Assembly (NCBI GenBank): GCA_030831605.1
Contig: JAURKU010000051.1
Span: 1 to 48,555, forward strand
Direction of reading: 5' to 3'
Origin: Rhodoluna sp.
Lineage (GTDB): Bacteria; Actinomycetota; Actinomycetes; Actinomycetales; Microbacteriaceae
DNA: 48,555 nucleotides
The notes under the pieces are model-generated. The model had not been told where the DNA came from. It worked only from the letters and a program-made list of their open reading frames with translations, and searched no databases. The translations under genes were made by a program, and so were the position numbers. The stretch's first letter is position 1. Every line of letters starts with the position of its first letter. Below are positions 1 through 48,555 of the stretch, one piece after another.

Positions 1-36
1 ACCATGTTTCCACGAAGCTTTTCTGAGCCCGCTTCG

Positions 37-109
37 AGCGGATGACGAGATTCGAACTCGCGACCCCAACCTTGGCAAGGTTGTGCTCTACCAACTGAGC
101 CACATCCGC
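37..109 (-). tRNA. tRNA-Gly (anticodon GCC)
   Basis: The minus strand folds into a 73-base cloverleaf. The 7-bp acceptor stem is GCGGATG/CATCCGC, the D-arm is GCTCAGTTGGTAGAGC, and the anticodon stem-loop is CAACC-TTGCCAA-GGTTG, giving anticodon GCC (glycine). The T-arm is GCGAG-TTCGAAT-CTCGT and the discriminator base is U. No CCA is encoded. It lies downstream of amt on the same strand, separated by a hairpin. Confidence 0.96.
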
Positions 110-135
110 TTATCTCTTACGAGATACCTAAGACT

Positions 136-175
136 CTAGCCGATTTTTGGCTATTTCGTCAAAAATCTAGGCTAG
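136..175 (-). terminator. hairpin overlapping the amt stop codon, possible terminator
   Basis: On the minus strand the arms CTAGCC-TA-GATTTTTG and CAAAAATC-GGCTAG pair as a 14-bp stem with a two-base bulge and a 10-base loop. The amt stop codon (TAG) is inside the first arm. No clear U-tract follows, so its action as a terminator between amt and the tRNA gene is inferred from position and stem strength. Confidence 0.4.
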
Positions 176-1437
176 ACCTTGTCATTACCGAAAGCATAGG
201 CCTCTTCACCGTGCACAACGGTGTCAATACCAGCTAATTCGTCTTCAGCCTTGACTCTAAACCCGATCGTCTTCTCGATAATTAGGCCAATTACGAAGGC
301 TAAGGCAAATGAGTAAAGCAGCACTGCACCAGCTCCTAGAGCCTGCTTGTATAACTGGGAGAAATCGTTGCCGAAGAAGAATCCAACATCACGACCAAAA
401 GCCCCGATAAACAGTGTCCCGACGATTCCCCCGACCAAGTGGATACCGACGACATCTAAAGAGTCGTCAAAGCCCCAGGCGAATTTTAGATCGATAGCCA
501 AGGCACAGAGTGCACCTGAGATTAATCCCAAAAGCATTCCCCATACCGGATCGACAGCGGCGCAGGCTGGCGTTATAGCAACCAGACCAGCGACCGCCCC
601 AGAGCCTGCTCCAATGGAAGTGGCTTTGCCATGTCTAATCTTCTCGACAATGATCCAACCGAGCATAGCTGCCGCGGGTGCTGCCATCGTGTTGATGAAG
701 GCAATGCTTGCTATTCCGTCTGCTGCTAGTTCGCTACCTGCGTTAAATCCGAACCATCCGAACCAGAGTAAAGCAACCCCAAGTAGTGTAAGTGGAACGT
801 TGTGTGGCTGAGTTATGCCTTTGCTAAAACCAAATCTCTTTCCCAAAACAAGTGCTAGTGCAAGTCCTGCAGCGCCAGCATTAATGTGAACTGCTGTTCC
901 ACCTGCAAAGTCGATTACACCCATCTGAATCAACCAACCGGCATCACTACGATCCGGATTTGAACCGAAGTTGAAAACCCAGTTGGCTACAGGGAAGTAG
1001 ACGATAGTCGCCCAGATGCCTGCGAAAACCATCCATGCTCCAAACTTGGCTCGGTCCGCGATAGCTCCAGCGATTAAAGCGACAGTAATAATCGCGAATG
1101 TTGCCTGGAATGCGACAAACGCTAGACCAGGGTAAGCAGATTCACTCGGCGCTAATGCAGCTGCCGTCTCGGCGCTAAGACCTAGAGACGCTGTATCAAT
1201 TCCAAACCATCCGGGTATACCTATGTAAGTTGCGCTGGAAGATTTGGCGAAACTTATGGCATAGCCAAACAAAACCCAAAGCACACCCACCAAAGCGAGA
1301 GAGCCCCAACAAAGCATCATCATGCTTACAACGCTTTTAGCCTTAACCATTCCGCCGTAGAAAAATGCCAGGCCTGGTGTCATTAGTAGCACTAAGCCCG
1401 CTGAGATAAGTACAAAAGCTGTGTTGCCCTGATCCAT
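172..1437 (-). CDS. amt: Ammonium transporter (Amt/MEP/Rh family)
   Basis: This 421-residue protein is an ammonium channel of the cytoplasmic membrane. It has the family hallmarks: an N-terminal helix ending in the TPGLAFFYGGM motif (about residues 20-30) and the twin pore histidines at H184 (GGTAVHINAGAAGL) and H333 (GIHLVGGIVG). About eleven hydrophobic segments can be seen, which is normal for the family. The ATG start is preceded by GGAGG at seven bases. No glnK or glnD follows; the next downstream gene is a tRNA. The upstream spacer contains GAAAC and TTTAC half-sites at nearly helical spacing that resemble an actinobacterial GlnR site, so nitrogen control is likely but inferred. The family call is secure. 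Confidence 0.96.
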   Translation of the reverse strand: MDQGNTAFVLISAGLVLLMTPGLAFFYGGMVKAKSVVSMMMLCWGSLALVGVLWVLFGYAISFAKSSSATYIGIPGWFGIDTASLGLSAETAAALAPSESAYPGLAFVAFQATFAIITVALIAGAIADRAKFGAWMVFAGIWATIVYFPVANWVFNFGSNPDRSDAGWLIQMGVIDFAGGTAVHINAGAAGLALALVLGKRFGFSKGITQPHNVPLTLLGVALLWFGWFGFNAGSELAADGIASIAFINTMAAPAAAMLGWIIVEKIRHGKATSIGAGSGAVAGLVAITPACAAVDPVWGMLLGLISGALCALAIDLKFAWGFDDSLDVVGIHLVGGIVGTLFIGAFGRDVGFFFGNDFSQLYKQALGAGAVLLYSFALAFVIGLIIEKTIGFRVKAEDELAGIDTVVHGEEAYAFGNDKV

Positions 1438-1482
1438 GAGTCCTCCAAATAATTGATGTTTAGAGCACTTTTGTATAGCTGT

Positions 1483-1520
1483 GTTTCCTGAATGGTCAGT
1501 TAATGTTTCGGGTATGTAAA
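1483..1520 (-). promoter_or_regulatory. possible GlnR-like nitrogen control site upstream of amt
   Basis: Read on the minus strand, the region contains TTTAC-n6-GAAAC-n5-CTGAC-n7-GAAAC. This resembles the actinobacterial GlnR pattern of alternating gTnAC and GaAAC boxes about 11 bases apart, with one imperfect spacing and first-base mismatches in the gTnAC boxes. The target gene, an ammonium transporter, is a classic GlnR regulon member. The match was made by eye and is unproven. Confidence 0.35.
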
Positions 1521-1524
1521 AGAT

Positions 1525-2514
1525 TTATGGCAGTTCACGAGCGCACATGGCCGCAAGACGTGATAGGGCTCTCCTGTATTTCTTTTGATAAGCACCAACT
1601 AGATGGTCTTCACGAAAGATCTCACCGAGGTTGATACCGCTAGTGCGTAATGCAATACCCGCCTCGTAACAACGGTCGATGAAACTAACAAGACGTATCC
1701 CCTCGTACTGGTCGTTTATTGTTTCAATGTTGGAAATAAGCAACACATCGAACTGCTCCGAAAGTTTTGCGTATCTAGATTGATGCAGGCTACCCAAATA
1801 GACAAGTAAGTCCTGCAGATCTGCTGTGATTACTCTCGAGCCAGATACTGACGCCTCTTGCGCTAATTTCGATAAGTCGGCGGAAAAAAAACTAAGTTCC
1901 AAGCCTCTATGCCGATAATCTTCACCGTCAATCCTGACAATCTCGAATCTGTCAGCTACCGACTGTATCTCGCGCTGGAAGGCATCTGCTGCGAATCTTC
2001 CCTCGCCTAAGGCGTTTGGCGGAGTATTTGAAGTGGCAGCGAAACAGGTTCCTTTGTTGGCTAGTTCCTTGAGGAATCTAGACATGACCATTGTGTCTCC
2101 AGGATCATCAAGCTCGAACTCGTCGATGCAAAGTAGCCCGAATTTCGAGAATTGTTGGACTGCCTCAGCAAAGCCCAAATAGCCAATAGCGCTGGTGACA
2201 CCGATAAACGGTGAATAAAGTTTCTTCCGCCTTGAGTTGTGATAAATCGAGGCTAGGAGGTGAGTCTTTCCAACGCCAAAGCCCCCATCGAGATAAATTC
2301 CAGTGGAATCTTTACCTTTCGAATCAATACTGCGAACGAAATCAATACTTTTAGCGACACCATCCTGTTGACTCGGGAAATTGGCGTCTGGGATGTAGCT
2401 GGAAAAAGATACCGATGCAAATTCCTCTGGTGGGACCATCTCGGCCAAAAGTTCATGAATGGAGATCTCGGTCACCAAGTCTTGGAGTTTTATAAGCATC
2501 GAGGTTTGGGCCAT
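1525..2514 (-). CDS. zapE: ZapE/AFG1-like P-loop ATPase
   Basis: This 329-residue AAA-type ATPase belongs to the AFG1/ZapE family. In bacteria, ZapE is linked to Z-ring function during constriction. The Walker A motif GGFGVGKTHLL lies at about residues 77-87 and Walker B (LLCIDEFELDD) at about 147-157. ATSNTPP and DRFEIVRIDG follow, as in the family. The length is slightly short for the family but no domain is missing. It is divergent from the rhodanese gene, and a TAGAAT element on its strand at 2558-2563 could be its -10. Its stop lies 87 bases before the amt start on the same strand. The exact division role in this organism is inferred from family membership. Confidence 0.9.
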   Translation of the reverse strand: MAQTSMLIKLQDLVTEISIHELLAEMVPPEEFASVSFSSYIPDANFPSQQDGVAKSIDFVRSIDSKGKDSTGIYLDGGFGVGKTHLLASIYHNSRRKKLYSPFIGVTSAIGYLGFAEAVQQFSKFGLLCIDEFELDDPGDTMVMSRFLKELANKGTCFAATSNTPPNALGEGRFAADAFQREIQSVADRFEIVRIDGEDYRHRGLELSFFSADLSKLAQEASVSGSRVITADLQDLLVYLGSLHQSRYAKLSEQFDVLLISNIETINDQYEGIRLVSFIDRCYEAGIALRTSGINLGEIFREDHLVGAYQKKYRRALSRLAAMCARELP

Positions 2515-2527
2515 TCCGTTTGGGATG

Positions 2528-2569
2528 ATTCTCTGAGAGAATTAGAAAAGTAAACCCATTCTAATTCTC
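2528..2569 (+). promoter_or_regulatory. nested inverted repeats in the zapE-sseA divergent spacer
   Basis: Two overlapping perfect inverted repeats are visible. The first is ATTCTC-TGA-GAGAAT at 2528-2542. The second is GAGAATTAGAA, 11 bases of loop, then TTCTAATTCTC at 2537-2569. They share the GAGAAT segment, so in RNA only one can form at a time. The second ends one base before the GAAAGG ribosome binding site of sseA. It could be an operator, an RNA switch or overlapping promoters. Confidence 0.45.
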
Positions 2570-2581
2570 GAAAGGCTTGCC

Positions 2582-3484
2582 TTGACTTACCCGCTTGATT
2601 CCGACGCAAAGTTCCAACAATACGCCCATCCTGAGGCTCTAGTTAGTACCTCCTGGGTTGATCAACACAAGGGCTCTGCTGGATTAGTCATTGTTGAATG
2701 CGATGAGGACATCCTCTTGTACAACACCGGGCACATCCCAGGTGCTATAAAACTTGATTGGCATACTGAACTGAACCACCCGGTGTTTCGCGATTACCTA
2801 AACAGTACAGAAATGGCAGCTCTACTTAGCAGCAAGGGAATCAGCCGAGAGGACACTATTGTGCTCTATGGAGATAAGAGCAACTGGTGGGCGACATATG
2901 CATTCTGGGTTCTAAAACTTTTCGGCCACGAAGACATCCGAATAATGGACGGCGGTAGAGCTAAATGGATAGCCGAAGGTAGAGAAGTGACCCAAGAGAC
3001 TTCTCCACTGGCTTCGACTGAATACCCAGTTGTGGAAAGAGATGATTCCAAGATCAGAGCTTTCAAGGAAGATGTACTAAAGCACTTCGGCAAACCACTT
3101 ATTGATGTTCGAAGCCCACAAGAGTATACGGGTGAACGCACTCACATGCCTGATTATCCCGATGAAGGAGCACCACGTGGAGGACACATTCCAACCGCTG
3201 CCTCAGTGCCATGGGCTAAAGCTGTCTACGAAGACCAGACTTTTAAGGCAATCGATGAGCTGAATGTCATCTACCGTCAGGAAGCCGGTATCAACGATTC
3301 TGCAGATGTAATTGCATACTGCCGAATCGGAGAGCGATCCTCACACACATGGTTTGTCTTGAAGTATCTGATTGGAATTGAGAAGGTCAGGAACTATGAC
3401 GGTTCATGGACTGAATGGGGATCGGCCGTTCGCGTTCCTATCGTGAAGGGTGCTGAGCCAGGTGCAGTGCCAGTAGGTTTCTAA
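2582..3484 (+). CDS. sseA: Sulfurtransferase (two-domain rhodanese)
   Basis: This 300-residue protein is a two-domain rhodanese that transfers sulfur from thiosulfate or 3-mercaptopyruvate to an acceptor such as cyanide or a thiol. The inactive N-terminal domain (about 20-135) carries the [19 protein letters not shown] stretch, and the C-terminal domain (about 165-290) has the active loop CRIGERS with nucleophile C247. The start is TTG, chosen because GAAAGG lies six bases upstream. The next gene, a SufE-like sulfur acceptor, begins immediately after the stop codon, so the pair is probably translated together and may work in one sulfur relay; that link is inferred. CRIGERS does not match the usual CG[S/T]GVTA loop of mercaptopyruvate enzymes and looks more like the thiosulfate type (CRxGxR/K). 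Confidence 0.92.
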
Positions 3485-3910
3485 TTGCCCGAGATCACCC
3501 CATCTGCAACTGAAATTCTAGAAGCTTTCAACGAGGTTCCAAGATTAGCAAAACTTGACCTACTTCTGGAGTATGCGGATCAGCTGCCAGAGATTCCAGA
3601 GAACTTTAGAGATAGGCCTGAACTACTTGAAAGAGTAGAAGAGTGTCAATCACCGGTTTACCTAATCACTGAAATTGAATCTAATAGGGTTCGTGTTTAT
3701 CTGACTGCCCCGGTTGAAGCGCCAACCACGCGTGGGTTCGCGTCAATACTTCAAATCGCGCTGGATAACCAAAGTGTGCAAACTGTACTCGAATTTGATG
3801 ACGGCTTCATTAGCTCACTGGGACTCACTGAACTCGTTTCTCCCCTACGCATTCGAGGGATGCACGGAATGCTAAATCGAATTAAGCGCCAGGTAAGTGA
3901 AAAGATTTGA
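3485..3910 (+). CDS. SufE-like Fe-S/sulfur acceptor protein
   Basis: This 141-residue protein is of the SufE/CsdE family, which accepts persulfide sulfur and passes it on, normally from a cysteine desulfurase in Fe-S cluster assembly. The conserved cysteine is C54, in the VEECQSPVYL motif. The later GFASILQIAL and LRIRGMHGMLNRIK segments are also typical (family consensus R..G...ml..ik). The TTG start directly abuts the stop of the rhodanese gene, which makes translational coupling likely and suggests the rhodanese as sulfur donor. This rhodanese-SufE pairing is common in Actinobacteria. No suf operon is present in the window. The direct partner is therefore inferred and not shown. Confidence 0.9.
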   Translation: MPEITPSATEILEAFNEVPRLAKLDLLLEYADQLPEIPENFRDRPELLERVEECQSPVYLITEIESNRVRVYLTAPVEAPTTRGFASILQIALDNQSVQTVLEFDDGFISSLGLTELVSPLRIRGMHGMLNRIKRQVSEKI

Positions 3911-4572
3911 AACTTATCGAACAAGTAAGTGCTGGTTTAGAAAGCAACTTGACCTACGAGATAGATTCCCCTTCCGACCTTAAACGCTGGTACCCTCGCA
4001 TAACTGGATTTAGATCAAATTACGTGATTTCAGCAAAAACAAAAGAAACGAATAGCGGCGTTATCTCAAACGATAATGACCGAATGGTCTTGCGAGCCAT
4101 AAGATCCTCTGCCGACCTGATTATCACTACCGGGAAAACAGCGGTTTCGGAGCAATTATCGGCATCAAAGTCTGCTCCATTGCTGATACTGACAAACAGC
4201 GAAGTAATAGACATACCAGCTACTCGAACTTCTTCTGCCCAAACCGTCTTTATCACTGCCCCGCAAGTTCAATATGCCAACAAATCTGTTGTTGCCTTAG
4301 GAAAAACGCAAGAACCGCTGACTAGTTGGCTTGCTGATGTTACCAAGGAATATGAATCAGTTGTTATTGAATCTGGGCTGAGCGTAACTCTAATCCTTCA
4401 GGAACTACTATGCGAGGTTTGCCTTACAGTTACAGATGCAGATAACACAGATGCCGCTTGGAATGTTGCGGAAGAATACATGCAGCAATTCAACGGAACA
4501 TGGAAACTGAATCAACTTCTTGAGATTGATAAAACTTTGTTTTTCAAGTTCCAAACTGTTCTAGAAAATTAG
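3907..4572 (+). CDS. Degenerate RibD C-terminal/dihydrofolate-reductase-fold protein
   Basis: This 221-residue protein shows a weak resemblance to the RibD C-terminal reductase fold, the family of the riboflavin-pathway pyrimidine reductases. The LRAIRSSADLIITTGKT stretch (about residues 61-78) matches the family's LRa.aDailvG..T segment. The stretch VVIESGLSVTLILQ (about 153-166) corresponds to the usual EGGp.l motif, with the double glycine lost. No dedicated deaminase domain is fused. It starts at TTG overlapping the SufE-like stop by four bases (TTGA), so it belongs to the sseA-sufE operon. Its 3' end overlaps the convergent hydrolase gene by 29 bases. Enzymatic activity is uncertain because substrate-binding glycines have changed. 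Confidence 0.6.
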   Translation: MKLIEQVSAGLESNLTYEIDSPSDLKRWYPRITGFRSNYVISAKTKETNSGVISNDNDRMVLRAIRSSADLIITTGKTAVSEQLSASKSAPLLILTNSEVIDIPATRTSSAQTVFITAPQVQYANKSVVALGKTQEPLTSWLADVTKEYESVVIESGLSVTLILQELLCEVCLTVTDADNTDAAWNVAEEYMQQFNGTWKLNQLLEIDKTLFFKFQTVLEN

Positions 4573-5608
4573 TTAGAGCCGAGCTGTATCGTTCAGGATT
4601 CTGGTTATAAAGACGGCAGTGCCGCCCGCCAGGGAAGTTTATAAAAATCCCCTGAGGATTGGGACCGGACATTTCTGGTATCCTCTGCATACAGACATAC
4701 CCATCTGTAGCAGAGTAAAGAACCAGTGCTGGTCTGCCAAGGGGAACGATCAAACTCGGGAGGTATTCCAAGCCAAGCCCAAGTAATCGGAAGATTCTGC
4801 TTCTAAGAATTTTCCTGATGCCATAAGAGGCGAAGTTTGGTCTCTCTCCGGCCTTTTCTGCCTGCAAACGAAGCGTGCTTTCAATATCGATAAGAGGGGA
4901 ATCAAAAACAACTCCAGCGACACTCTGACCAAGAGCAGACCTCTGCAGGCACTGGCCGATGATCATTGCCCCTAACGAGAAACCAAAAAGAATAATTCTC
5001 GAAGCACCGTTGCCGTATGCATACCTAATGGCAGATTCAACCTGGGTCCATTCCCTGGTTCCAAGATAAGAGCGATGAATTCCTAGACCATCTGGGGGTC
5101 TGTCCGATTCCAGAGAAATGGACAATTGACTAAAGCCCAATGCAGCTATAGTTGCAAAATTGCGCAGCGTTTCGGCCCTAGAAGCATTCCTTCCGTGGAC
5201 GTGAATGACCCATGTTGGCCCCGCGACCGCTAGATAAGCCATCGTCCCGTTCGGCATTTTCTGGTCTCTGACACCAACTAGTCCAAAATCTTCTGGCCGC
5301 TCGCCCAGCCAACCCGATAGCCATACTTTGTCACCGACGCTAGGCTCTTTGCCAAACTGTTTGAGAACGCGATAGCAACGAACTGAATGGCTGTCGGTAG
5401 TTATCGGTTCCACTAAGGCGTGGCCTTCTCGACTATCCCAAAACATGCTCTGTTTACCCGCTGGCAGAGTGTCTTCATTGGTTGGGAGCGTTAAAAAAGC
5501 TTGCTGACCATCTACGTAGTGATCAAGCACTGGGATTTCACCCTGAATTGAACCACCTAATCTGAGCAGACGCTTAGCCGCAACGATGGATTTTATGAAG
5601 GCAAGCAA
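4544..5608 (-). CDS. Alpha/beta hydrolase family protein
   Basis: This 354-residue protein has an alpha/beta hydrolase domain in its C-terminal two thirds. The nucleophile elbow is GFSLGAM with S211, an oxyanion region VIHVHGRNASR lies at about 134-144, a candidate acid is the Asp of YSATDGYV (about 313), and the final histidine is in GGRHCRL (about 335). The first 100 residues look like a separate beta-rich module before the hydrolase core. The TTG start has AGAGGA a few bases upstream. It is divergent from the DUF3000 gene, and the two may share a symmetric -10 element at 5657-5663. The substrate cannot be predicted. The N-terminus has a short hydrophobic start but no clear signal peptide. 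Confidence 0.8.
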   Translation of the reverse strand: MLAFIKSIVAAKRLLRLGGSIQGEIPVLDHYVDGQQAFLTLPTNEDTLPAGKQSMFWDSREGHALVEPITTDSHSVRCYRVLKQFGKEPSVGDKVWLSGWLGERPEDFGLVGVRDQKMPNGTMAYLAVAGPTWVIHVHGRNASRAETLRNFATIAALGFSQLSISLESDRPPDGLGIHRSYLGTREWTQVESAIRYAYGNGASRIILFGFSLGAMIIGQCLQRSALGQSVAGVVFDSPLIDIESTLRLQAEKAGERPNFASYGIRKILRSRIFRLLGLGLEYLPSLIVPLGRPALVLYSATDGYVCMQRIPEMSGPNPQGIFINFPGGRHCRLYNQNPERYSSALTNFLEQFGT

Positions 5609-5656
5609 GTAAATCCTCTCGGGCGTGGCTATCGTGAAACTTATCTAGGTTGGATT

Positions 5657-5663
5657 TAGCCTA
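5657..5663. promoter_or_regulatory. symmetric -10 element TAGCCTA between hydrolase and DUF3000 genes
   Basis: TAGCCTA reads as a TAnnnT -10 hexamer on both strands (TAGCCT on plus, TAGGCT on minus). On the plus strand it ends seven bases before the ATG of the DUF3000 gene, which predicts a leaderless mRNA. On the minus strand it would give a leader of about 43 bases to the hydrolase start. This was read by eye; transcription starts have not been mapped. Confidence 0.5.
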
Positions 5664-5669
5664 GAACAA

Positions 5670-6251
5670 ATGGCTAACTTTGAGACTCAAGAAGATCTTC
5701 CAGCGGAATTCCAGCTGGCTCTTAAGGATTTAATCGATCCCTATACTCGCCCTGAGCTCTCAACACACCAAATTGCCTCACCTAACGGCATCGCACCTGC
5801 AGCGGTAGCGTACTCTGCTGACGTGCCGGATAACACTGAAGCGGCAAGCAACCGAGGTGTTGGTCGAATAGTTTTCTTGCATGATCCAGCTCAATTTGAA
5901 ACCTGGGGATCGAGAATGCGAGTGATTGCATACGTCAAATCACCGCTTGAAGCTGAGATGGAACTTGAAGAAGACTCCGCTAGTTATTACTGGGACATTC
6001 TTAAGCGGGCATTAGAAAAGCACGGAGCTATTTCTACACATGAAGCGGGAACTATAACAAAGATGTCCTCGACAGGCATGGGTGCACTAGCTACAGAACA
6101 ACGCAAGACAGAGATCGAACTTCGGGCTTCTTGGTCGCCGTTGGATACTAGTCTCGCTCCTCACTTTGCCGCTTGGCAGGATCTTGTGGCCGCGATGGCT
6201 GGCTTTGCAATTGAGGGCGACTCAGTTGTGAAGATTTCCAAAGCCGTATGA
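5670..6251 (+). CDS. DUF3000 family protein
   Basis: This 193-residue protein matches DUF3000, an actinobacterial family of unknown function. The gene typically stands directly before RNase D and near dxs, as it does here. Visible family features are the motif GRIVFLHDPAQFETWGSRMR (about residues 66-85) and a C-terminal WSPLDTS..APHFAAWQDLVA segment. No membrane segment or signal peptide is seen. The start ATG has no Shine-Dalgarno sequence but lies seven bases after a TAGCCT element, so the mRNA is probably leaderless. The stop overlaps the rnd start by four bases (ATGA), indicating an operon with RNase D and possibly a role linked to RNA handling, which is only an inference. Confidence 0.92.
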   Translation: MANFETQEDLPAEFQLALKDLIDPYTRPELSTHQIASPNGIAPAAVAYSADVPDNTEAASNRGVGRIVFLHDPAQFETWGSRMRVIAYVKSPLEAEMELEEDSASYYWDILKRALEKHGAISTHEAGTITKMSSTGMGALATEQRKTEIELRASWSPLDTSLAPHFAAWQDLVAAMAGFAIEGDSVVKISKAV

Positions 6252-7492
6252 GTGAAGATTCGCTTGTCGAACAAGTTGTCCCATTACTTCAGCCGAGGAT
6301 GAAGACAACACTCGTAGACCGAGATGACGAACTTCAACAGCTTGTAAAAAACCTCGATGCAACAACGAGAATAGCAATAGACGCCGAAAGGGCTAGCGGT
6401 TTTAGATACGGGCAAAAGGCCTACCTAATCCAAATCGCTATTGAAAAAGTTGGGATCTATCTTGTCGATACCACAATAGATTTTGAGAGCACACTACTTT
6501 TCAATTTCAAAGAACTAGTAAGTGAAAAAACATGGATTATCCATGCAGCAAGCCAAGACATCCCCTGTCTAGCTGAGTACGATCTCTCGCCGAGTTCTAT
6601 ATTGGACACTGAACTCGCAGGGCGCATTCTTGGACTTCCCAAGGTATCGCTTGGCACCATGTGCGAGGAACTACTAAAGCTTGGACTGTCGAAGGAGCAT
6701 TCTGCGGTTGACTGGAGCGCTAGACCACTACCGGCAAACTGGTTGAACTACGCGGCTTTAGATGTTGACGTGCTGTTTGATTTGTGGGAGGCCATAGAAA
6801 ATAAACTCCGTGAGGCAAATAAATACGAATACGCAACGCAGGAATTTCATCACCTGACTCTTCCTATTGAAAAACCCGAGAAATTGGATAGATGGAGATC
6901 TATCACTGGTATCCACGAGTTGAAACAAGCTAGAGCGCTCACAGTGATAAGAAGCCTCTGGGAGGCAAGGGAAAAACTTGCTAAGGAGAAAGATGTTGCA
7001 CCCGGTCGACTAATTCCAGACCTATCGTTGGTCGCTGTTGTGAAGGCTGAACCCAAGTCGAAATCCGAGCTGGCTTCACTGCGCGCCTTTACCGGGAGGG
7101 CTAGCCGAAGTTACTTAGATTTGTGGTGGGCGGCTTACGAGCATGGTATGCAGACCCGGGAATTAGTTGAGATTAAGGCTCCTAGCTCGGGAATTCCTAA
7201 TCACCGGAACTGGCCGAGTAAATTCCCAGAGGCAAACATTAGATTGCAGTGGATGCGGGTATTACTTAAGGATCTTTCAGAAACTGCGCTGATACCTGTT
7301 GAGAATCTAATGTCACCTGAAATTGTCAGACGCATCTGCTTTAGTCCGCCTGAGCGTAGCACTGAGGGGCTCGAAAGTGCCGTGAGATCATTTGGTGCAA
7401 GGAGCTGGCAGGCAAATCTAGTGGTGCCGTTATTTGTCGAAGCGCTAGCTAAGGATCAACTTCCGCCGACCAACGAAGAAGCTAGTGCTTAG
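6248..7492 (+). CDS. rnd: Ribonuclease D (HRDC-domain 3'-5' exonuclease)
   Basis: This 414-residue protein is a DEDDy exoribonuclease involved in tRNA and structured-RNA 3'-end processing. The first exonuclease motif gives D45 and E47 (IAIDAERASGF), the second gives D104 (HAASQDIPCL), and the last gives Y168 and D172 (WLNYAALDVDVL). An HRDC nucleic-acid-binding domain follows at about residues 220-300 (RARALTVIRSLWEAREKLA region). The length and order are typical of the actinobacterial enzyme. The ATG start is coupled to the DUF3000 stop. The 3' end overlaps the convergent dxs gene by 11 bases. Confidence 0.95.
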   Translation: MSEDSLVEQVVPLLQPRMKTTLVDRDDELQQLVKNLDATTRIAIDAERASGFRYGQKAYLIQIAIEKVGIYLVDTTIDFESTLLFNFKELVSEKTWIIHAASQDIPCLAEYDLSPSSILDTELAGRILGLPKVSLGTMCEELLKLGLSKEHSAVDWSARPLPANWLNYAALDVDVLFDLWEAIENKLREANKYEYATQEFHHLTLPIEKPEKLDRWRSITGIHELKQARALTVIRSLWEAREKLAKEKDVAPGRLIPDLSLVAVVKAEPKSKSELASLRAFTGRASRSYLDLWWAAYEHGMQTRELVEIKAPSSGIPNHRNWPSKFPEANIRLQWMRVLLKDLSETALIPVENLMSPEIVRRICFSPPERSTEGLESAVRSFGARSWQANLVVPLFVEALAKDQLPPTNEEASA

Positions 7493-9413
7493 GCTGTTCT
7501 TTCGTTTCAATCTCATCGAGCGGTCTTGCGTGCGGAACCTTGGTGCCAAGTACCTGAGCGACAATGTCCTGAGCAATTAGCTGAGCCGTTAAGCCAACTC
7601 GCTCTAGAATCTCGCTTCGAGAGGCGTGCTCTATAAACTCATCTGGCAAGCCAAGTTCGTTCAGCGCTGTGTCAACTTGTTGACTTCTAAGTTCTTGGCG
7701 AATTCTTGTGCCGATACCGCCGACCTTGACACCATCTTCAAGGGTGACAACGAGACGATGGTTTCTAGCTAAGTCAATGACTGACTGGCGAACTGGTACT
7801 ACCCACCTAGGATCAATTACAGTAGCGCCTATACCGTGTGCAGCTAGGAGTTCCGAAACTTTGAGAGCAGTTGAAGCCATCGCTCCTACAGCAACTATCA
7901 GAACGTCCTTTGAAATCGCTTCGCTGAGAACATCGACACCGTCATCAAGTCTTCGGCTTGCCGAGATGTCCTGGCTGGCAGTCCCTTTAGGGAAGCGAAG
8001 AACGGTTGGGCGATCCTCAATGGCTACTGCCTCGCGAAGTTCTTCTTGAAGTCGTCTCGCATCCCTAGGTGCAGCTATTTCAATACCGGGGACTATTTGC
8101 AATAGTGCTAAGTCCCACATTCCGTGATGGCTAGCTCCGTCTGGACCAGTTACTCCTGCTCGGTCAAGAATGAATGTGACACCGGCTTTATGCAGAGCAA
8201 CGTCCATTAGCACTTGATCGAACGCTCTGTTCATAAAAGTCGAATAGATGGCAACCACTGGATGTAATCCACCGAAGGCAAGTCCCGCACTTGAGGCTAC
8301 GGCGTGCTGCTCAGCTATGCCAACGTCGAAAACCCGACTTGGAAAGCGCTCTGCGAATTTATGAAGCCCAACTGGTATCAACATCGCGGCTGTTAAACCA
8401 ACAACCTTGGGGTTAGCTTCAGCTACTTTGACAATCTCGTCGGCGAAAATGCTCGTCCATGATGGGCCGGAGCTTGTTTCTAGCGAAGCTCCTGTATTTC
8501 TATCTATCTGCCCCACCGCGTGGAATTGGTCGTCAGCATGCTCCTCAGCAAGTGAGAATCCACGACCTTTTTGCGTGATCGCGTGAACTATTACCGGTGA
8601 TCCATATTGCTTAGCTTGTTTCAAAGCTTGTTCTAGGGCTTCTATGTCGTGCCCATCAATTGGACCTATGTATTTAAGATCAAGGTTAGGGAACATGCTT
8701 TTAGGGGTAAATGTGCCAAGCAGGCCCTTGCCAGCGCCTCTGAGAGTCGCATAAACGAGTTTGCCAACTATGCCGAACTTCGAGAAGAACTTGCGTGAGC
8801 CTCGATACATGCGTTTATAAAAGGGTTCGGTACGCACGTTGTTTAGATATCTTGCAAGACCACCAATTGTTGGGGCATAGGAACGCCCATTGTCGTTGAC
8901 CACGATTATGAGGTTTCTGTCATTGTCATCGCTGATGTTATTAAGCGATTCCCAGGCCATTCCACCGGTAAGCGCGCCGTCACCGATTACTGCGACGACG
9001 GTTCTGTCAGTCTGACCGGTGAGCTTGTAAGCTTTAGCAATTCCATCGGCCCAGGCTAAAGACGAAGATGCGTGTGAAGATTCAACTACATCATGCTCCG
9101 ACTCTGTACGTTGCGGATATCCTGCTAAACCGTCCTTGCTTCTGATGTTGGAAAGGTCAGTTCGGCCAGTCAACAATTTGTGAACATAACTTTGGTGGCC
9201 GGTATCAAAAATGATTCGGTCTTTAGGAGAATCAAATACTCTATGCAGCGCGATGGTAAGTTCGACAACGCCAAGATTCGGTCCGAGATGTCCACCGGTG
9301 CTGGTAATAGTTTCGATGAGATACTCACGTATGTCCTGCGCTAACTCGCCTAGTTCACTTATCTCCAGCTGTTGTAAATCAGCAGGCGATTTAATCTTGT
9401 TGAATTTGGTCAT
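7482..9413 (-). CDS. dxs: 1-deoxy-D-xylulose-5-phosphate synthase
   Basis: DXS condenses pyruvate and glyceraldehyde 3-phosphate using thiamine diphosphate, the first step of the non-mevalonate isoprenoid pathway. The 643-residue length is normal. The motifs include FDTGHQSYVHKLLTGR near the N-terminus, the ThDP/Mg2+ site GDGALTGGMAWE (about residue 145), and the transketolase pyrimidine-domain signature DRAGVTGPDGASHHGMWDLA (about 420-440). The ATG start lies three bases after the acnA stop, so aconitase and DXS are probably cotranscribed. No internal promoter is obvious. The gene runs convergent to rnd with an 11-base overlap. Confidence 0.98.
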   Translation of the reverse strand: MTKFNKIKSPADLQQLEISELGELAQDIREYLIETITSTGGHLGPNLGVVELTIALHRVFDSPKDRIIFDTGHQSYVHKLLTGRTDLSNIRSKDGLAGYPQRTESEHDVVESSHASSSLAWADGIAKAYKLTGQTDRTVVAVIGDGALTGGMAWESLNNISDDNDRNLIIVVNDNGRSYAPTIGGLARYLNNVRTEPFYKRMYRGSRKFFSKFGIVGKLVYATLRGAGKGLLGTFTPKSMFPNLDLKYIGPIDGHDIEALEQALKQAKQYGSPVIVHAITQKGRGFSLAEEHADDQFHAVGQIDRNTGASLETSSGPSWTSIFADEIVKVAEANPKVVGLTAAMLIPVGLHKFAERFPSRVFDVGIAEQHAVASSAGLAFGGLHPVVAIYSTFMNRAFDQVLMDVALHKAGVTFILDRAGVTGPDGASHHGMWDLALLQIVPGIEIAAPRDARRLQEELREAVAIEDRPTVLRFPKGTASQDISASRRLDDGVDVLSEAISKDVLIVAVGAMASTALKVSELLAAHGIGATVIDPRWVVPVRQSVIDLARNHRLVVTLEDGVKVGGIGTRIRQELRSQQVDTALNELGLPDEFIEHASRSEILERVGLTAQLIAQDIVAQVLGTKVPHARPLDEIETKEQPKH

Positions 9414-9416
9414 TGA

Positions 9417-12095
9417 TTAGCCAACTAAACTTCTCAACACATATTGCAAGATGCCGCCGTGACGGTAGTAATCGGCTTCGCCTGGAGTATCAATTCTTAG
9501 GCCAACCTCGAACTCTATGGCTTCTTTATCTACTCTCGAGTGTGTACTAGGTTTTGCCTTTACTGTTAGGCGCTTTGGAGTGACCCCATCGTTTAGTGCT
9601 TCGACACCAAGGACATCATAAATTTCTGTCCCGTCAAGACCAAGAGTTTCAGCCGTTTGCCCTGGAAGGTACTGTAGCGGCAAAACTCCCATTCCAATGA
9701 GGTTACTTCGGTGGATACGTTCAAAGCTCTCGGCTAGCACTGCTCTTACACCAAGCAGAGCTGTTCCTTTAGCAGCCCAGTCTCGAGAGGAGCCTGAGCC
9801 GTATTCTTTGCCAGCAATAATCATCAGCGGTGTACCATCGGCCTGATAGTTGATGGATGCGTCGTAGATAAACGCTTGGTTTCCTTCAGCGTTTGTAAAA
9901 TCACGGGTAAATCCGCCCTCAACACCGTCAAGTAGAAGATTCTTCAATCTGATGTTGGCGAAAGTACCTCTGATCATCACCTCGTGGTTTCCCCGCCTAG
10001 ATCCATAAGAATTGAAATCCATTCGGCTAACGCCATGATCGGTTAGATATTTACCTGCTGGAGAATCAACCTTTATCGAACCTGCAGGGCTGATGTGGTC
10101 GGTCGTTACAGAATCCCCGAGTTTAGCTAGAACCCTAGCGCCGGTAATCCCCATTACTGGGTCGGGAGTCATTGTCATGCCCTCAAAGTAAGGAGGCTTT
10201 CTAACGTAAGTGCTCTTCAAATCCCAACTAAACGTGTCTCCGGTCGGAGTGGGAATCTCCTTCCATCTGGCATCACCTTCAAACACAGATGCGTATTGAG
10301 TTTTGAACATCTCTGAGGAGATGGTTTCATCAATTACCGTCTGAACTTCGTCAGGAGTTGGCCAGATATCCTTCAGGAACACTGAATTACCTTCTGAGTC
10401 TTTACCCAGTTCTTCTCTGTCGAAGTCGAAATCCATTGTTCCAGCTAGTGCGTATGCAACAACCAACGGTGGTGAGGCCAAGTAGTTCATCTTTACGTCA
10501 GGATTGATACGGCCCTCAAAATTACGATTTCCGGACAAGACAGCTGTAACAGCCAGATCGTTCGAATTCACGGCTTCGCTGATGTCTGGATCGAGTGGAC
10601 CCGAATTACCGATACACGTTGTGCAGCCGTATCCAACAAGATCAAAGCCAAGCTCATTCAAATCGGAGGTTAAACCTGCTTTGTTGAAATACTCTGTGAC
10701 TACTTTTGAACCTGGAGCTAGCGAAGTTTTTACCCAAGGTTTTGACCTAAGGCCCTTAGCTACTGCTTTCCTAGCCAGTAAACCGGCAGCCATCATTACC
10801 GAAGGATTTGATGTATTCGTGCAGGAAGTTATCGAGGCGATAGCAATATAACCATTATTAATCTCGAATTCGGCAGCCGAGACCGTTGTTGGCTTGTCAA
10901 TTACAGAGGTATAAGTAGAAATGTCTTTGCGGTACTGATCTTTGGCATTTGAAAGCTGGATTCGATCCTGCGGACGTTTAGGCCCGGCTATCGATGGCAC
11001 AACAGCGCCTAAGTCAAGTTCAAGATACTCACTGTATTCAGCTTCGTTGTTTGGGTCATGCCACAACCCCTGGGTCTTGGCATAGGCCTCAACCAGAGCT
11101 ATTTGATCATCGCTTCGACCAGTGGAACGCAGATAGTCAATGGTGACCTGATCGATTGGGAACATAGCAACCGTTGAGCCAAACTCAGGGCTCATGTTTC
11201 CAATTGTTGCCCTGTTGGCAAGTGGTACTGAAGAGACACCGGCACCATAGAACTCTACAAATTTTCCAACAACGCCGTGCTTTCGAAGCATCTCAGTGAT
11301 TGTAAGAACAACATCTGTTGCCGTAGCTCCGGTTGGAATAGCGCCAGTGAGCTTGAACCCAACGACTCTAGGAATAAGCATTGACACCGGCTGACCCAGC
11401 ATCGCAGCTTCGGCTTCAATTCCACCTACTCCCCAGCCCAAAACGCCAAGACCGTTAACCATCGTTGTGTGAGAGTCAGTACCGACGCACGAATCAGGAT
11501 AAGCAGTTAGCTGACCATCGACTTCGCGAGTCATAACTGTTCGAGCAAGATACTCGATGTTGACTTGGTGAACAATACCAGTGCCGGGAGGCACAACTTT
11601 GAAGTCGTTGAATGCGCCTTGACCCCAACGCAAGAACTGATATCGCTCCCCATTGCGTTCATATTCAAAGGCGACATTGCGTTCAAATGCGTCAGGACTA
11701 CCTGCAACGTCAATCACAACAGAGTGGTCGATTACAAGTTCCGCTGGTGCTAGTGGGTTTACCTTCTTGGGATCGCCACCAAGTTCACTAACGGCCTCGC
11801 GCATAGTCGCCAAATCGACAACACATGGCACACCGGTAAAGTCCTGCATGATTACTCTTGCTGGCGTGAACTGGATCTCGGTGTCAGGATCTGAACTCGG
11901 GTCCCAGTTGGCTAAAGCTTCGATGTGTGCTCGGGTTACGTTAGCCCCATCTTCTGTTCTAAGTAGGTTCTCCAGGAGTATTTTCAGGCTGAACGGCAAT
12001 TGCTTACTAAGCGCCTTATCCAGACGGAAAATGCGATACTGGCTTCCAGCAACGTCCAACGACGAGGCGGCACCGAAACTGTCAACTTTAGACAA
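9417..12095 (-). CDS. acnA: Aconitate hydratase A
   Basis: This enzyme interconverts citrate and isocitrate in the TCA cycle using a [4Fe-4S] cluster. The cluster cysteines are in [11 protein letters not shown] and [15 protein letters not shown]. The C-terminal swivel domain carries the [10 protein letters not shown] and [12 protein letters not shown] motifs. I place the start at the TTG at 12095, giving 892 residues beginning M-S-K-V-D-S-F-G. GGAGAG lies five bases upstream and aconitases usually begin here. A longer reading to an ATG at 12143 would add 16 residues that do not look like the family and would overlap the DUF3159 gene. dxs follows three bases after the stop. Confidence 0.97.
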
Positions 12096-12123
12096 GTTGT
12101 CTCTCCTAGCAGGGCTGGTAAAT

Positions 12124-12798
12124 CTACTTATCCAAATTACCATCTATGGCTGGGGTAATCACTCTGCGCAATAGGAGCCAAGACAACCAGATCATCACTA
12201 GGAATAGGGGCGTTCCCATCACCAGCTTTACGAATCCAAGGATTACAACCTCTTGAGCAAAGTAAAGGGGTAGCTGAATGGCCAATCTGAGGGTAAAAAA
12301 GGCGAACCAGAGCATTGTGACTATGTTGAAAAACTTTAGTTTTCGCTTGTCCCTGCGCCAGCTAAGCCCGTCGCCAGTTAGTGGCCCAACCAAAAGCCCG
12401 ACAGCGGGAAACCTAACCAAAACTGAAATCAAGAGCCCAGCAGCGTAGGCTCCATTAGTCCAAAAACCAGGGAGATAGTAATTCTCTGCTTGACCGTCTC
12501 TGGTGAGAAAAAATGCCAAAACAATACCCGCGACTGGCCCAACCAGTTGATCCCACGGTCGCTTCAGTATGAAATGCCTAATCGCGAGAATAAGTGTCGC
12601 AAGGGCAACTACGGTCATGGCAATAGGAACAGATCTTGTGAATGCAAAGGTGAGCACATAAAGAAAGCCCGGGATGCTGGCCTCGATGAGACCTCTCAAG
12701 CCGCCAACTGAAGCCAAGAGACTTTTCGCGTCTACCTTGTAACCGTCGTCAGATTGCCTTACACCGTAACGCTCGATGTTTGTCTTTTTCTCTTTCAA
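12124..12798 (-). CDS. DUF3159 membrane protein
   Basis: This 224-residue integral membrane protein matches DUF3159, an actinobacterial family of unknown function. About five or six hydrophobic segments are visible, for example [28 protein letters not shown] and IVLAFFLTR. The family motif [15 protein letters not shown] follows. The start is a TTG overlapping the DUF3710 stop (TTGA), so it is translationally coupled to DUF3710 and dut. The gene order dut-DUF3710-DUF3159 is conserved in the phylum, which suggests a shared but unknown process. It lies 28 bases before the aconitase start on the same strand. Confidence 0.9.
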
Positions 12799-13352
12799 AA
12801 TGTTCCCTTAGGTGCAATCGCTCCACTTGGCAATTCAAGCGGCAAAAGCTCACGAGGTGGAAGTGGCAATTCACCACGATTTACTACGAATCCTTTAAAA
12901 AAGTCTTCTAGGAATGTACGAGGTTCGATCTCTTGCAAAGCTCGGCCTGACATTGTTGCACGTAGCAGCCATCTATCACCAGAAGCTGCAAACATCCGAA
13001 CAGCCTTGGGCTTTTCTTTTGTAACTGGGATCTCAGCCAACAGTTCTGTTCCAAAGGGCCCTATCTGTCGCTGCACTGAAATGCCTTGATCACTTAAACT
13101 TCCAGTTATGTCCTCCAGCACCGACTCCCAAATCGATTCTCCCTTGGAGCTAGCAAAAGCCTGTACTTGCAGCGTGCTTTCTTTGTAGTCGAAAGTTAGA
13201 GCAACTATGCGGCCTGTTCCCTCTTCAACCTCAGCGCGAACTGTGACTAAAGGACTGGGAACGAAGCTAATTGAACCGAAAACAGCGAGTTCTACTGGCG
13301 CTGTTGGATCCGAGGAATCATATGGCCCATTTAGAGCAAATTCAGCGTTCAC
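12795..13352 (-). CDS. DUF3710 family protein
   Basis: This 185-residue protein matches DUF3710, an actinobacterial family found beside dut and of unknown function. It has an acidic N-terminus. Alternating beta-strand patterns follow, and a conserved RQIGPFGTELLAEIP and GDRWLLRATMSGRA core occupies the second half, as in the family. There is no signal peptide or membrane segment. The start is GTG one base after the dut stop, with GGGAG in the dut 3' end serving as a binding site, so the gene depends on dut translation. It overlaps the DUF3159 start by four bases. The protein is shorter than most homologues because the usual long acidic N-terminal tail is short here. Confidence 0.88.
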   Translation of the reverse strand: MNAEFALNGPYDSSDPTAPVELAVFGSISFVPSPLVTVRAEVEEGTGRIVALTFDYKESTLQVQAFASSKGESIWESVLEDITGSLSDQGISVQRQIGPFGTELLAEIPVTKEKPKAVRMFAASGDRWLLRATMSGRALQEIEPRTFLEDFFKGFVVNRGELPLPPRELLPLELPSGAIAPKGTF

Positions 13353-13353
13353 T

Positions 13354-13788
13354 CTATTTCACTCCCGTCGAACCAAAGCCCTGAGATCCGCGCATCGACC
13401 CTGGTAGCTCGGCGACGGGGATGAACTTTGGCGATTCGTACTGCTGGAAAACAATTTGCGCGATTCGATCTAGTCTCGATATTTTAATGCTTTCATTTGA
13501 ATGATTTATAAGAGGAACCATAATTTCACCACGGTAACCGGAATCTATTGTTCCTGGAGCGTTGAGAACTGTGATCCCAGATTTGATCGCTAATCCACTT
13601 CGCGGGTGCACCAATCCGACATAGCCAGCTGGGATGGCGATGTGGACGCCGGTTGGTACCAATAGTCTCTCCCCTGGCAAAATTTCAGCATCGATGGCAG
13701 ACCTAAGGTCATGACCGGCGTCACCGGGGTTTCCGATGGTCGGCATTAATTCAGGATCGCAGGTAATAAGTATTTCGATTTGTGCCAT
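13354..13788 (-). CDS. dut: dUTP diphosphatase
   Basis: This is a trimeric dUTPase (144 residues) that hydrolyses dUTP to dUMP and pyrophosphate, keeping uracil out of DNA and feeding thymidylate synthesis. All five family motifs are visible: GDAGHDLRSA, PRSGLA, GTIDSGYRGEI, RLDRIAQIVFQ and the C-terminal GSQGFGSTG. The ATG has no ribosome binding site. On its strand TAGAAT ends six bases upstream, so the transcript is predicted to begin at the A of ATG. This -10 overlaps that of the divergent DUF3093 gene in a 17-base spacer. It heads an operon with DUF3710 and DUF3159. Confidence 0.97.
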   Translation of the reverse strand: MAQIEILITCDPELMPTIGNPGDAGHDLRSAIDAEILPGERLLVPTGVHIAIPAGYVGLVHPRSGLAIKSGITVLNAPGTIDSGYRGEIMVPLINHSNESIKISRLDRIAQIVFQQYESPKFIPVAELPGSMRGSQGFGSTGVK

Positions 13789-13805
13789 GAGCGTATTCTA
13801 AGCAT
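13789..13805. promoter_or_regulatory. bidirectional leaderless promoter, symmetric -10 TATTCTA
   Basis: The entire 17-base spacer between dut and the DUF3093 gene holds TATTCTA at 13794-13800. TATTCT on the plus strand ends six bases before the DUF3093 ATG, and TAGAAT on the minus strand ends six bases before the dut ATG. The predicted transcription starts (13806 and 13788) are 18 bases apart. This spacing is expected when one symmetric -10 serves both directions. Both -35 regions would lie in the opposing coding sequence. Confidence 0.65.
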
Positions 13806-14258
13806 ATGCCCCAAATTCAGGAAACAAATGATTACCAGGAAAGGGTTCTGCCGGGTCTTTGGTTTTATGCCGCGACACTGGTTCTCCCGTTATCGTTTCT
13901 ACTGATTGCTTTGCCTTTCGGCGAGCAGATTGCCGTTGTTAGCGCTTTAGCTTCATTGTTTCTGGCTTGGGGTTTCAGTTGGGCTGTGGCGCCAAAGATT
14001 CAGATCAGTAGGCAATTCCTGAGAGTTGGAAAAGCGAGCATAGACAGAGACTTTCTCGGGAAAGCAAGTGTTATTACTCCATCTGAAAGCTTCGCGGCTC
14101 GAGGACCGAACCTAGAGATGAATGCTTATTCAGTATTCCAGCCATCAGTAAAAGGATTAGTACGAGTTGAGCTGAAAGACAAGGCAGATCCTTGCCCGTA
14201 TTGGATTTTTTCTACGCGTAACCCGGAAATCGTTGCTGCGCTGTTGAACAGAAACTAG
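13806..14258 (+). CDS. DUF3093 membrane protein
   Basis: This 150-residue protein matches DUF3093, an actinobacterial family of unknown function adjacent to dut. Two hydrophobic helices near the N-terminus (about residues 18-37 and 42-62, in LPLSFLLIALPFGEQ and ALASLFLAWGFSWAV) form a hairpin in the membrane. A soluble C-terminal beta-rich part follows, ending DPCPYWIFSTRNPEIVAAL, which is characteristic of the family. The ATG has no ribosome binding site and sits six bases after TATTCT, so a leaderless mRNA is likely. The stop interlocks with that of the convergent DUF4193 gene through a shared CTAG. Confidence 0.9.
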   Translation: MPQIQETNDYQERVLPGLWFYAATLVLPLSFLLIALPFGEQIAVVSALASLFLAWGFSWAVAPKIQISRQFLRVGKASIDRDFLGKASVITPSESFAARGPNLEMNAYSVFQPSVKGLVRVELKDKADPCPYWIFSTRNPEIVAALLNRN

Positions 14259-14545
14259 TTAGAACAATCCACGCAGACAGCACCGTATTGGCCGTCTTTT
14301 TTTGCCTTCTGGGAATGGTGCTTAACGATAAAACACTCACTGCAGGTGAATTCATCCTCTTGTTTTGGAACGACGATAACCTCGGCGTCCTCACTTGATA
14401 CCTCAGGCAATGCAAATGCTTCACCGTGGTCGTCTGCGTCTAAGTCAGAGGATGACGATTTGGTTTCTGGACCGCGCTCTTTGAGGACTTCGATTGATTC
14501 CGTATCGTCGTCATTTTTGCGAGGTGCATCGTAATCGGTGGCCAA
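14255..14545 (-). CDS. DUF4193 small acidic zinc-ribbon-like protein
   Basis: This 96-residue protein belongs to DUF4193, a small actinobacterial family of unknown function. It begins with the family signature ATDYDAPRK, then a long acidic segment rich in Asp, Glu and Ser. It ends in a cysteine-pair module (CSEC about 20 residues before CVDC) that could bind zinc. I chose the TTG at 14545 because the family signature begins there and GAAAGGAAAG lies just upstream; an upstream start would add five foreign residues. A promoter with TTGCAT and CATACT spaced by 17 lies upstream. It is convergent with DUF3093. Confidence 0.88.
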   Translation of the reverse strand: MATDYDAPRKNDDDTESIEVLKERGPETKSSSSDLDADDHGEAFALPEVSSEDAEVIVVPKQEDEFTCSECFIVKHHSQKAKKDGQYGAVCVDCSN

Positions 14546-14580
14546 GTACTTTCCTTTCACGAAAAAGATCAGGCGCCGAA

Positions 14581-14609
14581 AGTATGTTCCAAATTTTGGC
14601 TAAATGCAA
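14581..14609 (-). promoter_or_regulatory. probable promoter of the DUF4193 gene
   Basis: On the minus strand TTGCAT (14609-14604) and CATACT (14586-14581) are separated by 17 bases, a good match to a principal-sigma promoter. It is followed by about 30 bases and the GAAAGGAAAG binding site of the DUF4193 gene. The spacer contains the palindrome CCAAAATTTGG. The remainder of the 185-base gap up to sepH shows no other clear signal. Confidence 0.5.
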
Positions 14610-14730
14610 CTTCATCCCCGCTGTGTCTTGGCAATTTCACAGAATTGGCTCGTTTTTGCGTGTCGGGAATACGAAAATCAACCCGATTTATCGGCAATTT
14701 GGTGGGAAACTACTGCCAGAAGGGTTCTAA

Positions 14731-15648
14731 ATGGCAGATTTACGTATCACAGGTGTGTCTAACAATCAGCTGGAGCTCCAAGCGCCTGATGGCACCAGAC
14801 ACTACCTTGAAATAACTCCAGACCTACTCAAGGCACTTAAATCCCGGGAAGTTTCCCTACCGGCTAACTCATCGCCGAGAGAAATTCAGCAGCTTGTCAG
14901 ATTAGGAGCAACTCTTGAAGAGGTCGCTGAAAAGACCGGTGCTGATATTGATCTCGTCGCGAAATTCGCAAAACCGATTATTGCCGAGCTAAAACATGTC
15001 GTAGCTCTAGCCCGAAGTATTCGACTAAGCCTTGCTGGGGACAGATTTGCCGAGCCAACACTTGTCGAATTCGGCTCAGTAATGGATGAGCGTCTAGTAA
15101 ACAATGGCGCTACAGATATTTCTTGGTCAGCTAAACGCAGCAGCGAAGGTGAATGGCTGGTTTCAATCCGCTTCAGCACTTCTCAGGGGGACGGCGTTGC
15201 TACCTGGTCGTTCGATCCTAAACAGCTCTTCTTAGCTCCTGAAAATGAAGCCGCTTTGCAACTTTCCAACGGAGTACCAGTATCAGCTGTGGCTAAGACC
15301 GTTCCGATAATCAGCGAGCCAGAAGAAATAGTAGTTGAAGAAATACAGATAACTGAACGAACCGTATCGCTAACAGTTGTTCCGGAGATCACTGAAGTGC
15401 AGGCCGAAGAGGCAGAGGATTTGTTCGAAGAACCTATCGCCAGCTCAACTTTACGAATTGTTGAGGAACTAGTAGACGAGAGAGCTGTGGTTGAAGAAAT
15501 ACCAGTTCAAGAGGACTCGGCTGAGACAGAAGCACTATCTGATGACGAGCCATTAGCGTCGACTGAAGGCAACACAAGACCACAAGCCACAAGCGGCTGG
15601 GCTGAAGTGCTATTCGGATCTAAAGATGATGAAGAAGAGAAAAACTAG
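14731..15648 (+). CDS. sepH: SepH (DUF3071), septation protein
   Basis: SepH is an actinobacterial division protein that binds FtsZ and promotes its assembly. This 305-residue protein has the conserved N-terminal DUF3071 domain (about residues 1-165): MADLRITGVSNNQLELQAPDG at the start, then SPREIQQLVRLGATLEEVAEKTG, a helix-turn-helix-like segment, and the ISWSAKRSSEGEWLVSI stretch. The C-terminal half is highly acidic and probably disordered, ending in SGWAEVLFGSKDDEEE, which resembles the short conserved FtsZ-binding tail of the family. The ATG has AGAAGG upstream. The stop shares CTAG with the convergent phosphatase gene. Confidence 0.9.
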   Translation: MADLRITGVSNNQLELQAPDGTRHYLEITPDLLKALKSREVSLPANSSPREIQQLVRLGATLEEVAEKTGADIDLVAKFAKPIIAELKHVVALARSIRLSLAGDRFAEPTLVEFGSVMDERLVNNGATDISWSAKRSSEGEWLVSIRFSTSQGDGVATWSFDPKQLFLAPENEAALQLSNGVPVSAVAKTVPIISEPEEIVVEEIQITERTVSLTVVPEITEVQAEEAEDLFEEPIASSTLRIVEELVDERAVVEEIPVQEDSAETEALSDDEPLASTEGNTRPQATSGWAEVLFGSKDDEEEKN

Positions 15649-16760
15649 CAATTAAAGCGAATTAGAGGAATTGCTAACTCCCGCTCACTTATAGCACCAT
15701 GATGCCCAACATTAAATAGGGATTTCGGTCTGGCATAGGCGCGATGATACAAGGCCACATTCTTCTTAGCGATTATCCAAAAATCAGGCACGATTTCAGG
15801 CCTGTCATCTAAACTCTCGAAATAACCCGCGGCCATAAGCTGTTCCGCTGTTACTAGATAACACAAGTCACCTAGTTCTTGAGCTAGCTCTCTAAGGTAA
15901 GCAGTAGTTTTTCCTGGATCCTGAAGGTAAACCATTAGGCCCCTGGTATCTCCACCAACAAAGAGCATTTCCTCTGCGGGCAAAAGTTCATCAAAATAAA
16001 TCTTCTCGTATTCCGTGACATCGATGACACCATGATCTGAGGTAACAATCAGTCCAGAGTTTTTGGGCAACCTTTCAACAAAATCTCTTACTAGTCCGTC
16101 AAGAAGTTCCACTCCCTCAAGCCAACGATTAGATGAAACTCCTAATCCATGAGCTGTTTGATCCAACTCTTGAATGTATAGGTAGACGACTCTCTTGTCT
16201 CCAGTGGCTAACAATTTCAGCGCGATATCGAATCTTGCCTCAATGCTGTCAGCGGAATGAAAGTTCGCCGCTGGCATCGTGGCCGCTGTCAAACCAGTAT
16301 TTTCGTAGGTTGAGTGTGAGACAACATCCACGCTAACATGGCTCTCCACAGCCAGCTCCGAAACCGTCGGCTGTCGCTGGAAAGTAAAGGCAGACTCTTG
16401 GTCTTCCCAACCAGATAGCAAATTCATCCGTTGGCCAGTAATTCGATTGAAGATGTTATAGCCAATGAATCCGGTAGCGTTCGGCTTTTTTCCGGTTGCG
16501 AAAGAAGTTAGTGAAGTGGAAGTTGTAGCAGGAAAATAGCAATAACTTTTTTCAATCTGCTGCGAATTTAGAAAACGAGCATGTCCAGCGGCATCAGCAA
16601 GGTTGTAGTACCCCAGTCCGTCGACAAGAAGGATGCACATAGATTGTCGAGGCGCTAAATCAAGTTTGTTCGGTCTACCTTCGACTGATTCAAATGCGCT
16701 TATCAACACATCGCCAAGCCTCCCCAAGCTTTTGGGAGGGGCGGGTAGCATCGTAGACAT
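15645..16760 (-). CDS. Alkaline-phosphatase-superfamily phosphodiesterase/pyrophosphatase
   Basis: This 371-residue protein is a nucleotide pyrophosphatase/phosphodiesterase-like member of the alkaline phosphatase superfamily. Metal and catalytic residues are visible: the first aspartate in [10 protein letters not shown], the nucleophile threonine in [14 protein letters not shown], the pair in [20 protein letters not shown], and the last histidine in NVGHHGAIS. There is no signal peptide, so the enzyme is probably cytoplasmic. It is divergent from parC with a 39-base spacer; its ATG has a CAGAAT element seven bases upstream and may be leaderless. The substrate is unknown. The family occurs next to sepH and the second topoisomerase pair in related genomes. 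Confidence 0.85.
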
Positions 16761-16799
16761 CGCAACAATTCTGCCACAGCCCCCGCTGCGAGAAGGACC

Positions 16800-19226
16800 A
16801 TGTCAGATAGCCAGAGCCAAGAGCGCTTTCCCGATGAGCGCATAATAGACATTGATCTAACCAAAGAACTCAGTGATTCATTCCTCGAGTACTCGTATTC
16901 CACCATCTACGCGCGAGCGCTCCCAGATGCTAGAGACGGTCTGAAGCCAGTTCACAGAAGAATCATCTACCAAATGGGTGAAATGGGTTTAAGGCCTGAT
17001 CGGGGCCATGTCAAATCCGCTCGCGTGAGCGGGGAGGTCATGGGTAAATTGCACCCTCATGGCGATGGTGCTATCTATGATGCAATGGTCCGAATGGCAC
17101 AACCATTTACCCTCAGAGTGCCTCTCATCGACGGGCACGGTAACTTTGGCTCACTCGATGATGGACCTGCTGCAGCTCGTTATACCGAGACGCGGCTTTC
17201 TGTTGCTGCTCTATTGATGAACGAGAGCCTTGACGAAGATGTTGTCGATTTCAAACCGAATTATGATGCTCAGCTTTCAGAACCTGAGGTATTGCCAGCT
17301 GCCTTTCCTAACCTATTAGTTAACGGCTCGTCGGGAATAGCCGTGGGCATGGCAACTAACATGGCGCCGCACAATCTTCGAGAAGTTATCGCAGGAGCGA
17401 TTGCACTTCTGAACAACACAAAGTTGGAAAGCGAAGACCTGATGGCTTACATCCCAGGACCTGATTTGCCTACTGGTGGCGTCATAGTTGGGACTGAGGG
17501 TATTCGCGAAGCTTATATGACTGGTCGGGGAAGTTTTAAGACTAGAGCGCGAGTGAGCATTGAGAGCGTCTCCCCGAGAAAACTGGCTCTAGTTGTTACA
17601 GAGCTACCTTATCTAGTTGGACCAGAACGAGTAATAGAAAAAATCAAAGATGGGGTTAACAGTAAGAAGCTGCAAGGTATATCTGACGTTATAGATCTAA
17701 CTGACCGTAACAATGGATTGAAGCTCGTTATCGAACTTAAAACCGGTTTTGATCCAAACACAGTACTTGAACTTCTGTACCGGTTCACTCCCCTCGAGGA
17801 ATCATTCAGTATAAATAACGTAGCCCTCGTTGAGGGACGACCTGAAACTTTGGATCTAAGGGATCTCCTAGGGGTTTATCTTGCTCACCGAATAGTAGTC
17901 ACTAAACGTCGAAGTGAAAATCGACTTGGTAAAAAGCAAGCGAGACTTCATCTGGTCGAAGGCCTGCTGAAGGCAATACTGAGTATCGATGATGTTATAA
18001 AGATCATTCGCGCATCTGAAGAAGCTGATGATGCCCGCAAGAAGCTGATGACGAAGTTCAAGCTCAGTGAACTACAAGCAGAGTACATTCTGGAACTCAA
18101 GCTTCGTAGATTGACTAAGTTCTCGAAGATGGAACTAGAAACTGAAAACAAGCAATTAGTGAAAGAGATTGCCGAGTTGCAGAAGATCTTAAGTTCTGAC
18201 AAGCAACTGCGCGACGTTGTCACTAAAGAATTACAAGATGTGGCCGATAAATACGGGGACGATCGCAGAACCACGATTTTGACAGAATCAAGTGAGCTAA
18301 AGCCAGTTACCGCCGCCAAGGCCGCCGCAGTAGATGCCCAACTCGCTGATTCGCCGTGCTTTATCGTCCTAACGGCAAGCGGGCAAGTCCAGCGCACTTC
18401 ACTTATTCCAGAACCACTGGCAAAACGTAAAAAACACGATGCCATCAATTCAGTTCTTACCAGTTCAACGAGAAGCGACGTTGGATTCCTAAGTTCGGAC
18501 GGTGTAATGCACAGAGTCCACTCGAGCGACATTCCTGCTAGTGAAACTGGTTTTGATGCGGGAAGCAGTATCAACGCTGCCGAGTTCCTAGGATTAGCTA
18601 AGAACATAAATCTGCTTGGGGTATTCGAACTTAGCGATGACACGGTTATTGCAATGGGCACCAGGCAAGGAATAGTGAAAAGGCTAAGTGCCGACTTCCC
18701 CGCAAAGGCCAGTTTCGAAGTTATTTCGCTGAAATCCGGCGACCAACTGATCGGAGCAGCTCAAAGCCAAGACGATCATGAGCTTATCTTTGTCACGAGC
18801 GACGCACAGCTTCTACGTTTTGAGGCCGAACTAGTAAGACCGTTGGGACGTGGTGCTGCTGGCATGGCTGGAATTAAACTTGCCGAGAACGCTAATGCGG
18901 TTTACTTCACCTCTATAGCAATTGATAAAGACACCGTTGTCCTGACCGCGGCAAACAATAGTGAATCACTCGGGGCCGTTGATAGTGGAAGCCTAAAGGT
19001 GAGTGAAATAGCAGAGTTCCCGGCTAAAGGCCGTGCCACAGGTGGAGTGAGAGCGCATAAATTCATTCGCGACGAGAATCAAATCTATTTTGCTTACGTC
19101 GGCGATATGCCTGTCCTAGCTAACTCTTCGTCTGGAAAACCGCTTGAAATTGAAACCAAAAAGGCTAAACGTGATGCCTCTGGAACACCGTTGAGCGCAA
19201 CTATTCTCTCAGCTGGAAAAGCTTAG
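16800..19226 (+). CDS. parC: DNA topoisomerase IV subunit A
   Basis: This 808-residue type IIA topoisomerase A subunit cleaves and passes DNA duplexes with the B subunit encoded convergently next to it. The catalytic tyrosine is Y128 in [11 protein letters not shown]. The quinolone-interaction region reads [17 protein letters not shown], with glycine where E. coli GyrA has S83 and aspartate retained at the D87 equivalent. The C-terminal beta-pinwheel is present but no clear GyrA box (QRRGGKG) is seen, which favours topoisomerase IV over gyrase. The location beside sigA, away from dnaA, supports the second pair known in many Actinobacteria. The ATG has AAGGA upstream. The stop overlaps parE's stop by four bases. 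Confidence 0.9.
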
Positions 19227-21304
19227 GCGTCAATTCTTTCTCTTTCAAAGCTATCTGCTTGATCGATAATAAAATCGCGTCGAGGTGCTACCTCGTTACC
19301 CATGAGTAACTCGAACATTCGTTCCGCCTGTTCCGCATCAGCAACGGTAACCCTGCGAAGAGCGCGGCTTTTCCTGTCCATGGTGGTCTCGGCAAGTTGA
19401 TCTGCATCCATCTCCCCTAGACCTTTATAACGCTGGATAGGTTCCTGATACTTCTTACCGGCTTTTTCTAACTTAGCTAGCAAGTTTTCTAGCTCTGATT
19501 GAGAGTATGTGTAGACAATCTCATTAGCCTTTGAACCTGGATTGACAATCACAACTCGGTGAAGTGGCGGCACAGCCGCAAAAACTCTGCCATCTTCGAC
19601 AAGCGGACGCATGTATTTGTAGAAAAGCGTTAGAAGAAGGGTTCTAATATGTGCCCCATCCACATCAGCATCGCTCATGAGAATTATTTTGCCGTAGCGG
19701 GCGGAACTTAGATCGAATGTTCTGCCAGAGCCAGCACCGAGCACCTGAATGATTGAGGCACACTCAGCGTTATTCAACATGTCGGTTATGGCAGCTTTCT
19801 GCACGTTAAGGATTTTTCCTCGAATTGGCAACAAAGCCTGGTATTCGCTGTTTCGAGCCAATTTTGCTGTACCTAGGGCTGACTCACCCTCAACGATTAT
19901 CAATTCAGAGTCCAAGGTGTCTTGGGTGCGACAGTCGACGAGTTTTGTAGGAAGCGAGGAAGACTCAAGTGCTGTCTTACGTCGCTGGGTTTCCTTGTGT
20001 GTTCTCGCTGACACACGAGATTTCATCTCGTTTACAACTTTTTCAAGAACCAGAGCTGTCTGAGCTTTATCGTCGCGTTTTGAGCTGTTGAACCGATCGG
20101 TTAGAGCTTTGGTGACTACGTTCGAAACTATGTTTTTGATAGCAGGCGTGCCCAAGATCTCTTTGGTTTGACCCTCGAACTGGGGTTCAGGCAATCGAAC
20201 CGTAACAATTGCGGTGAGCCCCGTGAGCACATCATCTTTTTCGATTTTGTCATTGCCGAGCCTAAATTTTCGAGAATTAGCCTCTGCTTGCGTTCGGAAA
20301 ACTTTAAGCACAGCCTGTTCAAAACCTTGCATGTGAGTTCCACCTTTAGGAGTGGCGATGATGTTCACAAAGCTTTTTACGTTGGTGTCGTATTCAGATC
20401 CCCACCGAACTACAACGTCTACTTCACATTTTCGCTCAATTTCCTTGGACTCCATGTTGCCCTTAGCGTTTAGAACTGGAACGGTTTCCGAATAGTTCCC
20501 GGTTCCGCTAAGACGCCAGATGTTGCTAAGCGGAGCGTCCTTAGCGAGAAAATCTACGAATTCGATGATTCCACCTTGAAAGTAAAACTCATGGTTCTCA
20601 GCTTTTGCCGAGCGCTGATCGCTAACGATGAGTTTCAGACCAGGGACCAGAAAAGCGGTTTGCCTCGCCCTGGCAAGGATTTCTTCTAGAACGAATTCTG
20701 ATTCCTTGACAAAGATTTGTTTGTCTGGCCAAAATCTAACTCTGGAACCAGTCTTGCCCTTGGCGACTTTTCCGATTTCACGCAAGTAGCTCTTGTCGCT
20801 GAATGCTTTGAAACTATTGCCCGGAGCTATCCCTTTTTTATCATCAAAAGTACCCGGTTCGCCGCGATGAAAGCTCATCGCAAAAGTTTTACCATCTCGA
20901 TCTACTTCAACATCAAGTCGCTCCGATAAAGCGTTGACAACCGAAGCGCCAACACCGTGGAGTCCGCCTGATGCTGCGTAAGACCCCGAGCCGAACTTTC
21001 CACCCGCATGTAACTTGGTGAAAACCACCTCAACGCCGCTAAGCCCAGTTTTAGGTTCAATATCCACGGGGATTCCACGAGCTTCATCTGAAATCTCTAC
21101 ACTTTTATCTTTGTGTAAGGTGACCCAAATACTCCTACCAAAGCCCGCTAATGCCTCGTCAACAGAGTTGTCGATTATTTCCCAAAGACAGTGCATGAGA
21201 CCGCGGCTATCGGTTGAACCGATGTACATTCCCGGTCTTTTGCGTACAGCCTCTAAGCCCTCAAGAACCGAGAGGTGTCTGGCTGAATAGTCATTTGATG
21301 GCAC
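19223..21304 (-). CDS. parE: DNA topoisomerase IV subunit B
   Basis: This 693-residue GHKL ATPase/TOPRIM subunit drives strand passage with ParC. The ATP-binding motifs are [13 protein letters not shown] and [17 protein letters not shown] (about residues 42-125). The TOPRIM glutamate sits in [15 protein letters not shown], where EGD is usual, and the metal aspartates are in [16 protein letters not shown]. The start is GTG with no ribosome binding site, and TAGGCT ends six bases upstream, so a leaderless mRNA is likely. parC and parE are convergent here, unlike the adjacent co-directional arrangement of many bacteria. A call of second GyrB cannot be fully excluded from one window. Confidence 0.9.
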
Positions 21305-21442
21305 CTAAACAGCCTAAGTAGCAGGCACTGGAACAGACGGATGGACACTCAGCCAAATAACAAGTATTCGCAGTTAGCGAAATAGGGCGCTACAGGGAAG
21401 AATCTTGTCCAATTTTATGTTTGAGTAACTATGGAGGAACAA

Positions 21443-21652
21443 ATGGAGCAAACTGAAGACACCACCCCGGTCGAGGAGACCGTAACACTTACCGCCGCGG
21501 ATCGCTGTGACGTCTGTGGAGCGCAAGCATTCATTCGTGTTGTGCTAGCAACCGGCGACTTGGTGTTTTGCGGCCACCATGGAAGTGAAAACAAGGACAA
21601 ACTCTCCCCGATCGCCATTTCTTGGCAGGATGAAACCTCAAAGCTTAGCTAG
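21443..21652 (+). CDS. Small DUF7455-like zinc-binding protein
   Basis: This 69-residue protein has the actinobacterial DUF7455 pattern: LTAADRCDVCGAQAFIRV, then LVFCGHHG, giving a CxxC plus CxHH arrangement that probably binds one zinc ion. I place the start at the second ATG (21443) because GGAGG lies five bases before it; the upstream ATG at 21431 is itself followed by that binding site. The gene lies near sigA and parE in many Actinobacteria. Its function is unknown. Its stop interlocks with that of gatD through a shared CTAG. Confidence 0.8.
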   Translation: MEQTEDTTPVEETVTLTAADRCDVCGAQAFIRVVLATGDLVFCGHHGSENKDKLSPIAISWQDETSKLS

Positions 21653-22233
21653 TGCTCGAAAGCTGTTTTCCTGCTGATTGATGAAAGTTCATCTAGTCGT
21701 GATGCCTCTGGACTTAGTGGAACTTTCTTGAACCAACCAAGCTCAAAACAGATTTTGTCAGCAAGATCTGGATTCTTTGCAAGTATCGGACCGTGCAGCA
21801 TAGTGAACCATGAAGAATAAAGTTTCTGGATTAGCGGTGCTTTTGAAGGGCTGTTCAGATAGCCAACAATGTCATCTTGAGCTGTCGCGAATTCGCTAAC
21901 ATGATCGCCTTCTTCATAATTCTTACCTAGCTCAGAAAGTACCTTCAACGCTCCCGAGGACACAGCGAAGAGTGGCTTGCGTGATTCTACAAAACTAGAA
22001 AGCTGCGCGAAAAGTCTTGGTTCGCTCCTTGAGATGAATTCCCAGGCGGCTATAGACCCGTGGCCTAAGAACAGAAAATCTACATCGTCAATCTTTTTAA
22101 GCGGAATGTCAACAACAAGAGAACTAACCCCTCGAAGCTCTAGCCTCTTTTTTAAAACAAGAAGATTAGCCTGGTCACCATTTAGATTCAGATCCTCTGG
22201 GAAGAGTGAACCTAATCTTATCTTTCTAGGCAC
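21649..22233 (-). CDS. gatD: GatD-like glutamine amidotransferase lacking the nucleophile Cys
   Basis: GatD normally hydrolyses glutamine and passes ammonia to MurT for amidation of D-glutamate in lipid II. This 194-residue protein is clearly of that family: LNLNGDQANLLVLKKR at the N-terminus matches the LNLYxDxGNIIALRQR segment, and LHGPILAKN is conserved with H147. At the position of the nucleophilic cysteine (usually CGG) it reads VSSG, so S92 replaces Cys. The GGGSDREQ loop is reduced to GHGSIAAWE, and the NHGGR segment is absent. Glutaminase activity by the normal mechanism is therefore unlikely. The GTG start is coupled to the murT end, with GGAGG inside murT. It is shorter than usual (about 240). 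Confidence 0.85.
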   Translation of the reverse strand: MPRKIRLGSLFPEDLNLNGDQANLLVLKKRLELRGVSSLVVDIPLKKIDDVDFLFLGHGSIAAWEFISRSEPRLFAQLSSFVESRKPLFAVSSGALKVLSELGKNYEEGDHVSEFATAQDDIVGYLNSPSKAPLIQKLYSSWFTMLHGPILAKNPDLADKICFELGWFKKVPLSPEASRLDELSSISRKTAFEH

Positions 22234-23479
22234 GCTTAACCTCCTCGGGGTCGGTAAAACCTAGGTACCGACGGAGTCGACGCATCGCATCAGCTGAGTA
22301 AAGAACGGTCTTTCGACCGCCTGATTCATTCTGACTCTCCATGAACTCATCAATTGCCTTGAAGTAATCAGGCTCGACTGATTGCACTGCGACCTCGTTA
22401 TAGAGAAGAACGAGCGCGGCATCTGCGTAGTTGAAGCCTGAAACAGTCTTAACTTTACGAAGCTTGGAATAGTCAACAGTCCAGAGCCACGATGGATCAT
22501 GGACATCACGACCAATTGCAAACATCACGGGGCCGATCTCGGCCGGTAGATTGTCGAGGTTTAGCTGAAGGCTTACCGGATTCTGAATCAGAATGAACTC
22601 AACCTCTTGATTGTTGATTATCCGAACCTCGCCTCTGGAGAAAACCGGAGGGATCTCATTCAATGCCTTACAAGCCAATTGGTAATCAAATTGATTTTGA
22701 AGTATTTCTTCCGCTATCGCTAAGGATGCAACAACATCAGACGCGAAGTGTGCTCCCCGCGAAGGTAGTTCAATATCGCTTTTCCCATATCTGCTAGCGA
22801 TAGTCACTAGTCGACCCGCCATCGAAGTTGCCTCATAGGACGGTTGCGGTCTTGGCTTTTCCTGTTGGTATGTCTTGGAGTACTCAATTTTTGGAAGATT
22901 AGCGCCTAAACCAAAATACTTAACTGATTTATTCTCTGCAACTGGCATTTCGAGACAATTTTGGTCATCTGCATTTAGCACGACAGAGTTCGTGGCGGCA
23001 GCAGAGACCAGTGCTAGCTTCTGTTTAACCAGAGCCGGGTCAATAAATCTGTCTAGCTGGTCATCGAAAACATTAAGTATTGCCGAAACCTTGGGCTTCA
23101 CTTTGGCGACCGTAGCCGCAGCATGTGCTTCGTCCATTTCTAGGATTGCAATCTCCCCTGGAACCTGGCCTCGAAGATTGCCAGTTTTGATGATTGTTGA
23201 GAAAAAACCCTGTTCGATGTTTGCGGTGCTTGGATTGGTAAAGACCGAAATTCCGTGGGCCCTAACGATAGCGACAACCATTTTTGTGGTGGTCGATTTA
23301 CCAGCAGTTCCTGTTATGACGACAAGTCCCCTGCTGAAAGAATTTAGCGTCCGATAAACCAGATTCGGAACAATTTTGCTAACTACTAAGCCGGGAAGTG
23401 CAGACCCGCCTCCAGGCCTGACCAATCTAACCGCGAAGCGAACCAGGCGGCCGATCAGTAAAGCTGCCGAGACTAGCAA
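22226..23479 (-). CDS. murT: MurT-like Mur ligase, without zinc ribbon cysteines
   Basis: MurT is the Mur-ligase-like partner of GatD that activates the alpha-carboxyl of D-Glu in lipid II. This 417-residue protein has the P-loop GTAGKSTTT (57-65), the central-domain motifs LEMDEAHA and VFDDQLDRF, NADDQN, and the C-terminal DUF1727-like GRDVHDPSWLWTVDY, which corresponds to GRDvSWLWDvD but with a short insertion. The Cys4 zinc ribbon normally between about 200 and 235 is replaced by a cysteine-free stretch, and the KNPAG motif reads QNPVS. An N-terminal hydrophobic segment is present. The start is TTG, four bases after the sigA stop, so it is cotranscribed with sigA or from within it. ATP use is plausible; amidation is doubtful. 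Confidence 0.85.
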   Translation of the reverse strand: MLVSAALLIGRLVRFAVRLVRPGGGSALPGLVVSKIVPNLVYRTLNSFSRGLVVITGTAGKSTTTKMVVAIVRAHGISVFTNPSTANIEQGFFSTIIKTGNLRGQVPGEIAILEMDEAHAAATVAKVKPKVSAILNVFDDQLDRFIDPALVKQKLALVSAAATNSVVLNADDQNCLEMPVAENKSVKYFGLGANLPKIEYSKTYQQEKPRPQPSYEATSMAGRLVTIASRYGKSDIELPSRGAHFASDVVASLAIAEEILQNQFDYQLACKALNEIPPVFSRGEVRIINNQEVEFILIQNPVSLQLNLDNLPAEIGPVMFAIGRDVHDPSWLWTVDYSKLRKVKTVSGFNYADAALVLLYNEVAVQSVEPDYFKAIDEFMESQNESGGRKTVLYSADAMRRLRRYLGFTDPEEVKRA

Positions 23480-23482
23480 GGA

Positions 23483-24994
23483 TTAGTCTTCTTTTCGGTA
23501 ATCTCTCAAGCCCTGAGCTCGAGATGGGTGACGAAGTTTTGACATTGCTTTGTTCTCAATCTGACGGATACGTTCACGGGTTACTCCCATGTCTGCTCCA
23601 ATCTGATCAAGAGTCTTCATAACGCCATCGTCTAGACCGTAACGGCTTCTAATAATCTGAGCTTCTCTTGGATTCATTCCCTCTAGAACACGAAGCAACT
23701 CATTCCGCTTAGCTTGGTCTATAGCAATTTCATCTGGCTTTTCCGAGCTGGTGTCTTCAATCAGATCACCGAATTCACTGTCTCCGTCTTCACCAAGTGG
23801 CGTCGATAGAGAAATAGGCTCTCTTCCATACTTCTGAACCTCGACAACCTTCTCAGGTGTCATGTCTAATTCTCTGGCTAGTTCTTCTGGAGTTGGTTCT
23901 CGACCCAAGTCTTGAAGTAGCTGTCGCTGAACTCTGGAAAGTTTGTTAATAACTTCGACCATGTGGACAGGAATGCGAATAGTTCTTGCCTGGTCAGCCA
24001 TTGCGCGGGTAATAGCTTGACGAATCCACCAGGTCGCGTAGGTAGAGAATTTATAGCCCTTGGTGTAGTCAAACTTCTCAACAGCACGAATTAAACCGAG
24101 ATTTCCTTCTTGAATCAGATCAAGAAATTGCATGCCTCTTCCGGTGTATCTCTTTGCCAAGCTAACAACAAGACGTAAGTTGGCCTCCAGCAGGTGACTC
24201 TTCGCCCTCTGCCCATCTTTAACTACCCACTTTAAATCTCGAATCACATCACGCGAGAGCTTTTTGTCAGTAGCCAACTTTTCTTCGGCAAAGAGTCCAG
24301 CTTCAATTCTTTTTGCAAGCTCGACTTCCAGTTCAGCATTTAACAGGGCAACCTTACCGATTTGCTTTAAATAGTCTTTTACCGGGTCTGCAGTAGCGCC
24401 AGTGATGCTTGTGGTTTGGACAGGAATGTCATCGTCTTCCTTGTGCGAAATAATCAATGCACCTTCAGGAACGACTAACTCCTCTTCCTCCTCCTCTACA
24501 GCTACCTCAGGGATCTCAGCCTCGATAGTGTCTACATCTTCGCCGGTCAGAAGTTGTTCTGGATCGACGGCCTCAATTTCATCATCTTCTTCGTCTAATT
24601 CGAAGTCTTCGGAATCTTTTCCACCCTTTGTTGGAACAATCTTCTTTGCAGGTTTCACCTTCGAAGCAGGCTTTACGCTTTGCGCTTTTACAGCGGAACT
24701 CTTCTTGGCATCTTTCTTTACAGGAGCGACAGCAGTTTTCTTAGCTGCTGGCTTTACAGGTGACTTTACAGCGGCTTTAGCAACAGTCTTAGTCTTAGTA
24801 GCTGCGGCAGCTTTCTTGGTGATAGTTGCCTTTGTGGATGAAGTCTTCGTTACAGGCTTTTTAGGCTCTGCTTTTACCGTCGGCTTTTTCGCGACAGTTT
24901 TGGCCACGACTTTAGCTGGCTTAGCCTTTGCGACGGGTGCGCTGGTTTTCTTCGGACTCTTCGCCGAAGTTTTCTTCTCTGCCTTAGCGGCCAT
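23483..24994 (-). CDS. sigA: Principal RNA polymerase sigma factor SigA
   Basis: This 503-residue primary sigma factor directs RNA polymerase to housekeeping promoters. The core-binding and -10 recognition region includes [20 protein letters not shown] and [15 protein letters not shown]; the -35 reader is [18 protein letters not shown] near the C-terminus. The first about 125 residues are an Ala-Lys-Pro-rich basic tail resembling histone H1 tails, followed by a strongly acidic segment ([13 protein letters not shown]). Such tails occur in actinobacterial principal sigma factors. The ATG has AAAAGGAT upstream. murT and gatD follow on the same strand. The flanking parC/parE and DUF7455 genes fit the hrdB/sigA neighbourhood. 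Confidence 0.98.
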
Positions 24995-25171
24995 TTGATC
25001 CTTTTAGCCCCGCATTAGAGCTTTTGTTTGGAATTCCGAGCATTACAAAGACCCTTGTCAAATCCGAACGTCAATGACAGGGTCTGCTTCAATTATGCCA
25101 GTCCAAAGGGACATAAACTCTCAATTCACACCTGGTTTGTAAGCTTTATGGACCTTAACTGCCAAAATTGC
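24995..25171 (-). promoter_or_regulatory. sigA upstream region
   Basis: This 177-base spacer between the MFS gene and sigA must carry the sigA promoter. A perfect TTGACA is seen on the minus strand at 25061-25056, preceded by a related TTGACG 13 bases upstream. No convincing TAnnnT element lies at 16-18 bases from either, so the exact promoter is unresolved. No gene is supported in this stretch. Confidence 0.3.
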
Positions 25172-26434
25172 CTAGTTATTCCCAATTTCGGAGCTCATTC
25201 TGAGGTACTTACGCCTCTCGACCGTAAAAAAGGTAACCCCCAAGCCAACTACCAGCAATTGTGTTGCAAAGCCCAGTTGGAATCCCTGCACCGTATACCT
25301 TTCCGCATTGCCGGTAGCAGCCTGAACAAGGTCGATCGCCAGGCCTGTCAAATACATCATTACGAAGGTGGCTAGGAACCCTCCGACGTTTGCAAAGCCG
25401 TTGGCAGAGCCAAGCTTGGATTTCGGCACCATGTCTTTGGAGAAATCAAAGGCAATCATTGAAGCGGGGCCGCCAACTGAAATGACCAAGAAGCAGATCA
25501 GAAGAAGCCAAGCTGGTAGCGGTTCGGATTGTAGACAAATGAATACCCAGACTAAAGCAATTGCCAAAACAGTCAAATAAACAATGAGCGCACGAGTTTG
25601 AGGTCTTTTGGCGCACAACCCACCAATGATCGGTCCCGTTATAAATCCAAAGAAGACCATTGCGGAGAGCGTCAAGCTAGCAAATTCGTGAGATTGCCCT
25701 TGTGCTGTAACGATGAATGGAACAGCCCACAGCAACATCACTGAAGTTGTCGTTGGTTGAGTAACAAAGTGTGTCCAGAAGGCAAGTCTGACTCCAGGAT
25801 GTTTAATGTTCTCAACCAGCTGTGCGGTTGCAATTTTGAGTGAGACAACCTTGTGCGAATTCTTGTCCTTGCCGGAGGCGGTGTCGGCCGTGAGAGTAAC
25901 TAGCAACGCAACAGTTACCAAAGAAATGGCAGACATCACAGTAAATGCTGGCGTCCAGCCAACAAGATTTAGTAACCACCAAAAAGGAACAGCTGAAAGG
26001 AACTGCCCAAGTTGACCACCGCTTGCCACGTACTGCTGCAAAGTTGAAGCCTTGGTTCCCTGGTACCAGCCGTTTATCATGGCGATCATCGAGATGAATG
26101 TGAAACTATCTCCCATGCCAACTAGCATTCGACCAACTACCGCAAATGATAAAACCGGCGCAAAGGCGAGAACAATCTGCCCAACTGCCATGATTAGCGC
26201 ACCTACGGTCAACAATATTTTCGCACCGAAACGATCTAGCAGAATTCCAACTGGAATTTGCATCCCGGCGTAGACGATTAATTGAAATACCGCCAACGTG
26301 GCCAGCTGCTGAGCATTGGTGTCAAATCTTTCGCTTGCGATGAGCGTGGCAACACCAAGACTTGAACGTTGAGTCACCGCAATTAAATAGGCAAGGCCAC
26401 ATATGCTCAGGACGAGAGCAGGCTTAAGTTTCAG
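25172..26434 (-). CDS. MFS transporter, probable CTG start
   Basis: This major facilitator superfamily transporter of about 12 membrane segments carries an unidentified substrate. The motif PVGILLDRFGAKILL is the loop 2-3 signature. The first ATG/GTG candidate (GTG at 26377) would cut helix 1 in half. Extending upstream in frame gives KLKPALVLSICGLAYLIAV, a full first helix, with no ATG, GTG or TTG. A CTG at 26434 lies six bases after GAGGA and overlaps the upstream stop as CTGA, exactly like a coupled ATGA. I therefore call 420 residues from CTG. The PAC2 gene precedes it in the same operon. Confidence 0.8.
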   Translation of the reverse strand: MKLKPALVLSICGLAYLIAVTQRSSLGVATLIASERFDTNAQQLATLAVFQLIVYAGMQIPVGILLDRFGAKILLTVGALIMAVGQIVLAFAPVLSFAVVGRMLVGMGDSFTFISMIAMINGWYQGTKASTLQQYVASGGQLGQFLSAVPFWWLLNLVGWTPAFTVMSAISLVTVALLVTLTADTASGKDKNSHKVVSLKIATAQLVENIKHPGVRLAFWTHFVTQPTTTSVMLLWAVPFIVTAQGQSHEFASLTLSAMVFFGFITGPIIGGLCAKRPQTRALIVYLTVLAIALVWVFICLQSEPLPAWLLLICFLVISVGGPASMIAFDFSKDMVPKSKLGSANGFANVGGFLATFVMMYLTGLAIDLVQAATGNAERYTVQGFQLGFATQLLVVGLGVTFFTVERRKYLRMSSEIGNN

Positions 26435-27360
26435 TCTTCGTCCTCTTCGCTTTCACGTTTATTTTTTTGATGGCGCGCTAAATATCCTTCTAGTTCGGCA
26501 GCGATTGCTTCGGCATCGGGCACTTCATTTTGCCGTGGCTTGACAGCACCCATGCCATTTGCTGATTTTTCGCTCTGGAAACTCTTTTCCAAACTCTCAA
26601 CCATTCTGGCTAGATCGGGTTTATCGGCTATCTCTGATTGAAGCCTCCTGATAAAGGCAACACCGTCATCGCGAAGATCATCAGTTGGAAACACAAGATT
26701 TAGATGACTAGAGATAAGTTCAAATGCCGTAACGGCGGACTGAGGGAAATCCGAATCAGAAAGGTAGTGCGGCACTAGCAGAACAAATCCGGTTGTGGGG
26801 AAATCCATTTCACTCAGTCGATACTCAATCAAGTGCATTACATTTCCAGGGACTTGGGTTCTTGGCTTCCATTCGGAAAACTTATCGATAACAGACTGCT
26901 GGTTACCTGAAACGGTTACCCCAACTGGTCTTGTGTGTGGGATCGGGAATGGAATCGAGTGCAACCAGGTCAAATCGGCGATTTCAAAGTGCTGGATTAG
27001 CTCAATCAGCGAGCTAACAAATCTCTCCCACTTGAAGTCAGGCTCGTAACCATTTAAGAATAGAAAAGGGTTCCCAACTTCATCCCAGACCAGGTATAGC
27101 TTTAGGCTCGCTGGCTCATAGTCCTCAATGTGGTCTTGAGCGAAATACATCATTGGTCTTCTAGATCGGTAGTCGAGAAGCTCATCGTTTGAAAAGGTAA
27201 CCAGGACCTCGTGGTCAAGGTTGTCAAAAATGTGCTTGGCCACTTGTTGCATGCAAGAACCGGCATCGGTGAACCCAGAAATGGCCCCAACTAGATGCAA
27301 CCCACCGGGAACTTGGGATTCAAATTCCTCGATTTTATAGAGAGCCAGTGGTTCTGTCAT
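26431..27360 (-). CDS. PAC2 family protein
   Basis: This 309-residue protein is of the PAC2 (proteasome assembly chaperone-like) family, common in Actinobacteria and of unresolved function there. Family features include GGLHLVGAISGFTDAGSCMQ near the N-terminus, LLDYRSRRPMMYF, and the VTVSGN and VPHYLSDSDF segments that occur in this ATP-grasp-associated group. The C-terminal 60 residues are charged and probably disordered, ending KRESEEDED. The ATG has no ribosome binding site and lies six bases after TAGAAT, predicting a leaderless mRNA. The stop overlaps a CTG start of the MFS gene. It is divergent from pepA with a 36-base spacer. Confidence 0.88.
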   Translation of the reverse strand: MTEPLALYKIEEFESQVPGGLHLVGAISGFTDAGSCMQQVAKHIFDNLDHEVLVTFSNDELLDYRSRRPMMYFAQDHIEDYEPASLKLYLVWDEVGNPFLFLNGYEPDFKWERFVSSLIELIQHFEIADLTWLHSIPFPIPHTRPVGVTVSGNQQSVIDKFSEWKPRTQVPGNVMHLIEYRLSEMDFPTTGFVLLVPHYLSDSDFPQSAVTAFELISSHLNLVFPTDDLRDDGVAFIRRLQSEIADKPDLARMVESLEKSFQSEKSANGMGAVKPRQNEVPDAEAIAAELEGYLARHQKNKRESEEDED

Positions 27361-27396
27361 GTTTATATTCTAACTTCGCGAAGGTAGCATAATTCC
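27361..27396. promoter_or_regulatory. divergent leaderless promoters of PAC2 and pepA genes
   Basis: The 36-base spacer has one -10-like element per strand. TAGAAT on the minus strand (27372-27367) ends six bases before the PAC2 ATG. TAGCAT on the plus strand (27385-27390) ends six bases before the pepA ATG. Neither gene has a Shine-Dalgarno sequence. The two promoters do not share a hexamer, but each -35 region would overlap the other's core. Confidence 0.5.
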
Positions 27397-28881
27397 ATGA
27401 CCCTAATCTCGATAAAAACCAGTAAAACAGCACCAAAAGCCTCAGCCGATTCAATTACCATTTATGCAGTTTCACAAGACGGAAAAGAACCAAAGCTAGT
27501 TGGAGCAGCACAAAAGATTACGGCAATAAAGAATCTAAATCTGAAAGCCTTACAAATATCTGGATCAGCGGAGGCCACTGCCCGCATCCCACTAGGAAAT
27601 TCCATTGTAGGTTTTATCGGGATTGCATCTGAACTTTCAAGTACAGCTAGAGCCCGTGAAATTGGCGGGGCTATCGGTAGGGCATTCAACGACCAAAAAA
27701 CAATAGTTCTAAACCTCCCAATCAAGAATGCTGAGGTTGCTCAAGCTCTTGTGGAAGGCATCGCCATAGTTCAATACGACTACAACCTCTACAAATCGAG
27801 CGCTTCAAAACCAATGAATTTGAAAAACGTAGTCGTAGTTGCGAACTTTACTCTTAGCAAAGCTCAGATAGATAGAACAAAAGTTCTAAGTGATGTTTTG
27901 AAGGCGACAAGGGACCTAGTAAATGCTCCGGGTAATGATTTATACCCAGCCAAGATGGCAGATCAAATCAGACAGCAATCTAAGATTCCGAACGTCAAAG
28001 TAGAGATTTGGGACGAGAAGCGTCTTGCAAAAGAAAAGTGCACTGGGATACTTTCCGTAGGCCAGGGCTCTGCCCGTCCGCCACGCCTGGTAAAGATCTC
28101 TTATTCCCCACCAAGAGCAAAGGCGAAACTTGCACTAGTTGGAAAAGGCATTACCTTCGATACCGGCGGTATATCGCTAAAGCCTGCGACGGGCATACTT
28201 GGCATGAAATATGACATGGCTGGTGCGGCCACTGTGGCACAGGCAGCTTTCGCCATTGCCAGATTGAAATTGCCCGTAGCGGTCACTGCTTACATGTGCA
28301 TTGCGGAAAACATGCCATCCGGTTCCGCTACAAGACCGAACGATGTTGTAACTTTCCGCAATGGAAAATCAGTCGAGATAACAAACACCGATGCCGAAGG
28401 CAGACTGGTGCTCGCTGATGGCCTAATTCTTGCCTCTGAAACAAAGCCTGATCTAATTGTTGACGTTGCTACCTTGACTGGTGCTGCGCGGGTAGCTCTC
28501 GGAAATCGATACACCGGCCTAATGGGAGACGACTCTTCTGTCGACTTAGTAAAAAAGGCAGCCGATGCCGCTGGCGAGTTGGTCTGGCACATGCCGCTTC
28601 CAGCTGAGCTGTTTGAACTGATCAAGTCTGATATCGCCGATTTGATGAACAGTCGGGTTGGCAACCCATCAGGCGGAATGCTTGTTGGAGGTCTCTTTCT
28701 TCAGGAATTCATCGGCCTAGACAAGACTAAGGAACGCCTCCCTTGGGCCCACCTTGATTTCGCAACGGCAGCCAATAATGATCTCGCCCCTTACGGGTAT
28801 ACCGTAAAAGGCGCTACCGGAGCCATGGTCAGAACCCTTGTAGCCGTGGCCGAGCAGTTAGCAAGTAAACAGAAGAAATAG
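27397..28881 (+). CDS. pepA: Leucyl aminopeptidase (M17)
   Basis: This 494-residue cytosolic aminopeptidase removes N-terminal residues, preferring leucine, in peptide turnover. It is a two-metal hexameric M17 enzyme. The catalytic C-terminal domain has VGKGITFDTGGISLKP (metal lysine and aspartate), the family signature NTDAEGRL (about residues 330-337) and DVATLTGAA. The N-terminal domain is the variable regulatory one. The ATG is preceded by TAGCAT at six bases and no ribosome binding site. lpdA follows after 46 bases, which include a small inverted repeat (28886-28902), so cotranscription is possible but not required. Confidence 0.97.
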   Translation: MTLISIKTSKTAPKASADSITIYAVSQDGKEPKLVGAAQKITAIKNLNLKALQISGSAEATARIPLGNSIVGFIGIASELSSTARAREIGGAIGRAFNDQKTIVLNLPIKNAEVAQALVEGIAIVQYDYNLYKSSASKPMNLKNVVVVANFTLSKAQIDRTKVLSDVLKATRDLVNAPGNDLYPAKMADQIRQQSKIPNVKVEIWDEKRLAKEKCTGILSVGQGSARPPRLVKISYSPPRAKAKLALVGKGITFDTGGISLKPATGILGMKYDMAGAATVAQAAFAIARLKLPVAVTAYMCIAENMPSGSATRPNDVVTFRNGKSVEITNTDAEGRLVLADGLILASETKPDLIVDVATLTGAARVALGNRYTGLMGDDSSVDLVKKAADAAGELVWHMPLPAELFELIKSDIADLMNSRVGNPSGGMLVGGLFLQEFIGLDKTKERLPWAHLDFATAANNDLAPYGYTVKGATGAMVRTLVAVAEQLASKQKK

Positions 28882-28885
28882 TCAT

Positions 28886-28902
28886 CTAGTAATCTTTACT
28901 AG
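28886..28902 (+). repeat. small inverted repeat between pepA and lpdA
   Basis: CTAGTAA-TCT-TTACTAG is a perfect 7-bp inverted repeat with a three-base loop, located five bases after the pepA stop. The loop is short and no U-tract follows, so it is a weak terminator candidate or an operator. Confidence 0.3.
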
Positions 28903-28927
28903 TTATCTATCTAAAGCAGGAGCAAAA

Positions 28928-30304
28928 TTGGCAGAGCACAATTTCGACGTCGTTATCCTTGGCGGAGGTAGCGGAGGCTACGCAGCAGCACTTCGCAGTG
29001 CGCAATTAGGGCTATCCGTAGCGCTTATTGAAAGAGATAAGCTCGGCGGAACATGTTTGCACCGTGGCTGTATCCCCACAAAAGCACTCCTGCATTCTGC
29101 TGAAGTTGCTGACGTAACTCGCGAGGCTGCCAGTTACGGAGTGCAGGCTAGTTTGCAGGGTATCGATATGCCTGCAGTAAATAAGTATCGCGACGGCATT
29201 ATCGACCGCCTCTTCAAAGGATTAACCGGACTAGTCGGCTCAAAACAAATAACCGTAGTTTCTGGCGAAGGCCGAATGGTTGGTCAAAAATCTATTTCCG
29301 TAAATGGAGATACATACACTGGAAAAAACCTTGTCTTGGCTACAGGATCCTTTAGCAAAACACTTCCTGGCCTCGATATCGCTGGAAGAGTAATCACATC
29401 TGATCAAGCACTTCAGCTGGATTTTGTGCCTGAAAAAGCAATTGTTTTAGGTGGTGGAGTGATTGGTGTTGAGTTCGCCTCAATCTGGAAATCATTTGGT
29501 TGTGACGTAACAATTATTGAAGGGTTGCCCACACTAGTACCAAATGAAGACCCTGCTGTATCTAAGGCGCTTGAACGCGCCTATCGCAAACGTGGAATTA
29601 ATTTCAAGACCGGAGTTAAATTCTCTGGCGTGCAGCAAAGCGCTACTGGCGTAATCGTGAGTCTTGAAAATGGTGAAAGTTTCGATGCCGAGCTTTTGCT
29701 TGTCGCAGTCGGACGCGGTCCAAACACAGCTGGATTTGGTTACGAAGAAAACGGCGTGAAGATGGACCGCGGCTATGTGCTAACCAATGAGAGACTTGAA
29801 ACTTCCATCTCAGGAGTTTATGCCGCGGGTGATATCGTCCCAGGCCTACAATTGGCTCACCGAGGCTTTCAGCAAGGAATATTCATCGCTGAGGAAATAG
29901 CTGGACTAAAGCCAGTTGCTATCGATGAACTAGGGATTCCTAAAGTTACCTACTGCGAACCAGAGATCGCTTCAGTTGGGCTATCAGAGCCTAAGGCTGC
30001 CGAAATGTATGGGGCCGAGAACATAAGTGTTTACGAATACAATCTTGGCGGAAACGGTAAGAGCCAAATTCTTGGAACTGCAGGATTTATCAAACTGATC
30101 AGAAGAAACAACGGTCCTGTCATCGGCATTCACATGATTGGTTCAAGAGTCGGTGAACAAGTTGGTGAAGCACAACTGATTGTGAACTGGGAGGCCTTCC
30201 CAGAGGAGGTTGCCAGTTTGGTCCACGCTCATCCAACACAAAACGAAGCTTTAGGCGAAGCTCATTTAGCTCTTGCCGGAAAACCATTACACGCACACGC
30301 ATAA
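28928..30304 (+). CDS. lpdA: Dihydrolipoyl dehydrogenase (E3)
   Basis: This 458-residue flavoprotein reoxidizes dihydrolipoamide to lipoamide with NAD+ in the 2-oxo acid dehydrogenase complexes. The FAD site is VVILGGGSGGYAAA, the redox-active disulfide is GGTCLHRGCIPTKAL, the NAD site is VLGGGVIGVEFAS, and the C-terminal base HAHPTQNEALGEAH is intact. The TTG start has AGGAGC upstream. sucB follows after 27 bases with its own GGAG site, so E3 and E2 form an operon. Neither the pyruvate nor the oxoglutarate E1 gene is in the window. Confidence 0.97.
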   Translation: MAEHNFDVVILGGGSGGYAAALRSAQLGLSVALIERDKLGGTCLHRGCIPTKALLHSAEVADVTREAASYGVQASLQGIDMPAVNKYRDGIIDRLFKGLTGLVGSKQITVVSGEGRMVGQKSISVNGDTYTGKNLVLATGSFSKTLPGLDIAGRVITSDQALQLDFVPEKAIVLGGGVIGVEFASIWKSFGCDVTIIEGLPTLVPNEDPAVSKALERAYRKRGINFKTGVKFSGVQQSATGVIVSLENGESFDAELLLVAVGRGPNTAGFGYEENGVKMDRGYVLTNERLETSISGVYAAGDIVPGLQLAHRGFQQGIFIAEEIAGLKPVAIDELGIPKVTYCEPEIASVGLSEPKAAEMYGAENISVYEYNLGGNGKSQILGTAGFIKLIRRNNGPVIGIHMIGSRVGEQVGEAQLIVNWEAFPEEVASLVHAHPTQNEALGEAHLALAGKPLHAHA

Positions 30305-30331
30305 GTTTTTTACTGCAATAAAGGAGCAACA

Positions 30332-31726
30332 ATGAGTGAAGTAAAACTGCCAGCACTTGGTGAGTCAGTTACTGAAGGAACAGTAACTCGGTGGCTAAAG
30401 AAGATCGGTGACACAGTCGCTATCGACGAACCATTGGTTGAAGTTTCTACCGATAAGGTCGACACCGAGATTCCAAGTCCAGTCGCTGGTGTGTTGCAAC
30501 AGATCCTTGTACAGGAAGATGAAACTGCTGCCGTTGGAGCAGTTCTTGCCATCGTGGCTGATGGTGTTGCTCAGTCGGCACCAGTAACCTCAGCTCCACC
30601 AACAGCTGAACCTGCTCCCCAGCCAGTTATTAGCGAGCCAGCACCAGTTGCTACTCCTGTTGTTGAGACCCCCGTAGTGGCAGCTCCTGTTGCTCAGCCA
30701 GTTGTGGCAGCTCCCGTAGCCACTCCACCGATGAACCTGCCAATTTTTACTCCACAGGTAAACCAAGTTCCAGCTGCACCTATTGCTGCTGCAACACCTA
30801 GTGCCCCTGTAACTTCAGGAGATGTATCTGACTCGGTGTATGTAACTCCCCTTGTGAGAAAATTGGCTCAAGACACCGGCGTTGATTTGAATTCAGTAAG
30901 GGGCACTGGCATCGGAGGCCGAATCAGACGCGAAGATGTACTCGCTGCCGCTTCCCAAGCAAAACCAGCCGCTGTAAACGCAACACCGGTTTCGGTGCCA
31001 GTTGCGGCAGAACGTGGAACCTCAGAACCTATGTCTAGACTTCGCAAAGTTCTAGCTGAGCGTGCTGTCGCCTCAATGGTCTCAACTGCCCAACTGACAA
31101 CTGTCGTTGAAGTTGATGTCACCCGAATTGCTTCACTTCGAAGCAAAGTTCAAGCTGAGTTCACTGCAAAAGCAGGAGTGAAGCTTAATTTCATGCCATT
31201 TTTCTTCCTGGCTGCCGCGGAAGCTCTTCGCGCACATCCAAAGATTAATGCGAGCATAGACGGCGAGAATATTCTCTACCACGCAAGCGAGAACATAAGT
31301 TTTGCAGTGGACACTGACCGTGGATTACTAACTCCAGTAATTCGAGACTCTGCCAGCCTGAGTTTGTCGGCAATAGCCCAGCAAATAGCTGATTTAGCTG
31401 CAAGAACAAGAGACAACAAACTAAAGCCAGACGAGTTATCTGGCGGAACCTTCACTCTTACTAACACTGGATCACGCGGAGCGCTGTTCGATACACCAGT
31501 GGTCTTCCTTCCACAATCAGCAATTCTTGGTACCGGTGTAGTCACCAAGCGCCCTGTAGTTGTTACCGATGAGAATGGTCAAGACTCGATCGCTATTCGG
31601 AGCATGGTTTATCTCGCACTTTCCTACGATCACAGACTTATCGATGGTGCAGATGCAAGTAGATTCCTTGTTGCAGTCAAGACAAGACTTGAGGAAGCAA
31701 ATTTCGAATCAAACTTCGGTTATTAA
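30332..31726 (+). CDS. sucB: 2-oxo acid dehydrogenase E2 (dihydrolipoyl succinyltransferase type)
   Basis: This 464-residue E2 transferase has one lipoyl domain (about residues 1-77), with lipoyl lysine in VEVSTDKVDTEIPSP. An Ala-Pro-Val-rich flexible linker of about 70 residues follows. The E1/E3-binding domain is YVTPLVRKLAQDTGVDL to IRREDVLAA (about 170-205). The acyltransferase domain ends with the catalytic SYDHRLIDGADASRFL. The start ATG has AAAGGAG upstream. Annotation as SucB (2-oxoglutarate) rather than the pyruvate E2 follows actinobacterial naming; many have one E2 for both complexes. The position upstream of lipB/lipA fits a lipoate-dependent unit. The stop shares TTAA with the convergent gene. 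Confidence 0.88.
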   Translation: MSEVKLPALGESVTEGTVTRWLKKIGDTVAIDEPLVEVSTDKVDTEIPSPVAGVLQQILVQEDETAAVGAVLAIVADGVAQSAPVTSAPPTAEPAPQPVISEPAPVATPVVETPVVAAPVAQPVVAAPVATPPMNLPIFTPQVNQVPAAPIAAATPSAPVTSGDVSDSVYVTPLVRKLAQDTGVDLNSVRGTGIGGRIRREDVLAAASQAKPAAVNATPVSVPVAAERGTSEPMSRLRKVLAERAVASMVSTAQLTTVVEVDVTRIASLRSKVQAEFTAKAGVKLNFMPFFFLAAAEALRAHPKINASIDGENILYHASENISFAVDTDRGLLTPVIRDSASLSLSAIAQQIADLAARTRDNKLKPDELSGGTFTLTNTGSRGALFDTPVVFLPQSAILGTGVVTKRPVVVTDENGQDSIAIRSMVYLALSYDHRLIDGADASRFLVAVKTRLEEANFESNFGY

Positions 31727-32211
31727 CTAACACCTGTAAGAACGTATTCGGCTCCTCTGGCCCAGAGCCTGAGTTTGACGTGATTTTTGTCACAGATTCT
31801 CAAAGCTTTGATTTCTAAGAGTCCTCCAAAACTTTTGCTAGTCAAGATTTGCAGTTTCACACTCCCTAAAGTAGTTACTTCTTTTAGAGAAGCTCTTGAC
31901 AGTACGTCACCGATCTGCGGTTTACCTTGGCAGGCTGAGCGAGTTACCCTTTTGGGCTCATTCTCAGTCTCGGGAAATCTAACCACTAAAGTCAGAACAG
32001 ACGCAAGGAGTAGGAAGAAAAATATTCTCCTGACGTTTGAATGCTTACTATTTGCGAAACCTTTGAAAACATCAAACCGAACAGTCCCCTTTCTAGCCCG
32101 CCTAATCGCAAGTGAGACTTCACGCAGTGTGAAGCTTGCTGGGACTAGGACTGCGACCTTGTTATTTCTCAATCGAACAGCAATAGAGTCAAGAGTTTGT
32201 AGAGTTGCCAT
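31723..32211 (-). CDS. Unknown single-pass membrane protein
   Basis: I do not recognise this gene. From the ATG at 32211 the product has 162 residues: a basic cytosolic part of about 60 residues, one membrane helix IFFFLLLASVLTLVV, and about 85 residues outside with two cysteines (SACQG and LRICDK) that could pair. The frame stays open further upstream to a GTG at 32361, which would add 50 Arg- and Trp-rich residues that look non-coding. The ATG has only a weak AAGG site. Its stop interlocks with sucB's stop (TTAA). It lies between sucB and lipB on the opposite strand. An overlapping plus-strand frame (31787-32404) is a less convincing alternative. Confidence 0.5.
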   Translation of the reverse strand: MATLQTLDSIAVRLRNNKVAVLVPASFTLREVSLAIRRARKGTVRFDVFKGFANSKHSNVRRIFFFLLLASVLTLVVRFPETENEPKRVTRSACQGKPQIGDVLSRASLKEVTTLGSVKLQILTSKSFGGLLEIKALRICDKNHVKLRLWARGAEYVLTGVS

Positions 32212-32463
32212 CAGCCTTGGCCAACAAACTAGAAAGCTGGGCGTTACTAACCAGTATGGTTTTGAATCCCTACGATCATGGGTTGTCCAAACACTTCCCC
32301 AGGTTCTACGTAAGACCAACTTGGAGACAGCGAAGTGCCGTATAGAGGGTTGTTTGAACACACGAGCATATTGCCAAATCCTCCTAAAAAGCTCGCCTGG
32401 CTAGGTCAAAGGTGTTCAAAACTGCGGTCAATTCTCTCCTGTGGAAAGATTTAGAATTGTCAC

Positions 32464-33099
32464 ATGCCTGAATTTCAGATTGTTGGATTCAACCCTAGCT
32501 TCGTTGACTACAACGAGGCGTGGGCCTTACAGAGGCGCATCCACGAACAGGTATCTTCAGGCAAAAGACGCGATACTGTTCTTCTTCTTGAACATCATGG
32601 TGTATTCACTGCCGGAAAGAGGACTGAAGACGAAGAACGTCCAACTGACGGAACTCCAGTTATCGACGTAGATCGCGGCGGCAAAATCACCTGGCACGGA
32701 CCAGGTCAGCTGGTTGGCTACCCGATTATGAAATTAGCTGAACCAATTGACGTTGTTGGATATGTTAGATGGCTAGAGCAAATACTCATTGATTCAATAG
32801 CTGAATTTGGACTCCACACAGAGCGCGTAGCAGGTAGATCCGGCGTCTGGGCACCAGTCGATGATACCCACGTAAAGATTGCCGCCATAGGCATCAGAGT
32901 GGCGGAGAAAACGACCATGCACGGCTTCGCACTGAACTGCAATAACTCCCTGGACCCCTATGAAACAATCATTGCCTGCGGGATTCGCGACGCCAAGACC
33001 AGTACGATTAGCCAGATGCTGCAAAAAGAAGTGACCCCGGCGATGGCCGCTGAGGTTATCATGGCGAAATTCTCTTCTATTGGAAGTGTGGCGAAGTGA
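32464..33099 (+). CDS. lipB: Octanoyl-[acyl-carrier protein]:protein octanoyltransferase
   Basis: LipB moves octanoate from acyl carrier protein to lipoyl domains, the first step of lipoate assembly. The 211-residue protein has the family motifs [32 protein letters not shown] (about residues 71-89), the catalytic lysine in [10 protein letters not shown] and the catalytic cysteine in ETIIACGI. The ATG lacks a ribosome binding site and lies six bases after TAGAAT, so a leaderless mRNA is predicted. The lipA start overlaps the stop by four bases (GTGA), so the two enzymes are translated together. Confidence 0.97.
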
Positions 33100-34088
33100 C
33101 TCAAGAACAGCCAAAGCGAATGCTGCGGGTTGAAGCCCGAAACGCAGAAACGCCAATCGAAAGAAAACCCGAGTGGATCAAGACCAGAGCGAAAATGGGC
33201 CCGGAGTATCAGGCTCTGCACTCACTGGTAAAAAGTGAAGGCCTACATACTGTCTGCCAAGAAGCTGGGTGCCCAAACATCTACGAATGTTGGGAAGACC
33301 GTGAGGCAACATTTCTTATCGGTGGAGCGCAATGCACCAGGAGATGTGATTTTTGCCAGATTGATACGGGTAAGCCAGCAAATCTTGACCCGGATGAACC
33401 TAGAAGAGTTGGCCAATCCGTCAAGCAAATGCAGCTGCGTTATGCCACAGTAACCGGGGTCGCTAGAGATGACCTTCCTGATGAAGGCTCGTGGCTGTAT
33501 GCCGAAACTATTAGACAGATTCATAAGCAATCACCCGGAACTGGAGTTGAAATCCTAGTTCCGGACTTCAGCGGAAACCCAGTTCACCTACAAAAGGTTT
33601 TTGATGCACGCCCGGAAGTTTTCGCGCACAACGTCGAGACAGTCCCTAGAATCTTCAAACAGATCAGGCCCGCCTTCAGGTATGAAAAGTCCCTAGACGT
33701 AATTACTCAAGGTAGAAATGCTGGATTGGTAACCAAGAGCAACCTCATCCTTGGCATGGGCGAGGAAACAGAAGAAGTCATTCAAGCGCTTAAAGATTTA
33801 CATGAAGCCGGAACCGACATCGTGACAATAACGCAATACCTTCGGCCGTCGGTCAAGCATCATCCGGTTAGTCGCTGGGTAAAACCTCAGGAGTTTGTCG
33901 AACTCAAGAACATAGCCGAGGAGATGGGATTCCTCGGAGTGCTTAGCGGCCCACTAGTGCGCTCAAGCTATCGAGCAGGACGACTCTGGGCACAAAGCAT
34001 GATTAAACGCGGTGAGATTATCCCCGAGCATCTTCAGCACCTGGCAGAAGCTGCAATCAAGGATGGCTTCACTCAGGCAGTGAACTAA
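33096..34088 (+). CDS. lipA: Lipoyl synthase
   Basis: LipA is a radical-SAM enzyme that inserts two sulfur atoms into the octanoyl chain. The auxiliary cluster cysteines are in [14 protein letters not shown] (CxxxxCxxxxxC). The SAM cluster is CTRRCDFC (CxxxCxxC). The C-terminal RSSY motif, which ligates the auxiliary cluster, is present in VRSSYRAG. The 330-residue length is normal. The GTG start overlaps the lipB stop. The DUF4191 gene follows after 22 bases and has its own TAAAGT element. SufE- and rhodanese-type sulfur proteins elsewhere in the window could serve cluster supply, which is only an inference. Confidence 0.98.
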
Positions 34089-34110
34089 GAGAAAGCAATA
34101 AAGTTAGAAG

Positions 34111-34827
34111 ATGGCAAGAGAAAAGAAACCAAGAAGAGAAAAATCTGGCAACGGGATGTTCGCCCAGTTCCGTGAAGGAATTAGGTTCCTGAAGGCCGAG
34201 AATCCACGTGCCGTTCCCCTAGCGATCAGCTCAGGAGTTCTAGCATTTCTCGTAATCGCGATCGTCGGTGCATTCATCAGCGGAGGAACCTATCTCGGAG
34301 TCGCTCTATACATAGTTATTGGTATTGCCACAGGCTACTTAACTGCTCTTCTGGTGATTAGCCGAAGCACAAATACTGCGGTCTTCAACAAATATGCTGA
34401 CGAGCCAGGCCGTGTCGGATTGGTAGTTGGTGTTTTGACCAGACGTTCATACAAGGGTTCAAGTCAACCAGTTGCCGTTAACCCGAAAACCAAAGACACA
34501 GTATTTAGGATTGTCGGTCCAGCTGGGGTGGTCCTTCTTGGGGATGGCGGGCGGGCCTCGACCCAATCTCTCATGGAAGATGAACGTAGGAAGATCCAGC
34601 GCGTCGCCCAAGGCGTCATGGTGCATATGATTTACTGTTCGGCTTCCGGCGATGGTGTCCCGCTGAAAAAACTTGAATCGGCAGTCAAAAAACTCAAGCG
34701 CAGCCTAAACCGTAACGAAATTCGAGCTGTTCAAAACCGGCTAAGCGCCATAGACACCCGCTTTAAGATGCCGATTCCTAAGGGTATTGACCCGATGAAG
34801 ATTCGCCAATCCCGCAAAATGCGGTAG
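34111..34827 (+). CDS. DUF4191 membrane protein
   Basis: This 238-residue protein matches DUF4191, an actinobacterial family of unknown function that follows lipA. It has a basic N-terminus (REKKPRREKSG), then two membrane helices (about residues 33-53 and 60-78, FLVIAIVGAFISGG and VALYIVIGIATGYLTALL), and a soluble C-terminal domain with GVVLLGDGGRASTQSLMEDE. The C-terminus is basic. The ATG may be leaderless: TAAAGT ends six bases upstream, although AGAAG directly precedes the ATG. glnA follows after 114 bases. No enzymatic motif is seen. Confidence 0.88.
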   Translation: MAREKKPRREKSGNGMFAQFREGIRFLKAENPRAVPLAISSGVLAFLVIAIVGAFISGGTYLGVALYIVIGIATGYLTALLVISRSTNTAVFNKYADEPGRVGLVVGVLTRRSYKGSSQPVAVNPKTKDTVFRIVGPAGVVLLGDGGRASTQSLMEDERRKIQRVAQGVMVHMIYCSASGDGVPLKKLESAVKKLKRSLNRNEIRAVQNRLSAIDTRFKMPIPKGIDPMKIRQSRKMR

Positions 34828-34880
34828 ATCGCAACTTTTTACATCCCTGAAACATTCCTACGGGCGTGGCGACCGCTAGC

Positions 34881-34936
34881 GGCTATAAGGTTATCTTGAA
34901 CGTAACGGCACGTTCTAACCCCTAAATCTTGAAGGA
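34881..34936 (+). promoter_or_regulatory. glnA upstream region with inverted repeat
   Basis: The 114-base spacer before glnA contains TATAAGGT at 34884-34891, a possible -10, and the inverted repeat GAACGT-AACGGC-ACGTTC at 34898-34915. On the minus strand GTTAC and GATAAC half-sites resemble parts of a GlnR site. GAAGGA at 34931-34936 is the ribosome binding site. Operator function is inferred from position. Confidence 0.35.
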
Positions 34937-34941
34937 AACAA

Positions 34942-36375
34942 ATGTTTAAATCAGCTTCAGAGGTAATCAAATTCATCAAGGATGAGGACGTAAAGTTCCT
35001 CGATGTTAGATTCACCGACCTACCTGGCGTCCAGCAGCACTTCAACCTCCCAGTCAGCATGATTGACGAGGACTTTTTCGTCAACGGACAATTATTCGAC
35101 GCATCCTCGATTAGGGGTTTTGCCTCTATCCACGAGTCAGACATGCAGCTGATTCCAGATGTTACGACCGCCTACCTTGACACTTTCCGTGTTGAAAAGA
35201 CTCTGGTTATTAACTTCGATATCTATAACCCGCGTAACGGAGAGATCTACGGCCGCGACCCACGTCAGGTTGCTAAGAAAGCTGAAGCCTATCTGGCCTC
35301 AACAGGAATTGCCGACACAGCATTCTTCGCACCAGAAGCAGAATTCTTTATCTTCGATGAGGTGCGTTACGAAACTAAGTCAAATACTGCCTACCACTTC
35401 GTTGACTCAATCGAAGGTGCTTGGAACTCGGCCAAGGAAACCGAGTCGGACGGTGGAAGAAACTTGGGTAACAAGACTCCTTACAAGGGCGGATACTTCC
35501 CTGTTTCACCGGTTGACCATTTGGCCGACATCCGCGACGAAATAGTGCTCAATTTAGAAAAAGCCGGGCTTCAGGTAGAAAGAAGCCACCACGAAGTCGG
35601 CACCGCAGGTCAGTGTGAGATTAACTACAGATTCAATACTCTATTGAATGCAGCGGACGATGTCCTAAAGTTCAAATACATCGTAAAGAACACCTCTTAC
35701 AACTACAACAAGACCGCAACCTTCATGCCGAAGCCGCTTTTCGGTGACAATGGTTCAGGTATGCACGTCCACCAATCGCTCTGGAAGGATGGCAAGCCAT
35801 TGTTCTATGACGAGAACGGCTACGGTGGGCTATCCGATCTAGCTCGCTGGTACATCGGTGGAATCCTAAAGCATGCACCTAGCCTGCTCGCCTTTACTAA
35901 CCCAACTGTAAACAGCTACCACCGACTAGTTCCTGGCTTTGAAGCTCCCGTGAACTTGGTTTACTCAGCTGGTAACCGCTCCGCGGCAATTCGCATCCCG
36001 ATGACCGGAACAAACCCTAAAGCAAAGCGCATCGAGTTCCGCGCGCCTGATGCTTCTGGTAACCCATACCTAGCCTTTGCCGCTATGTTGATGGCTGGGC
36101 TAGACGGCATCAAGAACCGCATCGAACCACATGCACCAGTTGATAAAGATCTCTACGAGCTACCAGCCGAAGAGGCCAAGAACATTCCACAGGTGCCAGG
36201 ATCTCTTGATGAAGTTCTTAGAGCTCTAGAGGCTGACCACGATTACCTTCTCGCTGGAGACGTGTTTACCAAGGACTTGATTGAGACTTGGATTGATTAC
36301 AAGCGTGAGCGAGAGATCAAGCCATTCGCTCAAAGACCTCATCCGTACGAGTTCGAGCTTTACTACGGCGTCTAA
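34942..36375 (+). CDS. glnA: Type I glutamine synthetase (adenylylated)
   Basis: This 477-residue GSI makes glutamine from glutamate, ammonia and ATP, as a dodecamer. Motifs include [17 protein letters not shown] near the N-terminus, [12 protein letters not shown], and the ATP-binding [17 protein letters not shown]. The adenylylation tyrosine lies in DLYELPAEE (about residue 400). This fits control by GlnE, encoded convergently 46 bases away. The gene has its own upstream spacer and GAAGGA site, and a strong terminator after the stop. It corresponds to the essential GlnA1 of mycobacteria, which also neighbours glnE and glnA2. Confidence 0.98.
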
Positions 36376-36383
36376 TCGCTGAA

Positions 36384-36423
36384 AAAGCAATGTGGGTTAC
36401 CTTCGGGTAGCCCACATTGCTTT
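36384..36423. terminator. bidirectional rho-independent-like terminator between glnA and glnE
   Basis: AAAGCAATGTGGGTTACC and GGTAGCCCACATTGCTTT pair in an 18-bp stem (one G-U) around a TTCG tetraloop. The stem is flanked by A- and T-tracts, so it can end transcripts from both convergent genes. It reaches the last two bases of the glnE coding region. Confidence 0.85.
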
Positions 36424-39418
36424 AAGCGTAAAAGAGTTTTTCGAATACTAGCCTTGCTCGCCTGGTCCGCGAGAGGTATTCCTCTTCAAGGGTTGTCGCA
36501 GATCCCCTCGGATATTCAAGTATTCGGGCTATTCCCTCGAGCTGTCTTCGATCGGTTGGTAACACATCGCTTCGGCGATTAGACCACAATACGCTTGCCG
36601 ATCGAATTCTGGAACAGAAGACCCAAGATTCCTTGAGCACCCTGGCATCATGAGCTTGAACTAAACCGTTTTCTACAAGTGAATCAAGTGCTTCTAGAGT
36701 TTTAGAGGTCCTAATTGCGGGAAGATCATTACCGTGCTTTAGTTGTAGCAATTGAACTACCCATTCGATATCGCTGAGTGAGCCTCTACCGAGCTTGAGG
36801 TGACGATTGAAATCAGCTCCCTGAGGTAACCGTTCAGTTTCCATCCTCGCTTTGATTCGGCGAATCTCAATTATCGAAGCCTGCTCAATGCTCTTTGGAT
36901 ATCGGTACTGGTCCACCAGTTCCCCAAATCCAGCGCTTAGTTCTGCTGATCCGTAAAAGAATCTAGCCCGAAGAAGTGCCTGGTTCTCCCAGATGTCTGA
37001 CCAACGTGAGTAATAGGCGCGATAGGACTCGAGGGATCTTGCTACCGGTCCATTTTTGCCCTCAGGACGAAGATCCATGTCTATTTCAAATTCAAGTAGA
37101 GGATCCGTTGCTAGTTTTCTAACTTCTGCAATTATCAACTCGGCACACTTCTGGGCAATTGCAACCGATGTAGAACCTATCGGCTCATACAAGGCCATAA
37201 GATCCGCATCGCTTCCAAAGCCCAACTCTGAACCGCCAAATCGACCCATGGCTACCAAGCCGAAATCAATCAAACTGCTCAACGGCTCATCGTTGTACTG
37301 GCGGCTCGTGATTACAGCATCAGCCAAACTAGACAGATACCACTGTGCTAAATCAGTCAAGCCGATCTCAATTTCGGAGAGTTTGGTCTCCCCGACAACG
37401 GCCCCGAGTGCCATTCTCAGAGTTTCCCTGCGACGTATGTGATGGAGAGCCTTAGCCATCGCTATGGCGTCCTTGTGTCTGGAGGCCAGTGAGTCGCTTT
37501 CATTGCTAAGTTCTTCGAGCGTCTTTGGTTTTAGTAAATCAGGTTCGTCTAACCAGGCAGCACCCTCTGGAATTAGCTCAAAGAGCTCCGTAACTAGTTT
37601 TGATGTGGATAGAGCGTTTGCTAAGCGCTCAGCCGCTCCCGAAGAGTCGCGGAGCATGCGTAAATACCAGTGCGACTCACCGAGATTTTCACTGAGGCGT
37701 CGAAAGGATAATAAAGCAGAGTCAGGATCCGTGCCTTTAGCAAACCATTCAAGTAATACCGGTAACAACTGGCGCTGGATCTGTGCTCTTCTAGTAAGTC
37801 CACTAGTCAATGCTTGAATGTGTTGTGATGCACCGCGCGGATCGATGAATCCGACGGCCGCCAAGCGGTCCATCACTTGATCATCGCTTAACGTGAATCC
37901 GCTCTCTGCCTTGGCAACGGCTACCAGAAGTGGTCGGTAGAAAAGCCGCTGATGCAATGATCGAACGGAAAGCTTAATCTCATTCCACTCGGATAGTAAT
38001 TTCTCGGCATTCCAGTCAGGGTTTACTGAACGGGCTACGACACGTTGAAGTTCAACCTTATGCGGCATCAGGTGTGTGCGGCGGAGATGCATCAATTGGA
38101 TGCGATGTTCGAGCAACCTGAGAAATTTATAGTTTTCGGAGAATAGGCTTGCCTCAGCCCTGCCAATGTAGCCCGCCTTAGCCAGTTGCGCTATTGCAGT
38201 AACCGTGTCCGCTGCTCTTACTGACTCGTCCTCACGACCATGAACGAGTTGCAGTAATTGCACGGTAAATTCAACGTCTCGAAGCCCACCAACCCCTAGT
38301 TTTATTTGCCAATCCAATTCCTCGGCCGGAATGTTCTCTGTGACTCGCTCACGCATTTTTTGGACAGACTCAACGAAGTTCTCACGTCTTGATGATCCCC
38401 AAACCAACTCACTCAACGCATTACGGTAGCGCTCTCCCAATTGAATATTTCCAGCTATCGGCGTCGCTTTTATAAGAGCCTGGAACTCCCAATTCTCAGC
38501 CCAACGCTCGTAATAGGCAACATGTGAGTCTAAAGTTCGAACTAGAGCCCCTGATTTTCCCTCTGGACGGAGGTTAGCGTCAACCTGCCAAAGGGGTGAT
38601 TCGGAATTATTCGAGTCAATGGCACGCATCAATCTCGTGGCAAGTTTGGTGGCTATCTCGAGCATCCGCTCGTTAGCTAAATTTGGATTAGTTGATTCAG
38701 CAACGAAGATAACATCAACATCGCTAATGTAATTAAGCTCCCCTGCTCCACCTTTACCCATACCGATTACAGCCAACTCTGTAGCTTGGATCTCTTCAGG
38801 TTCGAATTTGCCAAATTCCTGTGTGAGAAGCTCCGCCCGAGCAATTCTCAGGGCTTGATCCAGACTGACAGCGGCAAGATCGGCCAGTGCTTTGGCTATA
38901 ACGGGTAAGCCTTGAACTTGATTTTTTTGATTGAGATCAAAAATGGCAATCTCAAGAAGGATCCTTCTATAGGTATTTCGTAATTTTGCTACCTGTTCAG
39001 AGGCAACAAAAGTTGCTTTTGACGTCATTACTTCAGCTTGAAAACTTTCGGTCATTTCTTGGTAACTAACTATCAGATTTCTAGGCTTATCAAAAAGCGA
39101 AAGACAGTCTGGATTGCGTGCAATAAATTCTGCTAGGGCCTCAGAAGCGCCTATCAGCCTTATCAAACGCATCGCAGCGTCGCTATTTCTGAGTAGTTTC
39201 TTTATAGCCGAAGTATCTAGCTCCGCCAGACGAACCAACTGAGCCAGAGCGTAATCAGGGTTGGCTGCCAAGCTGAAATGTGCAAGCGCGGACCTACCGC
39301 TATCACCAATAAGGGCAACAAGTTGATTGAGGCCGGTAAGCGCTTGGTCTAATTCGGTGAAACCATACTTTGCAAGCGCTGCTAGCGATTGGCCTGCAAC
39401 TGGATCCGAGGACGCCAT
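36422..39418 (-). CDS. glnE: Bifunctional glutamine synthetase adenylyltransferase/deadenylylase
   Basis: GlnE adds or removes AMP on GlnA, adjusting its activity to nitrogen status. The 998-residue protein has two nucleotidyltransferase domains. The N-terminal one is deadenylylating with GMGKGGAGELNYISDVDVIF (about residues 218-237). The C-terminal one is adenylylating with AMGRFGGSELGFGSDADLM (about 727-745). Each is followed by an RPEGK motif (ANLRPEGKSG and MDLRPEGKNG) and a helical regulatory region. The ATG overlaps the glnA2 stop by one base, so the two are cotranscribed. Length and order are normal. Confidence 0.98.
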   Translation of the reverse strand: MASSDPVAGQSLAALAKYGFTELDQALTGLNQLVALIGDSGRSALAHFSLAANPDYALAQLVRLAELDTSAIKKLLRNSDAAMRLIRLIGASEALAEFIARNPDCLSLFDKPRNLIVSYQEMTESFQAEVMTSKATFVASEQVAKLRNTYRRILLEIAIFDLNQKNQVQGLPVIAKALADLAAVSLDQALRIARAELLTQEFGKFEPEEIQATELAVIGMGKGGAGELNYISDVDVIFVAESTNPNLANERMLEIATKLATRLMRAIDSNNSESPLWQVDANLRPEGKSGALVRTLDSHVAYYERWAENWEFQALIKATPIAGNIQLGERYRNALSELVWGSSRRENFVESVQKMRERVTENIPAEELDWQIKLGVGGLRDVEFTVQLLQLVHGREDESVRAADTVTAIAQLAKAGYIGRAEASLFSENYKFLRLLEHRIQLMHLRRTHLMPHKVELQRVVARSVNPDWNAEKLLSEWNEIKLSVRSLHQRLFYRPLLVAVAKAESGFTLSDDQVMDRLAAVGFIDPRGASQHIQALTSGLTRRAQIQRQLLPVLLEWFAKGTDPDSALLSFRRLSENLGESHWYLRMLRDSSGAAERLANALSTSKLVTELFELIPEGAAWLDEPDLLKPKTLEELSNESDSLASRHKDAIAMAKALHHIRRRETLRMALGAVVGETKLSEIEIGLTDLAQWYLSSLADAVITSRQYNDEPLSSLIDFGLVAMGRFGGSELGFGSDADLMALYEPIGSTSVAIAQKCAELIIAEVRKLATDPLLEFEIDMDLRPEGKNGPVARSLESYRAYYSRWSDIWENQALLRARFFYGSAELSAGFGELVDQYRYPKSIEQASIIEIRRIKARMETERLPQGADFNRHLKLGRGSLSDIEWVVQLLQLKHGNDLPAIRTSKTLEALDSLVENGLVQAHDARVLKESWVFCSRIRSASVLWSNRRSDVLPTDRRQLEGIARILEYPRGSATTLEEEYLSRTRRARLVFEKLFYA

Positions 39419-40755
39419 TAGAGAGTTTCTAAATTGGTCTTCAACTCATAAGGCGTGACTTGAGCTCGGTAATCACTCCACTCGCGACGTTTATTTGCCA
39501 AAACATAACTAAATACCTGCTCACCTAGAGTTTCAGCAGCAAGCTCAGACTCTTCTAGCATGCGTATGGCGTGCTCTAGCGACTGCGGAAGTGGCTGAAT
39601 TCCCATGGCGCGTCGCTCTGCGTCACTCAAGTCCCAAACGTTATCTTCGGTTTCTGCAGGAAGTTCATACCCTTCCTCGATTCCCTTGAGTCCAGCAGCC
39701 AAGATTAGTGCGTAGGAGAGATAAGGATTCGCCGCAGAATCAATCGCGCGGTATTCAATACGAGAAGATTGAGATTTACCTGGCTTATAAAGCGGTACTC
39801 TGATCAAGGCTGAACGGTTGTTGTGACCCCAACAAACAAACGATGGGGCTTCACCGCCTCCCCATAATCTCTTATAAGAGTTCACATACTGGTTGGTAAC
39901 TGCAGTAATTTCTGGCGCGTGGCGCAGCAAACCTGCAATGAATTGCTTTGCTGTCTTAGACAACTGATACTGTCCAGACGCATCGAAGAACGCGTTAGTG
40001 TCACCTTCGAAAAGAGACATGTGTGTGTGCATGCCCGATCCTGGGTGCTCAGTAAAAGGCTTTGGCATGAATGTTGCATACACACCCTGCTCGATGGCAA
40101 CTTCCTTGATTACTGTTCTAAATGTCATGATGTTATCCGCGGTGGTCAGCGCATCGGCGTAACGAAGATCAATCTCATTCTGGCCAGGCCCGCCCTCATG
40201 ATGGCTGAATTCAACAGAGATGCCGAGTTGCTCGAGCATGTTTACCGCTCTGCGTCTAAAATCATGAGCTGTTCCGCCAGGTACGTTATCGAAATATCCA
40301 GCCTTATCTACTGGAATTGGGCCTTCTGGCCCAATTTGCGAAGACTTGAGCAGATAGAACTCGATTTCTGGGTGGGTGTAGAAAGTAAAACCCATATTGG
40401 CTGCTTTTGCTAAAGCCCGTCGAAGTACGTTTCTTGGATCAGCGGAAGCTGGAACGCCATCAGGGGTACTGATGTCGCAGAACATTCTGGCTGTCGGATC
40501 GATCTCTCCGCGCCAAGGCAAAATCTGAAAAGTGGTTGGGTCTGGGTGTGCCAGCATGTCAGCTTCGTAGGAGCGGGCCAAACCTTCGATGGCTGAGCCA
40601 TCAAAACCAATACCCTCGGCAAAAGCGCCTTCGATTTCTGCAGGAGCAATAGCAACTGATTTAAGTGTGCCAGCAACATCGGTGAACCATAGGCGGACGA
40701 ACTTGACGTTGCGCTCCTCAATAGTTCTCAGCACAAAATCGCGCTGTTTATCCAT
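39418..40755 (-). CDS. glnA2: Glutamine synthetase GlnA2-type
   Basis: This 445-residue protein is a second type I glutamine synthetase-like enzyme, matching mycobacterial GlnA2 in length and position before glnE. Motifs include FDGSAIEGLARSYEADM, HHEGGPGQNEIDLRYA and the ATP-site MPKPFTEHPGSGMHTHMS. The region where GlnA has its adenylylation tyrosine reads DNVWDLSDAERR, with no tyrosine, so it is probably not adenylylated. A role in synthesizing isoglutamine or related compounds has been proposed for the group; substrate here is unknown. The ATG has GAAGGG seven bases upstream and may share a symmetric -10 with nadE. Confidence 0.93.
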   Translation of the reverse strand: MDKQRDFVLRTIEERNVKFVRLWFTDVAGTLKSVAIAPAEIEGAFAEGIGFDGSAIEGLARSYEADMLAHPDPTTFQILPWRGEIDPTARMFCDISTPDGVPASADPRNVLRRALAKAANMGFTFYTHPEIEFYLLKSSQIGPEGPIPVDKAGYFDNVPGGTAHDFRRRAVNMLEQLGISVEFSHHEGGPGQNEIDLRYADALTTADNIMTFRTVIKEVAIEQGVYATFMPKPFTEHPGSGMHTHMSLFEGDTNAFFDASGQYQLSKTAKQFIAGLLRHAPEITAVTNQYVNSYKRLWGGGEAPSFVCWGHNNRSALIRVPLYKPGKSQSSRIEYRAIDSAANPYLSYALILAAGLKGIEEGYELPAETEDNVWDLSDAERRAMGIQPLPQSLEHAIRMLEESELAAETLGEQVFSYVLANKRREWSDYRAQVTPYELKTNLETL

Positions 40756-40781
40756 GACTCAACCCTTCTTTATCCAACTAC

Positions 40782-40788
40782 TAGGCTA
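40782..40788. promoter_or_regulatory. symmetric -10 element TAGGCTA between glnA2 and nadE
   Basis: TAGGCTA reads as TAGGCT on the plus strand and TAGCCT on the minus strand. The plus hexamer ends seven bases before the nadE GTG at 40795 (leaderless), and the minus hexamer predicts a leader of about 21 bases for glnA2, with GAAGGG at 40768-40763 as its binding site. Confidence 0.5.
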
Positions 40789-40794
40789 GTGGTT

Positions 40795-42450
40795 GTGAGC
40801 AATCTTCGCCTAGCCCTAGCCCAGACCAACCCCACAGTCGGCGCTCTGGAGGCTAATGCAGCCCAAATTTTGGCAGTTGCTCGTACGGCTAAATCAGCTG
40901 GCGCAGATCTCGTCGTATTTGCGGAGATGGCTCTGACTGGCTACCCAATCGAAGACCTCGCCAGCCGAGTATCATTTTTGGTTGAAACCGAAGCCACAGT
41001 TGATCGCCTCACCAAAGAGCTCGCAACTTCAGAATTCGATGGCCTTACCGTGGTGCTCGGGCATCCAGCTTTAGCATCGGCCAACATAAGAACTGGTTGG
41101 GCTATTGCACAAAACTGCGCCAGTGTCATCCAATCCGGCCGGGTTATTGGCAGGTATGCAAAACACCACTTACCTAATTATTCAGTCTTTGATGAATACC
41201 GCATTTTCGTGCCAGGAAATGAACTTCTAACTTTTGACGTAAATGGCTTGAAAGTATCTACCGTTATTTGCGAGGACATCTGGCAAAGTGGTGGACCGGT
41301 TGCAAAGCTTTCCGAGAATGAGACAGATCTTTGTCTAATCCTTAATGGATCGCCTTTTGAAATCGACAAGGATGACAGACGGCAAGGCTTAGTAAAGGAC
41401 TTAGCAATTAAGCAAAATTGTGCTGCCGCCTACGTAAATCTTGTGGGCGGTCAAGATGATCTAGTTTTTGACGGTGACTCTATCGCCATCGATAGTAACG
41501 GCAAACTTATTGCAAGGCTAAAGCAATTTAAAGAGGATTTACTACTTGTTGACGTAACGTCCAAATCGGAAATAGCAGTTGTTGGCGATCACTTCCTGAC
41601 CAAACCAAACGATAACTGGCAAGCCTGGAACGCATTAGTAACCGGTTTGCGCGACTATGTTCGTAAAAATGGCTTCAGCTCTGTAGTTCTTGGACTAAGC
41701 GGTGGTATTGACTCGGCAGTTTGCGCCACAATTGCCGCTGATGCGCTAGGACCAGAGAATGTCTATGGTGTATCAATGCCAAGTCGATACTCCTCAACAG
41801 GCTCCAAAGATGACGCAGAGGATTTAGCCAACCGGCGCGGAATCAACTACCAAGTTCAGCCAATTGAAAACCTAGTAAAGCCATTTGAATCGCAACTTGG
41901 ACTAACTGACTTAGCTGCAGAGAACCTGCAGGCACGAGTCAGAGGAGTTATCCTGATGGGTCTAAGCAATAAGCATGGGATGCTCACGCTAACCACCGGA
42001 AACAAAACCGAGCTTGCAGTTGGTTACTCGACAATTTACGGCGACACAGTCGGCGGCTACGCTCCCCTAAAAGACGTCGAGAAAACTCTGGTTTGGGAAT
42101 TAGCCAAATGGAGAAATAGCTATGCAAAAAATAGAGGCGAAATAGAACCAATACCTCAGGCCTCGATCGAAAAACCGCCATCAGCTGAGTTGCGACCAGA
42201 CCAGGTCGACCAAGACAGTTTGCCAGCCTATGATGTGTTGGACCAAATTCTCGAGGCCTACGTAAATCAACGCCGATCGATACAAGAGATTGTAAATCTT
42301 GGCTTTGAGAAATCTCTGGTTGAGAAGATTCTGCAAATGGTCGACCGATCGGAATGGAAGCGGCGCCAAGGCGCGATTGGTCCAAAAATTACGGGAATGG
42401 CATTTGGTCGTGACCGACGCTTGCCGATTACAAACAAGTTCAAGGGCTAA
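40795..42450 (+). CDS. nadE: Glutamine-dependent NAD+ synthase
   Basis: NadE converts nicotinate adenine dinucleotide to NAD+, using ammonia from glutamine. The 551-residue protein has an N-terminal nitrilase-like glutaminase domain with catalytic Glu in FAEMALTGYP, Lys in YAKHHLPNYSVFDE and Cys in VICEDIW. The C-terminal synthetase domain starts with the P-loop LGLSGGIDSAVCA. The last residues RLPITNKFK are typical. I choose GTG at 40795 rather than 40789: the later codon lies at the right distance from TAGGCT and no ribosome binding site is present. panB follows after five bases. Confidence 0.96.
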   Translation: MSNLRLALAQTNPTVGALEANAAQILAVARTAKSAGADLVVFAEMALTGYPIEDLASRVSFLVETEATVDRLTKELATSEFDGLTVVLGHPALASANIRTGWAIAQNCASVIQSGRVIGRYAKHHLPNYSVFDEYRIFVPGNELLTFDVNGLKVSTVICEDIWQSGGPVAKLSENETDLCLILNGSPFEIDKDDRRQGLVKDLAIKQNCAAAYVNLVGGQDDLVFDGDSIAIDSNGKLIARLKQFKEDLLLVDVTSKSEIAVVGDHFLTKPNDNWQAWNALVTGLRDYVRKNGFSSVVLGLSGGIDSAVCATIAADALGPENVYGVSMPSRYSSTGSKDDAEDLANRRGINYQVQPIENLVKPFESQLGLTDLAAENLQARVRGVILMGLSNKHGMLTLTTGNKTELAVGYSTIYGDTVGGYAPLKDVEKTLVWELAKWRNSYAKNRGEIEPIPQASIEKPPSAELRPDQVDQDSLPAYDVLDQILEAYVNQRRSIQEIVNLGFEKSLVEKILQMVDRSEWKRRQGAIGPKITGMAFGRDRRLPITNKFKG

Positions 42451-42455
42451 CTAAC

Positions 42456-43268
42456 ATGAATGATTTCGAGCCGAAAAAAGTAAGAACATCGACCTTGGCC
42501 CAATTCAAGAATGATGGCAGGAAGTTCTCTTGCCTAACCTCATACGATAATCTCACAGCAGGAATCTTCGACGAAGCCGGCATCGAGGTAATCTTGGTTG
42601 GCGACTCGGCGGCAGATAACGCTCTTGGCTATGACACCACTCTTCCAATTACGGTAGCCGAGATAATTCCATTTGGACGAGCAGTGGCCAAAGCCGCTAA
42701 GCGAGCACTAGTCGTTGTTGATATGCCATTTGGAAGTTATGAGGCTGGAGCTGAAACTGCACTTGCAAATGCCATTGAGATTATGAAAGCCACCGGGGCA
42801 AGCTCGGTAAAAATCGAAGGTGGGCAGAGAAGCGCCAAGCAGATTTCCGCCCTTACTGAGGCAGGAATCCCGGTAATGGGACACATTGGATTCACACCGC
42901 AGAGCATCCATTCACTTGGTGGCGCAAAAGTTCAGGGTCGAGGTGAAGATGCCGAGCGCCTGATTGCAGAGGCGCTCGCGGTTCAGGAGGCTGGTGCGTA
43001 CGCTGTTGTTCTTGAGCTGGTGCCACGAGAACTGGCCGCTGAACTAACAAAACGTCTCACTATTCCAACCATTGGCATTGGAGCTGGAAATGCAACAGAT
43101 GGCCAGATTTTAGTCTGGACCGATTTTGCTGGGCTGTATCCAGGTAAACCTAGGAAGTTCGTGAAACAGTACCTGTCGTTGCGTGCTGATCTTCTCAAGG
43201 CCGCAACTCAATACCGGACAGAAGTCGCCAGTGGTGAGTTCCCTTCAGCGGAAAATTCTCACGACTGA
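42456..43268 (+). CDS. panB: 3-methyl-2-oxobutanoate hydroxymethyltransferase
   Basis: PanB adds a hydroxymethyl group from methylene-THF to 2-oxoisovalerate, the first committed step of pantothenate and CoA synthesis. The 270-residue protein is a TIM barrel with LTSYDNLTAGIFDEAG and VILVGDSAADNALGYDTTLP (metal aspartate), SVKIEGG, GHIGFTPQSIH and the catalytic glutamate in VVLELVPRELA. Usual homologues have LGMVVLG in place of ADNALG. The ATG starts five bases after nadE, so it is translated from the nadE mRNA. The 3' end overlaps the small minus-strand SPOR-like gene by 10 bases. Confidence 0.96.
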   Translation: MNDFEPKKVRTSTLAQFKNDGRKFSCLTSYDNLTAGIFDEAGIEVILVGDSAADNALGYDTTLPITVAEIIPFGRAVAKAAKRALVVVDMPFGSYEAGAETALANAIEIMKATGASSVKIEGGQRSAKQISALTEAGIPVMGHIGFTPQSIHSLGGAKVQGRGEDAERLIAEALAVQEAGAYAVVLELVPRELAAELTKRLTIPTIGIGAGNATDGQILVWTDFAGLYPGKPRKFVKQYLSLRADLLKAATQYRTEVASGEFPSAENSHD

Positions 43269-43438
43269 TCTTTATTTTCTTGATCTAATATCTCGTTTCG
43301 CTTCTGGATAATTTCATAAGCCCGCTGCGCTTGCTCTTTGGATTCAAATGGGCCTATTCGATAAAGCGCTAAAGTCTTGCGACCTTCTTCTACCAGACCG
43401 GTCTTGGTGTTGAACCAGAACTGCTTTGCTTTAGCCAA
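43259..43438 (-). CDS. Small SPOR-like protein
   Basis: This gene of 59 codons plus stop begins at a TTG (43438) with TAGGTG four bases upstream. The product reads AKAKQFWFNTKTGLVEEGRK, then TLALYRIGPFESKEQAQRAY and EIIQKRNEILDQENKDQS. It matches the short proteins of about 60 residues called SPOR-domain proteins that stand between panB or glnA and map in Actinobacteria: a FWFNTKTGxVEEG start, a (Y/D)RxGPF(E/A)(S/T)xEEAxRA core and a charged helix. No membrane segment is seen. The function is unknown. It overlaps the convergent panB by 10 bases and diverges from map. Confidence 0.85.
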   Translation of the reverse strand: MAKAKQFWFNTKTGLVEEGRKTLALYRIGPFESKEQAQRAYEIIQKRNEILDQENKDQS

Positions 43439-43499
43439 CGCGCACCTACTTTGCTTTTATGTACCCAGTTTCCTGGAGGCTTGTATCTAAACTTATTCC

Positions 43500-44369
43500 A
43501 TGCCGCGACAGCCACAAACTGGACATTTAGTACCAGGGACCATCTCCCCTCGTAGGGCTGTACCAACCTCAATTGTCCGTCCAGAATATGTCGGCAAACC
43601 CGCCCCAGCTAAGTTCATGGGAAGTCACGTCAAGAGCGCAGAACAGATCGAAAAGATTCGTAGGGCAGGAAAGCTGGCAGCTCAAGCGATTGAACTTGTT
43701 GGGAGAAACGCAAAAGCTGGGGTAACCACAGACGAGCTCGATCAAATAGGGCATGATTTTCTAATCGCCAATGGCGCGTATCCATCAACACTCGGCTACC
43801 GGGGTTACCCGAAATCCATCTGTAGTTCAATCAATGAAGTTATTTGCCACGGCATACCTGATGATACGAAGCTAAATGACGGTGACATAGTAAACATCGA
43901 CATTACTGCCTATCTCGATGGCTTCCACGGTGATAGCAATCAGACATTCCTAATTGGTGAGGTTTCAGAAGAGGTGAAGCTTCTAGTTGAGAGAACAAGA
44001 GAAGCCCTCAATCGTGGGATTTCAGCTGTTGCACCTGGTCGACAGGTGAATCTAATTGGAAGAACAATCGAGGCATACGCTAAGCGCTTTGGATACGGTG
44101 TGGTTAGGGATTTCACCGGTCACGGAATTGGTGAAGCTTTTCACAGTGGACTTATTATTCCGCACTATGACTCTGCCCCGCAGTATGACGATGTTATGGA
44201 GGTAGGCATGGTTTTTACTATTGAACCGATGCTGACACTAGGCACTCATAAATGGAAAATGTGGGACGACGGCTGGACCGTTGTCACGGCTGATAAAAGC
44301 ATCACCGCCCAGTTCGAACACACCATTGTGGTAACTGAATCCGGTGCAGAAATACTAACCTTGGCATAG
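43500..44369 (+). CDS. map: Type I methionine aminopeptidase
   Basis: Map removes the initiator methionine from new proteins. The 289-residue protein has the pita-bread fold. The metal ligands are in NIDITAYLDGFHGDSNQTF (two Asp), FTGHGIGEAFH (His), FTIEPML (Glu) and QFEHTIVV (Glu). An N-terminal extension of about 40 residues, rich in Pro and Arg, precedes the catalytic domain, as in the ribosome-binding actinobacterial type. The ATG lacks a ribosome binding site and lies six bases after TAAACT, so a leaderless mRNA is predicted. ppgK follows after eight bases. Confidence 0.96.
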   Translation: MPRQPQTGHLVPGTISPRRAVPTSIVRPEYVGKPAPAKFMGSHVKSAEQIEKIRRAGKLAAQAIELVGRNAKAGVTTDELDQIGHDFLIANGAYPSTLGYRGYPKSICSSINEVICHGIPDDTKLNDGDIVNIDITAYLDGFHGDSNQTFLIGEVSEEVKLLVERTREALNRGISAVAPGRQVNLIGRTIEAYAKRFGYGVVRDFTGHGIGEAFHSGLIIPHYDSAPQYDDVMEVGMVFTIEPMLTLGTHKWKMWDDGWTVVTADKSITAQFEHTIVVTESGAEILTLA

Positions 44370-44377
44370 GGAGTGCG

Positions 44378-45133
44378 ATGAGTAAAAAAGCAATCGGCAT
44401 AGACATCGGTGGCACCGGAATAAAAGGTGCTTTGGTTGATCTAAAACGAGGACGGCTTCTCTCTGAAAGAATTCGCTACGCCACACCCGAAGGCGGAACC
44501 CCTAAGGCAATCGCTGCTACTTTGCGAGATCTAATTAGCAGACTTCCTAACTCTGATGGATTTCCTGTTGGGATTTGTTTTCCTGCGGTAGTCAGCCACG
44601 GCGTCACCATGTCTGCGGCAAATGTATCCAAGGAATGGATCGGCCTGGATGCTGATCGATTATTTGAGAAAGAACTCAAAAGAACCGTCCACGTGCTGAA
44701 TGACGCCGACGCTGCTGGATTAGCTGAAGCTAAATTCGGAGCGGCTAAAGACAAGCGTGGCCTGATCATCATGGCAACTCTCGGCACTGGGATTGGAACG
44801 GCACTTATCAACAATGGCAAACTCATACCAAACTCAGAACTCGGGCATCTGGAAATTGACGGCGTCGACTACGAGAGCATGGCCTCGTTTGCGGCAAAGG
44901 AAAAAGATAACCTAAGTTTTGAACAATGGGCTAAACGCCTGCAAAAGTATTTTTCTAAGTTAGAAGCTTTATTTTCCCCGGATCTTTTTATTGTCGGCGG
45001 TGGGGTTTCCAAGGAACATGAAGCATTCCTTCCGCTACTAAAACTGAAAACACCGATCGTGCCCGCTGAAAATAGAAATAGCGCTGGCATACTAGGCGCT
45101 GCCCACTGGGCTAGAAAGAACTCTGTCGATTAG
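44378..45133 (+). CDS. ppgK: Polyphosphate glucokinase
   Basis: PpgK phosphorylates glucose using polyphosphate or ATP and is typical of Actinobacteria. The 251-residue ROK-family protein has the phosphate-binding GIDIGGTGIKGALVD near the N-terminus, the substrate motif SKEWIGLDADRLF, the catalytic aspartate in VLNDADAAGLAEA, and the TLGTGIGTAL motif. GGAG is placed before the ATG. It follows map by eight bases, so the two are probably cotranscribed. Its stop is one base from the 3' end of rnpB on the other strand. Confidence 0.95.
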   Translation: MSKKAIGIDIGGTGIKGALVDLKRGRLLSERIRYATPEGGTPKAIAATLRDLISRLPNSDGFPVGICFPAVVSHGVTMSAANVSKEWIGLDADRLFEKELKRTVHVLNDADAAGLAEAKFGAAKDKRGLIIMATLGTGIGTALINNGKLIPNSELGHLEIDGVDYESMASFAAKEKDNLSFEQWAKRLQKYFSKLEALFSPDLFIVGGGVSKEHEAFLPLLKLKTPIVPAENRNSAGILGAAHWARKNSVD

Positions 45134-45134
45134 A

Positions 45135-45484
45135 TGGAGGGGTCGGCCGATACGCCGGGTTCTGTACCTTTCGGTGACGGCCATCTATCTAGCAACAGTG
45201 TTACCACTGTCATCAAGCGGTCTACCCGAAGACTCGAGCGAGCAGCTCTCAAACGTCTTCTATATGACCTTGCTCCAAGCGAGGTTTACCTAGCTACCCT
45301 AGTCACCTAGAGTACTGGTGGTCTTTTACACCACCGTTTCACCCTTACCACTTTCGTGGCGGTTTACTTTCTGTTGCACTTTCTTGCGGTTCGCACCGAG
45401 TGGGTGTTACCCACCACTTCGCTCTTTGGAGCCCGGACGTTCCTCGTCAGTTTTACCTGCCGCGACCGTCTGGCCGACCCTTCC
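45135..45484 (-). ncRNA. rnpB: RNase P RNA (bacterial type A)
   Basis: The minus strand begins GGAAGGGTCGGCCAGACGG and ends GGCCGACCCCTCC, which pair as helix P1-P2. Conserved core elements are present: GAGGAACGTCCGGGCTCC near the 5' end, GTGCAACAGAAAG, and ACAGAACCCGGCG near the 3' end. The length of about 350 bases is normal for the RNA that cleaves pre-tRNA 5' ends. A TACTCT element (45496-45491) lies six bases before the 5' end, in the 22-base spacer after the RNase H gene. Confidence 0.96.
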
Positions 45485-45490
45485 AAATCA

Positions 45491-45496
45491 AGAGTA
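45491..45496 (-). promoter_or_regulatory. -10 element of rnpB
   Basis: TACTCT on the minus strand ends six bases before the first base of the RNase P RNA (45484). The corresponding -35 region would fall inside the 3' end of the upstream RNase H/phosphatase gene, where only a weak TGGTCA is seen. Confidence 0.45.
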
Positions 45497-45506
45497 GCCC
45501 AGCGAA

Positions 45507-46700
45507 TCAGAGATGACCAGAGTAATTTACGACACTAACCTCAGCTGCTTCTTCTCCCCAGAACCGAAGAACCGTGATTGAACATGGCGAGAGGCTAATT
45601 CGCCAGTATGCAGGCCAGTCTGCATCAATGGCTGCTCGAATAAATCCACGAATCGGCATTACATGGCTGACCACCAGTATTGTTTGCCCCTCATACTGCT
45701 CAAGCAGAGTTTTCTTGGCCTTTTGAATTCTTCGATCAAATTCTTTTACAGATTCACCACCGCCGGGTGGAGCAGCTTGAACATCTCCTCGCCAGTTCTC
45801 ATACTCCTCCGGCCAATTCGTTGCCACTTCTTCGTTGGTGTGACCATCCCATGCACCAAAGGAGATCTCTGCCAAATCGTCTAAAACGCTTTCCTCGATA
45901 CCTAGCTTTAGTGCAAGTATTCTTGCGGTTTCTCTAGTGCGGGCTAATGGAGATGAAATAACTGCAGTTGGAGCCGCTACTTTTTGCAGCAGGCCCGTCG
46001 AACCGATTTTTACTATCTCTTCGGCCGCTTTGTTAGCATCAAGAATTCCAGATTCTGAAAGTGAAGGATCTTCTCCACCTCGACCTGAAATGCGATGACT
46101 TTCGGTAAAAGGGGTTCTTCCGTGACGGACCAGAACGATGGTGGTCAGTTTCTTCGTAATGTTTCTTGGCGCTCTAACTGACGATGGCATGAGCGGGTTG
46201 TATTCGATGTCGACCACTCGTGATTTTGCTGCGCTTGACACTACATTTATCGACGACGTTCCCGGCTCTGCGATGAATTTACGAATATCACTCTGCTCGG
46301 CATCCATCGCCTCGTTGGCAAGAGCATCAGCTCTAGTATTCTGCTCTCTTGGAATCCATTCGAAGGAGATTTCTATTCCAGCAATTTGTTCCTGAAGTTC
46401 TCGGCTCAATTCAGCCATTGATTGGTGTTTTATCTTCCAACGACCCGACATCTGCTCAACTACAAGTTTGCTGTCCATTCGAACCAACACACTGGCTTTA
46501 GGAGCAAGCTCTTTCACCAACTCAAGGCCAGCGATTACTGCACGATACTCGGCCACATTATTTGTTGCAACCCCAAGGAAGATTGCCGCCTCAGCGAGAA
46601 TCTTTCCGCTTACAGCATCGATAACCAGTGCTCCGCTTCCTGCAGGTCCTGGGTTACCCCTTGAACCGCCATCGGCTTCGATGATTACGTTTTCAATCAT
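45507..46700 (-). CDS. Bifunctional RNase H/histidine phosphatase
   Basis: This 397-residue fusion has an RNase HI domain that cuts RNA in RNA-DNA hybrids, with catalytic D10 (EADGGSRGNPGPAGSG), E51 (NNVAEYRAV), D76 (RMDSKLVVEQM) and D125 (NTRADALANEA). A C-terminal histidine-phosphatase (phosphoglycerate mutase-like) domain follows, with VLVRHGRTPF near 190-199 and the later SHVMPIRGFI. The same fusion occurs in mycobacteria (Rv2228c-like), where the second domain has CobC-like acid phosphatase activity. I place the start at the ATG at 46700, which overlaps the upstream stop as ATGA; a longer reading adds ten unrelated residues. Confidence 0.95.
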   Translation of the reverse strand: MIENVIIEADGGSRGNPGPAGSGALVIDAVSGKILAEAAIFLGVATNNVAEYRAVIAGLELVKELAPKASVLVRMDSKLVVEQMSGRWKIKHQSMAELSRELQEQIAGIEISFEWIPREQNTRADALANEAMDAEQSDIRKFIAEPGTSSINVVSSAAKSRVVDIEYNPLMPSSVRAPRNITKKLTTIVLVRHGRTPFTESHRISGRGGEDPSLSESGILDANKAAEEIVKIGSTGLLQKVAAPTAVISSPLARTRETARILALKLGIEESVLDDLAEISFGAWDGHTNEEVATNWPEEYENWRGDVQAAPPGGGESVKEFDRRIQKAKKTLLEQYEGQTILVVSHVMPIRGFIRAAIDADWPAYWRISLSPCSITVLRFWGEEAAEVSVVNYSGHL

Positions 46701-47410
46701 TGGATGATCATGGCCTGACACTCGGGGCAAGACCCGATTTGATCTTCAGCAAGGTTTGTCAAGGCATCTATGGCACCGACTGTCAGTGTCATCCGACAGG
46801 CGCTGCAAGCACGGTCGATGACTTGCCCGACTGCAATTTGCCTAGCAGCCAGTACTTGGTAGCGGCTCAAAACTTCTTTGGGAATTTTAGCGATGACAAT
46901 CTCCCGATCAGCACTAGCCATTCTGCCTTGAGCTTTTAATTCGTCGACCCGATGCTGAATGGAAGTTCGGATGCTTTCAATCTCTTGCTGGGCTGATTCG
47001 CGTTCAGCTGAGATTTGTTTGAACTGGGCCTCAGCTGATTCAAGGTCTTGCAACAGGGCTAACTCAATGCTCTCTAGATCATCCTTGCGCTTTAATAGCG
47101 AATTAATCTCAGCTTGAATGCCGATGGCGTCCTTAGGTGAGGATGTGCTGTTTAGCCTTGTCCGGTCGCGCTCTAACCGCTCAGTCACCAGCCTGATGTC
47201 ATCTTCAGAGCGTTTCACTTCGCTTTCAAAATTCTCAAGCCTGGTTCTTGCCTCAAGCAATTCACCAGCACTTGCAGTTTGAGCTTCAGTTAGATCATTC
47301 AACTGCTTGTTATCGATTGCTTTGGCAATCTCATGTTTCAGGTGTGCAATCTCAAGATCAAGCTCTGCCAGCTTTAGGAGTGCTTGTTGACCAGGTTTAT
47401 CCAAGTTCAC
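46697..47410 (-). CDS. Coiled-coil zinc-ribbon protein
   Basis: This 237-residue protein has a long coiled coil (about residues 10-170, rich in Glu, Leu and Lys) and a C-terminal C4 zinc ribbon, CSACRMTL and CPECQAM. It belongs to the C4-type zinc-ribbon family commonly encoded beside RNase H and Nif3-like genes in Actinobacteria. The family is thought to bind nucleic acid or membrane-trafficking partners; the role here is unknown. The GTG start overlaps the Nif3-like stop by one base. Its stop overlaps the RNase H start (ATGA), so three genes form one translational chain. Confidence 0.92.
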   Translation of the reverse strand: MNLDKPGQQALLKLAELDLEIAHLKHEIAKAIDNKQLNDLTEAQTASAGELLEARTRLENFESEVKRSEDDIRLVTERLERDRTRLNSTSSPKDAIGIQAEINSLLKRKDDLESIELALLQDLESAEAQFKQISAERESAQQEIESIRTSIQHRVDELKAQGRMASADREIVIAKIPKEVLSRYQVLAARQIAVGQVIDRACSACRMTLTVGAIDALTNLAEDQIGSCPECQAMIIQ

Positions 47411-48231
47411 TACTTGCTCCTTGGAATATTCAATAGAAAATCAAATACGTCTGTTCGCAAATCGCTTACTTGAATCTCGACAGGCAGGTCGGATAATTCC
47501 CTCGCCGCCTGGTCTAGCCAAAGATACTCGGCAGCCCAATGCGAAATGTCAATCAAGGCGAACTCAACGCCTCTGGCCTTTGCCTGCTGGAGTATCTCCT
47601 GGGCTGGGTGGTGTCTTAGATCTGAAGTGATATAAACATCAGCAGCAGAGTCAAGGGCTGTCTGCAGGTAGGAATCCCCGGCTCCGGCGCAAAGCGCTAC
47701 TTTCTGAATTTGTCGATTGAAATCTCCTGCGACTCTGACACCGGTTGCTGTCTGCGGAAGTATGTCGTTTAGTAAGCCCGCGAGTTCCCCCAATGAGATT
47801 GGCTTTGGAAGAAGGCCGGTAATTCCTATTCCAGTTCCCTGTTGGTTCTTCGAAAGAACAGCTGTGTCGGCTAGTCCAATTTCTTTGGCTAGAACTGCAG
47901 AAGTCCCAGTTGGCTGACTATCTGCGTTTGTGTGAGCACTGTAGAGCGAGATCCCCGATCGAATTAGTTCAGTAAGAACGAAACCTTTACTGGTTTCTTC
48001 TGCGGCGGTTTCTATACCTCGCAACAGAAGTGGGTGGTGAGCCAAAATTAGATTTGCATTTGAATTTTTGGCCTCAGCAACAATCTCGTCAGTTACATCA
48101 ACCGTGAGAAGTATTTTCTTAATCTGTTGGTTTCGATTCCCAACTACTAGACCTACCGAATCCCATTCCTCCGCTGATTGCGTTGGCCAGAGTTGTTCGA
48201 AACGGTTGATTAGCTGATTTAGCAGCATCAC
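47410..48231 (-). CDS. Nif3-like dinuclear metal protein
   Basis: This 273-residue protein belongs to the Nif3/YbgI family, which forms hexameric rings with a two-metal site; one member acts as GTP cyclohydrolase-like, but the general activity is not settled. The metal-binding histidines and acids are in LAHHPLLLRG, AHTNADSQ, SDLRHHPAQE and IDISHWAAEYL. The GTG start overlaps the upstream membrane-protein stop by four bases (GTGA). It belongs to the same operon as the zinc-ribbon and RNase H genes, an order conserved in mycobacteria. Confidence 0.93.
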   Translation of the reverse strand: MMLLNQLINRFEQLWPTQSAEEWDSVGLVVGNRNQQIKKILLTVDVTDEIVAEAKNSNANLILAHHPLLLRGIETAAEETSKGFVLTELIRSGISLYSAHTNADSQPTGTSAVLAKEIGLADTAVLSKNQQGTGIGITGLLPKPISLGELAGLLNDILPQTATGVRVAGDFNRQIQKVALCAGAGDSYLQTALDSAADVYITSDLRHHPAQEILQQAKARGVEFALIDISHWAAEYLWLDQAARELSDLPVEIQVSDLRTDVFDFLLNIPRSK

Positions 48232-48555
48232 TCTTGACCAATAAAAATGTCATTGAGCGATTCGCGCCGTGATTCAACTTCAAGGACTTCTTGCTCTTGC
48301 TTTCTTATCTGCGGAATTCTTGCTATCACGGTAAGCAGCATGCCGCTGAAGATAACCGCGCTAATTGCGAGAGCTTGCGATCCAATGGTGTCATCTAAAC
48401 CAACACTTGGCGCTAGGTAGCCCATGAAATCGAGCCCCATTAGATTTACTGGAACAAACAGGACCGCTAGCCCCAGGCTGGAAAGCCAAAGCACAAGTGA
48501 GATTGGATTGAATTTTCCATAGAACCCGTATGCACGCGTTAGTGATAGTTCGTGA
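48228..48555 (-). CDS. Membrane transport protein C-terminus (partial at window edge)
   Basis: The reading frame continues off the right end of the window, so only the last about 108 residues are seen. The tail contains LSLTRAYGFYGKFNPISLV, then two hydrophobic segments (VLWLSSLGLAVLFVPV and LAISAVIFSGMLLTVIA) and a charged C-terminus. The residue pattern before the first helix resembles the C-terminal end of NCS1-type cytosine/purine permeases, but this is a weak match from a fragment. An internal GTG at 48494 would give an 88-residue product, which I do not favour because the frame is open and hydrophobic further upstream. Confidence 0.55.
   Translation of the reverse strand, partial: HELSLTRAYGFYGKFNPISLVLWLSSLGLAVLFVPVNLMGLDFMGYLAPSVGLDDTIGSQALAISAVIFSGMLLTVIARIPQIRKQEQEVLEVESRRESLNDIFIGQE

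Follow-up and report, generated by a model that had tools for sequence, protein, structure and literature searches.

What can a MurT/GatD pair be doing when its GatD has lost the catalytic cysteine of the glutaminase? The question was raised by two adjacent genes in a 48,555-nucleotide stretch of Rhodoluna sp. DNA, analyzed at its full length and referred to below as the window. A B-type wall is the chemical mark of Microbacteriaceae, and in B-type peptidoglycan the alpha-carboxyl of D-Glu carries the cross-bridge. A preliminary description of the window had suggested that the pair may have been re-tasked from amidation to the addition of an amino acid to D-Glu, or to regulation. Both genes were found where that description had placed them (Table 1).

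Table 1. Positions of the murT/gatD locus and its borders in the window
Feature	Position	Strand	Details and basis
gatD-like, class I GATase-fold subunit without catalytic Cys	21649..22233	-	194 aa, GTG start; ORF
Ser92 codon, at the catalytic Cys position	21958..21960	-	Alignment column; position computed from ORF
His147 codon, catalytic His of HGP motif, retained	21793..21795	-	Alignment; position computed from ORF
murT-like, Mur ligase	22226..23479	-	417 aa, TTG start; ORF
P-loop GTAGKST, residues 57-63, GKS instead of canonical GKT	23291..23311	-	Alignment
Asp328 codon of MurT, aligned with S. aureus MurT Asp349	22496..22498	-	Alignment
rpoD (sigma factor), upstream slot border	23483..24994	-	ORF named from sequence; conserved neighbour
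parE, downstream slot border	19223..21304	-	ORF named from sequence; conserved neighbour
Small ORF convergent with gatD, 73 aa, CxxC and FCGHH	21431..21652	+	Translation

The gatD and murT reading frames overlap by 8 bases. In the alignment the window GatD has AVSSG against V-C-G or I-C-G in canonical rows, with S92 in the Cys column, and H147 (LHGP), the catalytic His of the HGP motif, is kept; this confirms the substitution and the retention that had been read from the window alone. The GGGSDREQ stretch is gone, as had been noted, its equivalent being GHGSIAAW, and most of the segment from N127 to HGP is deleted. This extra deletion of the window GatD is shared by its congeners and by a few further small genomes (L029, L051); most relatives read do not have it. 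In one GatD column the window has His where every canonical, clade I and clade II row compared has Arg; the column is a candidate counterpart of R128, which captures glutamine in S. aureus.

On the MurT side the P-loop Lys (GTAGKST), an acidic ExDE motif and D328, the equivalent of S. aureus D349, are all retained in the alignment, the P-loop as had been noted before. The D349N substitution severely reduced the activity of S. aureus MurT (PMC6113224, PMC6085368). The window MurT has two Cys, neither in a CxxC motif, and the Cys4 zinc ribbon is missing. This observation of the preliminary description stands, but the loss is not a special one: among 51 MurT of the order whose GatD is intact, only 5 have the motif. 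Most intact pairs of the order are therefore also devoid of it, and we rejected zinc-ribbon loss as a signal.

Pfam recognized Mur_ligase_M (1.6e-13) and MurT_C (6e-7) in the window MurT, both above the cut-off. No Pfam family was matched by the window GatD, and its E value of 1e-8 with the NCBIfam GatD model is below the cut-off; the NCBIfam scores of the pair lie far under the cut-offs (91.8 of 800 bits and 35.3 of 450). AlphaFold (AF2) gave confident models of MurT (pLDDT 91.0) and GatD (94.5), for which the top Foldseek matches were solved MurT and GatD chains, respectively, the closest solved proteins being MurT and GatD of S. pneumoniae, S. aureus and S. pyogenes. Four congeners (L003-L006) keep the open frame and are also without the Cys, which disposes of a sequencing error as the source of the substitution. 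Open frames in the congeners and the confident models demonstrate that the window gatD is not degenerate. A second, intact pair was also looked for, and the organism's own genome (80.85% complete) holds a single MurT_C (PF08353).

Among known systems the pair is closest to the MurT/GatD lipid II isoglutaminyl synthase (S. aureus 6GS2/6H5E, S. pneumoniae 6FQB, S. pyogenes 9SQ9), with which it shares the two-gene order, a Mur ligase with MurT_C, a GATase-fold partner beside murT, the HGP motif, the D349 equivalent and the best structural match. It differs from that synthase in having no catalytic Cys, no GGG stretch (GHG instead) and Ser in the P-loop, in its fixed place beside rpoD and in falling so far under the NCBIfam cut-offs. 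MurE, MurF and the pseudomurein ligases use ATP to couple an amino acid or a dipeptide to a carboxyl of a wall precursor. The fold of these enzymes is similar to that of the window MurT (Foldseek), but they work without a GatD partner, and MurE and MurF carry an N-terminal UDP-binding domain that is missing in MurT (PMC6113224). The archaeal MurT and MurT-like proteins of pseudomurein makers are MurT relatives outside the amidating setting, including MurT-like copies without GatD; they belong to another lineage, and the part of the article text covered here mentions neither glutaminase nor cysteine nor Microbacteri (PMC11915815).

We searched 249 Microbacteriaceae genomes with the window MurT and obtained a match in 227 of them at E 1e-3, a loose threshold which admits other Mur ligases. 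At the 198 loci where GatD was read, with duplicates and outgroups counted in, the residue at the nucleophile position is G 90, C 67, A 22, S 10, N 4, H 3 and T 2. With sixteen duplicate loci left out of the slot count, there were 133 Microbacteriaceae loci, 110 with rpoD in the fetched flank and 23 without. The gene order rpoD-murT-gatD-parE is conserved in Microbacteriaceae, and at all 110 rpoD-flank loci murT is on the rpoD strand, the gap between them having a median of 14 bases and a maximum of 865. None of the 108 readable GatD in this slot has the Cys, GatD not being found by profile at the other two loci (L161 and L190). Off the slot the Cys is present at 16 of 23 loci and absent from seven; all 16 Cys pairs read in Microbacteriaceae are thus off-slot. 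Three genomes (G054, G066, G209) contain both a pair without the Cys, which we call dead, and a canonical Cys pair. The slot murT of L161 (G081) stands with no profile-recognised GatD, which is either very diverged or lost.

Outgroup families of the order and class are assumed, from family, to have A-type walls. Outside Microbacteriaceae the Cys was found in 60 of 60 readable GatD: 51 of 51 in the order (52 loci, one with no GatD found), where loci were the best matches to a canonical query or chosen from the list of that query, and nine of nine in the class (10 loci), where they were the best matches to a clade I query. An equal frequency of the substitution in relatives with presumed A-type walls, the outcome that would have spoken against re-tasking, was therefore not observed. 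Absence of the Cys at the slot and its presence outside the family differ by more than chance.

Changes in GatD extend beyond the nucleophile. In clade I, as compared with canonical GatD, Y-G-D has become N-G-D, GGGQD is lost and I-G-N has become T-D-D; some clade II rows have G-E or G-D in place of the canonical I-G-N. Both clades retain the His together with much of the glutamine pocket.

With FastTree (182 MurT; L199 was too short and was left out) the G, A, S, N and T rows of the family form one clade, and L198 stands apart. With IQ-TREE (90 MurT) the main dead Microbacteriaceae clade has a UFBoot of 99, and its sister is a Cys-bearing Microbacteriaceae pair, L042 (100). The main loss in Microbacteriaceae is thus one event and supplies one data point for a link with wall type in that family.

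Acetobacterium and Eubacterium were picked as B-type organisms before their genes were read. Acetobacterium has B-type murein, and Erysipelothrix represents another B-type lineage. A review table lists A types as well as B2-alpha for Eubacterium walls (PMC11382707). Clostridia genomes were fetched by a scan with an Acetobacterium ATP synthase subunit, and MurT_C was present in 5 of 24: two A. wieringae, A. dehalogenans, a Eubacteriaceae MAG and a Bacillota MAG, all of one family. In the A. wieringae family MurT_C was detected in 36 of 40 genomes and a canonical pair in 8 of 40. We read 30 loci of this family, 22 of the Acetobacterium kind and eight canonical. All 22 pairs of the Acetobacterium kind are without the Cys (Thr, or Val in L320) and have Leu for the catalytic His, whereas the Cys and His are present in all eight canonical pairs. 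Automatic alignment of the Acetobacterium kind put Gly beside Thr in the Cys column, a one-residue ambiguity that gives no Cys either way. The I-G-N stretch is G-D-D in this kind.

Of 291 genomes searched in the class Clostridia, 154 matched a dead GatD query. Eleven of the best 30 of these loci are without the Cys, six of them not placed in the A. wieringae family; the loci were ranked by likeness to the dead query and so give no rate. The GatD of L348, L353, L354 and L337-L339 have neither Cys nor His, and their hosts are candidates for undescribed B-type walls.

In the IQ-TREE phylogeny the Acetobacterium kind, these six Clostridia loci, L198, L199 and a further Microbacteriaceae group with both Cys and His lost (the H kind) make up a second dead lineage (100), placed beside canonical clostridial pairs. 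Loss of Cys and His in the Acetobacterium lineage is of separate origin (UFBoot 100), and because the second dead lineage is separate in the tree, the glutaminase was lost at least twice. The P-loop follows a similar distribution: GKS is found in 108 of 117 Microbacteriaceae rows that are non-Cys or GatD-less and in 20 of 22 rows of the Acetobacterium kind (one more had no match and one a false match), against 0 of 16 canonical pairs in Microbacteriaceae, 0 of 8 in the Acetobacterium family and 2 of 51 order outgroup rows. GKT is retained by the H kind and L199. The observation is therefore wider than the window alone, being clade-wide, at a fixed locus and in two lineages. The proposal of re-tasking has gained from Cys loss with an intact ligase throughout a clade and its repetition in Acetobacterium/Eubacterium relatives; its zinc-ribbon argument has fallen away.

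The rpoD-parE slot is not always filled by the main dead clade. The H kind occupies it in some Microbacteriaceae (L195-L197, L418, L419); here His (THNALEVLG) stands in for the Cys, and Leu or Ile for the His of HGP, and the zinc-type CxxC motif is kept in MurT. We also took 29 rpoD loci, all but that of the control G009 from genomes with no detected dead pair, and found no MurT downstream of rpoD except in G009. The stretch read reached parE at 10 of the 29 loci (L379, L381-L383, L387-L391, L407). In 15 of 21 genomes with no detected MurT a gene similar to CofE lies between rpoD and parE (L408-L417, L420, L422-L425), accompanied by an ATP-grasp gene in 13 and a racemase-like gene in 10. CofE, the F420-0 gamma-glutamyl ligase (PF01996), is an amide ligase. 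Its relative in the slot of these 15 MurT-less Microbacteriaceae is not a Mur ligase and would be a functional stand-in, not a homologue. Pfam on slot fragments gave F420_ligase (E 1.2e-5, just above the cut-off), ATPgrasp_ST (3.6e-11) and Ala_racemase_N (4e-25). Racemase-like genes are likewise present beside 17 dead pairs read (L187 weakly), and an ATP-grasp gene lies next to L148, to L165 and to the H-kind pair of G009. The racemase-like genes could simply encode alanine racemases of the ordinary sort; it is possible that the CofE-like, ATP-grasp and racemase-like genes of the slot make up a second wall-bridge module.

A protein search for the CofE-like gene in 50 genomes gave two matches, G044 (no MurT found; another contig) and G053. 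G053 is the one match among 20 genomes with a dead pair, and G044 the one among 6 MurT-less genomes with no CofE-like gene in the slot; the 12 genomes with a Cys pair alone, 7 of the order outgroup and 5 Eubacteriaceae gave none. In G053, a member of Microbacteriaceae, a dead MurT/GatD of the Acetobacterium kind adjoins the CofE-like gene (L198/L426), and the locus suggests transfer between phyla. Five MurT-less genomes (G019, G022, G049, G051, G062) yielded no CofE-like gene either, and neither a dead pair nor a CofE-like gene came up in the 12 genomes whose only detected pair has the Cys. The many-genome searches scored the best 7, 4, 6 or 5 candidates per genome, and absences in them are weak; those cited here come from genomes with all candidates scored and from the rpoD loci, read for about 1.5 kb downstream (192 bases in L380, 987 in L391). 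G164 and G215 count as MurT-less by best-candidate searches and their read slots only, and G186 as Cys-only by searches and its read slot. The notion that every member of Microbacteriaceae carries a dead pair was dropped, since rpoD loci and genomes without any were found. With a CofE-like gene in the slot, or neither system, many Microbacteriaceae are without the dead pair, and the trait is not one-to-one with the family.

For one genome the wall type could be taken from the literature. G010, of 1,430,433 bp, is taken to be Rhodoluna lacicola, whose closed genome has exactly this length, and its GatD reads AVATGH, with Ala at the Cys position. Its wall is of B2-beta type with 2,4-diaminobutyric acid, and gave D-Ala-D-Dab and Gly-D-Glu peptides, the latter called characteristic of the B-type (PMC4156110). 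The dead pair is thus present in an organism with a measured B-type wall, R. lacicola being the only genome here for which a paper supports the wall type. Descriptions of Subtercola, Agreia and Frondihabitans as B2-gamma or B2-beta (PMC5945732) and of Leucobacter chironomi as B-type (PMC4511665) accord with the family trait. The classification of group B peptidoglycan is due to Schleifer and Kandler (1972, cited in PMC4156110). Titles and abstract openings among the matches listed in our literature search, which covered few subscription journals, named no enzyme joining the B-type bridge to D-Glu and made no link of MurT/GatD or any other ligase to that bridge. The murT/gatD operon has been called universal in Actinobacteria, and the distribution section of that article does not mention loss of the Cys (PMC6085368).

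How then could the dead pair act? Both C94S and C94G abolish the activity of S. aureus GatD/MurT in vitro (PMC6113224, PMC6085368). GatD with Ser, Gly or Ala should therefore be unable to use glutamine, and by this analogy the pair should no longer make ammonia. As judged from sequence, MurT of the dead pair probably activates the alpha-carboxyl of D-Glu and joins an amino acid to it in place of ammonia, which would be the first step of the B-type bridge. An amino-acid ligase is the best reading because the activation chemistry is kept, the ammonia source is lost and the lineages concerned are ones with an amino acid on the D-Glu alpha-carboxyl. MurT with ATP would convert this carboxyl of lipid II to an acyl phosphate, the intermediate proposed for the canonical enzyme. 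A free amino acid, possibly a D-diamino acid like the D-Dab of the Rhodoluna B2 wall, would attack it through its amine, and the product would be the first bond of the cross-bridge. The former glutamine pocket of GatD could serve as a scaffold or an amino-acid site, in which the acidic residues of the T-D-D, G-E, G-D or G-D-D stretch could, as a guess, hold the diamino acid. Racemase-like neighbours could supply D-amino acids.

That a different amide-ligase family can take over the slot from the pair points to one shared step, for which the second dead lineage and the CofE-like ligase would be exchangeable solutions. We put at about even the chance that the rpoD-parE slot is the B-type cross-bridge locus of Microbacteriaceae, and that the bridging amino acid is coupled to D-Glu there either by a MurT/GatD lacking the glutaminase, which arose at least twice and passed from one phylum to another, or by an unrelated CofE-like ligase, the racemase-like and ATP-grasp neighbours supplying and extending this amino acid; these would be the first genes of the group B wall.

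Retention of the MurT active-site residues, of the GatD fold and of the HGP motif facing MurT could also be explained if MurT amidated D-Glu from free ammonia, with GatD persisting as a structural relic. This is unlikely, as a canonical Cys pair accompanies the dead pair in three genomes and the B-type alpha-carboxyl by definition carries the bridge. The pair could also be a ligase or pseudoenzyme complex with another substrate than the D-Glu alpha-carboxyl, or with a regulatory role in the wall. Such a role would account for the clade I pocket changes beyond the Cys (N-G-D, loss of GGGQD, T-D-D) and for dead pairs in Clostridia that are not known to have a B-type wall; we regard it as rather unlikely, given that a second amide-ligase family with racemase-like genes fills the same slot and that each of the two origins lies in a lineage with B-type members.

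It could further be argued that shared ancestry is all that connects the loss with the wall, a single Cys loss in Microbacteriaceae being coincident with their B-type peptidoglycan. There is indeed a single main clade, and in a family known for the B-type wall the loss and the wall are inseparable. Against this, the Eubacteriaceae loss is of separate origin and the slot has been refilled by non-orthologous dead pairs and CofE-like genes, which makes coincidence improbable. Degenerating pseudogenes, a reading prompted by the short (194 aa) and diverged window GatD, are hardly credible and were rejected: open frames and conserved motifs persist at 108 slot loci and the AlphaFold models are confident.

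The bridge-ligase reading leaves several observations aside. It does not explain the genomes with a Cys pair only or with neither system, the dead pairs of Clostridia L337-L339, L348, L353 and L354, or the His retention in the first lineage. The dead pairs of those Clostridia, which are not known to have a B-type wall, count against it, as do the canonical pairs in 8 of 40 genomes of the A. wieringae family, and the retained His and much of the glutamine pocket in clades I and II are also compatible with a site that binds glutamine or some other ligand. If the five genomes with neither system and the 12 with a Cys pair only have B-type walls, another route to the bridge exists.

If the bridge-ligase reading is true, the dead pairs provide candidate genes and a mechanism for the B-type bridge and a marker of wall type for genomes and MAGs, and an amidating enzyme has been turned into an amino-acid ligase by switching off its glutaminase partner. 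The presence of murT/gatD need not then mean an amidated wall.

Two minor observations concern the surroundings of the slot. A peptide similar to that of the small plus-strand ORF convergent with gatD is encoded near rpoD in L383; the argument above is independent of this ORF. In G015, a very small Microbacteriaceae genome (contig of 927,303 bp), a dead pair with Ser at the Cys position lies beside rpoD (L187/L219).
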